Shown in pieces: positions 1 through 39,766 of a stretch of 39,766 nt of DNA; the stretch's first letter is position 1; the number at the start of each line of letters is the position of its first letter. Under the pieces are notes generated by a model. It was not told where the DNA came from. It was given only the letters and a program-made list of their open reading frames with translations, and made no database searches. The translations under genes were made by a program, and so were the position numbers. Source of the stretch: a virus; the IMG/VR virus record IMGVR_UViG_3300043446_001923, positions 1-39,766 of that record; one strand, written 5' to 3'.

Positions 1-127
1 TCAGATACAGCAAGCTGATCGTCGCTGTACTTCACAACCAAACGGTTCTGAAAGTAGAAACCAAAGTCCCCGCACGGCACAGAAATCGTGATCCCTGTGT
101 AAGTGCTACCAGACGCTGGAGGCAGGT
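1..127. repeat. Terminal direct repeat, copy 1 (assembly overlap)
   Basis: The first 127 bases recur exactly as the last 127 (39640-39766). The length equals a common assembler k-mer, and the repeat lies in the middle of an open reading frame that continues across the join. Both facts favour a circular assembly over a true terminal repeat. The unique genome is therefore 39,639 bp. Confidence 0.97.
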
Positions 128-857
128 ATCCCTGCTGGGCGAAGCTGAATGTGGTTGTCTGTGAATCCCAAATCAGCGGAGGCAACCCACGTTGCGATGT
201 GAAGTTGGGATGATTGGTGTGCGCCTGAAACGTGCTTCCAGTTGTGTTCGTGAACTGGAACGTGAACGTATTCGCTCCCGTGAGCGTGATGACCTTGCTG
301 CCGTTTACAGCGGTCTCAGCCGTGTTTGCGACCGTGTGCAGCACCGTCACCTCATCTCCGGTCGTATAGCCGTGCGGAGACGCTGTGGTTACGGTAATCG
401 TGCCGGTTGCTCCGTTGGTGATCGCTGAGTTGCTGATCGTGGATGAATACACTGTGGCGTCATATTTCCCACGAAAGATAAACAGCTTGTCCAACGCCTG
501 AACCACGTCACAAACACCTCCTTGAACAATCCCTCTGCCTGCTGGGAACGTGTATGGCCCGAGCAACGTGTCCGTTTCGGTGTTGTACAAGTACATCCGG
601 TCAGTGAACATTAGAACGATGTTGTCCTGACCAGACGCATTCACAAACAAGCCAGATCCCACCATCGTCTGGCTGTTGAGCACCGACTGCGTGATGCGCT
701 TGGCTCCTTTGCGCGGCTGTGCTGTGCCGCGCTGCATCCTGATGTTTTGAGCGTACTGAGCTATCCCCGGCGGTAGATTTGACGGGTCAATCCGGCTGGC
801 AAATCCGATGTAGTTGTTATCGGACTCAACCAGCGTCTGGGTAGCTGCTCCGGGCAT
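1..857 (-). CDS. Tail/stabilisation protein, N-terminal part (gene crosses the circle join)
   Basis: This is the 5' part of a 640-residue protein that starts at ATG 857 and continues across the join into 39719-38574 in the same frame (259 codons lie upstream of the codon at 78-80). The start overlaps the stop of the preceding gene as TAATG, which indicates translational coupling. The N-terminus has the pattern YIGFASRIDPSNLPPGIAQY followed by a basic RKGAKR stretch. This resembles the start of P22 gp10-type tail stabilisation and T7 gp12-like tail proteins, where an NLPPG-like segment precedes beta-rich repeats. Residues after about 60 are rich in beta-type T/V/G sequence, consistent with a beta-propeller or tail nozzle. 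It sits between the lysis cassette and the third fibre. The tail role is inferred from position and N-terminal pattern; the exact family is unsure. Confidence 0.8.
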   Translation of the reverse strand, partial: MPGAATQTLVESDNNYIGFASRIDPSNLPPGIAQYAQNIRMQRGTAQPRKGAKRITQSVLNSQTMVGSGLFVNASGQDNIVLMFTDRMYLYNTETDTLLGPYTFPAGRGIVQGGVCDVVQALDKLFIFRGKYDATVYSSTISNSAITNGATGTITVTTASPHGYTTGDEVTVLHTVANTAETAVNGSKVITLTGANTFTFQFTNTTGSTFQAHTNHPNFTSQRGLPPLIWDSQTTTFSFAQQGYLPPASGSTYTGITISVPCGDFGFYFQNRLVVKYSDDQLAVS

Positions 858-1096
858 TAGTCTCCGCTCTTGACGATCAGTCGGTTGACCTTCTCCATGA
901 CCCGTTGCAAGTCATCCTTGAGGTCCATGAGTTCTTGAATGGATGCGCCCTCGGACTCCATCTCGCCATCGTCCTCCCCTTCATCTTCGGAACCATATCC
1001 ACACTCGGGACATTCGCCTCCGTTCATGCTGCATCCACAATCAGGGCAGGTCTTGCCTTGGCCGCCCATAGGGAAAAGTGACATCAAAATGCTCAT
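857..1096 (-). CDS. Small zinc-ribbon protein
   Basis: 79 residues. A compact four-cysteine ribbon (CPDCGCSMNGGECPECGYG) lies near residues 17-35, followed by a strongly acidic stretch and a C-terminal amphipathic helix (IQELMDLKDDLQRVMEKVNRL) that could form a coiled coil. The gene overlaps the end of the endolysin gene by 4 bp and its stop codon overlaps the start of the tail protein (TAATG). It may therefore be made in step with lysis or tail proteins. Short zinc ribbons with an acidic linker occur beside structural genes in many phages; their job is unknown. The function here is not assigned. Confidence 0.75.
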   Translation of the reverse strand: MSILMSLFPMGGQGKTCPDCGCSMNGGECPECGYGSEDEGEDDGEMESEGASIQELMDLKDDLQRVMEKVNRLIVKSGD

Positions 1097-1536
1097 ACGT
1101 CTTTCAGGTTTCTTGCTCCTCCAACAACTCTAAAACTGACATTCTTCAACATCCCTTGCTTCAGTGGCGCAAACTCCTTGAACGCCGCCTGAGTCAGGTC
1201 AATCGCATCATTTGCCCACTTGGCCGGACCGTTGTCGATCAACGGAACCGTGATGGACTTGTCTCCAACCGTGACGATCACTTTGGTGTGCCACGGTATC
1301 CTTGGTGTGAAAGCTAACGGACTTCCTTTCGTCGAGCCATGATGGCCGACCACAGGTAAGGCACAGCCCATGCAATCAGGATTGCCAGCAGTGCGAACAC
1401 CGCTAGCGGTCTCACCGTTGTCGTCCGGGTCATCGTCACCCCCAAACCACGTTGCGGTGGCGTTCTCAACGACGATGTCATCGCCATCTACGAATGCCTC
1501 AAAAGACCAGCCTTCCTCACTGGGGAGTTTTCTCAT
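1093..1536 (-). CDS. Endolysin candidate with RlpA/3D-like double-psi beta-barrel domain
   Basis: 147 residues from ATG 1536. The longer reading frame up to 1668 is not needed, because its upstream part overlaps the holin gene in another frame. The segment ATWFGG near residue 28, TASGVR near 43, a glycine/histidine loop, and then LIDNGP (Asp101) and AIDLTQAAF (Asp113) follow the order of the RlpA/3D double-psi beta-barrel fold. In that fold the conserved Asp residues cleave peptidoglycan glycan strands in lytic transglycosylases. The gene directly follows two small membrane proteins, as in a lysis cassette, and no other muralytic enzyme is visible. I infer that it is the endolysin. No signal peptide is seen, so export would depend on the holin. 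Four cysteines (around 55-58) could bind metal or form a disulfide. Confidence 0.72.
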   Translation of the reverse strand: MRKLPSEEGWSFEAFVDGDDIVVENATATWFGGDDDPDDNGETASGVRTAGNPDCMGCALPVVGHHGSTKGSPLAFTPRIPWHTKVIVTVGDKSITVPLIDNGPAKWANDAIDLTQAAFKEFAPLKQGMLKNVSFRVVGGARNLKDV

Positions 1537-1684
1537 TCCTAACCACGTCCAAAAGGCCAAAGACCGCGATAATCGTTTGAGCAATCGCACCACCCACCCC
1601 GGTCGAGTAGAGGCCGATTGCTGCGCCGATTTTGGCAAGGCCGAGCCACGTTGACGGTTGCTTTGCATAATCCTTGATCTTCAT
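1517..1684 (-). CDS. Holin-like small membrane protein
   Basis: 55 residues, missed if only ORFs over 60 aa are considered. The N-terminus is a basic/polar MKIKDYAKQPSTW. Residues about 14-45 are almost entirely small or hydrophobic (Gly, Ala, Ile, Leu), followed by a short charged tail RNEKTPQ. This is the architecture of short phage holins, which oligomerise in the inner membrane and release the endolysin. The gene overlaps the end of the preceding 57-aa membrane protein (ATGA) and overlaps the start of the endolysin by 20 bp. An AGGAG lies shortly upstream of its ATG. The holin role is inferred from size, topology and neighbours. Confidence 0.7.
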   Translation of the reverse strand: MKIKDYAKQPSTWLGLAKIGAAIGLYSTGVGGAIAQTIIAVFGLLDVVRNEKTPQ

Positions 1685-1854
1685 GGGTTTCTCCTTTCTT
1701 CAGTGTGGCTCAACAAGCGTTCCCAAAGGGCTTTCCTGTCCAACTCACACTCTTTGATCTTCTGATAGAGATAGTACACCGCCGCACACGAGAAAGTCAG
1801 CGACAAACCTTGGTTTAGAATGTTCTCACACAGTTTGCTGATAAGTGCTTCCAT
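1681..1854 (-). CDS. Small single-span membrane protein of the lysis region
   Basis: 57 residues, too short for a 60-residue cut-off. A hydrophobic segment at about 17-30 (GLSLTFSCAAVYYLY) is followed by a charged helical tail (KIKECELDRKALWERLL). The shape is that of a type III membrane protein with a cytoplasmic helix. It could be a second holin, an antiholin or a spanin-like partner. Its stop overlaps the start of the holin-like gene, so the three genes 1854-1093 form one tightly coupled lysis unit. The specific role cannot be fixed. Confidence 0.62.
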   Translation of the reverse strand: MEALISKLCENILNQGLSLTFSCAAVYYLYQKIKECELDRKALWERLLSHTEERRNP

Positions 1855-1858
1855 AAGG

Positions 1859-2131
1859 CTACTGGCAGTTCCAACGCTTGAGTGCCGCAGCTTTTCTGGT
1901 TGGCTTGCCGCTGGAGTCCTTCATGGGCCCCGGCATCCCGCTCATCCTCGCGCAAAAGCTCTTCTTACGAGCCGCATCAGACTTGGTCTTGGGATTTGGA
2001 GCAGGAGCCTTCAGGTTGCTGCCGGTTTCACGGTTGTACTTGGCTCGTCCTTTTGCGGTAAGTCCTGCTCCTTTGGAAACAGGCAGCTTCTCGCCACGTC
2101 CAACCGACAGAGATACGTTCTTCTTTGGCAT
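1859..2131 (-). CDS. DUF6321-like small basic phage protein
   Basis: 90 residues, very basic. It contains GAGLTAKGRAKYNRETGSNL, KKSFCARMSGM, GPMKDSSGKPTRKA and a terminal ALKRWNC. From memory this series matches the small conserved phage family DUF6321, whose members sit near head/tail or lysis genes and have no known function. Two cysteines lie in the conserved places (CARM and the C-terminal WNC). The start codon overlaps the preceding stop (TAATG). A similar tiny basic protein lies at 30576-30433. Possible roles include DNA binding inside the virion, but nothing in the sequence proves it. Confidence 0.75.
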   Translation of the reverse strand: MPKKNVSLSVGRGEKLPVSKGAGLTAKGRAKYNRETGSNLKAPAPNPKTKSDAARKKSFCARMSGMPGPMKDSSGKPTRKAAALKRWNCQ

Positions 2132-2319
2132 TACGCTTGATCTGGTTCAGGTGGCGGAGGAATGAACTGACCGTTGACATAGGACCAGCCAATGCCAGCA
2201 CCAGAGTCACCAACAGCAACGAACTCGCATCCCTCAGGTGGCTGACATGGAGTTACTCCATCCCACATGATCGTGTTCACGACCAGCGCATCTTTAACAA
2301 CAGCGTAGAGTTGTACCAT
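2131..2319 (-). CDS. Small fibre-associated protein
   Basis: 62 residues, ending in a proline-rich tail. The segments YAVVKDALVVNTIMWDG and GAGIGWSYVNGQFIPPP resemble short phage proteins commonly coded just behind tail-fibre genes. In those, a VxNVIVWDG-like strand and a GWxYxNGxFxPP ending are typical, sometimes in larger fibre-chaperone proteins. It begins directly after the 573-residue fibre and is followed by the DUF6321-like gene with a stop/start overlap. Its partner may be the fibre, by analogy with the 113-aa protein behind the other Gly-rich fibre. Function is inferred from context only. Confidence 0.65.
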   Translation of the reverse strand: MVQLYAVVKDALVVNTIMWDGVTPCQPPEGCEFVAVGDSGAGIGWSYVNGQFIPPPPEPDQA

Positions 2320-2321
2320 AA

Positions 2322-4043
2322 TTAGAAGTAGGTCGTGATGATTGCAGCTCCGGGTCCGCCAAGTCCGCCAGCTCCAGAGTTTCCAACATTGTCAAGAGAA
2401 GCAGATCCACCGCCTCCACCGCCTCCGGGGAATCCTCCGTTTCCTCCAACTCCTCCGTTTGTGGTCGTGGAAGATCCTCCGCTTCCTCCACCGCCAGCAC
2501 CAACAGGAGTTCCGTTAGTCGGAAGAGATACCATGGATGTTCCGTTACCACCGTTACCACCGTTGTTTGCTCCAGCCGTGCCGCCCGCAAGGTTGAGCAT
2601 ATTGAAGCGGCCACCAGCAACTCCAGCGGCAGTTCCGTCTGCGGCGGTTATGCCAGACCCAGAAGCACCTGCTCCAGAAGCAATCGTTGCCGATGATCCA
2701 GTCCCAGAAGGAATACCAGAAACGCCCTGACCTCCTGTAGTAGAAGCAGCACTTCCGGTGTTTCCGTTTACAGATCCACCTCCACCAAACCCGGTTGTTG
2801 CAGATCCAGCTGATCCTCCGTTTCCTCCAAGAAGCGTCAACCAACTGCCAAACGACGTTGTGCCGCCTTGTCCACCGTTGCTCCCATTGGTGCTGTTTGT
2901 CGTTTGAGAAGCTCCACTTGCTCCTGTTCCACCAATCAGAACGGATTCAGTTGATCCAAGAACAGAAGCGTCAAGAGTAGCCTCCCAATATCCGCCAGAT
3001 CCGCCTCCACCACCTCCGCATCGAACTGTTCCTGCTGCACCTTTGCGGCCTGATCCGCCCCCTCCTCCGCCAGACCACAACTGAACTTTCACCGCCCGTG
3101 CTCCAGCAGGCTTCGTCCACGTTCCGCTCGAAGAAAACGTCTGCACGTCCATGACTGGCTTCAGGTAATCCGTTCCAGCCACCGCAATACTGGGAATACC
3201 AGTCACAGCCGTGTTCTTGAGCAACCCAGTCTGAAGCGAAGCAAGCACCTGACCGTTCAAAGCCTTGACACCGGGACTTGGATAGGTGCCGCTAAGATCT
3301 CCACCAGCCGCGCCAGTCGGAGTACGCACGTCGCTCAAGCGGGGATCATTCCCTTCGCAGGCCGTGCTGCTTGAGCTTCCGTAAGTGACAGCAATCGTGC
3401 CGCTGTCCGTGATCGTGCCACCACTCAACCCAGTTCCCGCAGTGATGCTCGTGACAGTTCCAGCCACCAGCGTCGTCTGACTTGCGCTCGTGATGCGACC
3501 AAACTGGTCAACCGTGATGACCGGGATCTGACTCGTGGACCCAAACGAACCAGCAGCAACACCAGAGGTTGCCAAAGCAATCGTTCCAGACGCCGCGATA
3601 GTGCCACCTGTGAGCCCCGTGCCAGCCGTGATGCTCGTCACCGTACCAGCACCAAGGTTGGCTAACGCCTGCACCGCTGTGCTCGCTCCTGTGCCGCCCT
3701 TGCTGACGGGCATGATGCCAGCAATGTCGGTTGTGCTGATAGCGATTGTTTGCGCTGTTGCTCCAGTCACCCTGCCGTACTGATCCACCGAGATCGACGG
3801 GATCTGAGCAGAAGAGCCATACGTCCCCGCAGCGATGCCAGAGGTTTGCAAAGCGATAGTACCGCTTGCGATGATCGTGCCTCCGGTCAAGCCAGCGCCA
3901 GCCGTCACAGACGTGACTGTGCCAGCGTTCCTGACCAGCGACCGAGGTGCAGTCTTGGTGATGCCGCCTTGATTCAGCACGATGCTGTCTGAGTCTGAGA
4001 CAGCTACTGCTACTGGTAGTTCTGAAATCTTTACGTCAGACAT
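2322..4043 (-). CDS. Glycine-rich tail fibre 2
   Basis: 573 residues. The N-terminus (DVKISELPVA..SDSIVLNQGG) is the short anchor-like segment found on many phage fibres and shared with the neighbouring 836-aa fibre. Residues about 35-260 hold three copies of a TVTSVTAGAGLTGGTI/QIPxISVDQxGRV repeat typical of trimeric fibre shafts. A FSSSGTWTKPAGARAVKVQL strand then opens a glycine-dominated C-terminal domain of about 220 residues (runs of Gly with Ser/Thr/Asn) ending in AAIITTYF. Such Gly-rich domains, like T-even gp38-type adhesins, form polyglycine-II-like lattices with receptor-binding loops. The gene is followed at once by the 62-aa protein. Receptor binding is inferred. Confidence 0.88.
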   Translation of the reverse strand: MSDVKISELPVAVAVSDSDSIVLNQGGITKTAPRSLVRNAGTVTSVTAGAGLTGGTIIASGTIALQTSGIAAGTYGSSAQIPSISVDQYGRVTGATAQTIAISTTDIAGIMPVSKGGTGASTAVQALANLGAGTVTSITAGTGLTGGTIAASGTIALATSGVAAGSFGSTSQIPVITVDQFGRITSASQTTLVAGTVTSITAGTGLSGGTITDSGTIAVTYGSSSSTACEGNDPRLSDVRTPTGAAGGDLSGTYPSPGVKALNGQVLASLQTGLLKNTAVTGIPSIAVAGTDYLKPVMDVQTFSSSGTWTKPAGARAVKVQLWSGGGGGGSGRKGAAGTVRCGGGGGGSGGYWEATLDASVLGSTESVLIGGTGASGASQTTNSTNGSNGGQGGTTSFGSWLTLLGGNGGSAGSATTGFGGGGSVNGNTGSAASTTGGQGVSGIPSGTGSSATIASGAGASGSGITAADGTAAGVAGGRFNMLNLAGGTAGANNGGNGGNGTSMVSLPTNGTPVGAGGGGSGGSSTTTNGGVGGNGGFPGGGGGGGSASLDNVGNSGAGGLGGPGAAIITTYF

Positions 4044-4054
4044 GGTGCGTTAAT

Positions 4055-4396
4055 TTAGATCTTCTCCCATCCAGTTGGCTCAATCCAAACATAGTTGTTG
4101 CCATCTTGTGGACATGGTGATGGAGCGTCCCATAAACATGTTTCTTCATTTAGAGTCCAAGATGCAAATGGTTGCGGAGGAATAAATGCATCTTTTTGAG
4201 CATCATACGTGTATCCTGCTCCAGCAAAATTCTTTCTTAATGGACTTCCTCCAAGGATATGAACTCCGCCCCTTGTGTTGTAAGATGTTTGAATCCACTC
4301 TCCGGGCGACTCGTCAACAAACGAGTTAAAAAACTCCGGCTCTGCAACAATTACTCTTGCAACAACACCGTTAACTACTTTTGCAAAGTGTCCCAT
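4055..4396 (-). CDS. Fibre-associated conserved phage protein
   Basis: 113 residues. It begins with a beta strand (HFAKVVNGVVARVIVAE). It then has a GEWIQTSYNTRGGVH core, AGAGYTYDAQKDAFIPPQPF and a C-terminal SWTLNEETCLWDAPSPCPQDG segment. This pattern (a PPxPFxSWxLNxxTxxWxxPxPxP motif) is frequent in cyanophage and other marine phage proteins coded next to tail fibres. From family knowledge it is a virion or fibre accessory protein of unknown biochemistry. It lies between the two Gly-rich fibres, two bases from the stop of the first. Codon use is more AT-rich at wobble positions than in the capsid genes, hinting that the fibre cassette was exchanged. Confidence 0.75.
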   Translation of the reverse strand: MGHFAKVVNGVVARVIVAEPEFFNSFVDESPGEWIQTSYNTRGGVHILGGSPLRKNFAGAGYTYDAQKDAFIPPQPFASWTLNEETCLWDAPSPCPQDGNNYVWIEPTGWEKI

Positions 4397-4398
4397 AA

Positions 4399-6909
4399 TT
4401 ACGCAACAAATGTTCCTGAAGTTGTAAACGTGTGAATAGTATAGCCTCCGCTTGAGGTTATTGTTCCTCCTGTGCCTCTTTGCGGTCCAAAATAGCGAAT
4501 AATTACAACGCCAGATCCACCAGTGTTTCCCGGACCATTGTTTGTGCCACCACCTCCGGCGCCTCCGCCGGTGTTGGCTGTTCCACTTGCGCCTGCGTTG
4601 ACATAGGTTCCACCGGCGCCACCACCTCCAGATCCAGCGCTTCCGACGGATCCAAATTGAGTACCACCACCACCACCGCCACCTGCTCTAGTCACAGATG
4701 ACCCAGTGATAGATGACGCAACACCAGCGCCTCCAGCTCCACCTGATGCATTTGTAGATCCCCCAGTAGTAGATCCAGCGCCACCAACTGCTCCAGCACC
4801 ACCACCTCCACCCGGTCCTCCGGTTGTCCCGTACCCTTGACCTCCAGCAAATCCTTGGCCGGATGTCCCCGCTCCACCTGCTCCAGTAGTGCCTCCACCC
4901 CCAGACCCTCCGCTTGTAGGGGTTGTTGTGTTTCCAATCGATCCTCCAGCACCGCCACCTGTTGAGGAAATGCCAAAACCGGAACTTGTGTTTCCGGCTG
5001 CTCCGGCTGCACCGCCAGCACCAACTACGATTGAATACGATGCTCCGGCTGAAACCGTTGGTCTGGATTCAGCAGATGTTCCACCGCCAGAATTTTCGCC
5101 AACAACAGAAGACCTGTATCCGCCTGCTCCAGCTCCTGATCCCCAGTTTGCTGCTCCTCCGCCACCTCCTGCAACAATAATGTACTCTACAAGATAATTT
5201 CCAAATTTAACCTGAGAACCTGCTGAGTTAGCAAAAGGCAAACTATTCCAAGCTGTTGTACCATCACCTACCTTAAATGATCCTTCTGATGTATCAATCC
5301 CAAGTTCTCCAGAAGAAAGCACTGGATTTGCTGATGTCCATAAAGCCGATGTGCCTCTACGCATCTGAATTAACCCACCAACCGCAGAAGGAGATCCTCC
5401 GTCAATGTTTGAAACGGTCTGAGCCGGATGAACGTGGTCAGCCCTTGCGTAAGTCGTAAGGCTACCAATCTGGCCTGTTCCAGACGCAACAAGAGGAGTG
5501 CTGCTGCTGGCGGCAGGAACTACCTGAGCCGGATGAACGTGATCCGCCCTTGCGTAAGTGAGCGACGTTCCCACAGCAGCCGTTCCTGCAATCAGCGGAG
5601 TCGTGCTGGATGGCGTTGGGCCTGCGCTGATCTCAACGTAGGTTGATCCAGTCCAGCGATACGTCAGGTTCGTGTCCAGCGTAACGTAGATCTTCCCAGT
5701 CTCTCCGGGATTTGGAAGAGCGGCATAGTTTGCAACTTCAATTACGTCGTCAACGTAGCTTGGCAACTGACCAGACGGGACTTTCCCAGACCCATCAAGC
5801 GTAGCAATCCCTCCTGATGTTCCTGCCGGAAGCTGAATTAGTGGCACTTTTGCTGTTCCATCAAGAGTCGCAAGACCGCTTGCGCTTGCCGTGTAAAGCT
5901 GGCTAAGCGGAACTTTGCCATTCCCGTCCAAAGTGGCATACGAGCCAGTCGCCATGTTTGGAAGCTGACTCAACGGAACAAGCCCAGAAGCATCCAAGCT
6001 GGCCACACCAGAGCTGACACCAACAAGAGATAGTGGAACCCCTCCAAGAGCAGCCAAAGCCCCGCTTGCTGTGCCGGAACCAGTGCCACCGCTGGCGATG
6101 TTTAGCGTGCCACCAATCGTCAATGTCCCAACGTCAACAATAGGTCCACCAGTCAGAGACAACCCAGTGCTTCCGCCGTCTCCAGAAACGCTTGTGACTG
6201 TTCCGCCAAGTCCAGACGCCACTGGAACCGTGTTCGCTGTTATAACACGTCCCTTGGAGTCAACCTGAACGATCGGGATGCGGCTGGACGATCCGTAGGT
6301 TCCCGGAGTCACCGTTGGAACTGTAGCAAGCGTTGCAGCCAAAGAGCCAATCCCAGATCCAGTAACGTCACCCGTTAATGTCGTTGAAGGCTGCTGGTGA
6401 ACATGGTCTTCGCGAGCAAACTTGTCGGAGTTCCCAACCGAAGGCGTTCCAGTAGGCAGCGGCGTCGCTGTAGCAGCTTGAGGGATCGGGATAGAAACAG
6501 AAGCAGCGTTCCCAATACGTCCCTTCGCATCGATGGTGATCTGAGGAACAACCGTCGCAGATCCATAGATCCCGGCAGTGACTCCAGTGTTCGTGAGAAC
6601 TGGGTTTGGGTAGCTGCCAATCAAGTCGCCTCCAGCTCCACCAGTAGGGATTCTGGAGTTGGAAAGACGAGAATCGGCACCATCACAAGCCGTTCCAGCA
6701 ACCGTTCCAATCTGAAGAGCCCCAACTTGGCTTTGGTTCCCAACAGGAAGACGGGCGTTGGAGATCGTGCCAGTCGTCAGATCCGCAGCATTCGTAGTCT
6801 TGAAAAGAGCGGCTGCTGCTTTTTTGGTGGCTCCATCTTGCACCACAGGCACTGACTCCGTGCCAGCCAGACTTGTTGCTGATGGAAGTTGAGAAATTTT
6901 ATCGCCCAT
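4399..6909 (-). CDS. Glycine-rich tail fibre 1
   Basis: 836 residues, the largest fibre. The N-terminus (GDKISQLPSATSLAGTESV) is the same anchor type as in fibre 2. The shaft contains repeated units: SGLATLDGTAKVPLIQLP-like repeats near 300-400, and twin STTPLIAGTAAVG/YARADHVHPAQ units near 430-490. A C-terminal domain opens with VEYIIVAGGGGGA and continues as about 230 Gly-dominated residues. It closes with SGVVIIRYFGP and YTIHTFTTSGTF, the usual ending of the Gly-rich tail-tip family. The CDGADSRLSNSRIPTGGAGG segment is paralogous to CEGNDPRLSDVRTPTGAAGG in fibre 2, so the two fibres share ancestry. Host recognition is the likely role. Confidence 0.88.
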   Translation of the reverse strand: MGDKISQLPSATSLAGTESVPVVQDGATKKAAAALFKTTNAADLTTGTISNARLPVGNQSQVGALQIGTVAGTACDGADSRLSNSRIPTGGAGGDLIGSYPNPVLTNTGVTAGIYGSATVVPQITIDAKGRIGNAASVSIPIPQAATATPLPTGTPSVGNSDKFAREDHVHQQPSTTLTGDVTGSGIGSLAATLATVPTVTPGTYGSSSRIPIVQVDSKGRVITANTVPVASGLGGTVTSVSGDGGSTGLSLTGGPIVDVGTLTIGGTLNIASGGTGSGTASGALAALGGVPLSLVGVSSGVASLDASGLVPLSQLPNMATGSYATLDGNGKVPLSQLYTASASGLATLDGTAKVPLIQLPAGTSGGIATLDGSGKVPSGQLPSYVDDVIEVANYAALPNPGETGKIYVTLDTNLTYRWTGSTYVEISAGPTPSSTTPLIAGTAAVGTSLTYARADHVHPAQVVPAASSSTPLVASGTGQIGSLTTYARADHVHPAQTVSNIDGGSPSAVGGLIQMRRGTSALWTSANPVLSSGELGIDTSEGSFKVGDGTTAWNSLPFANSAGSQVKFGNYLVEYIIVAGGGGGAANWGSGAGAGGYRSSVVGENSGGGTSAESRPTVSAGASYSIVVGAGGAAGAAGNTSSGFGISSTGGGAGGSIGNTTTPTSGGSGGGGTTGAGGAGTSGQGFAGGQGYGTTGGPGGGGGAGAVGGAGSTTGGSTNASGGAGGAGVASSITGSSVTRAGGGGGGGTQFGSVGSAGSGGGGAGGTYVNAGASGTANTGGGAGGGGTNNGPGNTGGSGVVIIRYFGPQRGTGGTITSSGGYTIHTFTTSGTFVA

Positions 6910-6911
6910 AG

Positions 6912-7115
6912 TTATCCGATAACAATACGTTCGCTGCTTTCAGTGTTCAAAATATCTCCAGTTTCAGCGAGCAGCCTATCGCCCAACGGAGAAGCTACAG
7001 CCTTTTTCGTGAATTTAAAAGTCTGAAGATTACCTTTGACCTCAATTCTTGCAAAATTCTTACTGAACGGAAGTGCGGTGTTGATGTTCCGCTTTCTGAT
7101 GAACTTGGTGATCAT
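6912..7115 (-). CDS. Small protein between neck and fibre genes, unknown
   Basis: 67 residues, basic N-terminal half (MITKFIRKRN..) and a few likely beta strands (FARIEVKGNLQTFKF). It sits one base after the connector-like gene and two bases before the first fibre, so it is expressed with the tail genes. No cysteine pairs, membrane segment or known motif is seen. It may be a minor tail component. The reading frame is supported by tight packing with its neighbours. Confidence 0.6.
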   Translation of the reverse strand: MITKFIRKRNINTALPFSKNFARIEVKGNLQTFKFTKKAVASPLGDRLLAETGDILNTESSERIVIG

Positions 7116-7116
7116 G

Positions 7117-8310
7117 TTAGTAGGTGTACGCCATGTTCATTCGCTGAGTCTGTCCCTGCTGCCGGATCAGCACATCAATCTGCTGCTGCACAGCCATCTC
7201 AGCCAGTTGATCCAGAGGCATCGCTTCTTCAGCGCGTCCTTCTGAACGCATGAAGTCTGCTGCAATTCCGTTCACGAGGTAATCTTTGAAGCGCATTGGG
7301 ATCTCTACCTGCTTCCAATACTGGCTGTTGTTATTCGGAGAAACACCCACGCCAGCAGCAGAAACGCAGTTCCAAAAATTGCCAGTAGTACCCAGTTTTT
7401 TATCCGATGGTATGTATCCACTGCTTTGTTGAGTGTTGTCCCAGTACACCTGTGATCCAACGGAGTACGCCAAACCAGAGTCGTACTTTGATCCAAACAC
7501 CCAAGGTTGCACTGCCCTAACCAAAATGTACTTCATCCCAGAGTTACTGAACCTCAGGATGAACATGTCGTTGTTTGAGAACAGATTGCCAGTCTTTAGG
7601 TCCGGGAAGTTCTCAATGATGTACGGCTCTTCAGCGATCTTGGTCGTCTTCCGAGGATCATTGCTGTACGCCCCGATCGTCTGGCCCTGCACCACAACCA
7701 CGCACTGCTTGTTCTTGCCGAAGATGACCGTGGATTGTGGTCCAAAGCTGCCTTGAATCTGAGGCGTTCCCCACGGCACCTGAATGGTTATGGACGTGAT
7801 GTAGTCGCCAACGTCATCCGAAGAAGTCGTGTACGTGAAGCTGGAGTAATCGTTGGCCGCAGAACTCACCAAATCGCCATCATCTGTCAGGATGTAAAAC
7901 GGGTTGATGATGCTGACGGTTGTTGAGCCAATCCCACCCTGCTGAAACAGCTCTCCATCAAAGTCCTGAAGATAAACCCTGACATGATCAGTGTTCAGCG
8001 CAAGAACCAGCGGAATGGTGTCTTCTGCGTTCTGCTCGTACAAAGGATCTCCATTCTCAGTCCACAACTCGTTCCCGGCTTCCGTTAATAGCTCGATCGG
8101 ATCAACCGTGACAGTCGTGATGGGAGTTCCCGGCCACGTCTTATAGTACGTCTGGATGTCCGGCCACTCTTCGCGGTCCCAGATAATCCCAATCCTTCTG
8201 TTGGCAAAGTCCCGTATCGTGCTAAAGCCCTTGTCGTTCAGCGTAGTGCGATCCAGCCCAATAAGCTGGCACACCTCTGCAAGAATCGTGCTGAACGGGA
8301 CTGTTTTCAT
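7117..8310 (-). CDS. Head-tail connector / neck (tail tube-like) protein
   Basis: 397 residues, soluble. The N-terminal helical segment (PFSTILAEVCQLIGLDRTTL..RDFANRRIGIIWDREEWPD) and a C-terminal helical segment (YLVNGIAADFMRSEGRAEEA..AEMAVQQQIDVLIRQQG) flank a beta-rich middle (SFGPQSTVIFGKNKQCVVVV). This arrangement, and the place after the capsid gene and before the fibres, fit an adaptor or tail-tube A-type protein of a short-tailed phage. No enzymatic motif is present. The start ATG at 8310 lies one base from the preceding stop. The connector role is inferred; the specific family is not recognised with certainty. Confidence 0.72.
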   Translation of the reverse strand: MKTVPFSTILAEVCQLIGLDRTTLNDKGFSTIRDFANRRIGIIWDREEWPDIQTYYKTWPGTPITTVTVDPIELLTEAGNELWTENGDPLYEQNAEDTIPLVLALNTDHVRVYLQDFDGELFQQGGIGSTTVSIINPFYILTDDGDLVSSAANDYSSFTYTTSSDDVGDYITSITIQVPWGTPQIQGSFGPQSTVIFGKNKQCVVVVQGQTIGAYSNDPRKTTKIAEEPYIIENFPDLKTGNLFSNNDMFILRFSNSGMKYILVRAVQPWVFGSKYDSGLAYSVGSQVYWDNTQQSSGYIPSDKKLGTTGNFWNCVSAAGVGVSPNNNSQYWKQVEIPMRFKDYLVNGIAADFMRSEGRAEEAMPLDQLAEMAVQQQIDVLIRQQGQTQRMNMAYTY

Positions 8311-8655
8311 TTAGTAAACGGTACGGCTCCGAGGGCTGGAAGACGGAACCCAGCCTACACTAATGTCTTTGGTTCCACCAGAGTTTACACGGCACTCAGG
8401 ATTATCCCGCAAAAATTCACGCATGAACGCCTTGTCGTCCCAACAGCCATATCCCAATTTCTGGCCCCAAAAATGAAATGCCGTCGCCGGAATGCTGGCA
8501 ATCTTTTGCCCAAGACCGTCAACTGACTTGTGCCGCATCTGCGTGTATTTAGCGGCCTTCTTGGCGTCGATTGCTGCGTCAACCCGATTCTTTAACCAGC
8601 CTTGGCGAAGTTCCTTCTCAAGCTGGACCGACATGTCTCCGTCAATTTCGATCAT
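8311..8655 (-). CDS. Structural-module protein behind the RNA element pair
   Basis: 114 residues. It is helical and charged at the N-terminus (QLEKELRQGWLKNRVDAAID), then has a central GQKIASIPATAFHFWGQKLG and CWDDKAFMREFLRDNPECRV. The pattern of an aromatic-rich segment followed by CWxDxxFMxEFxRDNP occurs in small proteins next to capsid genes in several phages; their role is unknown. Its leader carries two copies of a structured RNA element (8661-8772), the second ending about six bases before the ATG. A second possible start at Met8 (8634) has GGAG close upstream, so the exact start is open. Confidence 0.7.
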   Translation of the reverse strand: MIEIDGDMSVQLEKELRQGWLKNRVDAAIDAKKAAKYTQMRHKSVDGLGQKIASIPATAFHFWGQKLGYGCWDDKAFMREFLRDNPECRVNSGGTKDISVGWVPSSSPRSRTVY

Positions 8656-8660
8656 AAAGA

Positions 8661-8706
8661 AGTGTCGGTGCTCTCCCGACAGTCATACCACTTTGGCAGG
8701 TATCGC
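8661..8706 (-). ncRNA. Structured RNA element, copy 1 (leader of the 114-aa gene)
   Basis: Read on the minus strand, GCGATACC is followed by GGTATGAC, then a 6-bp hairpin (TGTCGG/CCGACA) whose loop begins GAGAG. Plus-strand pairs are 85-89 with 8699-8703 and 8663-8668 with 8676-8681. The same layout occurs at 8727-8772 and 27889-27969, with compensating base changes in both stems. It lies in the leader just before an ATG and is probably a cis-acting control element. Confidence 0.6.
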
Positions 8707-8726
8707 TCATTGAGATCAGATGTCCC

Positions 8727-8772
8727 CCGGTCTCTCCCGGCGTCACACCACGGTTAGCGCAAGGTGTCGCGC
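8727..8772 (-). ncRNA. Structured RNA element, copy 2 (tandem, downstream of the capsid gene)
   Basis: On the minus strand, GCGACACC pairs with GGTGTGAC (plus strand 45-49 of the 87xx block with 8763-8767), followed by a CCGG/CCGG hairpin with loop GAGAGA. Relative to copy 1 an A-U pair has become a C-G pair and the hairpin stem sequence differs while still pairing. It starts 8 bases after the capsid stop, with copy 1 following 20 bases further on. Confidence 0.58.
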
Positions 8773-8780
8773 AAGAGATC

Positions 8781-9836
8781 CTACGAGCTGTAGTCAAACT
8801 TTCCAAGCCCCAACGGATTGCCAACCACGAGGCCAGCAACCGCTTCGATGAGGCGAGCAGGACCGCCACCGTTGTCGGGCAGCGTCTTGACCTGAGCCAC
8901 GTTCCCACCGTAGCGAAGCTCGATGAGGTTCATGTTCAGCAAGAGCCCTTTGTAAGGGGTTTGCGTCCACACCCCAGCGGAGATCGTTCCGATGAAGGTG
9001 GAGGGGTGGAGACGAACCGTCCCGAAGTCGCCTTGGAACACGTCCATCGCTTGGATGTAGGTGTCCGCAGCAGCGTCACGTTGGAAGGTCTGCACTTTGG
9101 TCGCACCGGACCCAGTCACGCCAGCGGTGGAGGTCGTCGTCAGCGAGGTCGTCCCCAGCAAGCTGGTGAACGCACGCTTCAGATCGGTCCCAACCACAGC
9201 GTCAAACGAGGCATAGTGCCCGGTCTGGTCGTAGATCGACTTGAGCACGCCCTGCACAGCCACGTCCGTCAAGGAGCTGGAAGCACCAGTCAGGATCGAG
9301 GTCGTCGGAGTGCGGAAGATCGAGGGCACGTCACCGGGGGTAGCCGTCCCAGTCCCAGCGTTGCTGATCCACGTCTGCAACCCAGCCGTGAGGTAGGGAA
9401 CAGAACCGTTGTCAGCTTGCGCTGTCTGGTTGGACGCCACGATGGCTTCCAAGTCACGCTTGATGCCAGTGATCGCCTTGCTGACGTTGTCAGCCAGCTC
9501 ATCACGCACACCAGCCACGTCAGCGATGTCCTGCGTCAGGTTGGACACACGGACCACGCGACGCCGGATCTGAGCGTAGTTGGCGAGTTCAGCACGATAC
9601 CCAACCACGTAGTTGGAGTAGTCGCCGGACACCACGTCGGTGCCGTCAACGATCCCCGTCACAACGGGCTGAGGAAGGGAGTCAGCCTGCCAGCGGAAAT
9701 ACATATTTCCGGGCTTGCTGCCCTTGCGGGCCATGGAGGTAATAGGCGTGTCACGAGCGTCCACGAGGGCGATCATGTCAGCCAAGTCTTCGCGTTTACC
9801 GCGACCGGTCAAGTTAGGTTCAGTAAGTAATGGCAT
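8781..9836 (-). CDS. Major capsid protein, SU10/DUF5309-like
   Basis: 351 residues from ATG 9836, which begins MPLLTEPNLTG; the longer frame to 9875 adds an unlikely basic tail. The N-terminus KREDLADMIALVDARDTPITSMARKG, a WQADSLPQP segment at about 55, and NYAQIRRRVVRVSNLTQDIADVAG match the start of the SU10-type (DUF5309) major capsid family, an HK97-fold shell protein. A central run of Thr/Ser/Ala is followed by QAMDVFQGDFGTVRLHPSTF, the expected late beta-rich region. It follows the scaffold-like gene and precedes the connector. High GC-ending codon use compared with the fibres agrees with strong expression. Family match is from memory and fairly confident. Confidence 0.88.
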   Translation of the reverse strand: MPLLTEPNLTGRGKREDLADMIALVDARDTPITSMARKGSKPGNMYFRWQADSLPQPVVTGIVDGTDVVSGDYSNYVVGYRAELANYAQIRRRVVRVSNLTQDIADVAGVRDELADNVSKAITGIKRDLEAIVASNQTAQADNGSVPYLTAGLQTWISNAGTGTATPGDVPSIFRTPTTSILTGASSSLTDVAVQGVLKSIYDQTGHYASFDAVVGTDLKRAFTSLLGTTSLTTTSTAGVTGSGATKVQTFQRDAAADTYIQAMDVFQGDFGTVRLHPSTFIGTISAGVWTQTPYKGLLLNMNLIELRYGGNVAQVKTLPDNGGGPARLIEAVAGLVVGNPLGLGKFDYSS

Positions 9837-9867
9837 AATTGTCTTTCTGGTTGAATGTGGCGGGCTT

Positions 9868-10869
9868 TTACGCAAAGCCCATTGCTTTTACCAAGTCTTT
9901 GATGCCTTGCTGATCTGAGCTGTTTTTGACAAAACGTGCCTTAGCTTTTGCTAGGTCGTTATCTGAACTTGCAGACATAGGAGGCGCTTTTGAAACACCG
10001 GGCTGGACGGGAGCCTTTTTGATTGGGGCAGCTTTTTTAGGCTGCGATGACCGTTCAATGTGCGCTTTTGCACCAAGAACCATCAACCCAACAATGTGCT
10101 TCCAGTCAGAACGCCTCTTCTTGATCTCTGGGAAATCCCTGAGAACTATTTGAGCCATCCTGTACTCTTCCGTTTCGGGTTTTGTGTACCACGGAAAATC
10201 AGACATCGCTTGCGCGTCATGCTGTATCTGGTTTTGAAGATACTGAAAACGAGCAGGCAACTCTATTTCTTTCCGTTTGATGAACACAGATTTAGCCGCT
10301 CTCACCTGCTTGTCGGACAGTTCTTTTTCTGTTCCGTCAGGCAACGTGATCGTGCCTCCATCTGCGTTCTCCTCACACCACAGCAGATAATCGATGGTCT
10401 TCTTGTACTCTTCCTGTAGTTTTTCAGGCGTGTCGATTGACTCGACAAAGTCTGAGTACTCAGGCGCTGGTGCAGGAATAGACATCTTCGTCTGTTGAAG
10501 CTCGTTATTGAGCTTCTGAAGCATCTGCTTGTGCGCTTCAAGTTCAGCTTGGGCAGCCTTCTTCGCAGCAACAAGTTTGTTGATGCGTTTTTGGACACCC
10601 TTTGTCAAAGAACTCTCATCAGCTTCAGGCTGATCGGATTCCCCCTCTTCCTCTTGTGGAGCTTCGTCACTCAACGATTCCACAGCGGCTTCAGGTTCTT
10701 CCTTTTGCTGCCCCTCTACGGCTGGGGCCGCCTCCTCCTCGTCGAGGAATCCCGATTTAAGCAAGTCACTCAGACTATGCTCATCAAGATGACCGAGTTT
10801 ATCAGCAACGGGTGTTTGGACTTCCTCCTGAGCCCCGGACTCAGGCTGTGCTTCAGTTTCTGTATTCAT
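9868..10869 (-). CDS. Capsid scaffolding-like protein
   Basis: 333 residues from ATG 10869; an in-frame TTG at 10884 is less likely. The first 110 residues are highly acidic and Gln/Glu/Pro-rich. A coiled-coil-forming stretch follows (KRINKLVAAKKAAQAELEAH..LQKLNNELQQ), then a helical middle and a basic, Pro/Ala/Lys-rich C-terminus (KKAAPIKKAPVQPG) near the end. This acidic head, coiled coil and basic tail, directly before the capsid gene, is the usual shape of phage scaffolding proteins, which organise capsid shells and then leave. No protease is visible in the genome. Sequence does not allow a family name. Confidence 0.72.
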   Translation of the reverse strand: MNTETEAQPESGAQEEVQTPVADKLGHLDEHSLSDLLKSGFLDEEEAAPAVEGQQKEEPEAAVESLSDEAPQEEEGESDQPEADESSLTKGVQKRINKLVAAKKAAQAELEAHKQMLQKLNNELQQTKMSIPAPAPEYSDFVESIDTPEKLQEEYKKTIDYLLWCEENADGGTITLPDGTEKELSDKQVRAAKSVFIKRKEIELPARFQYLQNQIQHDAQAMSDFPWYTKPETEEYRMAQIVLRDFPEIKKRRSDWKHIVGLMVLGAKAHIERSSQPKKAAPIKKAPVQPGVSKAPPMSASSDNDLAKAKARFVKNSSDQQGIKDLVKAMGFA

Positions 10870-10931
10870 GCAATAAGGTTGCAAGTCCTCTACTAATCAA
10901 GCCAGTAACGCTGGCAGGCCCGTTGTTGGCG
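10870..10931 (-). other. Structured leader of the scaffold-like gene
   Basis: The 62-base gap before the scaffold-like gene contains, on the minus strand, a GCCAG/CTGGC hairpin with loop CGTTA. Upstream TAACGC can pair with GCGTTA overlapping that loop, so a pseudoknot is possible. No promoter stands out. It may tune translation of the scaffold protein. Confidence 0.3.
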
Positions 10932-11186
10932 TTATGCCAAATCTTCTTCAGGAGTCAAGCCATTTAATTGTCTTGCTTGCTTACGAAGCTCAATAAGAGA
11001 CGACAAGACATAGTTTATGCCATCAGCTTGTCCGCAAAAATGCGCCCTATCTTCATTTGAGATGCCGTGTGCTATCGCCTGAAGCACAAGAGCGTTTTGC
11101 GTGTCCTGCAAGAACTTCAACACCTCTGTAAAAATCAAACTTGTGCCTGCAAATCCAAACGCTTTCTTCTGGTCTTCAGTAATCAT
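10932..11186 (-). CDS. Small helical protein between portal and scaffold genes
   Basis: 84 residues, almost wholly alpha-helical in appearance (QKKAFGFAGTSLIFTEVLKF, GINYVLSSLIELRKQARQL). One Cys-Gly pair occurs near the middle. Its ATG overlaps the stop of the portal gene (ATGA), so it is translated with it. Short helical proteins at this position occur in many short-tailed phages and may act in head assembly, but I do not recognise the family. Confidence 0.65.
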   Translation of the reverse strand: MITEDQKKAFGFAGTSLIFTEVLKFLQDTQNALVLQAIAHGISNEDRAHFCGQADGINYVLSSLIELRKQARQLNGLTPEEDLA

Positions 11187-13288
11187 TGTGGGGTATTCGG
11201 GCTAACGCCAATCCTTCCAATCACAGCGTTCTGCTGCTGCATGATGCTCATGTTCAGGCTCTGCATGTACTTCTGGAAGAGTTGCTGGAAGTTCTCGTCC
11301 TGCTGCAACGCAGCCTGAGCTTTCGGATTGGACTGCATGACTTGTTGCGCGTACTGCATCTTGGTCTGTGCAGCCGGATCGTTCTCCTGATACAACGCCT
11401 CGTTGCCCAAAAGCATCATGCCAATGTCGTTCTGGACATCCTTGAACATCTTCTGGCTTGCTTGATCTTGGTTCATAATGAGCTGATCCGCCACTTCAGG
11501 CGCAATCGCTCGAATCATCATCTCAACAAGAGCGTTGGAGTTCAAAACACCACCAGAATCGATCTGCTTGATGGAAGTCAGGAACTGGATCTTTTTCGCA
11601 ACGTACTCCTTGTCCATGTCCATGACATCGAACCGAAGATTGAAGTCGAACTCGTTGTGGATCTCGCTCAACGCCTTAGGCAACTGCCCGTTTGTGATGC
11701 GCTGGATCTCTTCTGGGGCCATGTACTGGCAGCACAACGAGAACATCTGACGAAACACGCTGCGCCACGACAGTAGCCAGCTATTGACCAGCTTCTGCTG
11801 CAACAACTGCGTCTTTTGAGGAAGCACGTTAACGTTCACTGTACCGAAGTACGCAGCATGGTTGGCCTCCACACGCTGGATCAGGTTGAACGCCACGTTA
11901 GGCTCACGAGCAGGTGGCTCCATGAAGCTGTAGTCGCTCTGGCTGACCACAGGCAGCGAGATGCCCGGTCCAACCCGGTTGATTGCTCCTACTCGCTTGA
12001 CGACCTTGATGGGCGGAAGTGTGCTGAACGCCGTGTGATCTCGGATCGAGTCGTGTTGCGCCTTGATCTCGTCCTGATCTGTAGAAGCAAGCTCAGGAAT
12101 GCCACGAGTATCCACAACTGCACGACGGAGTTGTTCTCGCCGGAACTCAACGAATGGATACTCTCCATGTGCATAATCAAGACGTTCATGTTTTGCCCAA
12201 GATGCGTTGTCTTCGGTTCTGTCACTGGCTGCCTGAGGACAGATCACCGTGTAATAAATGGCGGGCGCATTGCCGTCCATCGACTTGGTGTAGCAGTAAA
12301 CCACCTCCACCATGTTCATGTAGTTGATCCCGTTGTAGACAAGCATCGTTGTCGTCGGCAACAGGTTCAGGTTGTAGTAGGTGCTGCTCTTTCCGATCTG
12401 CTGGAGGGCGCGTTCCACCCAATCCGGGTTCCAGCCCTCAGTCGTCACCTTCTCGCGCAACTCAACCTCGCTCATCCACGTTCTTCTGAAGATGACACGG
12501 CTTCTCTGAAGATCCGCTGTCTCAGGCGGGAAGATAATCTCGTCCCAAGGCTTCAACGCCACAATCTCAGGCAGGTTTTTGCTGACGTACTCTTCGTCTC
12601 TAGTCGTCATTCCGGTCTCGGCCAGCTCGCGAACCATCCTTTTAGCCTCATCTGCACTCAAATCAGGCACTGCAACCTGCAAAATCTCTGCGGCTTCCTG
12701 TTGAGAAGTCATGATAAGGTCAGGCAACTCCTGCAAAACCTGACTTCCAGACTGCGCAGCAAGCTCAATGACCTGCTGCATTGAAATATCCTGAGTCCGT
12801 TTGCTGATATTTTGCTGCCAGCCTACAAAAAAGGCGCTCCAACCGTACTGAAGCGCATATTGAGCCGCCAACTCCGCTTCTTTCAGAAGCTGCTGTGGCA
12901 TTTTGTTGTCCCGAATCCACTTCATCAGCGTTGTCGCGATGCTTCCCCCCGTTATGTCCTTCAAATCAGTTCCAGTGACACGAATATCAGCCTTCTGAAA
13001 AGCCGTAACCAGCAACGCAGACAACTCGTTGCAACTTGAATCGATCAAACGGTTACGAACATCACTGGCTCCCTCAAAAGGCCACGCAGGACTGCCGTCT
13101 GGACGGTTCTCAGAGTGTTTCTTGCCGTCATCCGTCTGTCCGGGCCACCTCACAAACCGGATATTGTCGAACTTCGTGACCAAATTGCCCTGACTGGCGT
13201 TGATCATCGCCCGGTTGTACTCGTTAAGCAACTCCCCAACATGTGGGTTGTCGGAGGCAATAGCCAAAAGATCGGTCTTGGAATCCAT
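11183..13288 (-). CDS. Portal protein
   Basis: 701 residues. N-terminal helices carry RWPGQTDDGKKH and PAWPFEGASDVRNRLIDSS, where the W-P-F-E-GASD motif is typical of portal proteins from P22/T7-like environmental phages. A long central region (wing and stem) includes ELASTDQDEIKAQHDSIRDH and PPIKVVKR. The C-terminal 120 residues are Gln/Asn/Met-rich helices (AQQVMQSNPKAQAALQQ), as in the barrel region of long portals. The gene follows the large terminase, as expected for the ring through which DNA is pumped. Its size suits a podovirus portal with a C-terminal barrel. Confidence 0.88.
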   Translation of the reverse strand: MDSKTDLLAIASDNPHVGELLNEYNRAMINASQGNLVTKFDNIRFVRWPGQTDDGKKHSENRPDGSPAWPFEGASDVRNRLIDSSCNELSALLVTAFQKADIRVTGTDLKDITGGSIATTLMKWIRDNKMPQQLLKEAELAAQYALQYGWSAFFVGWQQNISKRTQDISMQQVIELAAQSGSQVLQELPDLIMTSQQEAAEILQVAVPDLSADEAKRMVRELAETGMTTRDEEYVSKNLPEIVALKPWDEIIFPPETADLQRSRVIFRRTWMSEVELREKVTTEGWNPDWVERALQQIGKSSTYYNLNLLPTTTMLVYNGINYMNMVEVVYCYTKSMDGNAPAIYYTVICPQAASDRTEDNASWAKHERLDYAHGEYPFVEFRREQLRRAVVDTRGIPELASTDQDEIKAQHDSIRDHTAFSTLPPIKVVKRVGAINRVGPGISLPVVSQSDYSFMEPPAREPNVAFNLIQRVEANHAAYFGTVNVNVLPQKTQLLQQKLVNSWLLSWRSVFRQMFSLCCQYMAPEEIQRITNGQLPKALSEIHNEFDFNLRFDVMDMDKEYVAKKIQFLTSIKQIDSGGVLNSNALVEMMIRAIAPEVADQLIMNQDQASQKMFKDVQNDIGMMLLGNEALYQENDPAAQTKMQYAQQVMQSNPKAQAALQQDENFQQLFQKYMQSLNMSIMQQQNAVIGRIGVSPNTPQ

Positions 13289-13293
13289 AATTA

Positions 13294-15021
13294 TCAGTAG
13301 CTGCCAATCGTTTGGAGCCGTTTCATCTGCTTATCCCAGTCCGGCCCACCAACATGTCTTGGTTGCATAACCACCAAATACCCTAAAGCATCAATCGGAT
13401 CTTTACAAGCACCCTTCTGTCCGTCTTGTCCAGTCCATTCTCGCATGGAGTATATCAAGTTCTGGCAAGATTCATGTATCATTAGCTTGGGATGGTTCTT
13501 CCCATGTACCACAGGCATTTCCCTGTCGTAACAAAGCAGATCGTTGATAATCAAAACACGCTCATCCACTGTCACGGCAGCAGATGGCACAAAATGTAGT
13601 GGGCTTTCCACGTCCAACATCAAATCCAACAGAGTAACGCCACCCTCTTTGCTGACTGACTCTGTCCCGGCACTCCTCGGGTCAATGTAGCGTTCAGCGA
13701 TCTCTTCCCGTTTTTTGGTCTCTGTATGCGTCTCCAGTGCCCACACCAGATTCGTGTACTCTTCTACCCCTCGTCCTGCTCCCTGTTTCTGTGCTGGCCC
13801 CGGCTTTCCGTCCGGCTTCTCGCACGGCAACGACCATTCGCCATACGAGATGTCGGGCCATTCCCGATACACCCAAATCACTCCAGCACTGTCCACTCTG
13901 GCCCAAAGCATGAACCAGTTCCGAGCCCCAGCAGGATCACACACCATGTAGTTCGTGCCATCTGGACAGGCTTCAGTCACTGGTTCATGGAAGATGTTCT
14001 TGTCGCTGAATAGCGGAAACTGGCTGCCAGCAGTCTGTTCAGCCCAGCCATACGCACGGATCTTGATGTCATGCGTGCTCCTTGTCTTAAGCGTGTGCTT
14101 CATCCGTTCCCAGTTGTTGTACGGGTTCAGCTTGCTGTGGAACCAAATGCAGGCGTGCCTGCCATAAAGACTTTCCGCAGTGTAAGGCATGTTGCCGGGT
14201 GGCACTCCCACCACGTTGGCGTGCGGCAAAAGCTCGGACTCACGCCAGCTCGTAAACTTGCTGCTCGTGATAAACTCCTTCACCGTCTGCGTGTACCCAA
14301 GGATCGGCGTGAACGTCACCAGCAACTTCCCGTTCCTTGTCACAAGCCGGTACCGTAACGTCTCCAGCCAATCCTGAGGCACCAACTCGTCACACCAAAT
14401 CATGTCCACTTCACCACCCTCAATCACCTTGATGTCCTGAGCGTAGTTCAAAAACCAGATCTGGTTCTTCTGGAAAACCGCTGTGTTGTCACTGAACCCG
14501 TTCTTCTGTGTCCAAGACACCTGCGTGAGCTTGTTGCGCTTCACCTCCTTCAGTTCCGAAGGCAGATACTTGTAGATGACGTTCTGCTGATAGCTGATAC
14601 TCGTCATGTTGGTCGTGTGCAAACACCAGATGTTCAGCCCACGCCGCTCAGTCTTCTCCCTGACCCATGCCGGGGTGTTCCCACTGGGGTCATGCCCAAC
14701 AAACGCCTGAACCACCCTCTTGGCCGCATACTCCGTCTTGCTGGCCCGGTTCCCGCCAAGGATCAGTAGCTCGTTAAACTTCCCCATCAACTCGTCGGCA
14801 TCCTTCCACGCTGGCAACTCAGTCCCGTACCGATACGGATCTGTCTGTTCAGCCACAATCCTCTGCTCCCGCATGACAAACATCTCGATCACCTTGTCGG
14901 GACCCATGTTGTCAATCATGCGCTTACGCTCGTACACCGTGGGATTCGGCATGATCGGATGATCCCTCAACGGAAACTCCAAAATCTTCTTCTCCAACTC
15001 AATTTTTTGTTGATCTTCCAT
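13294..15021 (-). CDS. terL: Terminase large subunit
   Basis: 575 residues from ATG 15021, which has AAGG six bases upstream. A TTG at 15048 would add nine residues but has no ribosome site. Walker A is GGNRASKT at about 89-96, Walker B is VDMIWCDE at about 205-212, and the coupling segment is LLVTFTP. The C-terminal RNase H-fold nuclease shows YMVCDPAGARNW (first Asp) and a later IDPRSAG, with KDPIDALGYLV near the end supplying another acidic residue. The GGNRASKT variant Walker A is usual for this group of terminases. The protein cuts and pumps DNA through the portal encoded next. No small subunit gene adjoins it; a candidate lies at 20658. Confidence 0.93.
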   Translation of the reverse strand: MEDQQKIELEKKILEFPLRDHPIMPNPTVYERKRMIDNMGPDKVIEMFVMREQRIVAEQTDPYRYGTELPAWKDADELMGKFNELLILGGNRASKTEYAAKRVVQAFVGHDPSGNTPAWVREKTERRGLNIWCLHTTNMTSISYQQNVIYKYLPSELKEVKRNKLTQVSWTQKNGFSDNTAVFQKNQIWFLNYAQDIKVIEGGEVDMIWCDELVPQDWLETLRYRLVTRNGKLLVTFTPILGYTQTVKEFITSSKFTSWRESELLPHANVVGVPPGNMPYTAESLYGRHACIWFHSKLNPYNNWERMKHTLKTRSTHDIKIRAYGWAEQTAGSQFPLFSDKNIFHEPVTEACPDGTNYMVCDPAGARNWFMLWARVDSAGVIWVYREWPDISYGEWSLPCEKPDGKPGPAQKQGAGRGVEEYTNLVWALETHTETKKREEIAERYIDPRSAGTESVSKEGGVTLLDLMLDVESPLHFVPSAAVTVDERVLIINDLLCYDREMPVVHGKNHPKLMIHESCQNLIYSMREWTGQDGQKGACKDPIDALGYLVVMQPRHVGGPDWDKQMKRLQTIGSY

Positions 15022-15169
15022 GTGAACCTTGTACTTTTTGTCTCGCAACCAATAGGAGGTTGCCGCCTATGCCCTGCCAACCTGAAAAAAGGAAGCACGG
15101 CAGACATCAGAGTGTCAAGTGAGCCTGCTTGACTTAAAAATGCCAGTGGCCTCAAAACTGGCGAGTACT

Positions 15170-15238
15170 CACAGTCATACCCCGCGAGAGAGGGTGGCCA
15201 CCTGTTGAAAGGGTAGCTCTGTATGCCTCATGACTGTG
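15170..15238 (-). ncRNA. Possible structured leader RNA upstream of terL
   Basis: CACAGTCAT and ATGACTGTG form a 9-bp closing stem around 51 bases, which include the palindrome GGTGGCCACC and a CCC/GGG hairpin with a CTCTC-containing loop. GCATAC can instead pair with GTATG, so two folds compete. The segment GGTATGACTGT is shared with the RNA element at 8661-8706. It is about 150 bases before the terL start. Confidence 0.35.
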
Positions 15239-15308
15239 CCAAATGCGACGACGATGGACTCACCGGATGGATCGTTCGGTTTCCCTTGCTCAGAGTTTTT
15301 ATAGTACA

Positions 15309-15343
15309 CCCCTAGAAGTAAGCAGCAATGCCGAGTCTAGGGG
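15309..15343. promoter_or_regulatory. 8-bp inverted repeat, possible operator
   Basis: CCCCTAGA and TCTAGGGG are a perfect inverted repeat separated by 19 bases, beside a minus-strand TATAAA. It could be a two-site operator or a hairpin of the late leader. Confidence 0.35.
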
Positions 15344-15453
15344 TTACTATGCTCTGAACTCAGGATCTTCCGTCTGGATTGTTGGTTTCTTCGTAGGTTC
15401 CGTCAGAGGGACCGAAGAAGAAACAAGCCACTGTAGTAATCATAAAACTCTCT

Positions 15454-15479
15454 TCGAGAGCCCCTTAAAAGGCTCTCGA
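15454..15479 (-). terminator. Hairpin, possible terminator between early and late modules
   Basis: TCGAGAGCC pairs with GGCTCTCGA (9 bp) around an eight-base loop. Read on the minus strand, the stem is followed by AAGAGAGTTTTATG, a short T run. It lies about 137 bases after the stop of the 147-aa early gene and ahead of terL, so it may end early transcripts. Confidence 0.45.
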
Positions 15480-15615
15480 CAAGAAGAAAAGCATAAGAGA
15501 AGAAAGCCAAGAGCCAAAACAACACAAGTCACTTGAGCCAAGTCAACTAGGCCATGACTTAATCGACAAACGTGTTGTAAGCCGACTGCTGGCTTCGCTG
15601 GCCACCTTGCTGGCT

Positions 15616-16059
15616 TTAGCGACCAAACACCTTCTTGAGCACCAGATGGCCGCCGCTCACCGCGATACGCTGGCCGCACTTGACGCTCTTGCCACCAACA
15701 TAAACCACCCCCTGCGTGTCGGTATCAACATACCGCTGATTGGCAAACATACGAGTCACTCGACACTCGTACACCCCACTCCCGCCAGCCGCAATCCTCC
15801 GCTCCAACTCCCTCGGCAACTCCGCCTGCTGTAGCTGTGGCTGCGTCTGTGGCTCCTCCACGGTCTGCGCCTGCTCTAGCGGCTCCACAGGCGGCTCCAC
15901 AACCTCAACAACCCCGTCCAAGAACCCTTTCCGAAACACCACACGTTCCCCGCTAAAGGCACGCCGACGAACATAATCCACGCCCTCAACCCACTTGGAC
16001 AAATCATAACCATCACCAAAACGCTCACGAACCAACTTACAAGATACAGTAAATGACAT
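15616..16059 (-). CDS. Two-domain early protein with Pro/Gln linker, unknown
   Basis: 147 residues. A first domain (about 1-48: SCKLVRERFGDGYDLSKW, YVRRRAFSGERVVFRKGF) is followed by a Pro/Glu/Gln-rich linker (about 50-85). The second beta-rich domain (about 90-147) includes RVTRMFANQRYVDTDTQ and RIAVSGGHLVLKKVFG. The low-complexity linker between compact ends suggests two separate binding functions. It lies alone between two gene-free stretches, downstream of the strong terminator at 16788-16816, so it probably has its own promoter. No known family is recognised. Confidence 0.6.
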   Translation of the reverse strand: MSFTVSCKLVRERFGDGYDLSKWVEGVDYVRRRAFSGERVVFRKGFLDGVVEVVEPPVEPLEQAQTVEEPQTQPQLQQAELPRELERRIAAGGSGVYECRVTRMFANQRYVDTDTQGVVYVGGKSVKCGQRIAVSGGHLVLKKVFGR

Positions 16060-16179
16060 AAGATGTATAACACCACCTCATACACAGCCACACACAGCCA
16101 CGCAAGAACACACAGAGGCTACGCGCTGAAGGGCTGACGCGCTGGCGGCAGGGGCTCAAGGCAGGAGCGCAGGTGGCTA

Positions 16180-16221
16180 CGCGCTGGCGTGCTCCACGGG
16201 CATGGTCGCGCTGGCGTGCTC
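16180..16221. repeat. 15-bp direct repeat
   Basis: CGCGCTGGCGTGCTC occurs exactly at 16180-16194 and 16207-16221, a 27-base period. Shorter relatives (ACGCGCTG) lie at 16121 and 16137. Confidence 0.7.
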
Positions 16222-16752
16222 GGCAGAGCCTCGCGTTTGCGCAGAAAATTGTAGGGGAGGGGATGAGTCAACGTCTGCTTCGATCCGCGATTCCCGGACC
16301 CCCTCCCCCCCTTCTGATTTCCAGTTTTGCTTTTCCCTTCCTGTTCCTCCCGGTTCCGGCCCGTTTCTCTCTAAAAACCCCACTCCATTTGACTGCTGTA
16401 GTATTCCGTTATCGCACAACCCCCTGATGTTCAACACCTTACGCAAAGCGAGCCAAGCCGTCTTGGGTGGCTCAGGTTGTTGTTGGCATGGAACCCCGTC
16501 GGCGTGCTACCGGGGGACGCTGGTGGGCTGCGAGGGGCGGTCGGGAGGGGATCGGAGGGGCGCTCGGGAGGGCGCGGAGTTGAGGCTAGGGGTGGCGACG
16601 CATTCCCTTCCCATAGGGTAGGACACGCATGTCCCACCCTTCCGCATTCGCCCTTCGCCTCGCCCGCATTCGCCCGCATTCGCCTTGTCGCTCGCCTTCG
16701 CTTGTGGCTTGTCCTGTCTCGCTTGGCTTGGCCTTCCTTGCCTATCGTGCTT

Positions 16753-16778
16753 TTTTTGCCTAGCTGTTTTTGCCTAGC
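16753..16778. repeat. 12-bp tandem repeat
   Basis: TTTTTGCCTAGC occurs at 16753-16764 and 16767-16778, a 14-base period, directly downstream of the terminator in the direction of transcription. A looser third copy (CCTATCG) lies just beyond. It may be a protein-binding site. Confidence 0.55.
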
Positions 16779-16787
16779 AATCGGCAC

Positions 16788-16816
16788 AAAAAAACCCCAC
16801 CTTTTTGGGGTGGGGC
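16788..16816 (-). terminator. Strong rho-independent terminator
   Basis: On the minus strand, CCCCACC and GGTGGGG form a GC-rich stem with an AAAAA-containing loop followed by seven T residues. It begins about 23 bases after the stop of the gene at 16839. This is the clearest terminator in the genome. Confidence 0.85.
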
Positions 16817-16838
16817 TGTTTGTTTGGAGCGAATCAGC

Positions 16839-17135
16839 TTAGTGTGTGCCGAACCAGAACCGTTGCTTCAAAAGTCGCTTGTACCAAGGGAGCGCCGCGA
16901 AAGCTGCGGCATCCGCTTTGATTTGCGCCTTGGCGCGCTCGCTTGCTTCTTGCTTGGCTTGGCGAGCCTTTGCGTAGAAGAGATCTTCCTTGGTTGTCTC
17001 GATAAGTGTCTTTTTGAGGGGGTTTGCGTCCGAATAAGACTCAAAGAGAGCGAGGTCGGCTTCGAGCTTTGCGATGGTAGGGTACATAGTTTTTAGGGTT
17101 TTTAGGCGTCGCTTCGTTGCGACAGGGAAGAGCAT
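16839..17135 (-). CDS. Small helical Lys/Ala-rich protein, unknown
   Basis: 98 residues if translation starts at 17135, or 82 from the second Met at 17087. The longer form has AAGG seven bases upstream of its ATG. The body is helical and charged (IAKLEADLALFESYSDANPL, AKARQAKQEASERAKAQIK), likely a coiled coil, and ends PWYKRLLKQRFWFGTH with an aromatic basic tail. It is the last gene before the strong terminator. No family is recognised. Confidence 0.55.
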   Translation of the reverse strand: MLFPVATKRRLKTLKTMYPTIAKLEADLALFESYSDANPLKKTLIETTKEDLFYAKARQAKQEASERAKAQIKADAAAFAALPWYKRLLKQRFWFGTH

Positions 17136-17232
17136 GGAGCAACCTTGTCACAAGTGGAAGGTTTTTTTTCGTTTTTTTTCATCACCCCGCAACCCTTTTG
17201 TTTCCAGCGTTTGCAGCCATCCTCCTCACGCA

Positions 17233-17267
17233 AAAGAGGCGACCCCTTGTGAGGATCGCCTCTTGCG
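17233..17267 (-). terminator. Hairpin terminator after the small-gene cluster
   Basis: AAGAGGCGA and TCGCCTCTT form a 9-bp stem with a 13-base loop, followed on the minus strand by TTTTG. It starts about 20 bases beyond the stop at 17287. The T run is short, so termination could be partial. Confidence 0.5.
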
Positions 17268-17286
17268 CTTGTCTCTGTTGCTTGTC

Positions 17287-17466
17287 CTAGCTCATCAGGG
17301 TTGTCGTTATCTGCGTGCTCTGCGAGAGATTTCCAGATTCGCCGCCGCACCTATTCCATGCCAATTCTTCGGCGTGCTCATGGCTAAACGCCCGCACGAA
17401 AAACGATTGAGGCTCGCAATCCCCTTCTGTGATTGTCACAAGATAGGTTTTCAGGTTCTGCCTCAT
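17287..17466 (-). CDS. Tiny early protein, unknown
   Basis: 59 residues from ATG 17466, whose start overlaps the preceding stop as ATGA. It contains YLVTITEGDCEPQSFFVRAF and HAEELAWNRCGGES, a likely beta-beta-alpha fold of the small phage modulators that carry a VTIxxxDxxPxxFxVxA-like strand pair. It is the last gene of the overlapping cluster 18162-17287. No specific function can be given. Confidence 0.6.
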   Translation of the reverse strand: MRQNLKTYLVTITEGDCEPQSFFVRAFSHEHAEELAWNRCGGESGNLSQSTQITTTLMS

Positions 17467-17648
17467 TCTCCCCTCCTTTCTCCGGGGAGACACCCCCGCA
17501 CACTCACCCAAGCTCCTAGCATTGCCGCGAGCGTGAGCAGTCCCCACACCCATGCCTCACCTGTACCTCTGGCAATGCTCAGTTGTGCAATGTCCCAGAA
17601 CGCCAATCCGAGACAGCCTGAGAATCCGATCAGTTCGCTTGTTTTCAT
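17463..17648 (-). CDS. Small two-span membrane protein
   Basis: 61 residues from ATG 17648 (ATGA overlap with the preceding stop, GGAGGAAGCG just upstream). Hydrophobic segments at about 6-24 (LIGFSGCLGLAFWDIAQL) and 32-52 (AWVWGLLTLAAMLGAWVSV) suggest a hairpin in the membrane. It belongs to the early small-gene cluster, so it is more likely a host-membrane modulator than a holin. Confidence 0.58.
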   Translation of the reverse strand: MKTSELIGFSGCLGLAFWDIAQLSIARGTGEAWVWGLLTLAAMLGAWVSVRGCLPGERRGE

Positions 17649-17932
17649 TTCGCTTCCTCCTTTCTTTCTGCGGGATACGCATCCAAACACTCCCCGCAGT
17701 GCTCGCAAAAATTCCCACCTTCCCAGAGCACGTCCACTGCTTGCACTCCCCATCCGCACCTTTCCCAACCGGGGATCAGTGTTTCGTGACAAACGCTTCT
17801 CCAATTCTTCCGGACGCAATCTGAACAAAGTGCGGCTCCGTCAAAAGTTAGGAAGCTGAAAGGATAGCCTCCGGGCCAAGCGTAGCCTTCGCGGAGTGCT
17901 CTTTTTATTTGAATGAGGTTTCTTCGTTTCAT
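17645..17932 (-). CDS. Small cysteine-rich (zinc-binding) early protein
   Basis: 95 residues from ATG 17932. The upstream in-frame extension overlaps the previous gene and is rejected. It begins basic (MKRRNLIQIKRALREGYAWP) and has an aromatic GYPFSFLTFDGAALCSDCV segment. It closes with CEHCGECLDAYP; two CxxC pairs make a zinc ribbon likely. Similar FLTFDGAxLCxxCVxxN proteins recur in phage early regions, without a known role. Overlaps of 4 bp on both sides place it in one polycistronic unit. Confidence 0.66.
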   Translation of the reverse strand: MKRRNLIQIKRALREGYAWPGGYPFSFLTFDGAALCSDCVRKNWRSVCHETLIPGWERCGWGVQAVDVLWEGGNFCEHCGECLDAYPAERKEEAK

Positions 17933-18162
17933 TCGGCAACCTCCTTTGTCAGGAACTTGAGAAGGGGAGCGAAGAATTCCTCTTCCATCCTGAAGAACTC
18001 TTCTTTCAGAGCATCGCACGCGGAATCGTATTGGCTCTGGTGCCCAAACTTCTCCAGATTGGAGTCGAGCCTGTCCACGGCTCGCTCATACCACAATTCC
18101 CGAGCGTTTTCAGCTTCTCTGAGTCGCTCGAAAAACAGCTGTCTTGATGTTTTCATGCTCAT
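17929..18162 (-). CDS. Small acidic helical protein, unknown
   Basis: 77 residues from ATG 18162, supported by GAGGAG four bases upstream; the longer frame to 18213 lacks such a site. Nearly all helical and charged (RQLFFERLREAENARELWYE, ALKEEFFRMEEEFFAPLLKF). It follows ArdA by 14 bases and starts the overlapping cluster that runs to 17287. It may bind a host protein. No family is recognised. Confidence 0.6.
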   Translation of the reverse strand: MSMKTSRQLFFERLREAENARELWYERAVDRLDSNLEKFGHQSQYDSACDALKEEFFRMEEEFFAPLLKFLTKEVAE

Positions 18163-18176
18163 GTTCTCCTCTCTGT

Positions 18177-18695
18177 TTAGTCTCTGCGGAAAAACTTCCC
18201 TTGGTGCTCGCAATAGTCAAAGCGAAGCATGCTATTCCAAACCGCCTGCCAGTCTACGCAATTGGTGAGCCAGCTGGGGACGTTTGAAAGATCAAAACAC
18301 TCTCCCACAAGCTGCTCCGCAAACTCCGCCTCTGAGTCTGCCTCTCCCGAATAGGCGTCTTGAGCGTGTTCTAGTGTAGTGTGTTCCATCGAACATCCGA
18401 CCGCTTCCGCATACGCCTCCCACAACTCCCGCTCCTCCTCTGAACAGTCAAGCCAATCCCACAAGGTATCAGAGAGGCCAGACTCCCCGTAAAAATCACG
18501 GGGGAATCCTTCAAAGTCTTGGAGCATGATTTCGGGATCGTGCTCGTCTTTGTGGAGCTTAAGGCATGCCTTCAGGAATGTCGCTCTAACATGCGCTTCC
18601 AATTCGACCCAAGCTCCTCGGAGGGAACCGTTTGCGTATTTGCCATACGTCCCAACGTAGACGCGGGGAGCGGTTGTTTGTGTGTGTGTGCTCAT
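18177..18695 (-). CDS. ardA: Antirestriction protein ArdA
   Basis: 172 residues, close to the usual 165-170 of ArdA. The N-terminus RVYVGTYGKYANGSLRGAWVE, the segment HKDEHDPEIMLQDFEGFP at about 50-67, and the very acidic middle (SEEERELWEAYAEA) are hallmarks of the family. ArdA is a dimeric DNA mimic that fills the DNA-binding groove of type I restriction-modification enzymes and blocks cutting of incoming DNA. It sits first in an early small-gene cluster, 14 bases after the 69-aa gene. The repeated CACACA around its start (18683-18705) is a local simple repeat. Together with the methyltransferase and two Lar-like proteins it gives this phage several anti-restriction tools. Confidence 0.93.
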   Translation of the reverse strand: MSTHTQTTAPRVYVGTYGKYANGSLRGAWVELEAHVRATFLKACLKLHKDEHDPEIMLQDFEGFPRDFYGESGLSDTLWDWLDCSEEERELWEAYAEAVGCSMEHTTLEHAQDAYSGEADSEAEFAEQLVGECFDLSNVPSWLTNCVDWQAVWNSMLRFDYCEHQGKFFRRD

Positions 18696-18709
18696 GTGTG
18701 TGTGATGGT

Positions 18710-18919
18710 TTAGCGAGACTCCACTGCAAAGGTTTCAACCCGGATCACGGTTCCGTTCCACTTCGTTCCCTCGGATTGGAGCCGCTTTCTCAAGATTCGC
18801 TCCGCCCCCCTTTGAGTGAGTCTGTAGGGTCGGAGAACTCTGCTTTCCAGCTCTATGTGTGCACCATATGAGGGGACATAGTGTGAGAATGTGATGATAT
18901 TCAGTGTCTGTGTTTTCAT
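18710..18919 (-). CDS. Small basic early protein, unknown
   Basis: 69 residues, with many Arg/Thr/Val residues (RPYRLTQRGAERILRKRLQS) and little hydrophobic core beyond IITFSHYVPSYGAHIE. It starts 17 bases from a hairpin (18936-18954) that could shield or expose its ribosome site. It is the first gene after the iteron region and probably the first product of the promoter there. It could be a DNA-binding regulator, but no helix-turn-helix is obvious. Confidence 0.55.
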   Translation of the reverse strand: MKTQTLNIITFSHYVPSYGAHIELESRVLRPYRLTQRGAERILRKRLQSEGTKWNGTVIRVETFAVESR

Positions 18920-18935
18920 GTTTTTGGTTATGTTT

Positions 18936-18954
18936 TCCCCTCACCGTGAGGGGA
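18936..18954 (-). promoter_or_regulatory. Leader hairpin before the 69-aa gene
   Basis: TCCCCTCA and TGAGGGGA form an 8-bp stem with a three-base loop. No T run follows on either strand, so it is not a terminator. It lies 17 bases upstream of the ATG at 18919 and could protect the transcript or affect translation. Confidence 0.5.
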
Positions 18955-19131
18955 CGGGAGAAAGCTTAGCTAGTCTCGTGCCAACCTCAACCCCGTTTTT
19001 GTTTTTTCTTTCACGCAACCCCTTTTTTCTCGCGTGAGTCTCTCTCCCTCACTCGCCTCCCCGCTCGCTCGCTCTGTCCGGTTCCCGTCTCCGGTTCCGC
19101 TCCCCTCCAATAAGCTTTGCTCTATCTATTC

Positions 19132-19160
19132 CCTATAGCTATTTCAGATAGCTATCTCAA
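19132..19160 (-). promoter_or_regulatory. Sigma70-like promoter within the iterons
   Basis: On the minus strand TTGAGA (19160-19155) and TATAGG (19137-19132) are spaced by 17 bases, a good sigma70 arrangement. It would drive the 69-aa gene, ardA and the cluster behind it. The iterons overlap both boxes. Confidence 0.45.
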
Positions 19161-19199
19161 ATAACTATGCACGATAACTACACGCCATAACTACGGCCA
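19135..19199. repeat. Five tandem 13-bp iterons
   Basis: Five abutting units start at 19135, 19148, 19161, 19174 and 19187, each beginning ATARCTAY (ATAGCTAT, ATAGCTAT, ATAACTAT, ATAACTAC, ATAACTAC), followed by five variable bases. The even 13-base period and conserved heads are typical of initiator- or repressor-binding iterons. Confidence 0.75.
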
Positions 19200-19242
19200 G
19201 CCGGTATCCATTTGGGGCGGCTAAAAACTCCTACCATAGGCC

Positions 19243-19291
19243 ATTTCTGATTTTTGAAATCTCTATACCAAACGGATTTCTGATTTTTGAA
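19243..19291. repeat. 16-bp direct repeat, 33-base spacing
   Basis: ATTTCTGATTTTTGAA occurs exactly at 19243-19258 and 19276-19291. The 33-base period is about three helical turns, so two bound proteins would face the same side. It lies next to the iterons. Confidence 0.7.
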
Positions 19292-19361
19292 TTTGCAAAA
19301 GCAAAAGGCTCCCACAGCCTGCGCCATGAGAGCCCTTTCGTATTCGGCTGCGTGCTTCGTG

Positions 19362-19640
19362 CTAGGGGCACTTCTCACGCGCCCGCCACGCTTCCAGTAT
19401 CTGCACCCTCACCTCGTCCGGCACGCCCAGCAAACGCACCTCTCGCCAATCCTGTGACACATGTTTCTCGCCACAGTGAGCGCCACCGTTGAGAGCGCCT
19501 TTGCGTGACACCACGACTGTCTTGCAGGGCAGATGCACTCTGGCGATGTAGTGCTCGTCCTCGAACAGAACGTAGACGCTACGCTGCTCGCTGGCATGGA
19601 TCGGGTAACGATACTGTCGTAGGTTTTGTTGAGCACTCAT
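19362..19640 (-). CDS. Small basic protein, unknown
   Basis: 92 residues from ATG 19640, which overlaps the stop of the preceding zinc-finger gene (ATGA); the long upstream frame is a shadow. It is basic with beta-type stretches (RSVYVLFEDEHYIARVHLP, KTVVVSRKGALNGGAHCG) and a helical end (VRVQILEAWRAREKCP). The gene lies last before the iteron region, so it could be the regulator or initiator that acts there. No helix-turn-helix is evident and no family is recognised. Confidence 0.55.
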   Translation of the reverse strand: MSAQQNLRQYRYPIHASEQRSVYVLFEDEHYIARVHLPCKTVVVSRKGALNGGAHCGEKHVSQDWREVRLLGVPDEVRVQILEAWRAREKCP

Positions 19641-20119
19641 TTGAATAGTGGTCCGCAGGTTGGGCAATACTTGTGGTTCCAGCTCTTCTTGAAGAACGGA
19701 GCCCGACATTCGCTGTTGTGACACTTCACCTCTTTCTTGGGCTTCTTTGGCTTTGGTTTGCGCCTCAGGTTGTGGCTCTTGACCTTGCAGTTGTAGCTGC
19801 AATACATCGCTGGCTTGTAAGCCGTTATGAACTCGTTCCCACAAATCGCGCAGTTCTTGCGGATGTGGATCTTCTTGTTGGCTTGTCCTAGGCTGTAGAC
19901 CATGGCGTGCTGCTCGCATAGCGGTCTGCCAGCAATAGCTGGATTGTTGCACTTGGCACATCGCTCTATGACCACCTTGATGAGGCCCTTGTCTTTTGCT
20001 GCATCCACAAGCTCCTTCATCTTTGCCGCATCAAATCCCATGTTACGGGGCTTGAACACCGGCATCGTGGAAGCGTTTCTGAGCCCATGAAAGGCTCGTC
20101 CATTCATAAGTCCGCTCAT
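19637..20119 (-). CDS. Multi-zinc-finger protein
   Basis: 160 residues with three Cys/His clusters: CAKCNNPAIAGRPLCEQH (about 54-71), CAICGNEF..MYCSYNC (about 90-111) and CHNSECRAPFF..KYCPTCG (about 134-157). Between the second and third is a basic hinge (RRKPKPKKPKKEVK). Three zinc modules and a basic hinge suggest nucleic acid binding. It overlaps the preceding gene by TAATG and the next by ATGA. Proteins with serial CxxC fingers in phage early regions are often transcription or recombination regulators, but this exact one is not known to me. Confidence 0.7.
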   Translation of the reverse strand: MSGLMNGRAFHGLRNASTMPVFKPRNMGFDAAKMKELVDAAKDKGLIKVVIERCAKCNNPAIAGRPLCEQHAMVYSLGQANKKIHIRKNCAICGNEFITAYKPAMYCSYNCKVKSHNLRRKPKPKKPKKEVKCHNSECRAPFFKKSWNHKYCPTCGPLFK

Positions 20120-20658
20120 TACTTTGGCTTCATGCCCTCCAGCATCTTTTGTGCGATGTCCCCCGGCATCTCCAAGTGCATGTGCTGATGCAGTTGTTCA
20201 ACACCGACATGCTTGGCTTCAAGAGCATTTAGCTTGTCCATGGCAATGCCAAGGGCCAGCACCAGATCCCGAGGAGCCATTGACGGCAGCTCCTCCATAA
20301 TACGATCGGTGATGCCATCGACCATGGTCCGCATCTTGCCCTTGAGGGCAGCCTTGTGCATGGCTTCACGAAAGTGGCTGTCCTTATCGATTGCAGCAAC
20401 ACGCACCTCCTCGATGGTCGTGATGCCAAGGCCAACCTTGGAAGCGATTGCCGCTGGCAGGAATCCCTGAACGTACATGTCCAGAATCTCTCGCTTCACG
20501 TCTTCGGTGACAGACGCAAGTGGCCCCTTGCCGTTGACTTTCTCCACTGCAACGCCGGGGACATGGTCGGCTATCTTGACCCCGGACAGGCCCGCAAGCT
20601 GTCTTGCTCGTGCCTCTGGAGAGATGTTCCTAGGCTTCTTCGGCTTGTCCATTTTCAA
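20119..20658 (-). CDS. Helix-turn-helix DNA-binding protein, possible terminase small subunit
   Basis: 179 residues. A helix-turn-helix-like segment (VKREILDMYVQGFLPAAIAS KVGLG, about 53-77) is followed by helices (FREAMHKAALKGKMRTMVDG, DLVLALGIAMDKLNALEAKH). The order of DNA-binding N-terminus, amphipathic oligomerisation helices and a short tail fits phage small terminases. The phrase PRDLVLALGIAMDKLN is common in small terminase or regulator-like phage proteins. No small terminase lies near terL, which makes this the best candidate. It could equally be a transcription regulator. Confidence 0.6.
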   Translation of the reverse strand: MKMDKPKKPRNISPEARARQLAGLSGVKIADHVPGVAVEKVNGKGPLASVTEDVKREILDMYVQGFLPAAIASKVGLGITTIEEVRVAAIDKDSHFREAMHKAALKGKMRTMVDGITDRIMEELPSMAPRDLVLALGIAMDKLNALEAKHVGVEQLHQHMHLEMPGDIAQKMLEGMKPK

Positions 20659-21007
20659 GTCCCAATAGTTTCTCTGTCAGCTCGTAATGCGACTCAGCAT
20701 ACGCAGCAAACGGCTTTCCAACGTAAATAAAACGCTGGAGCGCTTTGTGCGTTGCAGGAGATAGCCCAGTTTCTTTCATCAGAAGTTCGATGAGATCGTT
20801 CATAAACGTGAACAGTTCCATATGGCCGTAGATAATTCTCGCACAATGCGACAGCAGATTGCCAGCTGACTCACGGTCGCAACTGATGACCTTAACGATG
20901 TTGCTGTCGCCTTCGAGCATCGAAGAGGTCCAAAGGACGTGACCGTTTTCTTCGCAGAGTTTCTTGGCAGCCAAGACCTTGGCTTCAAGTGTGGTGTTAT
21001 CAATCAT
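20630..21007 (-). CDS. Early helical protein, unknown
   Basis: 125 residues, helical with mixed charge. It has a TLEAKVLAAKKLCEENGHVLW start, a middle NLLSHCARIIYGHMELFTF and an acidic tail ENGQAEEA. The segment from 75 on (SPATHKALQRFIYVGKPFAA) resembles nothing I can name. The start overlaps the preceding stop (ATGA), and the end overlaps the start of the candidate small terminase by 29 bases. It belongs to the replication/early operon. Confidence 0.6.
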   Translation of the reverse strand: MIDNTTLEAKVLAAKKLCEENGHVLWTSSMLEGDSNIVKVISCDRESAGNLLSHCARIIYGHMELFTFMNDLIELLMKETGLSPATHKALQRFIYVGKPFAAYAESHYELTEKLLGLENGQAEEA

Positions 21008-21285
21008 GGTTGTTTTTTTAGGGTTTCAATAGTTGACCGTCTGACTGCGTCTTCGGGATCGTATCCAAGCTCAACAAGGTGTTTCGCCACGATGGCTGGC
21101 TCGATAAGCGGAGCCGCAGGATCATAGCGCAGGTACTTGTCTAGATGCGGCCACCTGTCGAAGTTGAGTTGGCAACCGAAGTAGTCCCACCAAATCAGCT
21201 TGGCGATACAGGACTGCACTTCCTTCGGTAGCTTCTCGATCTTTTCCAGCCATTCCGATGGCGACCTGAAGATGCGATTCTTCAT
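21004..21285 (-). CDS. Small early protein, unknown
   Basis: 93 residues with many aromatics (FRSPSEWLEKIEKLPKEVQS, LIWWDYFGCQLNFDRWPHLD) and a helical C-terminus (KHLVELGYDPEDAVRRSTIE). The compact aromatic core suggests a folded globular protein. Both ends overlap neighbours by 4 bp, so it is translated together with the membrane-anchored protein upstream and the 125-aa protein downstream. Function is unknown. Confidence 0.6.
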   Translation of the reverse strand: MKNRIFRSPSEWLEKIEKLPKEVQSCIAKLIWWDYFGCQLNFDRWPHLDKYLRYDPAAPLIEPAIVAKHLVELGYDPEDAVRRSTIETLKKQP

Positions 21286-21656
21286 TTGATAGAGATGTAC
21301 GTGCCGCGCTTGCCGTTTTCTATCGCAAACAGATCCGAGTTTCGCCGAAGAAACTCATCAGACCTGCGCCTGTTGAATCCGCCCCGGATGTTGAGCTGAC
21401 TGACCGGCATACGCCCGTTGTTCTCCAGCACCCACTGGCGCACACGCTGCCGCCACACGTCGTTAGACAACCGAGCACGTCCCCTTTTCTTCTTCTTGCG
21501 TTTGATTGGCAACACAGGGTTCGGCTCGAAGTCCCGTGAAGTCAAATCAATGGGTGCATATTCGGAGTCTGACTCCTGATTTGCAAGGTACCAAGCCACA
21601 GTTAAGACGACTGAACCTAGCAGGACAGTCCCGATGAGTATGTACATTGATGTCAT
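21282..21656 (-). CDS. Membrane-anchored protein with basic linker and winged-helix-like tail
   Basis: 124 residues. A single hydrophobic segment (ILIGTVLLGSVVLTVAWYLA, about 6-25) is followed by an acidic stretch, a very basic hinge (KRKKKKRGRAR) and a C-terminal domain (RQRVRQWVLENNGRMPVSQL, FNRRRSDEFLRRNSDLFAIE, GTYISI). The C-terminal part looks like a small winged helix, with two helices and a final beta hairpin. This would place a DNA-binding module at the membrane. It directly follows the C-terminal helicase gene, so tethering of replicating DNA to the membrane is conceivable. Function is inferred only. Confidence 0.6.
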   Translation of the reverse strand: MTSMYILIGTVLLGSVVLTVAWYLANQESDSEYAPIDLTSRDFEPNPVLPIKRKKKKRGRARLSNDVWRQRVRQWVLENNGRMPVSQLNIRGGFNRRRSDEFLRRNSDLFAIENGKRGTYISIK

Positions 21657-21658
21657 AT

Positions 21659-22246
21659 TTATTGGATAAATGAGGCCGTTCTACCGCTGAACCGAAGGGT
21701 GGTCTCAACCCCACACGGTCCATTTCTCTGCCATGGAATCCCGATGATTCGAGACTCTGAACCTTCCTCCGCAGGAAGGCGAATAGCAAGCACACAAGTT
21801 GCGTCCTGCTGAATACTTCTACTTTCACGAGCCTTGCCTTGTTCGTTGAGCTGAGTAATGGCGATGACCAAACAATTCAGCTCTATTGACAGCAGACGCA
21901 GGGCTCGGCTCACTTCTGCCACCTCACGTTCACGGGTGCCTTCACGGCCAACGTCGCAGCGTACAAGCTGGATGTAGTCCACGAACATCACTCCAAGTCC
22001 GTGCTCGGTCTTTGCCATGGCCCGAGCGGTGGCCACTATCGAAGCGATGTCATGCAGGTCGTCACGAATCACAAGGTGGTTCTGTGAGATTGTCTGCATG
22101 GCCCGCTGAATCCCAAGCATGTGCGCTTGGGACTTGACTCCATCAGCCAGCGACCTCAACGGGACATCGCCCATTTTGGCTACTAGACGATCAACAATCT
22201 GTTCCGCAGGCATCTCCAGCGAAACGATCAGGATGCCTCGTTTCAT
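21659..22246 (-). CDS. dnaB: Replicative helicase DnaB, C-terminal half (split gene)
   Basis: 195 residues that start inside the RecA core of a DnaB helicase. SLEMPAEQ (motif H1a) is at 9-16, Walker B VMFVDYIQLV at 86-95, and motifs H3/H4 (ITQLNEQGKARESRSIQQDA) at 130-149. There is no N-terminal domain and no Walker A; those are on a separate gene 1.75 kb upstream (24751-23993). Adding the two halves gives about 430 residues, a normal DnaB length, with nothing missing at the junction. The start overlaps the stop of the 81-aa gene by 4 bp, so it is coupled and likely translated. A working helicase would need the halves to associate. Confidence 0.88.
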   Translation of the reverse strand: MKRGILIVSLEMPAEQIVDRLVAKMGDVPLRSLADGVKSQAHMLGIQRAMQTISQNHLVIRDDLHDIASIVATARAMAKTEHGLGVMFVDYIQLVRCDVGREGTREREVAEVSRALRLLSIELNCLVIAITQLNEQGKARESRSIQQDATCVLAIRLPAEEGSESRIIGIPWQRNGPCGVETTLRFSGRTASFIQ

Positions 22247-22488
22247 CGCGATCCGTTTCCGGGTCTGTGGCTAGTGCTGTCCTTCTGGCCGACAAACCTT
22301 GTTGCCCAGAGTACAACCTCAATGTCCTCAGTGCTCTGATTCTCCGGCAGCAAAGCCAGTTCATCGCGCATGATCTCGCACTCAATCTCATGGCCGATGT
22401 GCATGACTTTGTAGACGATCTTGGGACGAGGCAGCTTAAGCGAATCGTTGATGACCCGGCTCATTCGCATAACACAATGCCTAGACAT
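22243..22488 (-). CDS. Small protein inside the split helicase region, unknown
   Basis: 81 residues. The first 15 residues are basic (MSRHCVMRMSRVINDSLKLP); then come KIVYKVMHIGHEIECEIMRD and STEDIEVVLWATRFVGQ, an alternating strand pattern, and a polar tail. The start overlaps the nuclease gene by 8 bases and the stop overlaps the C-terminal helicase gene. It could help the split helicase assemble, but nothing shows this. Confidence 0.55.
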   Translation of the reverse strand: MSRHCVMRMSRVINDSLKLPRPKIVYKVMHIGHEIECEIMRDELALLPENQSTEDIEVVLWATRFVGQKDSTSHRPGNGSR

Positions 22489-23263
22489 AACGAGGCATGA
22501 TGATGCGTGTTTCTGGCAACCCCGGCCATGTGTCCAGCTCCTTGCAGAGCTTGTAATTCATAAGATCCTCGTCGATTGCATTCGCCGCGCCGATCAGGAC
22601 TTCGGTGCTCGGGAAGACGTACTGAGCAAGGTGCGGGGGCTCCATGTCCACAGCCAGAAAGATGAAGCTGGGAGTTAACCCAAACACCTGCTGTGCTCCA
22701 AAGCGATACCACTCCGCCTGTACGTCATAACGCAGGTCGAAGAACGAACGATCAAAGTTGCTGATTCGCGTGACTGTCTTGAGGTCAATTATGACGTTCT
22801 CGTCGTTGAACTCGCCCATCAAATCCAGTCGTCCACGGCACTGCACGCCATCACGCTCCCAGTACAGCGACACCTCGCAATCATCCGAAGCGTACTGGAT
22901 CTTCTCCAACAGCCGACGAGCTGAATCAGCGGCTCCAGTGATCTGAGCGTTCTCCTCTTCGGTCACGATGAGAAGCCCCACGTTTTGCTCGCAGAAGTCC
23001 TGCCAAGTGGCCTTTCCTTCCTTCGTGCGCCTGTCGCAGGCTGGAGCTACGGCAAAGGTCTGCTTGTTCTCCAGAACAAGGTCGTGAACCACCGTGCCAA
23101 GTTCCATAGCACGGGAGGGCTTGAATTCTTTGGTCTCACGATACTTCATGTAGGCTGGAGCCGTGTGGAAGTGGTCTAGCGTGTGTTTACTCAGCCCCTC
23201 TGAGGCTTGATATTCTGCCATCGATAGACCGCGAACGGCCTTAGTCACGAACTTTGTAGTCAT
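22481..23263 (-). CDS. PD-(D/E)XK exonuclease, exonuclease VIII-like
   Basis: 260 residues. LSKHTLDHFHTAPAYMKYR at about 24-42, AMELGTVVHDLVLE at 52-65, GRLDLMGEF (Asp147), VIIDLKT (Asp160-x-Lys162) and YDVQAEWYRFG (Gln182, Tyr186) follow the putative exonuclease-8/PDDEXK family (the RecE-like and Cas4-like nuclease group) in order. These enzymes resect double-stranded DNA ends for recombination. The phage SSB and RuvC-like resolvase would complete a recombination set, though no annealing protein was found. The ATG overlaps the end of the kinase gene by 23 bases. It lies between the two helicase halves. Confidence 0.85.
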   Translation of the reverse strand: MTTKFVTKAVRGLSMAEYQASEGLSKHTLDHFHTAPAYMKYRETKEFKPSRAMELGTVVHDLVLENKQTFAVAPACDRRTKEGKATWQDFCEQNVGLLIVTEEENAQITGAADSARRLLEKIQYASDDCEVSLYWERDGVQCRGRLDLMGEFNDENVIIDLKTVTRISNFDRSFFDLRYDVQAEWYRFGAQQVFGLTPSFIFLAVDMEPPHLAQYVFPSTEVLIGAANAIDEDLMNYKLCKELDTWPGLPETRIIMPRYV

Positions 23264-23735
23264 TTAGGATTATCTTTGCGATTTGGTTATGTAGTTCTAG
23301 GATGGTCCCGTTGTTCTCAACGGTGAAGTCAACTCCACTGAGAGCTGCCTGACCCGCCTCCGATTCGTGCGTTCCGGCCTTGAGTCCATTCCGCACAATT
23401 CGTATGACGAGACCTTTGCGTTCATTCTTGATGAAGTCAACCTCGTTTTGAAAACGAACGTCAGTCCACACAGCCCGAGGCACTTGCAACATGCGTGAAC
23501 GAGCACGGTCCACCCAAAAGTTGATCTTGTAAGCTCGGCCAGCAGAGCCCAGCTCCTGCAACAGGCGACGACCTTTGGCGTCCTTGTCTTGGTTCCATGT
23601 GAACTCGCGTTGAGCGATTTCCTTGATGGGATCGGCAAACGCCATTGGTTTCCATCCAAACTCGATGAGCAGTTCTGCCGCAGCGTTTTTGCCAGCGCCC
23701 GCCAGCCCGGTGAATGCGATGTCTTTAAGAAACAT
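23241..23735 (-). CDS. Deoxynucleoside monophosphate kinase
   Basis: 164 residues. The P-loop is GLAGAGKN at 10-17, preceded by a hydrophobic strand. WKPMAFADPIKEIAQREF is the LID/NMP-binding pattern, and VWTDVRFQNEVDFIK at about 93-107 is the usual TDVRFxNE motif of T4 gp1-type dNMP kinases. The enzyme phosphorylates dNMPs from host DNA breakdown into dNDPs for phage replication. It lies within the region that separates the helicase halves, together with the 108-aa protein. The same 11 bases (TCATTTAGGAT) mark both edges of this two-gene unit. Confidence 0.85.
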   Translation of the reverse strand: MFLKDIAFTGLAGAGKNAAAELLIEFGWKPMAFADPIKEIAQREFTWNQDKDAKGRRLLQELGSAGRAYKINFWVDRARSRMLQVPRAVWTDVRFQNEVDFIKNERKGLVIRIVRNGLKAGTHESEAGQAALSGVDFTVENNGTILELHNQIAKIILNDYKVRD

Positions 23736-24051
23736 AGGTGTCGTTTACTTCAAATGCGTTGCAACCCACAATCCAGCCAGCTTTGTCACGAACGAGTTTG
23801 CTTGGCGACATGAGATCAGGGCGATCTGGCAGAGCCAAACGAACCACACTCGGGACGATGAACATGGTGTCTTTGCGGGGTTTCTCTGGGATGTTGGTGA
23901 CTGACTGCACTTGAGCCACCAGCAGCGGTGTTCCCTCAATTTCGCCGACCTTCTCGTAGTGATAGGTGGCCTGAGAGATGTATCCAGAAGGCTCAATCGT
24001 AGAGCCGTTCGGAAGAATAACTGGATTCTTCGTGAGATTGATTACTTTCAT
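23725..24051 (-). CDS. Conserved phage protein of unknown function
   Basis: 108 residues, mostly beta. The pattern KVINLTKNPVILPNGSTIEP, a GTPLLVAQVQSVTNIPEKPR middle and the ending KLVRDKAGWIVGCNAFEV match a small phage family with INLTPHxI...PPSGxxARV...LPxPxxGTxYIVSxLVA...RxDLxxP...VRDxxGxIIGC. I know this family from Bacteroides and other phages; its function is unknown. The start (24051) is embedded in the 3' end of the N-terminal helicase gene (59-base overlap). The IVPSVV segment fits the conserved YIVS strand. Confidence 0.75.
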   Translation of the reverse strand: MKVINLTKNPVILPNGSTIEPSGYISQATYHYEKVGEIEGTPLLVAQVQSVTNIPEKPRKDTMFIVPSVVRLALPDRPDLMSPSKLVRDKAGWIVGCNAFEVNDTYVS

Positions 24052-24751
24052 TTAGGATGTTGGCGATGATGTTGAGGGCCAGCATGGTTTTGCCGGACTT
24101 GGTTTCTCCTCCGATGACAAGGAAATCTCCGAATCGAATGGGTGTCAAGTTGTCGAGCTTGGAATAACCAGTGCGGACTCGCATGGCTGTGTCGTCCCCT
24201 GTCTCGTACCGTTGCAGTGCATTCATTAGGATGGCGTTGGTGTCCTGCACTCGTGCTGGAGCCATCTCCCGGTGCAGGGCATCAATCGCCATGTACGTTT
24301 GCGACAGCAACTCTCCGGTGTCTTGGCTGATGTCCTGAATATCGTGCTGAAGCTGTGCTGCAATCGCCAGTAGCGCCCGCCGTTTGGCGTGTCTGCGAAC
24401 AATCGTCAGCATGTCTGGCAATGCCGACAGAACAGCGCCATTGGTGCATACATCAGACACTTGATAAAACTCAGCACTCGGCATTCGTTCACGCACCTTC
24501 TCAAACAAGACCCTGATGTCGCAGGACGCACCCTTGGCAACCTGATTGGTGATTGACTCCACAACCGCTTTGGAGAATGGGTCCAGAATGTCAGCAGTGC
24601 TGAAGCGTGACTCGGTTGTTTTGGCGACAAACTCGTTTGGATAGTTTGCCGCGATACACGCCAAGCCAACCTCGGCCTCGGTAGCCTTTGGAACAAGATC
24701 CAGAGGCACTTCAACCCGTGACTTACCACCCTTCCGATACTTGGTTTCCAT
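23993..24751 (-). CDS. dnaB: Replicative helicase DnaB, N-terminal half with Walker A (split gene)
   Basis: 252 residues. Residues about 22-165 form the DnaB N-terminal helical domain and linker. TGYSKLDNLTPIRFGDF (194-210) and Walker A GGETKSGKT (214-222) open the RecA domain. Homology stops after ALNIIANIL (225-233). The last 19 residues are a Ser/Glu-rich tail unlike DnaB and the frame then ends. The rest of the RecA domain is a second gene at 22246-21659. The break falls between the P-loop helix and the next core strand. No intein residues are seen at either edge. It follows the 178-aa replication protein with a 29-base overlap. Confidence 0.88.
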   Translation of the reverse strand: METKYRKGGKSRVEVPLDLVPKATEAEVGLACIAANYPNEFVAKTTESRFSTADILDPFSKAVVESITNQVAKGASCDIRVLFEKVRERMPSAEFYQVSDVCTNGAVLSALPDMLTIVRRHAKRRALLAIAAQLQHDIQDISQDTGELLSQTYMAIDALHREMAPARVQDTNAILMNALQRYETGDDTAMRVRTGYSKLDNLTPIRFGDFLVIGGETKSGKTMLALNIIANILNESNQSHEESSYSSERLYD

Positions 24752-25259
24752 CAGTAGTTAATGTCGTCTGTGCCCTTGCACGGATTGGTGTCTTTGCTAC
24801 GCCTGCATTCCGGCAGAGACGAGCGTTCAGGAATCGACCCATTCCCCGTTGCGTCTTGAGTTCCCGAGGATTGTCAATCAGAAAAGAGCGTGCCTTGAGG
24901 AACTCGGTGCGAACATGCGTCTCTCCAAACGCAAGCAGGAAATCACGAACAAGCGTTGGTGGAGCGACATAGAAGCCTCCGTTCTCGCAAGGGAACTGGA
25001 AGTTGTTGATGTCATCAGGCCGTTCCGGTTGCTCGGGTTGCGGCTCTAGCTCTGGCTCAAATTGCTTCACCGGCTCTGGCTCTTGCGGCGCTGGATCCTG
25101 TTCTTGGGGCTTGGCTGCCTCAGGAATGGGGATCTGCTCCAGCTTGAGTGTGGATACAGCGACAGGCGCACAAGGCGTCGTTATTGAGGTTGTTCCGTCT
25201 GTCGGGATCTCAAGCTGTACGGTGGTACCATTTTGTGCAGTTACGGTTATCTTGATCAT
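24723..25259 (-). CDS. Replication protein with acidic Pro/Glu/Gln linker, possible helicase loader
   Basis: 178 residues. The N-terminus is a short beta module (KITVTAQNGTTVQLEIP). About 45-80 is a Pro/Glu/Gln low-complexity linker. The C-terminal 80 residues (VAPPTLVRDFLLAFGETHVR, FLKARSFLIDNPRELKTQRG, GRFLNARLCR) contain the LxxNPxxxKTxRGxxRFLNxxLxR pattern. Many phage replication initiators/helicase loaders and some DnaT-like proteins end with this pattern. It comes immediately before the N-terminal helicase gene and overlaps it, as expected for a loader. The unusual part is the beta module and acidic linker in place of a winged-helix domain. Confidence 0.65.
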   Translation of the reverse strand: MIKITVTAQNGTTVQLEIPTDGTTSITTPCAPVAVSTLKLEQIPIPEAAKPQEQDPAPQEPEPVKQFEPELEPQPEQPERPDDINNFQFPCENGGFYVAPPTLVRDFLLAFGETHVRTEFLKARSFLIDNPRELKTQRGMGRFLNARLCRNAGVAKTPIRARAQTTLTTDGNQVSEGW

Positions 25260-25264
25260 GCTTT

Positions 25265-25468
25265 CTAGGTTGTTTCTTCTTTTACGAGCTTCACAAATTT
25301 CATCACGTTGTCTTCTGGGTCAATCGCAATCCCAACTCCATGGCGGCGCATGTAGAGTTCCAGCGCATCGCAGACCCACCTTGTTTCTTCGCTACCGATC
25401 TCAAGGGACATGAGTCCAGCTGGAGTCAGCTCAACTGTTTCATCGTCGCTGTTTTGTAGTTCGCTCAT
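25265..25468 (-). CDS. Small acidic protein, unknown
   Basis: 67 residues, acidic, with a helical core (LEIGSEETRWVCDALELYMR) and RHGVGIAIDPEDNVMKFVKL. Its start overlaps the stop of the Lar-like gene (ATGA). No motif is recognised. Its acidity and place next to antirestriction-type genes leave open a DNA-mimic role. Confidence 0.55.
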   Translation of the reverse strand: MSELQNSDDETVELTPAGLMSLEIGSEETRWVCDALELYMRRHGVGIAIDPEDNVMKFVKLVKEETT

Positions 25469-25677
25469 TTCGCTACCTCCTGCATCTTTTCAACAGGCTT
25501 CGCTTTCGGATTAGCCTGCACTGCTCGTTTATTCCAAAGGCGGATTGCTGATTTTTGATTAAAACTTTCTGGCCCTCTGGCAATGCACTGAAAACAAACC
25601 ACAGCGTTTTTAAGTTCCCAAAACATTACATGCGAGTTGTCTTCGCCGCAAAACGGGCATGGTTGTAGTTTGCTCAT
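25465..25677 (-). CDS. Lar-like restriction alleviation zinc protein
   Basis: 70 residues. QPCPFCGEDNSHV, VVCFQCIARGPES and AIRLWNKRA make the CPFCG...C..C..GP....A...WN pattern of the Lar (restriction alleviation) family. In Rac prophage Lar relieves type I restriction and enhances modification. Four cysteines bind one zinc. Overlaps of 4 bp with both neighbours put it directly behind the cytosine methyltransferase. Many phage Lar-like proteins have not been tested, so the activity here is by family. Confidence 0.8.
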   Translation of the reverse strand: MSKLQPCPFCGEDNSHVMFWELKNAVVCFQCIARGPESFNQKSAIRLWNKRAVQANPKAKPVEKMQEVAK

Positions 25678-26693
25678 TCCGCCTCCTTAAGTTCTTTCAT
25701 AAGTGTTCTAAATGCTCGTTCTGCCGTTGCCGGAACTACTCCGTTTCCCAGCAAGCGCAGTTCGTCGGTTCGATTATCGCACAACTCGGCATAGTCCAAC
25801 CCACCGGCAGGCCCATCAGCGTTTCTACCCAGCGTGGATTGAGTTTGCCGCTCTGCGTCCGCTCCACCATCGGCGTGAGCTCGCTGTACTCCCGCTCCTC
25901 GTTCCCGCGTCCACTCTTGTGATCCCGCGCCGTAGGCGTTGCCCAACTCGCCTGTGTCCCAAGGTGCAGCATCGATCCCGGCTTGCAGTTCGTTGGCCCC
26001 GGATTGCGCGAGTCTGCGCTTCGGGGCGTCACCCACGACTCTAGGCGGCTCCCATGCGTGCTGTGGTTCTCTAGGGCGGCTGGGCCAGAGATTTCCATCG
26101 ATGCAATTCTCCGCAGGATTCTCCCGCCTTTGTCCAGCTTTGCAAGAAGGCTCCAATTTGTCCCTTGATCCTGCGTTTCTGAAGCAGTCGGAGTGGGCCA
26201 AGATGAACACTCGCTTTCGCTGATGAGGCGCTCTGACTTCAGCCGCGCTGAATATGCCCCACGTCGTTCTGTAACCCATTCGTCCCAAGTCGTGCATGAC
26301 GTCACGCAACCCAAGGGTAATGTGTCCTTCGACGTTCTCGAAGAAACAGAGTCTTGGTTGCAAAACTGAAATTCCGTTTGCGATGTAAGGCCAGAGGTGG
26401 CGCTCATCGTCGGCTCCAAGACGTTTTCCAGCGGCGCTAAATGGTTGGCATGGGTAGCCGCCAGAGAGGATGTCCACCAAGCCTCGAAAAGACCCCCAAG
26501 GAAAGGATTTGAGATCAGTCCAGATCGGAGCCGGGTCAAGGTGCCCGCTTTCCATTCTCGCAAGTAACAACTCGCACGCGAACGCTTCGATCTCCGAATA
26601 AGCGACAGTTCGCAAGCTCGGGATGCATCGGCGGAGTCCAAGGTCAATGCCTCCGTATCCGCTGCAAAGGCTAATGTGCGTGGGATTATCCAC
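25674..26693 (-). CDS. C5 cytosine DNA methyltransferase
   Basis: 339 residues. Motif I is SLCSGYGGIDLG (8-19), motif IV GGYPCQPFSAAG with catalytic Cys82 (78-89), motif VI FENVEGH (118-124), motif VIII QRKRVFILAHS (158-168) and motif X LLGNGVVPATAERAF (314-328). It transfers a methyl group to C5 of cytosine. With no cognate nuclease it probably shields phage DNA from host restriction. The region between 165 and 300 contains repeated (A/G)(D/N)A elements and is the target-recognition part. That same DNA is open in a second frame that shows its own conserved pattern (see findings). It overlaps both neighbours by 4-8 bases. Confidence 0.92.
   Translation of the reverse strand: MDNPTHISLCSGYGGIDLGLRRCIPSLRTVAYSEIEAFACELLLARMESGHLDPAPIWTDLKSFPWGSFRGLVDILSGGYPCQPFSAAGKRLGADDERHLWPYIANGISVLQPRLCFFENVEGHITLGLRDVMHDLGRMGYRTTWGIFSAAEVRAPHQRKRVFILAHSDCFRNAGSRDKLEPSCKAGQRRENPAENCIDGNLWPSRPREPQHAWEPPRVVGDAPKRRLAQSGANELQAGIDAAPWDTGELGNAYGAGSQEWTRERGAGVQRAHADGGADAERQTQSTLGRNADGPAGGLDYAELCDNRTDELRLLGNGVVPATAERAFRTLMKELKEAE
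25736..26206 (-). other. Second open frame inside the methyltransferase gene (WPTPTA-type)
   Basis: In the alternate frame, three Trp/Thr/Pro units occur: WPTPTASE (from 26200), WVTPRSAD and WATPTARDHKSG. They are followed by GKLNPRWVETLMGLPVGWT and a Cys-containing tail that stops at 25736. This is the pattern of a recurrent phage protein family (W-x-TP-x-A-x-D repeats plus LNPRWVExLMGxPxGWT). The first in-frame Met within the conserved part is at 26098. Upstream of 26206 the frame is merely the shifted methyltransferase. Whether it is translated, by internal start or frameshift, is unknown. Confidence 0.4.
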
Positions 26694-27132
26694 ATTGGTC
26701 CTCCTTCAACGCCTCAACGGCAATCGCCTGCTCAAGTTTCCCTCTGCAAAATCCACAGCAATTCCCTTTTGCGATTTCAGACAAAGCCGACTCAAGCCGC
26801 TTGATGCGCTTGTTGGCCCACCACATCGCCCCGCAGGCAACGTGCATCGAATGCCGGATGTCGTCCGCCTGATGATCGGGCAGGCGCTCCTTCCACCACT
26901 CGCGGTCTTTGGCGAGCATGTGCAGATCTTGCCACGCCTCACCCAAAGACAGGTGCAGATCCAATCGGTTCCATAAATCTACAGCCTGCTCTTCCGTGTC
27001 CACCTCAGGTCCACGAGCCCAGCACCTATTGCATTTGATGCTGTGCATTCCGCTGACCCATGTACAGATGTTTAGATCTGTGCATTCACAGAATGGACAA
27101 CTTGCAATCCACCACTTGTTGACTTCGCTCAT
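26686..27132 (-). CDS. Lar-like zinc protein with helical extension
   Basis: 148 residues from ATG 27132, which overlaps the preceding stop (ATGA). An N-terminal zinc module (CPFCECTDLNICTWVSG, IKCNRCWARGPEVDTEEQAV, LWNRLD) has the Lar pattern CPFC...C..C..GP....A...WN. A long helical part follows (MLAKDREWWKERLPDHQADD, RIKRLESALSEIAKG) with a second CCGFC near the end. Compared with the 70-aa Lar-like protein at 25677 it is twice as long. It may alleviate type I restriction or regulate the methyltransferase that follows. The helical extension is unassigned. Confidence 0.72.
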   Translation of the reverse strand: MSEVNKWWIASCPFCECTDLNICTWVSGMHSIKCNRCWARGPEVDTEEQAVDLWNRLDLHLSLGEAWQDLHMLAKDREWWKERLPDHQADDIRHSMHVACGAMWWANKRIKRLESALSEIAKGNCCGFCRGKLEQAIAVEALKEDQCG

Positions 27133-27482
27133 TCCGCCGCCTCCTTCCATTTCCCAATCGCCTTCAAAAACGATTCAGCCCGTTGGCGAGCAGTTGCGCT
27201 GTAAGCCCGTCTTGATACCGTTCCTTTGAACCCATAATACACAGAATCGTACAAGATTTCAGCGTACTGTTTCCACTGCCAATCGGAGAGCGACTGCTCC
27301 GCCTCGTGCATGGCGTTGAGGTCGTTGCAGTAGTCGGGCAAATATCCGCAAACGTTCCATTTAGCTCCCGGAGGTTTCGGAGGCCATCCCCGCAGTTTAT
27401 GATTGTGCGATACTCCGCTATTATTCAATGGAGTCCACCCGCACGCCTCGGCGATGGCGTGGTTGATTTGCTGGTCTGTCAT
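27129..27482 (-). CDS. Phage ABA-sandwich domain protein
   Basis: 117 residues from ATG 27482 (ATGA overlap). INHAIAEACGWTPLN, then YLPDYCNDLNAMHEAEQSL and a C-terminal RQRAESFLKAIGKW follow the phage ABA-sandwich family (PF18066-type), in which the PDYxxDLNAMHEAE block is highly conserved. These small proteins are frequent in phage early regions, where no activity has been established. It overlaps the 129-aa gene upstream and the Lar-like gene downstream. Confidence 0.82.
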   Translation of the reverse strand: MTDQQINHAIAEACGWTPLNNSGVSHNHKLRGWPPKPPGAKWNVCGYLPDYCNDLNAMHEAEQSLSDWQWKQYAEILYDSVYYGFKGTVSRRAYSATARQRAESFLKAIGKWKEAAE

Positions 27483-27868
27483 GCCTTGTACCCCCATACT
27501 TCCCAGTCGGTTTGTTGAATGCTGTCATGGCTAAGAGCAAACTCTTTGTCTCCTCCCATAAGCAGTTGTCCAAGATGTCCTTTGGTAATGTTTTGCTTTG
27601 GAGAGAAGAAGCCTGCTCGTTTGATCATTGCGACAGAATCTGTGTTCCACCATCCAGATTGCAAACCACTCAAGGCGGAACTGAATGACATGTTTCCTTG
27701 CAACAACACCAGTTGCTCAGGTGACAGGCCAACCCAATCGTCGGCGATCAGGTCTTTGATCATGATTCCATCGTAGATAAACTTCCTCCACCCCTCTCGC
27801 CGGACTTTCCATCCTTCCGCGATTTTGTCGATCAACTCACTGCGTTTGATTTTAATGCTTTGTGTCAT
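27479..27868 (-). CDS. Early protein behind RNA element copy 3, unknown
   Basis: 129 residues. The first 30 residues (KIKRSELIDKIAEGWKVRRE, WRKFIYDG) resemble the start of small phage proteins with a WKVRRxGW signature (DUF2829-like modules), where a basic helix precedes a W-rich segment. The remainder (VGLSPEQLVLLQGNM, SHDSIQQTDWEVWGYKA) also ends in a W-E-V-W pattern seen in that type. The resemblance is partial. Its leader carries an extended structured RNA element (27889-27969) and CCTAAAAAAACC just before the ATG, with no Shine-Dalgarno box. Confidence 0.6.
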   Translation of the reverse strand: MTQSIKIKRSELIDKIAEGWKVRREGWRKFIYDGIMIKDLIADDWVGLSPEQLVLLQGNMSFSSALSGLQSGWWNTDSVAMIKRAGFFSPKQNITKGHLGQLLMGGDKEFALSHDSIQQTDWEVWGYKA

Positions 27869-27888
27869 ATTTGGTTTTTTTAGGTTGT

Positions 27889-27969
27889 GCCGTCTCTCCG
27901 GCTGTCACACCACTCAACGACCGGCTACCGGCCCAAGTCACCCCAAATACTCAGAGTGGCAGGTGTCGC
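27889..27969 (-). ncRNA. Structured RNA element, copy 3 (leader of the 129-aa gene)
   Basis: On the minus strand GCGACACC and GGTGTGAC pair over a longer 50-base insert that contains its own CCGG/CCGG-type hairpin. They are followed by a GCCG/CGGC hairpin with loop GAGAGA. CACTC/GAGTG lengthens the first stem. The layout is the same as at 8661-8706 and 8727-8772, with the stems changed but still paired. It ends about 20 bases before the ATG. Confidence 0.6.
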
Positions 27970-27992
27970 TCTCCAATTGGAGGAGAATTGTC

Positions 27993-28460
27993 TTACTCTG
28001 ATCCACTTACCGTTGGTGGATACATCATCCCAGCCGCTAATATCAGCAGGGCGTCACTGGTAGCAAGCGTGACATTAACGTGCGGGAAACGACGTTCTGC
28101 CTCGCTCTTGAGCTTCCGCTTCCACTCAGCCTTGGGCTGGCCTTTTGCTCTTGAGCCAAGCCCAAGCGCCTTCTGCCATGCCTGAGGCTTAATGCGGATC
28201 ACGGTGTAGCCTAGCGCCATCAACGCGCCCTCCAAGAACCCGAAGTTGTGGAACAGAACAGCCACCGTGCTGCCGGGGATGTTGGCTCCGGTGAACTTCG
28301 GCACGTCCTCGATGAAGGCCACGTTGACTTCATGGTGCAGAGTTTTCAACCGGGTCACTATTTCACCCGGAGTCTTTGGCAACGCAAAGGCCCCTGACTC
28401 AGAGCCCATGCGCCATGCCAATCCTCCAGACGCACCCGGATCAATAGCGATTGCGTTCAT
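27993..28460 (-). CDS. RuvC-like Holliday junction resolvase
   Basis: 155 residues from ATG 28460; the in-frame extension to 28502 adds a non-homologous leader. IAIDPGASGG (Asp7), VAFIEDVP (Glu51), a GxxxGxLxxxG-like FGFLEGALMALGYTVIRIKP and SDALLILAAG (Asp136) give the three acidic catalytic residues of the RuvC/RNase H fold in order. A basic stretch (GSRAKGQPKAEWKRKLK) could contact DNA. The enzyme would resolve branched phage DNA before packaging. It follows the SSB gene. The stop at 27993 is followed by the RNA element of copy 3. Confidence 0.87.
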   Translation of the reverse strand: MNAIAIDPGASGGLAWRMGSESGAFALPKTPGEIVTRLKTLHHEVNVAFIEDVPKFTGANIPGSTVAVLFHNFGFLEGALMALGYTVIRIKPQAWQKALGLGSRAKGQPKAEWKRKLKSEAERRFPHVNVTLATSDALLILAAGMMYPPTVSGSE

Positions 28461-28510
28461 GGAGTGCCCAGTACAGAAAACAAGCGACAAGGATTGCCTC
28501 AACGAGGAAA

Positions 28511-29173
28511 TCAGAATCCAATGTCATCTCCGTCTAGATCAAGGTCGAGCGGCTTGGACTCCGGCTTTGGCTCAGCGGGCTTCTTTGGCTCGTTGAACAC
28601 CTTTGCAAGCCCTGCACGTTCTGCGCTGATAAACAAGCTGGCAACGCACGCCTGCATGTGCGCCTCGCTCATCTGTTCCACCTGACCGGACACCCAGCCA
28701 GCGGCCTTGCAGCACTCAACGTACAACTTGGCGTTGGCAAAGATCACCTTCTTGGCGTCGTCCACGCTGGACACCGTCGTGATCGCTGCCGGAGCGGTAT
28801 TCCCGTTCGGGAACTTCTCTTTGACCACAAACTCATCTGCTTGATCGAGGATCGCGGCTTTCTCCGTCACCTTCAGTTCGTTGGAAGAGCTGTGCTTGGA
28901 GAACTGCACAGACAAACCATCAAGCCCCTTCTTGCCAGCTTGAGACTTGATGGTGATGGTCTGGCCTTGCAGAGACTTCATCTCGTCTTGAATCCAGAAC
29001 GAAGCGCGAACTTCGCCGGTTCCGTCTTGAAGCACGCAGCTTTGCACGCGCCACGGGCCGTACTTGCCTTCTCCGGTCTTCGGCGGGAAAACCGCCTTTA
29101 CGTTGACTGTCATCTGACCGATGACTGTTCCGTCTGCAAGGTTTTGCAGATCTTTGATCTGAGCAACTTTCAT
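28511..29173 (-). CDS. ssb: Single-stranded DNA-binding protein
   Basis: 220 residues. An OB-fold-like N-terminal half (TVIGQMTVNVKAVFPPKTG, RVQSCVLQDGTGEVRASFWI, QGQTITIKSQAG) resembles RPA/OB nucleic-acid-binding domains. The C-terminal part is a helical linker, a Lys/Pro/Glu stretch and the acidic tail PLDLDLDGDDIGF. An acidic tip ending in a phenylalanine is the protein-docking tail of bacterial and phage SSBs. It protects single strands during replication and recombination and could recruit the nuclease and resolvase. It is larger than a bacterial SSB (about 170). Confidence 0.78.
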   Translation of the reverse strand: MKVAQIKDLQNLADGTVIGQMTVNVKAVFPPKTGEGKYGPWRVQSCVLQDGTGEVRASFWIQDEMKSLQGQTITIKSQAGKKGLDGLSVQFSKHSSSNELKVTEKAAILDQADEFVVKEKFPNGNTAPAAITTVSSVDDAKKVIFANAKLYVECCKAAGWVSGQVEQMSEAHMQACVASLFISAERAGLAKVFNEPKKPAEPKPESKPLDLDLDGDDIGF

Positions 29174-29260
29174 ATGATGATTGTAGGATTTACGTCATGC
29201 CGTGATCGCACGATCACACCAACACGACGCGAGCCACCTCAGCGGGAAAATTGAGGCGCG
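29174..29260 (-). other. Hairpin-rich leader of the SSB gene
   Basis: On the minus strand a GTGATC/GATCAC hairpin (29202-29217) is preceded by GGTGTGA. This recalls the RNA element at 8661 and 27889 but lacks the GAGAG loop. A CCTCA/TGAGG hairpin lies further upstream. It may regulate SSB expression. The ATG has only weak ribosome-site signals. Confidence 0.3.
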
Positions 29261-29482
29261 TCAATCATCATCGTCATCAAAATCTTCATCATCCTGATCA
29301 GACGACTGTTCACCTAGCCAAGTTTCGGTCTGATACATGCGGGCCAACATGTTCCCGCAGCCGCAGGAGATCTTGTAGGTAACGTCCTGCCCCGGAACGT
29401 GTTTGCTTGTGAAGACTTGAACTGTATCAAAGAACTCAGCCAAACACGCAACTGCTGCTTCAACTCGTTCTTCATCAGTCAT
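29261..29482 (-). CDS. Small protein with a poly-acidic tail
   Basis: 73 residues. A helical start (ERVEAAVACLAEFFDTVQVF) is followed by KHVPGQDVTYKISCGCGNML, with a CGCG pair, and the last 12 residues are almost all Asp/Glu (DQDDEDFDDDDD). The acidic tail could mimic DNA or bind SSB-like partners. Its start overlaps the preceding gene (ATGA). No family is recognised. Confidence 0.6.
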   Translation of the reverse strand: MTDEERVEAAVACLAEFFDTVQVFTSKHVPGQDVTYKISCGCGNMLARMYQTETWLGEQSSDQDDEDFDDDDD

Positions 29483-29739
29483 TTGCCCATGTAGAAGTGA
29501 ATGACACTACGGATTTGGTTTTGATCGGTCAGAATCCGAAACTTCTTCATCGGAACCTTTTTACTCAAAAGATGTCGAGACACCGCCCTCTCCGGTAAGC
29601 CACTGCGCTTAATCAGCGTGCTCAGTGGCACCCATCCGGCAGGTGGGGGCTGCGGGGCCAGCTCTGCCATAAGCATCGAGACTGCCTTGTCTAGACTGGA
29701 AGCCTGAACTTTCCCTGTTGTGTTTCTTTTGCTAGCCAT
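29479..29739 (-). CDS. Small winged-helix-like DNA-binding protein
   Basis: 86 residues, basic. WVPLSTLIKRSGLPERAVSRHLLSKK (about 41-66) has the spacing of a helix-turn-helix in a small winged helix, with KFRILTDQNQIRSVIHFYM as the possible wing. It overlaps the metallophosphoesterase gene by 49 bases, in another frame. A transcription-control role is possible. The family is not recognised. Confidence 0.6.
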   Translation of the reverse strand: MASKRNTTGKVQASSLDKAVSMLMAELAPQPPPAGWVPLSTLIKRSGLPERAVSRHLLSKKVPMKKFRILTDQNQIRSVIHFYMGK

Positions 29740-30428
29740 ATCACGGTTTCATTGTCGCAGTACTCGCCCCAAACAAAGCCACGGCTCCAACTCGTTGTGG
29801 CTCTTCGGTTTGCAGCATACTCAGCCTTGCTCGGATCACCCAGCCAACCAACGCAGTAGCCAGTTGGATGCTGCCTGTTGCGGCCCTCAGCTTGACTCAC
29901 ACGATGAATGTGCGCGATGACAACTTTGTTCGCAGATCCTCCACAGACCGCCTCAGCATGATCTCGTAAAGCCTGCTCGTTAGCCATGTAGCCGTGCCCA
30001 AACAAAGCATCTCCAATCTGCCTCCAGCCGTGCTGGAAGTTGTAGTTGACAATCTCGCAGGACACCCGCTGTGCGATCTGATCGTATATCCTTGCAGCAA
30101 GACAGGCCACAATCGCTCGTGGATGCTGCATGAGTCGGATCAGACGATCCTCATGGTTGCCAAAAAAGTACAGCGTTGGCTCAAGTTGCGATAAAAAATG
30201 CAGGCCGCTCTCGATGTCTGCTGTGGGGTCGGTAGACTCGTCTTTTGAGCCAATCGCTCCGGTCCTGAAGCACGCTAGGTCAATGGCATCACCAAGGTGC
30301 AGAGTGTGCTGTGGCTTCCAGCGTTCCTTGAACGCCAGCACCTCCTTGAGCAACGCCTTGTCGGCGTAATGCCCATGCGAGCAGCCGACAGCCATAAATC
30401 GCCGCCAGCGCCGTGTGATGTTCGCCAT
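29691..30428 (-). CDS. Calcineurin-like metallophosphoesterase
   Basis: 245 residues. LHLGDAIDL (Gly46-Asp47), FFGNHEDRL (Asn91-His92), ALFGHGYMA and VVIAHIHRV give metal-binding motifs II-V of the calcineurin-like fold. Motif I is unusual: the family has D-x-H, while here VGCSHGHY puts Cys16 where the first Asp is expected, keeping His18. If this is real the enzyme may bind metal differently or work with one metal. Phage members act as nucleases or phosphodiesterases on nucleotides. It sits at the start of the early module, behind the internal virion genes. Confidence 0.82.
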   Translation of the reverse strand: MANITRRWRRFMAVGCSHGHYADKALLKEVLAFKERWKPQHTLHLGDAIDLACFRTGAIGSKDESTDPTADIESGLHFLSQLEPTLYFFGNHEDRLIRLMQHPRAIVACLAARIYDQIAQRVSCEIVNYNFQHGWRQIGDALFGHGYMANEQALRDHAEAVCGGSANKVVIAHIHRVSQAEGRNRQHPTGYCVGWLGDPSKAEYAANRRATTSWSRGFVWGEYCDNETVIWLAKETQQGKFRLPV

Positions 30429-30432
30429 GCGG

Positions 30433-30576
30433 CTACTTCTTGCGTTTGGCTGCCTGAGCCTTGCGCTGGACGCTGTACGCGATTGCCAGAGCCTGAGCCT
30501 TGGGTTTCCCGGCCTTTAGCTCCGCTTTAAGATTGGAAGTGAACGCCTTGTCTGTTGCTGACTTTTTAAGGGGCAT
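30433..30576 (-). CDS. Tiny basic phage protein
   Basis: 47 residues from ATG 30576. It is Lys/Ala/Arg-rich: PLKKSATDKAFTSNLKAELK then GKPKAQALAIAYSVQRKAQ. The PLKKGxSxKxxSxNIKxxxxxGKPxxQAxAIAxxxxR pattern recurs in very short phage proteins next to virion genes. It overlaps the end of the 867-aa gene by 11 bases. It may be packaged with or bind DNA; function is unknown. Confidence 0.7.
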   Translation of the reverse strand: MPLKKSATDKAFTSNLKAELKAGKPKAQALAIAYSVQRKAQAAKRKK

Positions 30577-33169
30577 AGCTTTGATCCTTGATGTCTTTTT
30601 TGGCACGCTTGTATGCGTCCAGATTGGCTCTCTTGCGGGCTGCATCTACGCTGTCGTAGATTCCCATGACCTGACCTGTGGGGCCTAGCAAACGGGCTTT
30701 CTGGCCGTCCTTCGAGATGATTCTGTAGCCAGCCAGACTGTCGTCGAGAACGTAGCCTTGGCCGATCATCTCCTTGCGAAGAGCCTTGTCGTTGAAGGCA
30801 AGCTGCACGTTCCGCTCTTCGAGTTGTTTGAGCGCAAACTCGTTGCCTGTGACCTGCCACGCTTGGTTGATCCGCTTTGCCAATGCGCCCGCCTCTGGAG
30901 CTTCTATGTTGAGTCGAGACAGCTTGATGAGTCCGTCACGCACCGGACCAGACTCGAATATGTGCGCTGCGGTGTAGATGCTCGCAGAAGCAATCGTTGC
31001 TGCTTCTGGGCCGAGCGCCGAGTAAAGCCCTCCTCCTATGAAGGGAAGGAAAATCTTATTCCCAGTCAACGGATTTGCCCCAATCTTGCTAGAAGGCTTT
31101 GTGAGCTGAATGTGCTTCAAATATCCGTCAACAGCGTCGTAATCTTTCCCTTTGAAGATGGCCTTAATCTTTGGCTCCATAGCCTTCATGTTCTTAAAGA
31201 ACAGATCTGTAGAAATGTCTGCTGTCTCCGAAGAGAACGATTTTTCCACAGCGTGCTGAAGCAGTCTTGTCTTGGCGATAGCCTTGCCTTGGTCGTTGAG
31301 GTTCTTGACCAAAATATCAAATGTTCCCTTGTCAGAGTGGAGCAGAGCATTATCGATCACAGACGGGTTGATCTCGCCAAGGTTCAAAGACTTCTTGAAT
31401 GAGGAAACTTTCCTTTCCTTTGCCATCTCAGCAAGGTCTGCGTTGGCAGCAACCCACTTCTTGTAAGCGTCCTTGCCGCCCTCTTCCAAGATGAAGCTGC
31501 CGATGTCTTTCTTGATATAAGAGTACAGTAATTGCTTGGTTTTATCGGCTGCGTCTTTGATGACCCCAAGAGCAGGATCAGCCAGCAACGTGCCAACTTG
31601 CTTGAGTTGCTCGTCTACCTGACTTGCAAGTTTCCCTTCAACAAGGAACACGCCAGCGTCTCCGGCTGATTCTGTGAAAAGAATTTTCCCGCCTATGCCT
31701 TGAAATGGCTTCCCTTCTGGCGTGAGAACTTTTGCCAGAGATTGCGGCAGAGCCCCAGCAAACTCAACATTGTATGGCACCGCAGGCGTTCCCACCAAAA
31801 CAGGCCTCTCAACAAGTCCGTTGCGGATTGCTCTTAACTTGTCAATCAACGGTGCATTTGTAATGTCGTTCCTCTTGCTAAGCTCGGTTATTTTACCGTC
31901 AATAAAATCAAGAGTATTTTTAACTGGAACAGCTTTGCCACTCTTGTCTAGAGACTCAAAGATTGGCTCAAGCTGTTTTTTCTTTAATGAAAGCCTTGAT
32001 TCCCGCTCTGCTAACAATGACGAAGACAGTGGTTCAGCGTAGTCAGTTCCGTGTACATACCCAAATTCCCTCAACAAGTCGGCCATCGCTTCTTTGTTTT
32101 GCTTGACCTGTCTTTGAGCCTTTCCTCCCGTTGCAGCTTCCAAGACGTTATAAAGCATCTGCTGAATACGTCCCTGTGGTCGGAACACGTCTGTGGCCTT
32201 GACATCCCGACCAGCAGCCTTAGCCGCTTCTACAGCAGCATACGTCTCTTCCGAGGTCATGCCGGGAACACGATTCAAGATAGGCTTCTCCGCCACACGC
32301 AATCTTGATGCGGCAGATGCGCCAACAGATCCACCAAGCCCACCAACAAAGCGAGCCACAGCCTGACCGCCATCTTCAGCGCCAAACGACTGTGCAACCT
32401 GTCCAGCGCCTTCTGCGCCAAGCACAGCGCCCACTCCAGCAGCAAGCTGTTCGGTTGGGTTCTCAGACAAGAACTGGCCGATTCGTTTGACAAACGGACT
32501 TGAGCCGGGGTTTTCCAAAAGCATCATCCCGGAACGAATCGCAGAACTGGTGTCAGCGGTAACGGTCGCAATGTCTTGAACGATCTTTCCGGCTTCTGTT
32601 TTAGGACGAGACACGCCCAGCGCGTCAAAGATCCGCTCAAAGCCTTCAGATGGTGTGGCAAAGTTGGTTCCAAACAGCGCATTGACCCCGATTGTTACAG
32701 GATCAAGAACCATCTTTGTAAGTCCAACTGTTTGTGCCCCAACAACAGCCATGGGAGGCCCTCCCAGCATCAATCCAACGGCAGCTCCTGCTGCATACGG
32801 TCCAGCTCCACGAATGACGCCAGCGGTTCCCTCTTTCATGCCAGCCACAAGGGCTTCTTGGCTTAGCTGCTGTTCAACCGCCTGAGCCCTTTGCTGGGCT
32901 TCCTGAGGAGAAGACGGTAGTCTGAAGCCGCCCTGAAATGCAGCGGGTTCAGCCGCCGCTGGCTGCTGTTGCTGGGCTTGTTTCCCAGACAACTCAGCCA
33001 TGATCGAGTCAAGAAACACCAAGGCTTCAGCGTCTCCCATAGCCTTCTGAACGGAAGCAGAGGGAGCCTCCTCTGGCCGGGCCGGAGCTGCCTGCGGCTG
33101 CTGCTGGCTTTGCTGAAGCTCCGCTAATAGCCTGTCAATCTGCGCTGAAGTTTCTTGGTCGCTTGGCAT
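30566..33169 (-). CDS. Large internal virion / DNA-ejection-like protein
   Basis: 867 residues, the largest protein. The start is Gln-rich (LLAELQQSQQQPQAAPARP). Residues about 115-160 are hydrophobic and Gly/Ala-rich (AAGAAVGLMLGGPPMAVVGA) and could insert in a membrane. The middle is long helices (VRNGL, FIDGKITELSKRND) and the end is helical and basic (AYKRAKKDIKDQSYAP). This shape, its size and the place after the tail genes match the large ejection proteins of T7- and P22-like phages, which form a channel across the cell envelope. No lytic enzyme motif was found within it. Confidence 0.7.
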   Translation of the reverse strand: MPSDQETSAQIDRLLAELQQSQQQPQAAPARPEEAPSASVQKAMGDAEALVFLDSIMAELSGKQAQQQQPAAAEPAAFQGGFRLPSSPQEAQQRAQAVEQQLSQEALVAGMKEGTAGVIRGAGPYAAGAAVGLMLGGPPMAVVGAQTVGLTKMVLDPVTIGVNALFGTNFATPSEGFERIFDALGVSRPKTEAGKIVQDIATVTADTSSAIRSGMMLLENPGSSPFVKRIGQFLSENPTEQLAAGVGAVLGAEGAGQVAQSFGAEDGGQAVARFVGGLGGSVGASAASRLRVAEKPILNRVPGMTSEETYAAVEAAKAAGRDVKATDVFRPQGRIQQMLYNVLEAATGGKAQRQVKQNKEAMADLLREFGYVHGTDYAEPLSSSLLAERESRLSLKKKQLEPIFESLDKSGKAVPVKNTLDFIDGKITELSKRNDITNAPLIDKLRAIRNGLVERPVLVGTPAVPYNVEFAGALPQSLAKVLTPEGKPFQGIGGKILFTESAGDAGVFLVEGKLASQVDEQLKQVGTLLADPALGVIKDAADKTKQLLYSYIKKDIGSFILEEGGKDAYKKWVAANADLAEMAKERKVSSFKKSLNLGEINPSVIDNALLHSDKGTFDILVKNLNDQGKAIAKTRLLQHAVEKSFSSETADISTDLFFKNMKAMEPKIKAIFKGKDYDAVDGYLKHIQLTKPSSKIGANPLTGNKIFLPFIGGGLYSALGPEAATIASASIYTAAHIFESGPVRDGLIKLSRLNIEAPEAGALAKRINQAWQVTGNEFALKQLEERNVQLAFNDKALRKEMIGQGYVLDDSLAGYRIISKDGQKARLLGPTGQVMGIYDSVDAARKRANLDAYKRAKKDIKDQSYAP

Positions 33170-33171
33170 AA

Positions 33172-34299
33172 TTACCTCATGTCCTCGCCTTTAATCTGCA
33201 CTCCAAACATTGAGTTCTCAATCTTTCCCAAAGCATTCTGAGCCCTCTTCCTGACTTCTGGAGAATAATTTGAATTGCCTATTATCTCCTTGATCGTCTC
33301 GACCCGTGGATCTTGATCCAACTTTTTCAGGCGTTGCGTAGCCGCAAACTCATCCGCCTTCTTTGCATCCTTGGCGTCCTCTTCTAAAAAGAACTTCGGT
33401 CTGTAGACGCCAAGCTTTTTCTCGGCAAATTCAGGGTTAGTCGGCAGAACCACACGTTGCATAGCTGTGTCTGAATACGACTTAGCCAAGTCATCGTAAA
33501 TAATCTTGACCTTCGCAATGTACGCCTGAGGATTGGCGGCAAGCTTATCTATGACTGCCTTGTATGCAGGGTCATTGGCATTTCTTTGATTTAGGAACTC
33601 TTCTTTTGCCCACGGGTTAAGTGGACTCAAGTTCCTTGCACGAGCCCATTCCCTGAATTCCTGAAGCTCTGGAGCCCTGCGGCTAAACTCGTTGTCCTGT
33701 TCTGCGTCAGATGTTCCCTTGGCGCTGTTCACCAAGGTCGTAAGAAACGTGCGAGCAAGAGACGTTGCAAACTGTGGATCTGTCCTTGATTTCTCATCTA
33801 CGCTCTTGATTGAGTTGTAGAGCATGTTAAGCGAGTCCCTTTTTTTCTTAAAGTCATCGCTGTTTACAAACTCTTTTACCACATTGAAGTCTTCTGTGTT
33901 TATAAACGGCTTCAATGACTTTTCAGCCATCTTGTCCAAAGGCTCCATCCGAGTCTTGATTATGTAGTCGGCGGAATGCCTGTCCCCGGCACGCATTGCT
34001 GCATCCGCTGCGCGAAGCACCTGATTCCTCCTCAAGTTCAGGTCGTCAGCGATTCTCTGCTGATTGAACTCGTAGTTGTCCAACCCAAACATGGCCCGCT
34101 CTGGAGCCAACTGCCGCTGCGGAGCCTGCTGTGCCGCTTGAGCCCGCTGTTGCTCTAGAGCCTGCTGAACCAGCATAGCCTCCTGCTGCTGAACAGCCTG
34201 CTGTTGCGCCGCCGCATTTCTGGCGTTCACAAAGTCCGTCAGCGCACCATACGGATCGTTGTAGTACCTCGAAGACGAAATATCAGGCTGATTTGGCAT
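33172..34299 (-). CDS. Internal virion-like protein
   Basis: 375 residues. A Gln/Ala-rich N-terminal third (NAAAQQQAVQQQEAMLVQQA, QRAQAAQQAPQRQLAPERAM) is followed by a helical middle (NQQRIADDLNLRRNQVLRAA) and a C-terminal helical part (LKKLDQDPRVETIKEIIG). The composition matches the neighbouring 613- and 867-aa proteins, and I group them as an ejection set. It begins after the 269-aa gene (17-base gap) and ends two bases from the 867-aa start. Confidence 0.65.
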   Translation of the reverse strand: MPNQPDISSSRYYNDPYGALTDFVNARNAAAQQQAVQQQEAMLVQQALEQQRAQAAQQAPQRQLAPERAMFGLDNYEFNQQRIADDLNLRRNQVLRAADAAMRAGDRHSADYIIKTRMEPLDKMAEKSLKPFINTEDFNVVKEFVNSDDFKKKRDSLNMLYNSIKSVDEKSRTDPQFATSLARTFLTTLVNSAKGTSDAEQDNEFSRRAPELQEFREWARARNLSPLNPWAKEEFLNQRNANDPAYKAVIDKLAANPQAYIAKVKIIYDDLAKSYSDTAMQRVVLPTNPEFAEKKLGVYRPKFFLEEDAKDAKKADEFAATQRLKKLDQDPRVETIKEIIGNSNYSPEVRKRAQNALGKIENSMFGVQIKGEDMR

Positions 34300-34316
34300 A
34301 TCTTTGTTTTTGAAGA

Positions 34317-35126
34317 CTAATAAGGGACAGCCGTTACATCAAGAGGCGGAGGGGCATTGTTTATCTTAAGACTATCAGGAATGGACATGAACCAAAGAGA
34401 AACAGATCCTTTCCCGCCTGAGCTTGATCCAGACGGAGCGTTCGATGGCAACGCCGGAACAGGGACGTAGCCTCCATCTGATGTTCCGTAATCGATTGGA
34501 ACAGCTCCGCCTCCACCTCCTCCGCCACTTGTAATTCCCTTAAGAAGCTCCTGCTGTGCCATCTGCTGTGCGTTGTAGAACGCTTTTGTGGCCTGTTGAT
34601 TCTTGAATTGGGCTCCTTGCATTGCCGCTCCAATGATCTGGTTGGAGTATTGCGCTGCCCCCATCTGACCATACTGGTCAACATAAGAGTTGAAGTTCTT
34701 GAGCTGATCCTGCCGCTGTTGATCATCTAGACCAAGCATGTTTTGCGCTAAGTAAGGATCGCTCAGCATGGCCTTGGTGATGTTGTTCTGGCTTTTGGCT
34801 GTGTTGTAGTTTCTCAACATGCCAATAGCCTGATCCCCAAAATCACCGCCACCTCCGCCACCTCCACCACCACCTCCTCCTGCCGACTTCATCATCCCAG
34901 TCCCACCACCAGCACCACCACCATCAAGACCGGACGATGCTCCGTAAGCCTGCAATCCTGTTGATAGGATTTTCCCATACATCCTAGCGTTTTCTCCAGC
35001 GGTAGCATATCTTGCCTCTCCAGCAGCTTTTGCCACAGCATCACTGATAGACAGCCATGGAGTCGCAGCCGCTGCTGGATTCATTGGGAACTGACTTCCC
35101 CCAAATGGTGTAACTGGTCTTGCCAT
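34317..35126 (-). CDS. Gly-rich internal virion-like protein
   Basis: 269 residues. A helical first part (PWLSISDAVAKAAGEARYAT, ARMYGKILSTGLQAYGASSG) is followed by Gly runs (two groups, the first 12 Gly long near 84-95). A Gln-rich part (QAQ..) and a further GGGGGG come later. A KGSVSLWFMSIPDS strand closes the protein. It resembles the Gly/Gln-rich small ejection proteins of short-tailed environmental phages. It lies between the 613-aa and 375-aa genes. The function is inferred from company. Confidence 0.62.
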   Translation of the reverse strand: MARPVTPFGGSQFPMNPAAAATPWLSISDAVAKAAGEARYATAGENARMYGKILSTGLQAYGASSGLDGGGAGGGTGMMKSAGGGGGGGGGGGGDFGDQAIGMLRNYNTAKSQNNITKAMLSDPYLAQNMLGLDDQQRQDQLKNFNSYVDQYGQMGAAQYSNQIIGAAMQGAQFKNQQATKAFYNAQQMAQQELLKGITSGGGGGGGAVPIDYGTSDGGYVPVPALPSNAPSGSSSGGKGSVSLWFMSIPDSLKINNAPPPLDVTAVPY

Positions 35127-35136
35127 AAATTAACAG

Positions 35137-36978
35137 TTAAGCAGTTGCTTGGTTGATTTTAGAATCCATCCATTTTCTTATTGCATTCTTAATCAACGGT
35201 TTATTTTTGATAAACAACGCAAAGCGTTCTCCGTATTTAACATACAATCTAAAAAACCAATTTGGAGCCATAGCAAACATCCATGCTCTAAATAGTTTCC
35301 ATTTTGGATTTTCTTTCCCATACACCTCTCTAGCCACCCAACAAAATAAGGCCGCCGCTCCAAGTCCAACGCCTGTTCCTATCATATCTCTTGTTTGAGA
35401 TCTACGCTGCATTTCAGCGTTATAGGTTGCCATGTTTTGCTGATACTGCTGTGCTGCTTGACCAGACTTTTGCATGTAGTCTGTCATTGCGGTCCCGAAT
35501 CCTGTTTGCGATTCTGGACTGAACAACTGCGGACCCATCTGCTGCTGCCCAGCAATAGCCATGTTTGCTGCCGTGCCTCGTTCGCCTTGCAAAATAGGCT
35601 GGTTTGTGAACATCTGCAACGCCGGGGCTTGAGCCGCCTGCTGCTGACCCAGAGCGCCGGCCGCCATCTGCGCCTGCTGCGCCTGAAGACCGATCTGTCC
35701 AGATTCTCTTGCGAGAGCTGCCTGTTCTCTTTGAAGCGCCTGAGCAAACTCTCGTTGCTGAATGTCTTGCTGCATCCCTTCTCTTGCAAGAGCTTGAGAA
35801 AACTCTTGAGCTTGGGCTGCCTGAGCAAGCTGTTCCCGATTCAATGCCTGAGCGTAAGCCTGCTGTTGAGCCTCTTTCAACATGGATTCCCTGCCCATTG
35901 CTTGAGCGTATGCCTGCTGCTGTATCTGTTGCGCCAGATTCTCTCTTGCAGCTTGCTGTGCGAACAACGCCTGCTGCGCTTCCAAACCGTATTGTGCTAC
36001 ATACTGCTGACGCGCAAACGCCTGTTGAAGAGCAGGAGTATAAGCCTGCTGCACCATGCCTTGAAGAGCGCCTGCTGTAGCCAATCTTTGCTGCATCCTC
36101 TGGTTGGCGTACTGCTCACGTCCCAAGATCTCAGCGGCAATAGACTGACCACCAAGCGCCATTCCACGAGCGGCATACGCAGATCTAGCTGCCTGTTGCG
36201 AAATCCTCTCTTCCTCTGGAGTCAACTTGCGACCGGCTGACAACTCTTCAATCGCTCTTGCTCCAGCAAGCTCTGTGGCTTGCCTTACTCCGGGCATTGA
36301 CTCAATGTACTGTTGAACAAGCCTTTGGTCGATGTTCTCAAGTCCGCTCTTCAATGAAGGCCCAGCTACATCGCGCAAGTACCCAACCTCGGCAGGACCA
36401 GAAACACCCTGAAGTTGTGTTCCAAAAGAATACGCTCCAATGTCTTTAAGGTTCTGTCCGAGACGATACGCTTGAATTTGCCCCAAAAACTGTCCACCAG
36501 AAGGCTTTGATATTTCAGAGAGATAACTGGGCATCTCCTTGCGTTGAGTGGCCGCCAACGCAGATTGACGAGCCAAATCGCCCATCGTTGCCACAGCTTC
36601 CTTGTAGCCGGGGGTGACCCCAGCAAGAGTCTCTTGGAAAGTAGGTAAAAACCCCTTTAATCTCGCAAGCTCGTTTTGCTTGTTAAGCTCTTGATATTTT
36701 GCCTCAAGCCCAGCTATTTGCGGGTAATACTTGCCAGCAGCGGTTAATTGTTGCTGTGCAAGATAATCAGCAATTTGCGATTGAAGTTCAGCGTATTGTG
36801 GCTGCGTTTTCTTCTCAGCCTCAAACAGCGGTTGTGACAAATCAATTTGCGCCTGAAGAACGTCACGCATTGTTTCAGCGTACGTTGGCGTCTTAACAGG
36901 AGCAGGGGCAGGAGGCTTAGGCGGGTCCCTAAGCTCATTGATGTGAAACGTATCTCCAATCCAGCTAAATAACCCCAT
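35137..36978 (-). CDS. Gln/Ala-rich ejection-type protein with C-terminal CWVAREVYG domain
   Basis: 613 residues. The N-terminal 45 residues are Pro-rich (DPPKPPAPAPVKTP). Long helices follow to about 290. Residues about 330-430 have an 18-residue repeat (QQxxYAQALxRExxxxxA) in at least four copies, giving a helical Gln-rich rod. The C-terminal 80 residues (ALFCWVAREVYGKENPKWKL, MFAMAPNWFFRLYVKYGERF, IRKWMD) form a phage domain I know from many marine phage tail or fibre proteins. It is often at the C-terminus and of unknown role. It begins 4 bases from the fibre gene. An ejection or tail hub role is inferred. Confidence 0.72.
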   Translation of the reverse strand: MGLFSWIGDTFHINELRDPPKPPAPAPVKTPTYAETMRDVLQAQIDLSQPLFEAEKKTQPQYAELQSQIADYLAQQQLTAAGKYYPQIAGLEAKYQELNKQNELARLKGFLPTFQETLAGVTPGYKEAVATMGDLARQSALAATQRKEMPSYLSEISKPSGGQFLGQIQAYRLGQNLKDIGAYSFGTQLQGVSGPAEVGYLRDVAGPSLKSGLENIDQRLVQQYIESMPGVRQATELAGARAIEELSAGRKLTPEEERISQQAARSAYAARGMALGGQSIAAEILGREQYANQRMQQRLATAGALQGMVQQAYTPALQQAFARQQYVAQYGLEAQQALFAQQAARENLAQQIQQQAYAQAMGRESMLKEAQQQAYAQALNREQLAQAAQAQEFSQALAREGMQQDIQQREFAQALQREQAALARESGQIGLQAQQAQMAAGALGQQQAAQAPALQMFTNQPILQGERGTAANMAIAGQQQMGPQLFSPESQTGFGTAMTDYMQKSGQAAQQYQQNMATYNAEMQRRSQTRDMIGTGVGLGAAALFCWVAREVYGKENPKWKLFRAWMFAMAPNWFFRLYVKYGERFALFIKNKPLIKNAIRKWMDSKINQATA

Positions 36979-36982
36979 AGTA

Positions 36983-38572
36983 TTACCTGTTTATTGCAAA
37001 TGCAGCTTGATACGCATAGTCATATCCTGCGCCTGCTGTTGGTGAAGAAAAGAAACCAATATGGCACCCCATAGAATTTGAACCAAACCCTTCTTGGACG
37101 TTTTGAGAGGAAGTGTTTGCGGTCCTTCCATAGTCAGGCAACGGCACAGCGTATAGTGTGGCAGACGTTGTTGCTGTAAGGTATGTTGACAGCGCCCCAG
37201 ACACAATAGCTTCTGTTACTGAAGTCGGAGTTGTGTTTGTTTGGCTTCCTGTCAACAAATCAGTCTGATAGTTGGCGTAGTACTTTGACTTTGCAGACAT
37301 GTCAATGTACAGGCTCTTCAAGTTGATGTTCTTTGAAGAAGGATTTACGTAAGAGTTGTATATGCAAGACAGCTTTCCAGCAAGGTATGTATTCCCAGTT
37401 GGATTTCCTATTGCTGTGGTTTCTGTAGTTGTAACATAAAACCTGCCTATGCTGTTATCTACAAACGTAATCTGATACAGTTTCCCGGTTAAGCCAGTCT
37501 GCGCTTCAATCCCAACGTATTGACCAACGACAAAAAACGGAGAAGAGGCGTTGTTGTAGTTGTATGGCGCTCCAATCGGAAAGTTTACGATCAACTGCGT
37601 GCTGCCGTTGATACGGCCAACCGTAACGTCAATGAACTCAGCCTTGGATAGCGTGTTGGTTGCGACTGTAGCGTTTGAAAAGACACCACGACAAACCGAC
37701 TTTGGAAGTGCATCCAGTTGGCTTTTAACGATTGCCGAGGTGGATGTCGTTTGCAGGGCAGCGTTTAGCGACAGGTTCCCGCTGGGGATCGACAGCGAGC
37801 CAGTCATGGTGCCCCCACTCAGAGCCAGCTTCTGGTCAACGTAAGACTTGTGCGCCGCTTGTGTTGGCTGTGTCGGATCTGCCGCAGGAAGGCCAAGAGC
37901 GCCGGTCAACGTGCCTCCGGTCAGGTTGAGCTTAAGATCCAACGCCGCTTGCTGTGCCGTAGAGATCGGCTTTGCTACATCACTCGTGTTGTTGACGTTG
38001 CCAAGACCAACCTGAGCCGCTGTCGTTGAGTGCGGGTTTGACGTGTTGGTTGTGTGGGCCGAAAGCTGAGTTACCGTTGCAAACCCTGTCACCAGCCCGT
38101 CTACGTACTGCTTTGGTGCCGCCTCAAGAGCAGACGCTGGGTTGCGGTTAAGCACCACCGTTGACGAGTTTTGCATCGTCAGGTTGCCACTCATCGTGTC
38201 TCCAGCTTTGTTCACTGGAGTGTACCCAATGCTGCTGTTAAACACCTGAGCATCCACGTACCCCTTTGATGCCGCAGAGAGGGCGCTAACGGCTGCTGTG
38301 GAAGACAGCGTGAGCGGAGCTGTCATTGGCACAGTACCGTCTGCCTTGATAAACCCAGACGTGTTTACGAGGCCAGTAACCTGAGAAACAAGCGCCTTGC
38401 CAAGGTTAGCTCCTTGAGCAATCAGCAGATAATCTGTTCCCGCCGGAGTCAGGGCAGTCTGAGCCGTGATGGCTTGTCCCGTCAAAGATGCCCCGTCAAC
38501 AAGACCGTTAAGGCTGGATGCCGTTACAGTATCGCCCGTTGCAAAAGTGGTTCCTTTTTGGATCTGTGGCAT
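36983..38572 (-). CDS. Tail fibre 3 (collar-like shaft)
   Basis: 529 residues. The N-terminal shaft has repeated GGTMTGSLSIPSGNL/AAHKSYVDQKLALSGGTMTG and APKQYVDGLVTG units, the classical fibre repeat in which a KxYVDxxx strand alternates with a GGTMTGxLxL loop. A different, beta-rich C-terminal domain (from about 300; VGRINGSTQLIVNFPIG, FYVTTTETTAIG) ends in GYDYAYQAAFAINR. It has no Gly-rich tip, so it likely binds another receptor or is a short side fibre. It follows the tail stabilisation gene by one base and precedes the 613-aa gene. Confidence 0.82.
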   Translation of the reverse strand: MPQIQKGTTFATGDTVTASSLNGLVDGASLTGQAITAQTALTPAGTDYLLIAQGANLGKALVSQVTGLVNTSGFIKADGTVPMTAPLTLSSTAAVSALSAASKGYVDAQVFNSSIGYTPVNKAGDTMSGNLTMQNSSTVVLNRNPASALEAAPKQYVDGLVTGFATVTQLSAHTTNTSNPHSTTAAQVGLGNVNNTSDVAKPISTAQQAALDLKLNLTGGTLTGALGLPAADPTQPTQAAHKSYVDQKLALSGGTMTGSLSIPSGNLSLNAALQTTSTSAIVKSQLDALPKSVCRGVFSNATVATNTLSKAEFIDVTVGRINGSTQLIVNFPIGAPYNYNNASSPFFVVGQYVGIEAQTGLTGKLYQITFVDNSIGRFYVTTTETTAIGNPTGNTYLAGKLSCIYNSYVNPSSKNINLKSLYIDMSAKSKYYANYQTDLLTGSQTNTTPTSVTEAIVSGALSTYLTATTSATLYAVPLPDYGRTANTSSQNVQEGFGSNSMGCHIGFFSSPTAGAGYDYAYQAAFAINR

Positions 38573-38573
38573 A

Positions 38574-39766
38574 CTATTCCTGTGACTCCATGTTTCTGTT
38601 GCTCACAATGGCATAAAGACTACTGCCTTTCAACTGTGGTCTTCCCTTTAAGAAAACTGTCTCAAATTCCATTGTTGCTCCCCTAAGACCAATCCTAGGC
38701 CGAAGCGTGCTGTCGTGAGTTGTTGACCCGCCAAACTCGTATGTCAAAACCGTCTCTTCAGCATCAGGATCGTGCGTCCTGACAATCAAGCTGATGATGT
38801 CTCCGGGCGTGTTGTTGAACTGGAACTCTCCACGGCTAAGACGCTTGGCTTGGATGTTGTCAAAGGTGTACTCACGGCTCTTCAGACGGGCATCGATCGG
38901 AACAGTTTGGCTTTCGTCCTCAATCACCGCAGGAATCACAAACGGAAGCGTTGGCCTTCCGTTGATGGTCTTGAACTCATCTCCTCCATCAATGTCTTCG
39001 GTCAGGAAAATGCCACCGTAGTTGGCTGATCCAGAAAACCTTGTCATCAAGAACAAGCGCCTTTTACCACCATACTGACACACTTGCCAGTCGTCCTGAT
39101 ACATAATATCAGTTCCAACTATTGGATAAATATCAATAGACTCCCAGTTCTTGTTAAGAGTGTTGTATACAAGCGTTTTTGTGTTTCTTGTTGCTGTTCC
39201 AGTTGGAAGAGAGATATAGAACCGATTGTCATAATAAACCGCGTTTGCTTTAGATACAGCAGCGAAGTTTACATCATCGAAGAAGTCGTCGATTGGCTCA
39301 GATAGCGGCAGTGTTTCGCCAATGACTTTGAGATCCAACTGAGGAGTCAGCATGTGAACCCCCTTGCCGGACATAAAGAACACGAACTGTCCCGCTGCCA
39401 CGATGGACTTCCTTGCTACGCAACCCACCTGAGTGGTCACAACGCTAACGAACGATCCAGCTCCCGGAGGCGCACCGGGATCAAAGCTGTCGGTCTGCAC
39501 GTAAGCGATGTAGATCGATCTGGACATGAACACCAAGAACTGGTTCTCGATCCATGGCAACACACCAACAATCGAATCGTTGCCTCCTTGGTTGATCTTG
39601 AAGTTGTTCAGAGTCAGATCAAATGTCCCTTCAAGGATGTCAGATACAGCAAGCTGATCGTCGCTGTACTTCACAACCAAACGGTTCTGAAAGTAGAAAC
39701 CAAAGTCCCCGCACGGCACAGAAATCGTGATCCCTGTGTAAGTGCTACCAGACGCTGGAGGCAGGT
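38574..39766 (-). CDS. Tail/stabilisation protein, C-terminal part (gene crosses the circle join)
   Basis: This is the 3' part of the 640-residue tail protein that begins at 857 on the other side of the join. A GTG at 39719 looks like a start if the window is treated as linear, but it is an internal valine. This portion is about 380 residues of alternating short hydrophobic strands (for example VGVLPWIENQFLVFMS and QFVFFMSGKGVHML), typical of a propeller-like tail hub or nozzle protein. It ends one base before the start of the fibre gene at 38572. No transmembrane segment or catalytic motif is seen. A structural role in the short tail is likely. Confidence 0.8.
   Translation of the reverse strand, partial: LPPASGSTYTGITISVPCGDFGFYFQNRLVVKYSDDQLAVSDILEGTFDLTLNNFKINQGGNDSIVGVLPWIENQFLVFMSRSIYIAYVQTDSFDPGAPPGAGSFVSVVTTQVGCVARKSIVAAGQFVFFMSGKGVHMLTPQLDLKVIGETLPLSEPIDDFFDDVNFAAVSKANAVYYDNRFYISLPTGTATRNTKTLVYNTLNKNWESIDIYPIVGTDIMYQDDWQVCQYGGKRRLFLMTRFSGSANYGGIFLTEDIDGGDEFKTINGRPTLPFVIPAVIEDESQTVPIDARLKSREYTFDNIQAKRLSRGEFQFNNTPGDIISLIVRTHDPDAEETVLTYEFGGSTTHDSTLRPRIGLRGATMEFETVFLKGRPQLKGSSLYAIVSNRNMESQE
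39640..39766. repeat. Terminal direct repeat, copy 2 (assembly overlap)
   Basis: Exact second copy of bases 1-127. Joining the two copies restores one uninterrupted tail protein gene, so one copy should be dropped when the genome is circularised. Confidence 0.97.

What the first reader, a model, noticed from the sequence alone, without database searches (positions are those of the whole stretch)
21659..24751. DnaB helicase split into two genes between Walker A and Walker B
The N-terminal gene (24751-23993) carries the helical domain, linker and Walker A, and loses DnaB homology nine residues after the P-loop. The C-terminal gene (22246-21659) begins two residues before the next core strand and holds motif H1a, Walker B, H3 and H4. 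The halves add up to a normal DnaB length, with nothing missing at the break. Four genes lie between: a 108-aa phage protein, a dNMP kinase, a PD-(D/E)XK exonuclease and an 81-aa protein. The genome has no other replicative helicase, so the pair is probably functional. No intein residues border the break, unlike the fractured helicase genes described with split inteins in metagenomes. Possible explanations are true two-subunit assembly, trans-splicing of RNA, or an intron that spans the four genes.
Basis: partly seen in the sequence, partly recalled or inferred. Interest (0 to 1): 0.9.

Follow-up and report, generated by a model that had tools for sequence, protein, structure and literature searches.

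The report
Phage replicative helicase in two genes
A large group of aquatic phages known only from metagenomes encodes its essential DNA-unwinding motor, the DnaB helicase, as two separate proteins cut through the middle of the ATP-burning core, and related phages with the usual one-piece gene show that the cut happened once and has been kept under strong selection.

Summary
The DnaB gene is broken exactly between Walker A and the next core strand: Pfam DnaB_C positions 2-49 lie in one ORF and 50-253 in another, 1.75 kb apart. The window is a closed genome (exact 127-bp terminal overlap) with no other DnaB. It is not a misassembly. In all 73 related contigs of the first search that reach far enough upstream, and in 24 near-full-length genomes, the gene is broken at the same place. 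Between the halves always lie p108, a RecE-like exonuclease and p81; dNMP kinase, methylase or ThyX are optional. Intact one-gene relatives exist (nearest L175, 51% identical to the C half). Trees of each half put all split genes in one clade nested among intact ones, so the split arose once. Both halves are under strong purifying selection (dN/dS 0.05 and 0.04), and the orphaned P-loop segment is the most conserved part of its protein. Each half has its own stop or start codon; there is no intein, recognisable intron or homing endonuclease. Best explanation: a true two-subunit DnaB, with the N protein inserting the P-loop strand and helix into the C protein's RecA core. Assembly itself is inferred, not shown.

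The parts
23993..24751 (-). N half of DnaB: N-terminal helical domain, linker, beta1, Walker A and following helix (252 aa)
   Evidence: AlphaFold2 and Foldseek match DnaB
24086..24109 (-). Walker A GETKSGKT (KSGKT invariant in the family)
21659..22246 (-). C half of DnaB: H1a Glu, Walker B Asp, H3 Gln, H4, arginine finger (195 aa), own ATG
23725..24051 (-). p108, unknown function, overlaps the end of the N half; always present between the halves
23241..23735 (-). dNMP kinase; optional cargo, often absent or elsewhere
22481..23263 (-). RecE/exonuclease VIII-like PD-(D/E)XK nuclease; always between the halves, upstream of intact dnaB in relatives L176, L179-L182
22243..22488 (-). p81, unknown; overlaps the C-half start codon (ATGA)
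24723..25259 (-). p178, probable shortened replication initiator; its C-terminal part matches the gene directly upstream of intact dnaB in L166-L174
1..127 (.). exact terminal repeat with 39640-39766: closed (circular) assembly

Best explanation
The ancestral dnaB of this phage lineage was broken once, in the surface loop after the Walker A helix, by a rearrangement that placed a replication/recombination block (p108, RecE-like exonuclease, p81) inside it. The halves are now separate genes with their own stop and start codons. The two polypeptides are translated from one gene cluster and associate without a covalent bond: the end of the N protein (beta1, P-loop, alpha-A) docks into the C protein's RecA-type sheet to rebuild one DnaB subunit and one ATP site, and six such pairs form the helicase ring. 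Shown: the break, its fixation, single origin, selection, complementarity, and absence of an intein or recognisable intron. Inferred: docking, hexamer, activity.
For: Exact complementarity of profile ranges. Same break in every related contig with enough sequence. In 21 near-full-length genomes plus G029, G030 and the closed window, exactly two DnaB matches each, about 2-48 and 46-255. Intact relatives have one match each over the core. Split genes form one clade in both the N tree (95/99) and the C tree (95/90), with intact L175 as sister in the C tree (94/87). dN/dS median 0.053 (N), 0.041 (C), 0.030 (orphaned P-loop segment); mean identity 89% in that segment against 69% in the rest of N. 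All catalytic residues are invariant across the split: KSGKT in N; Glu (SLEM), Asp (VDY), Gln (TQL), Arg finger in C. AlphaFold2 alone folds the N-terminal domain confidently but not the P-loop segment (pLDDT about 55, no beta1), and the C half as a core without that strand, as expected if each needs the other.
Against: No biochemical, proteomic or transcript evidence. No model of the complex could be run. Each half was folded from a shallow alignment, so low confidence of the P-loop segment is weak evidence. N-C distance correlation (0.88) is only slightly above that of N with its neighbour p108 (0.87). The phage could also use host DnaB for part of its replication.
Confidence: 0.85

Rival explanations
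1. RNA splicing, in cis over the block or in trans, joins the halves (split group I or II intron).
For: Coding ends are complementary and close to each other in one gene cluster.
Against: Cargo differs in content and length. No conserved nucleotides outside either break point. No Rfam intron even at E up to 5 in the gap. N stop codon varies and N tails run 11-37 residues past SGKT; the C half keeps an ATG start in 136 of 137 loci at the same codon and one codon upstream in L005.
Confidence: 0.04
2. Protein trans-splicing by split inteins, as in the fractured helicase genes described from metagenomes.
For: Split-intein helicase genes are known (Dassa et al. 2009, cited in PMC10343443; paper itself not held).
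Against: N ends mostly 11-16 residues after SGKT with no intein; C starts with Met 8 residues before SLEM.
Confidence: 0.01
3. The halves do not act together: each has taken a separate role (for example as loader or regulator of host DnaB).
For: Host DnaB is available; no DNA polymerase was recognised among the larger genes either.
Against: ATP-site residues stay invariant on both sides, and the P-loop segment, useless alone, is the most conserved part of N; no near-full-length genome of the clade keeps only one half.
Confidence: 0.08
4. Misassembly or a decaying pseudogene.
For: Single metagenome contig at first sight.
Against: 72 distinct C and 85 distinct N sequences from many metagenomes, dN/dS 0.04-0.05.
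Confidence: 0.01

Closest known systems
Genes-in-pieces phage enzymes: Aeh1 NrdA, T4 topoisomerase gp39/gp60, 43A/43B DNA polymerase of Aeromonas phages (PMC2988022)
   Same: Essential phage replication enzyme broken into two genes; the halves reassemble as separate polypeptides (shown for Aeh1 NrdA and for 43A/43B).
   Different: There a homing endonuclease or a short intercistronic sequence sits in the break; here no homing endonuclease but a changing set of replication and metabolism genes. A different enzyme, broken inside the P-loop ATPase core, and fixed in a diverse clade.
Split DNA polymerase of OM43 phages MEP401/402 (PMC10580990)
   Same: Replication enzyme of aquatic phages in two ORFs with an unrelated ORF between.
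   Different: Polymerase, one small ORF, two isolates.
Fractured helicase genes with split inteins (gp41 type; Dassa et al. 2009, own knowledge, paper not held)
   Same: Phage replicative helicase gene fractured in metagenomic sequences.
   Different: No intein here; no joining chemistry available.
SMC/Rad50 ATPases (own knowledge)
   Same: Walker A and Walker B lobes on separate segments that assemble into one ATPase.
   Different: There linked by a coiled coil in one chain; ABC rather than RecA fold.

Membership tests
DnaB-type (SF4) replicative helicase | DnaB_C RecA core with Walker A, H1a, Walker B, H3, H4 and arginine finger | tested here: met
   spread over two genes
DnaB-type (SF4) replicative helicase | N-terminal helical domain of DnaB | tested here: met
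   Foldseek to DnaB N-terminal domains and full chains, profile match to 2r6a
DnaB-type (SF4) replicative helicase | Beta-hairpin lysine beside the arginine finger (usual in bacterial DnaB, not strictly defining) | tested here: not met
   F/I/W/Y in the split clade; also replaced in intact L175-L182, kept in L166-L174
DnaB-type (SF4) replicative helicase | Hexameric ATPase and helicase activity | not testable with these tools
   needs protein
Genes-in-pieces enzyme by homing endonuclease insertion | Homing endonuclease gene in the break | tested here: not met
   cargo is p108, dNMP kinase, RecE-like exonuclease, p81
Genes-in-pieces enzyme (general) | Intact single gene in relatives; both pieces kept under selection | tested here: met
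Genes-in-pieces enzyme (general) | Pieces assemble into an active enzyme | not testable with these tools
   needs co-expression
Fractured gene with split intein | Intein halves at the break | tested here: not met
Group I/II intron (split or trans) | Conserved intron ends or structure flanking the exons | tested here: not met

The most novel reading that the evidence does not exclude
The split is not just tolerated but used: the C half forms a ring or pool that cannot bind ATP until the separately made N protein supplies the P-loop, so helicase activity is licensed by N supply, giving a 12-chain replicative helicase with two-component control.
Probability: 0.12. Interest if true: 0.85.

Novelty: new variant of a known kind. 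Interest (0 to 1): 0.64.

Why it matters
No natural two-gene DnaB without inteins was found in the literature searched. It is a natural experiment on a hexameric motor: a P-loop ATPase core cut between Walker A and Walker B that evidently still works. It gives ready-made split points for engineered helicases, an intact sister for comparison, and a test of whether splitting an essential enzyme is neutral or regulatory.

Tried and rejected
Intron or trans-splicing (Rfam at gathering and at E up to 5; flank conservation). Split intein. Misassembly. p108 and p81 as remnants of dnaB: profile comparison gives probabilities of 2% or less. N half as a single query in viral contigs and in the phage collection gave nothing; the alignment did. 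Simple insertion against block translocation or tandem duplication with complementary loss cannot be told apart. L175, the nearest intact relative, begins near its contig edge, so its upstream order is unknown. The Dassa et al. paper was not available.

Full report
Check of the observation. Pfam DnaB_C is divided exactly: positions 2-49 in 23993-24751 and 50-253 in 21659-22246; PHROG_19 is divided at 379/381. These are the only DnaB matches in the record. The record ends with an exact copy of its first 127 bases, the usual sign of a closed circular assembly; two other split records (G010, G012) show the same 127-base overlap. So the phage has no second DnaB.

Not an artefact. The C half found 80 related viral contigs (64-75% identity). 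All 73 that reach far enough upstream carry the N half as a separate gene on the same strand. With the loci brought in by the N alignment, 130 locus records (some from the same contigs; 72 distinct C and 85 distinct N sequences) show the same break: N ends 11-16 residues after SGKT in nearly all (23-37 in a few), and C starts with an ATG, usually 8 residues before SLEM. In 21 near-full-length records, and in G029 and G030, there are exactly two DnaB matches per genome, about positions 2-48 and 46-255.

What lies in the break. The order is always N - p108 - (dNMP kinase) - exonuclease - p81 - (C5 methylase) - C, with a gap of 1324-3786 nt. L150 has a ThyX gene there. There is no homing endonuclease. 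p108 usually overlaps the end of N by a few bases, and p81 or the methylase often overlaps the start of C, which suggests translational coupling.

Intact relatives and single origin. A DNA pattern joining the P-loop helix to SLEMP found four contigs with one-piece genes. Further searches gave L166-L182; the ten intact records checked have a single DnaB match each. L175 is nearest: one ORF, 51% identical to the C half and 29% to the N half. In separate maximum-likelihood trees of the two halves all split sequences form one clade (95/99 and 95/90) within these intact ones, and L175 is its sister in the C tree. The shortened loop after the H3 glutamine is shared with the intact relatives, and the hairpin lysine is replaced in intact L175-L182 too, so neither was caused by the split.

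How it may have arisen. In intact relatives L166-L174 a gene whose C-terminal part matches p178, in the place of a replication initiator, ends directly at dnaB. In L176 and L179-L182 the exonuclease lies upstream of dnaB, and terminase genes follow dnaB in L176 and L178. In the split clade N still follows p178 and C still precedes the terminase genes, with the exonuclease block between them. Either the block moved into dnaB, or a tandem duplication was followed by complementary losses. The data do not decide. Phage C75C1 (OQ984151.1), the only GenBank phage with a full-length relative of the window's probable large terminase (31%), also has one intact DnaB gene downstream of an exonuclease.

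Selection. dN/dS is 0.053 for N and 0.041 for C. The short P-loop segment stranded on N is the most constrained (0.030; mean identity 89% against 69% for the rest of N). All residues of the composite ATP site are invariant. This is hard to explain unless the P-loop still works with the C half.

Against splicing. Nucleotide information is 1.0-1.8 bits within the coding ends and 0.1-0.4 bits just outside. Rfam finds no intron. No intein is present.

Structure. AlphaFold2 on N gives a confident N-terminal domain but a low-confidence P-loop segment with no beta1. On C it gives a RecA-like core lacking that strand. Both match DnaB in the PDB. No complex could be modelled here.

Compared with known systems. 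It works like the genes-in-pieces enzymes of T4-type phages, where Aeh1 NrdA and the 43A/43B polymerase were shown to be functional (PMC2988022). It differs in having no homing endonuclease, in the enzyme, in a break inside the P-loop ATPase core, and in being fixed across a diverse clade. The literature searches found no intein-free two-gene DnaB, within an open-access library only.

Verdict. Real, old, single-origin and under selection. The two-subunit helicase is the best explanation (0.85); assembly and activity remain to be shown.

Noticed in passing
window 25674-26693 and 25736-26695 (-): Full-length overprinting: a 319-aa ORF overlaps almost the whole C5 DNA methyltransferase ORF in another frame of the same strand. 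The second protein is conserved (36-57% identity) and matches phrog_1008; 33 distinct loci keep both frames open at the same offset (most 200-430 codons), against a median of 61 codons open in alternative frames of the exonuclease gene.
   Followed up: partly
C half, after ITQLN (window about 21850), and hairpin IPWQRNG: About 11 residues missing after the H3 glutamine relative to bacterial DnaB, and the hairpin lysine beside the arginine finger replaced by F/I/W/Y; both changes also occur in intact relatives.
   Followed up: partly
L150 2965-3630: ThyX thymidylate synthase gene inside the dnaB break of a contig binned in a Pedosphaera MAG; a weak hint at a Verrucomicrobia host.
   Followed up: no
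window 26686-27150 (-): Weak match to Lar-type restriction alleviation proteins, below the curated cut-off; next to the methylase; an anti-restriction protein match also lies at 18177-18695.
   Followed up: no
L153 (Paenibacillus phage Unity) 6784-9945: DNA polymerase annotated as two genes (exonuclease-domain gene and family A polymerase gene) with a small ORF between; possibly another replication enzyme in pieces.
   Followed up: no

Follow-up and report, generated by a model that had tools for sequence, protein, structure and literature searches.

Same-strand genes seldom overlap over long distances with selection acting in both frames, and most known cases come from small viruses. The locus described here raises the question of whether a phage gene for a C5-cytosine methyltransferase is such a case and, if so, what its second frame encodes. 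It is located in the window, i.e., the complete stretch of 39,766 nucleotides of viral DNA that was analyzed (IMG/VR record IMGVR_UViG_3300043446_001923). The methyltransferase open reading frame, alpha, shares nearly its entire length with a second one, beta, which lies in the +1 frame of alpha, starts 2 nt ahead of it and stops 62 nt before its end (Table 1). An earlier reading made from the sequence alone (the sequence-only reading) had placed a second frame over positions 25736-26206; it is indeed present there, but extends over the whole methyltransferase reading frame. All of the peptides quoted from it (WPTPTASE, WVTPRSAD, WATPTARDHKSG, and LNPRWVETLMGLPVGWT) are found in beta, and one and the same set of bases yields GRNADGPAGGLD in alpha and TLMGLPVGWT in beta. 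The described juxtaposition of alpha ADA and NAY segments with TPTA holds for NAY, which faces ATPTA, but not for ADA, which faces another stretch.

Table 1. Features of the dual-frame methyltransferase locus; positions are those of the window.
Feature	Position	Strand	Basis
Alpha, C5-cytosine methyltransferase ORF, GTG start, 339 aa	25674..26693	-	Matches to PF00145 and phrog_363
Alpha motifs I-VIII, catalytic domain	26190..26681	-	M.HhaI/M.HaeIII by profile and fold; pLDDT mostly 80-95
Alpha WPSRPREPQHAWEPPRVV, sole alpha-conserved stretch between VIII and X	26034..26087	-	NN/SN 0.38; invariant columns W203-R218
Alpha GRNADGPAGGLD, passive shadow of beta motif IX	25794..25829	-	No alpha-frame constraint; pLDDT below 50
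Alpha motif X and C-terminal helix (LRLLGNGVVPATAERAF...)	25689..25772	-	NN/SN 0.17, alpha frame only; pLDDT about 95
Beta, +1-frame ORF of alpha, ATG start, 319 aa, W-x-TP modules and motif IX	25736..26695	-	ORF; phrog_1008; openness in homologs
Dual-constraint segment, alpha 8-62 with beta N-terminal domain	26508..26672	-	Alpha NN/SN 0.20-0.32, beta NN/NS 0.29-0.42; four-fold divergence 0.134
Beta module 1 (WPTPTASETQDQG...), putative target-recognition cassette	26036..26200	-	Between VIII and IX; cassette analysis
Beta module 2 (WVTPRSADSRNPG...)	25946..26035	-	Common to 7 loci, varying module orders
Beta module 3 (WATPTARDHKSGRG...)	25844..25945	-	Common to 16 loci, always last module
Beta motif IX, KLNPRWVETLMGLPVGWT	25793..25846	-	Beta NN/NS 0.28 vs. 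alpha frame 1.57; hhalign to single-chain motif IX, E 3.2e-6
Shine-Dalgarno-like AAGGAGG, 4 nt before beta ATG, 6 nt before alpha GTG	26700..26706	-	Sequence
Twin start ATGTG, beta ATG and alpha GTG sharing one base	26691..26695	-	Sequence; homologs

Homologous loci were retrieved with the alpha protein alone, and the beta frame was therefore unselected for most of them. In 70 of 71 unique homologs, no stop interrupts the +1 frame anywhere in the overlap, and the complete set contains a single +1 stop, whereas within-gene permutation of synonymous codons, which preserves codon usage and protein, predicts 4.4 for every gene. In the half encoding motifs I-VIII, no +1 stop occurs where 242 are expected. 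The lone exception, Acinetobacter phage ABMM1 (L002), has one +1 stop, and its beta is open from an ATG 4 nt behind the alpha ATG. The +2 frame of the same genes served as a control and contains 13.8 stops per gene (13.5 expected). That the test is sound is also evident from 28 relatives in which all motifs reside on a single chain: they contain 227 +1 stops, close to the 260 expected and on average 8 per gene, and none of them is stop-free. The alpha frame is likewise devoid of stops across the beta module region (0 vs. 343 expected in 70 genes). The second frame is thus real and selected, as the sequence-only reading had supposed. An intact methyltransferase with a broken second frame, named there as counter-evidence, was not encountered in the clade of the window. 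The opposite case, an intact beta with an alpha frame that is closed after motif VIII, occurs in other arrangements: L190, L202, and L208, in which motif X is located in beta, each have 4-10 alpha-frame stops after motif VIII. At two loci (L178 and L238), a frame change shifts both reading frames together, which points to sequencing errors or decayed copies.

Where along the gene does selection act on which frame? Changes were counted by their effect in each frame, and the resulting ratios, which are not independent since the pairs are related and which partly reflect codon position, indicate constraint in both frames for alpha residues 8-62 (Table 1), in alpha alone for residues about 68-127, and again mildly in beta (0.56-0.75) for residues 128-200. 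The alpha frame is constrained at residues 203-227 (WPSRPREPQHAWEPPRVV), ratios are near 1 for both frames at residues 218-287, and at residues 278-302, opposite motif IX, beta is strongly constrained while alpha is not, which identifies GRNADGPAGGLD of alpha as a passive imprint of the beta motif. Past the beta stop, constraint is confined to alpha, and gene segments outside beta give a phantom beta-frame ratio of about 1.0-1.1. Four-fold divergence, determined at alpha sites with a conserved amino acid in 26 independent pairs, amounts to 0.134, 0.218, 0.129, 0.146, and 0.028 in successive segments, with the minimum opposite the WVETLMGLPVGWT segment (motif IX), and to 0.381 behind the beta stop. 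Substitution rates in the homologs therefore bear out selection in both frames, acting jointly at alpha residues 8-62, on beta alone at motif IX, and on alpha alone at motif X.

Alpha carries the C5-methyltransferase motifs I-VIII and X, including the PCQ catalytic loop, ENV, and the QRxR signature, and P81-C82-Q83, E119-N120-V121, and H157-Q158-R159-K160-R161 are invariant in its homologs. It matches phrog_363 (E 1.8e-56), and residues 6-169 only are covered by PF00145 (E 6.9e-30, profile search). Motif IX is absent from alpha, whose frame is unconstrained at this position, and is found in beta instead; motif IX and a recognition region on the same chain, as in PF00145, are therefore not a property of alpha. 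The part behind motif VIII had been taken for normal target-recognition and motif X sequence. This is correct for motif X (LGNGVVP), which is conserved in alpha and for which only the alpha frame shows constraint, but not for the remainder, which over most of its length is near-neutral (nonsynonymous/synonymous 0.9-1.6, except at residues 203-227) and modeled as disordered. The alpha model, for which the large domain of M.HhaI and M.HaeIII is the fold match, is good at motifs I-VIII and X and disordered at residues 179-200 and 222-314. Judged by its substitution pattern, the alpha frame past motif VIII is mostly a passenger, a stop-free linker whose sequence is set by the beta frame. Amid this otherwise unconstrained stretch, WPSRPREPQHAWEPPRVV is conserved in alpha.

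Beta residues 75-301 match positions 39-279 of the 329 positions of phrog_1008 (DNA methyltransferase; E 4e-19). PHROG 1008 is listed as a free-standing family for which the overlap with alpha is not recorded, and its end corresponds to motif X, a motif that the window has in alpha. The C-terminal end of beta is formed by KLNPRWVETLMGLPVGWT, whereas its N-terminal domain (about residues 10-64, encoded at 26508-26672 on the minus strand) is constrained and has no relative of known function among those found. A profile search of the PDB yielded no solved structure similar to beta, a Pfam search with beta chains carrying motifs IX and X gave no match, and the AlphaFold model of beta alone is poor (mean pLDDT 52), as may be expected for half an enzyme with a shallow alignment.

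When viral contigs were scanned for DNA encoding the beta motif IX, 80 loci were obtained; a methyltransferase N-domain is detectable at 72 of them and lies in the -1 frame at 70, in line with the earlier suggestion of a real overlapping protein and with its assignment to a recurrent phage family. With the related EWMMG form as the target, 28 loci were found to have the N-domain in the -1 frame and 41 to have N-domain and motif in one reading frame, and the latter contain motifs I-VIII, modules or a linker, motif IX and, where detected, motif X. In Mycobacterium phage Estave1, for example, the single chain gp75 consists of motifs I-VIII, LPTP modules, ...EWMMGWPAGWVT (IX), and LRIIGNGVVPQQ (X), while in Wile (gp75/gp74) and Gordonia phage Float294 (gp62/gp61), motifs I-VIII are split from modules, IX, and X. 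Motif X thus resides on alpha or beta depending on the lineage, but in the DNA always follows motif IX. A profile of the single-chain family matches alpha over motifs I-VIII (E 1.2e-54) and beta at motif IX (hhalign probability 88 over only 25 columns); it is collinear with M.HhaI, significantly so for motifs I-VIII, with positions 271-307 (IX-X) not significant by themselves. Since single-chain enzymes hold LPTP modules and motif IX in frame between motifs VIII and X, the W-x-TP family is a normal C-terminal half of such enzymes, and the idea that the WPTPTA family arose at this locus by overprinting had to be abandoned. Beta most likely carries the target-recognition part that is missing from alpha and belongs to the same enzyme. 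The single-chain and differently split relatives also offer access to the origin of the dual-frame arrangement.

How, then, are two frames translated? In the window, the start context reads AAGGAGG-acca-ATGTG, with a single AAGGAGG for both starts. In 70 homologs, the beta ATG precedes the alpha start by 2 nt (ATGTG, 38 cases), by 5 nt where alpha starts with ATG (27 cases), or by 8 or 11 nt (5 cases). Elsewhere in the family, the twins have the form [A/G/T]TGAATG, or beta starts internally around alpha codon 50-60, in many cases behind AAGGAG or AGGAG. Such twin and internal starts argue for two independently started proteins. We consider it improbable that programmed frameshifting generates one fused enzyme by initiation at the alpha start, a +1 shift after motif VIII for modules and motif IX, and a shift back for motif X. 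The parts are indeed collinear in the single-chain relatives and the direction of the split is always the same, but two opposite shifts would be required, beta possesses its own ATG adjoining the alpha start or an internal start with a Shine-Dalgarno-like sequence, and the first half of beta, which need not be open in such a scheme, is constrained and completely free of stops. In addition, the window has no fitting slippery heptamer at the frame junction near motif VIII; the only candidates are GGGAAAC, close to the stop of beta, and a run of GGGGG at 26497. Lack of slippery sites together with the twin and internal starts also led us to reject the suggestion, made in the sequence-only reading, that the second frame is a frameshift product.

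A shade less probable still is a beta that was overprinted de novo and has a function unrelated to methylation, for example as an inhibitor of host defence. The constrained N-terminal domain without known relative would be compatible with this. However, single-chain enzymes have motifs I-VIII and X joined in frame to the part that forms the C-terminal half of beta, motif X can occupy either chain, and the motif IX that alpha lacks is present in beta. Finally, we dismiss the notion that alpha is the only protein and the second frame an artefact of G+C content and conserved alpha codons, because chance opening of a frame in these moderately G+C-rich genes (0.50-0.62), even in view of long open runs in the +1 frame of single-chain relatives, is contradicted by the permutation and the single-chain control, and also by synonymous-site constraint, the absence of alpha constraint opposite motif IX, and the twin ATG codons.

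Beta proteins contain 1-6 W-x-TP modules, mostly of 20-60 residues, and the 228 modules from 65 loci sort into 100 groups. Modules 2 and 3 of the window recur with different neighbors, at alpha identities of 0.64 to 0.96. Such a mosaic is the pattern that exchangeable recognition units would give, and it is from their position and mosaic behavior that we infer a role of the modules in recognition.

Dual openness, selection in both frames, twin starts, the distribution of motifs, single-chain and split relatives, and module mosaics, all of which are read from sequence, make it very probable that the locus specifies a dual-coded, two-subunit DNA cytosine-5 methyltransferase with alpha as the catalytic and beta as the recognition subunit, a function that we infer. 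One ribosome-binding site would serve two out-of-frame overlapping starts (ATGTG), with initiation at ATG leading to beta and at GTG to alpha. Alpha would provide the catalytic (large) domain with motifs I-VIII and X, and beta the small domain, made up of motif IX and a series of exchangeable W-x-TP recognition modules, such that the two frames would divide the enzyme at the boundary between large and small domain. The two chains would form a single enzyme for the methylation of phage DNA, probably as a protection against host restriction and with a specificity set by the modules. It is likely that this extends to a large phage gene family, in which catalytic and recognition subunits are superimposed over nearly their full length (about 290-460 codons) with twin out-of-frame starts at one ribosome-binding site, in which cassettes are shuffled although they must be stop-free in alpha and meaningful in beta, and in which the N-terminal part of beta is a domain of its own that took shape within the catalytic frame.

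Relatives of beta are encoded on at least 540 stretches of viral contigs, and cultured carriers include phages of Salmonella, Klebsiella, Acinetobacter, and Lacticaseibacillus. Annotation usually gives just one member of the pair: Salmonella phage S9-5, Klebsiella phage BUCT711, Lacticaseibacillus phage R23.9, Synechococcus phage S-H1, and others have both frames and one product listed over the overlap. In phage S9-5 (L290, 907-2231), the dual-coded cytosine methyltransferase is overlapped at its start by a gene that carries an adenine methylase annotation. Bacterial relatives of the window version stem from Verrucomicrobiota, e.g., Geminisphaera colitermitum TAV2, which hints at the host of the window phage. 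E. coli genomes contain only four close copies of the Salmonella-phage version, one of them broken, which is too few for a population test; in the prophage copy of E. coli PCP07014 (L423, 2001-2762), a single site creates a stop in both frames. The +1 frame of a methyltransferase on Enterobacter hormaechei plasmid pTO42E (L420, 2327-3352) contains WPTPTASD and the LNPALPRWLMGFPISW motif. Elsewhere in the window (23993-24751, minus strand), a DnaB-like helicase reading frame of 252 aa matches only positions 189-379 of a 621-position profile, which implies that its C-terminal part is missing or in another frame.

With hundreds of viral contigs in which two frames would each specify half of the same enzyme, questions about overlapping genes (their birth, translation from twin starts, and evolutionary limits) gain an assayable readout, DNA methylation, and a recurrent phage protein family would find its explanation. 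Parts of this arrangement have precedents. The multispecific C5-methyltransferases of Bacillus phages SPR, phi3T, and SPbeta have tandem short recognition units between motifs VIII and IX that are exchanged between phages. The window locus resembles them in arrangement, although the Bacillus enzymes are single chains in one frame. The same parts in the same order are also found in the Estave1 gp75 type, which consists of one chain in one frame and has +1 stops. For M.EcoHK31I, the gene for the small chain reportedly lies in another frame of the large gene, with the small chain starting inside it, and the second chain of the window locus is likewise encoded in another frame of the first gene. 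In the passage of PMC3404938 that cites Lee 1995, M.EcoHK31I (YGGCCR) is described as consisting of a large chain with motifs I-VIII and X and a small polypeptide with motif IX alone, both of which are needed. Compared by description, motifs are distributed in the same way in the window, whereas beta differs in spanning nearly all of alpha from a twin start, in its several exchangeable modules, and in its occurrence in many phages. M.AquI, another two-polypeptide C5-methyltransferase, is split in the variable region and has motifs IX-X on the second chain (PMC3404938). L190, L202, L208, Wile, and Float294 show this type of split; the window locus differs from it in its superimposed genes and in having motif X on alpha. 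Within the literature searched, with most subscription journals outside its coverage, we found no paper on dual-frame methyltransferases of phages. Two-polypeptide C5-methyltransferases as such are already known; their full superposition, the twin starts, the breadth of distribution, and the shuffling of cassettes appear to be new.
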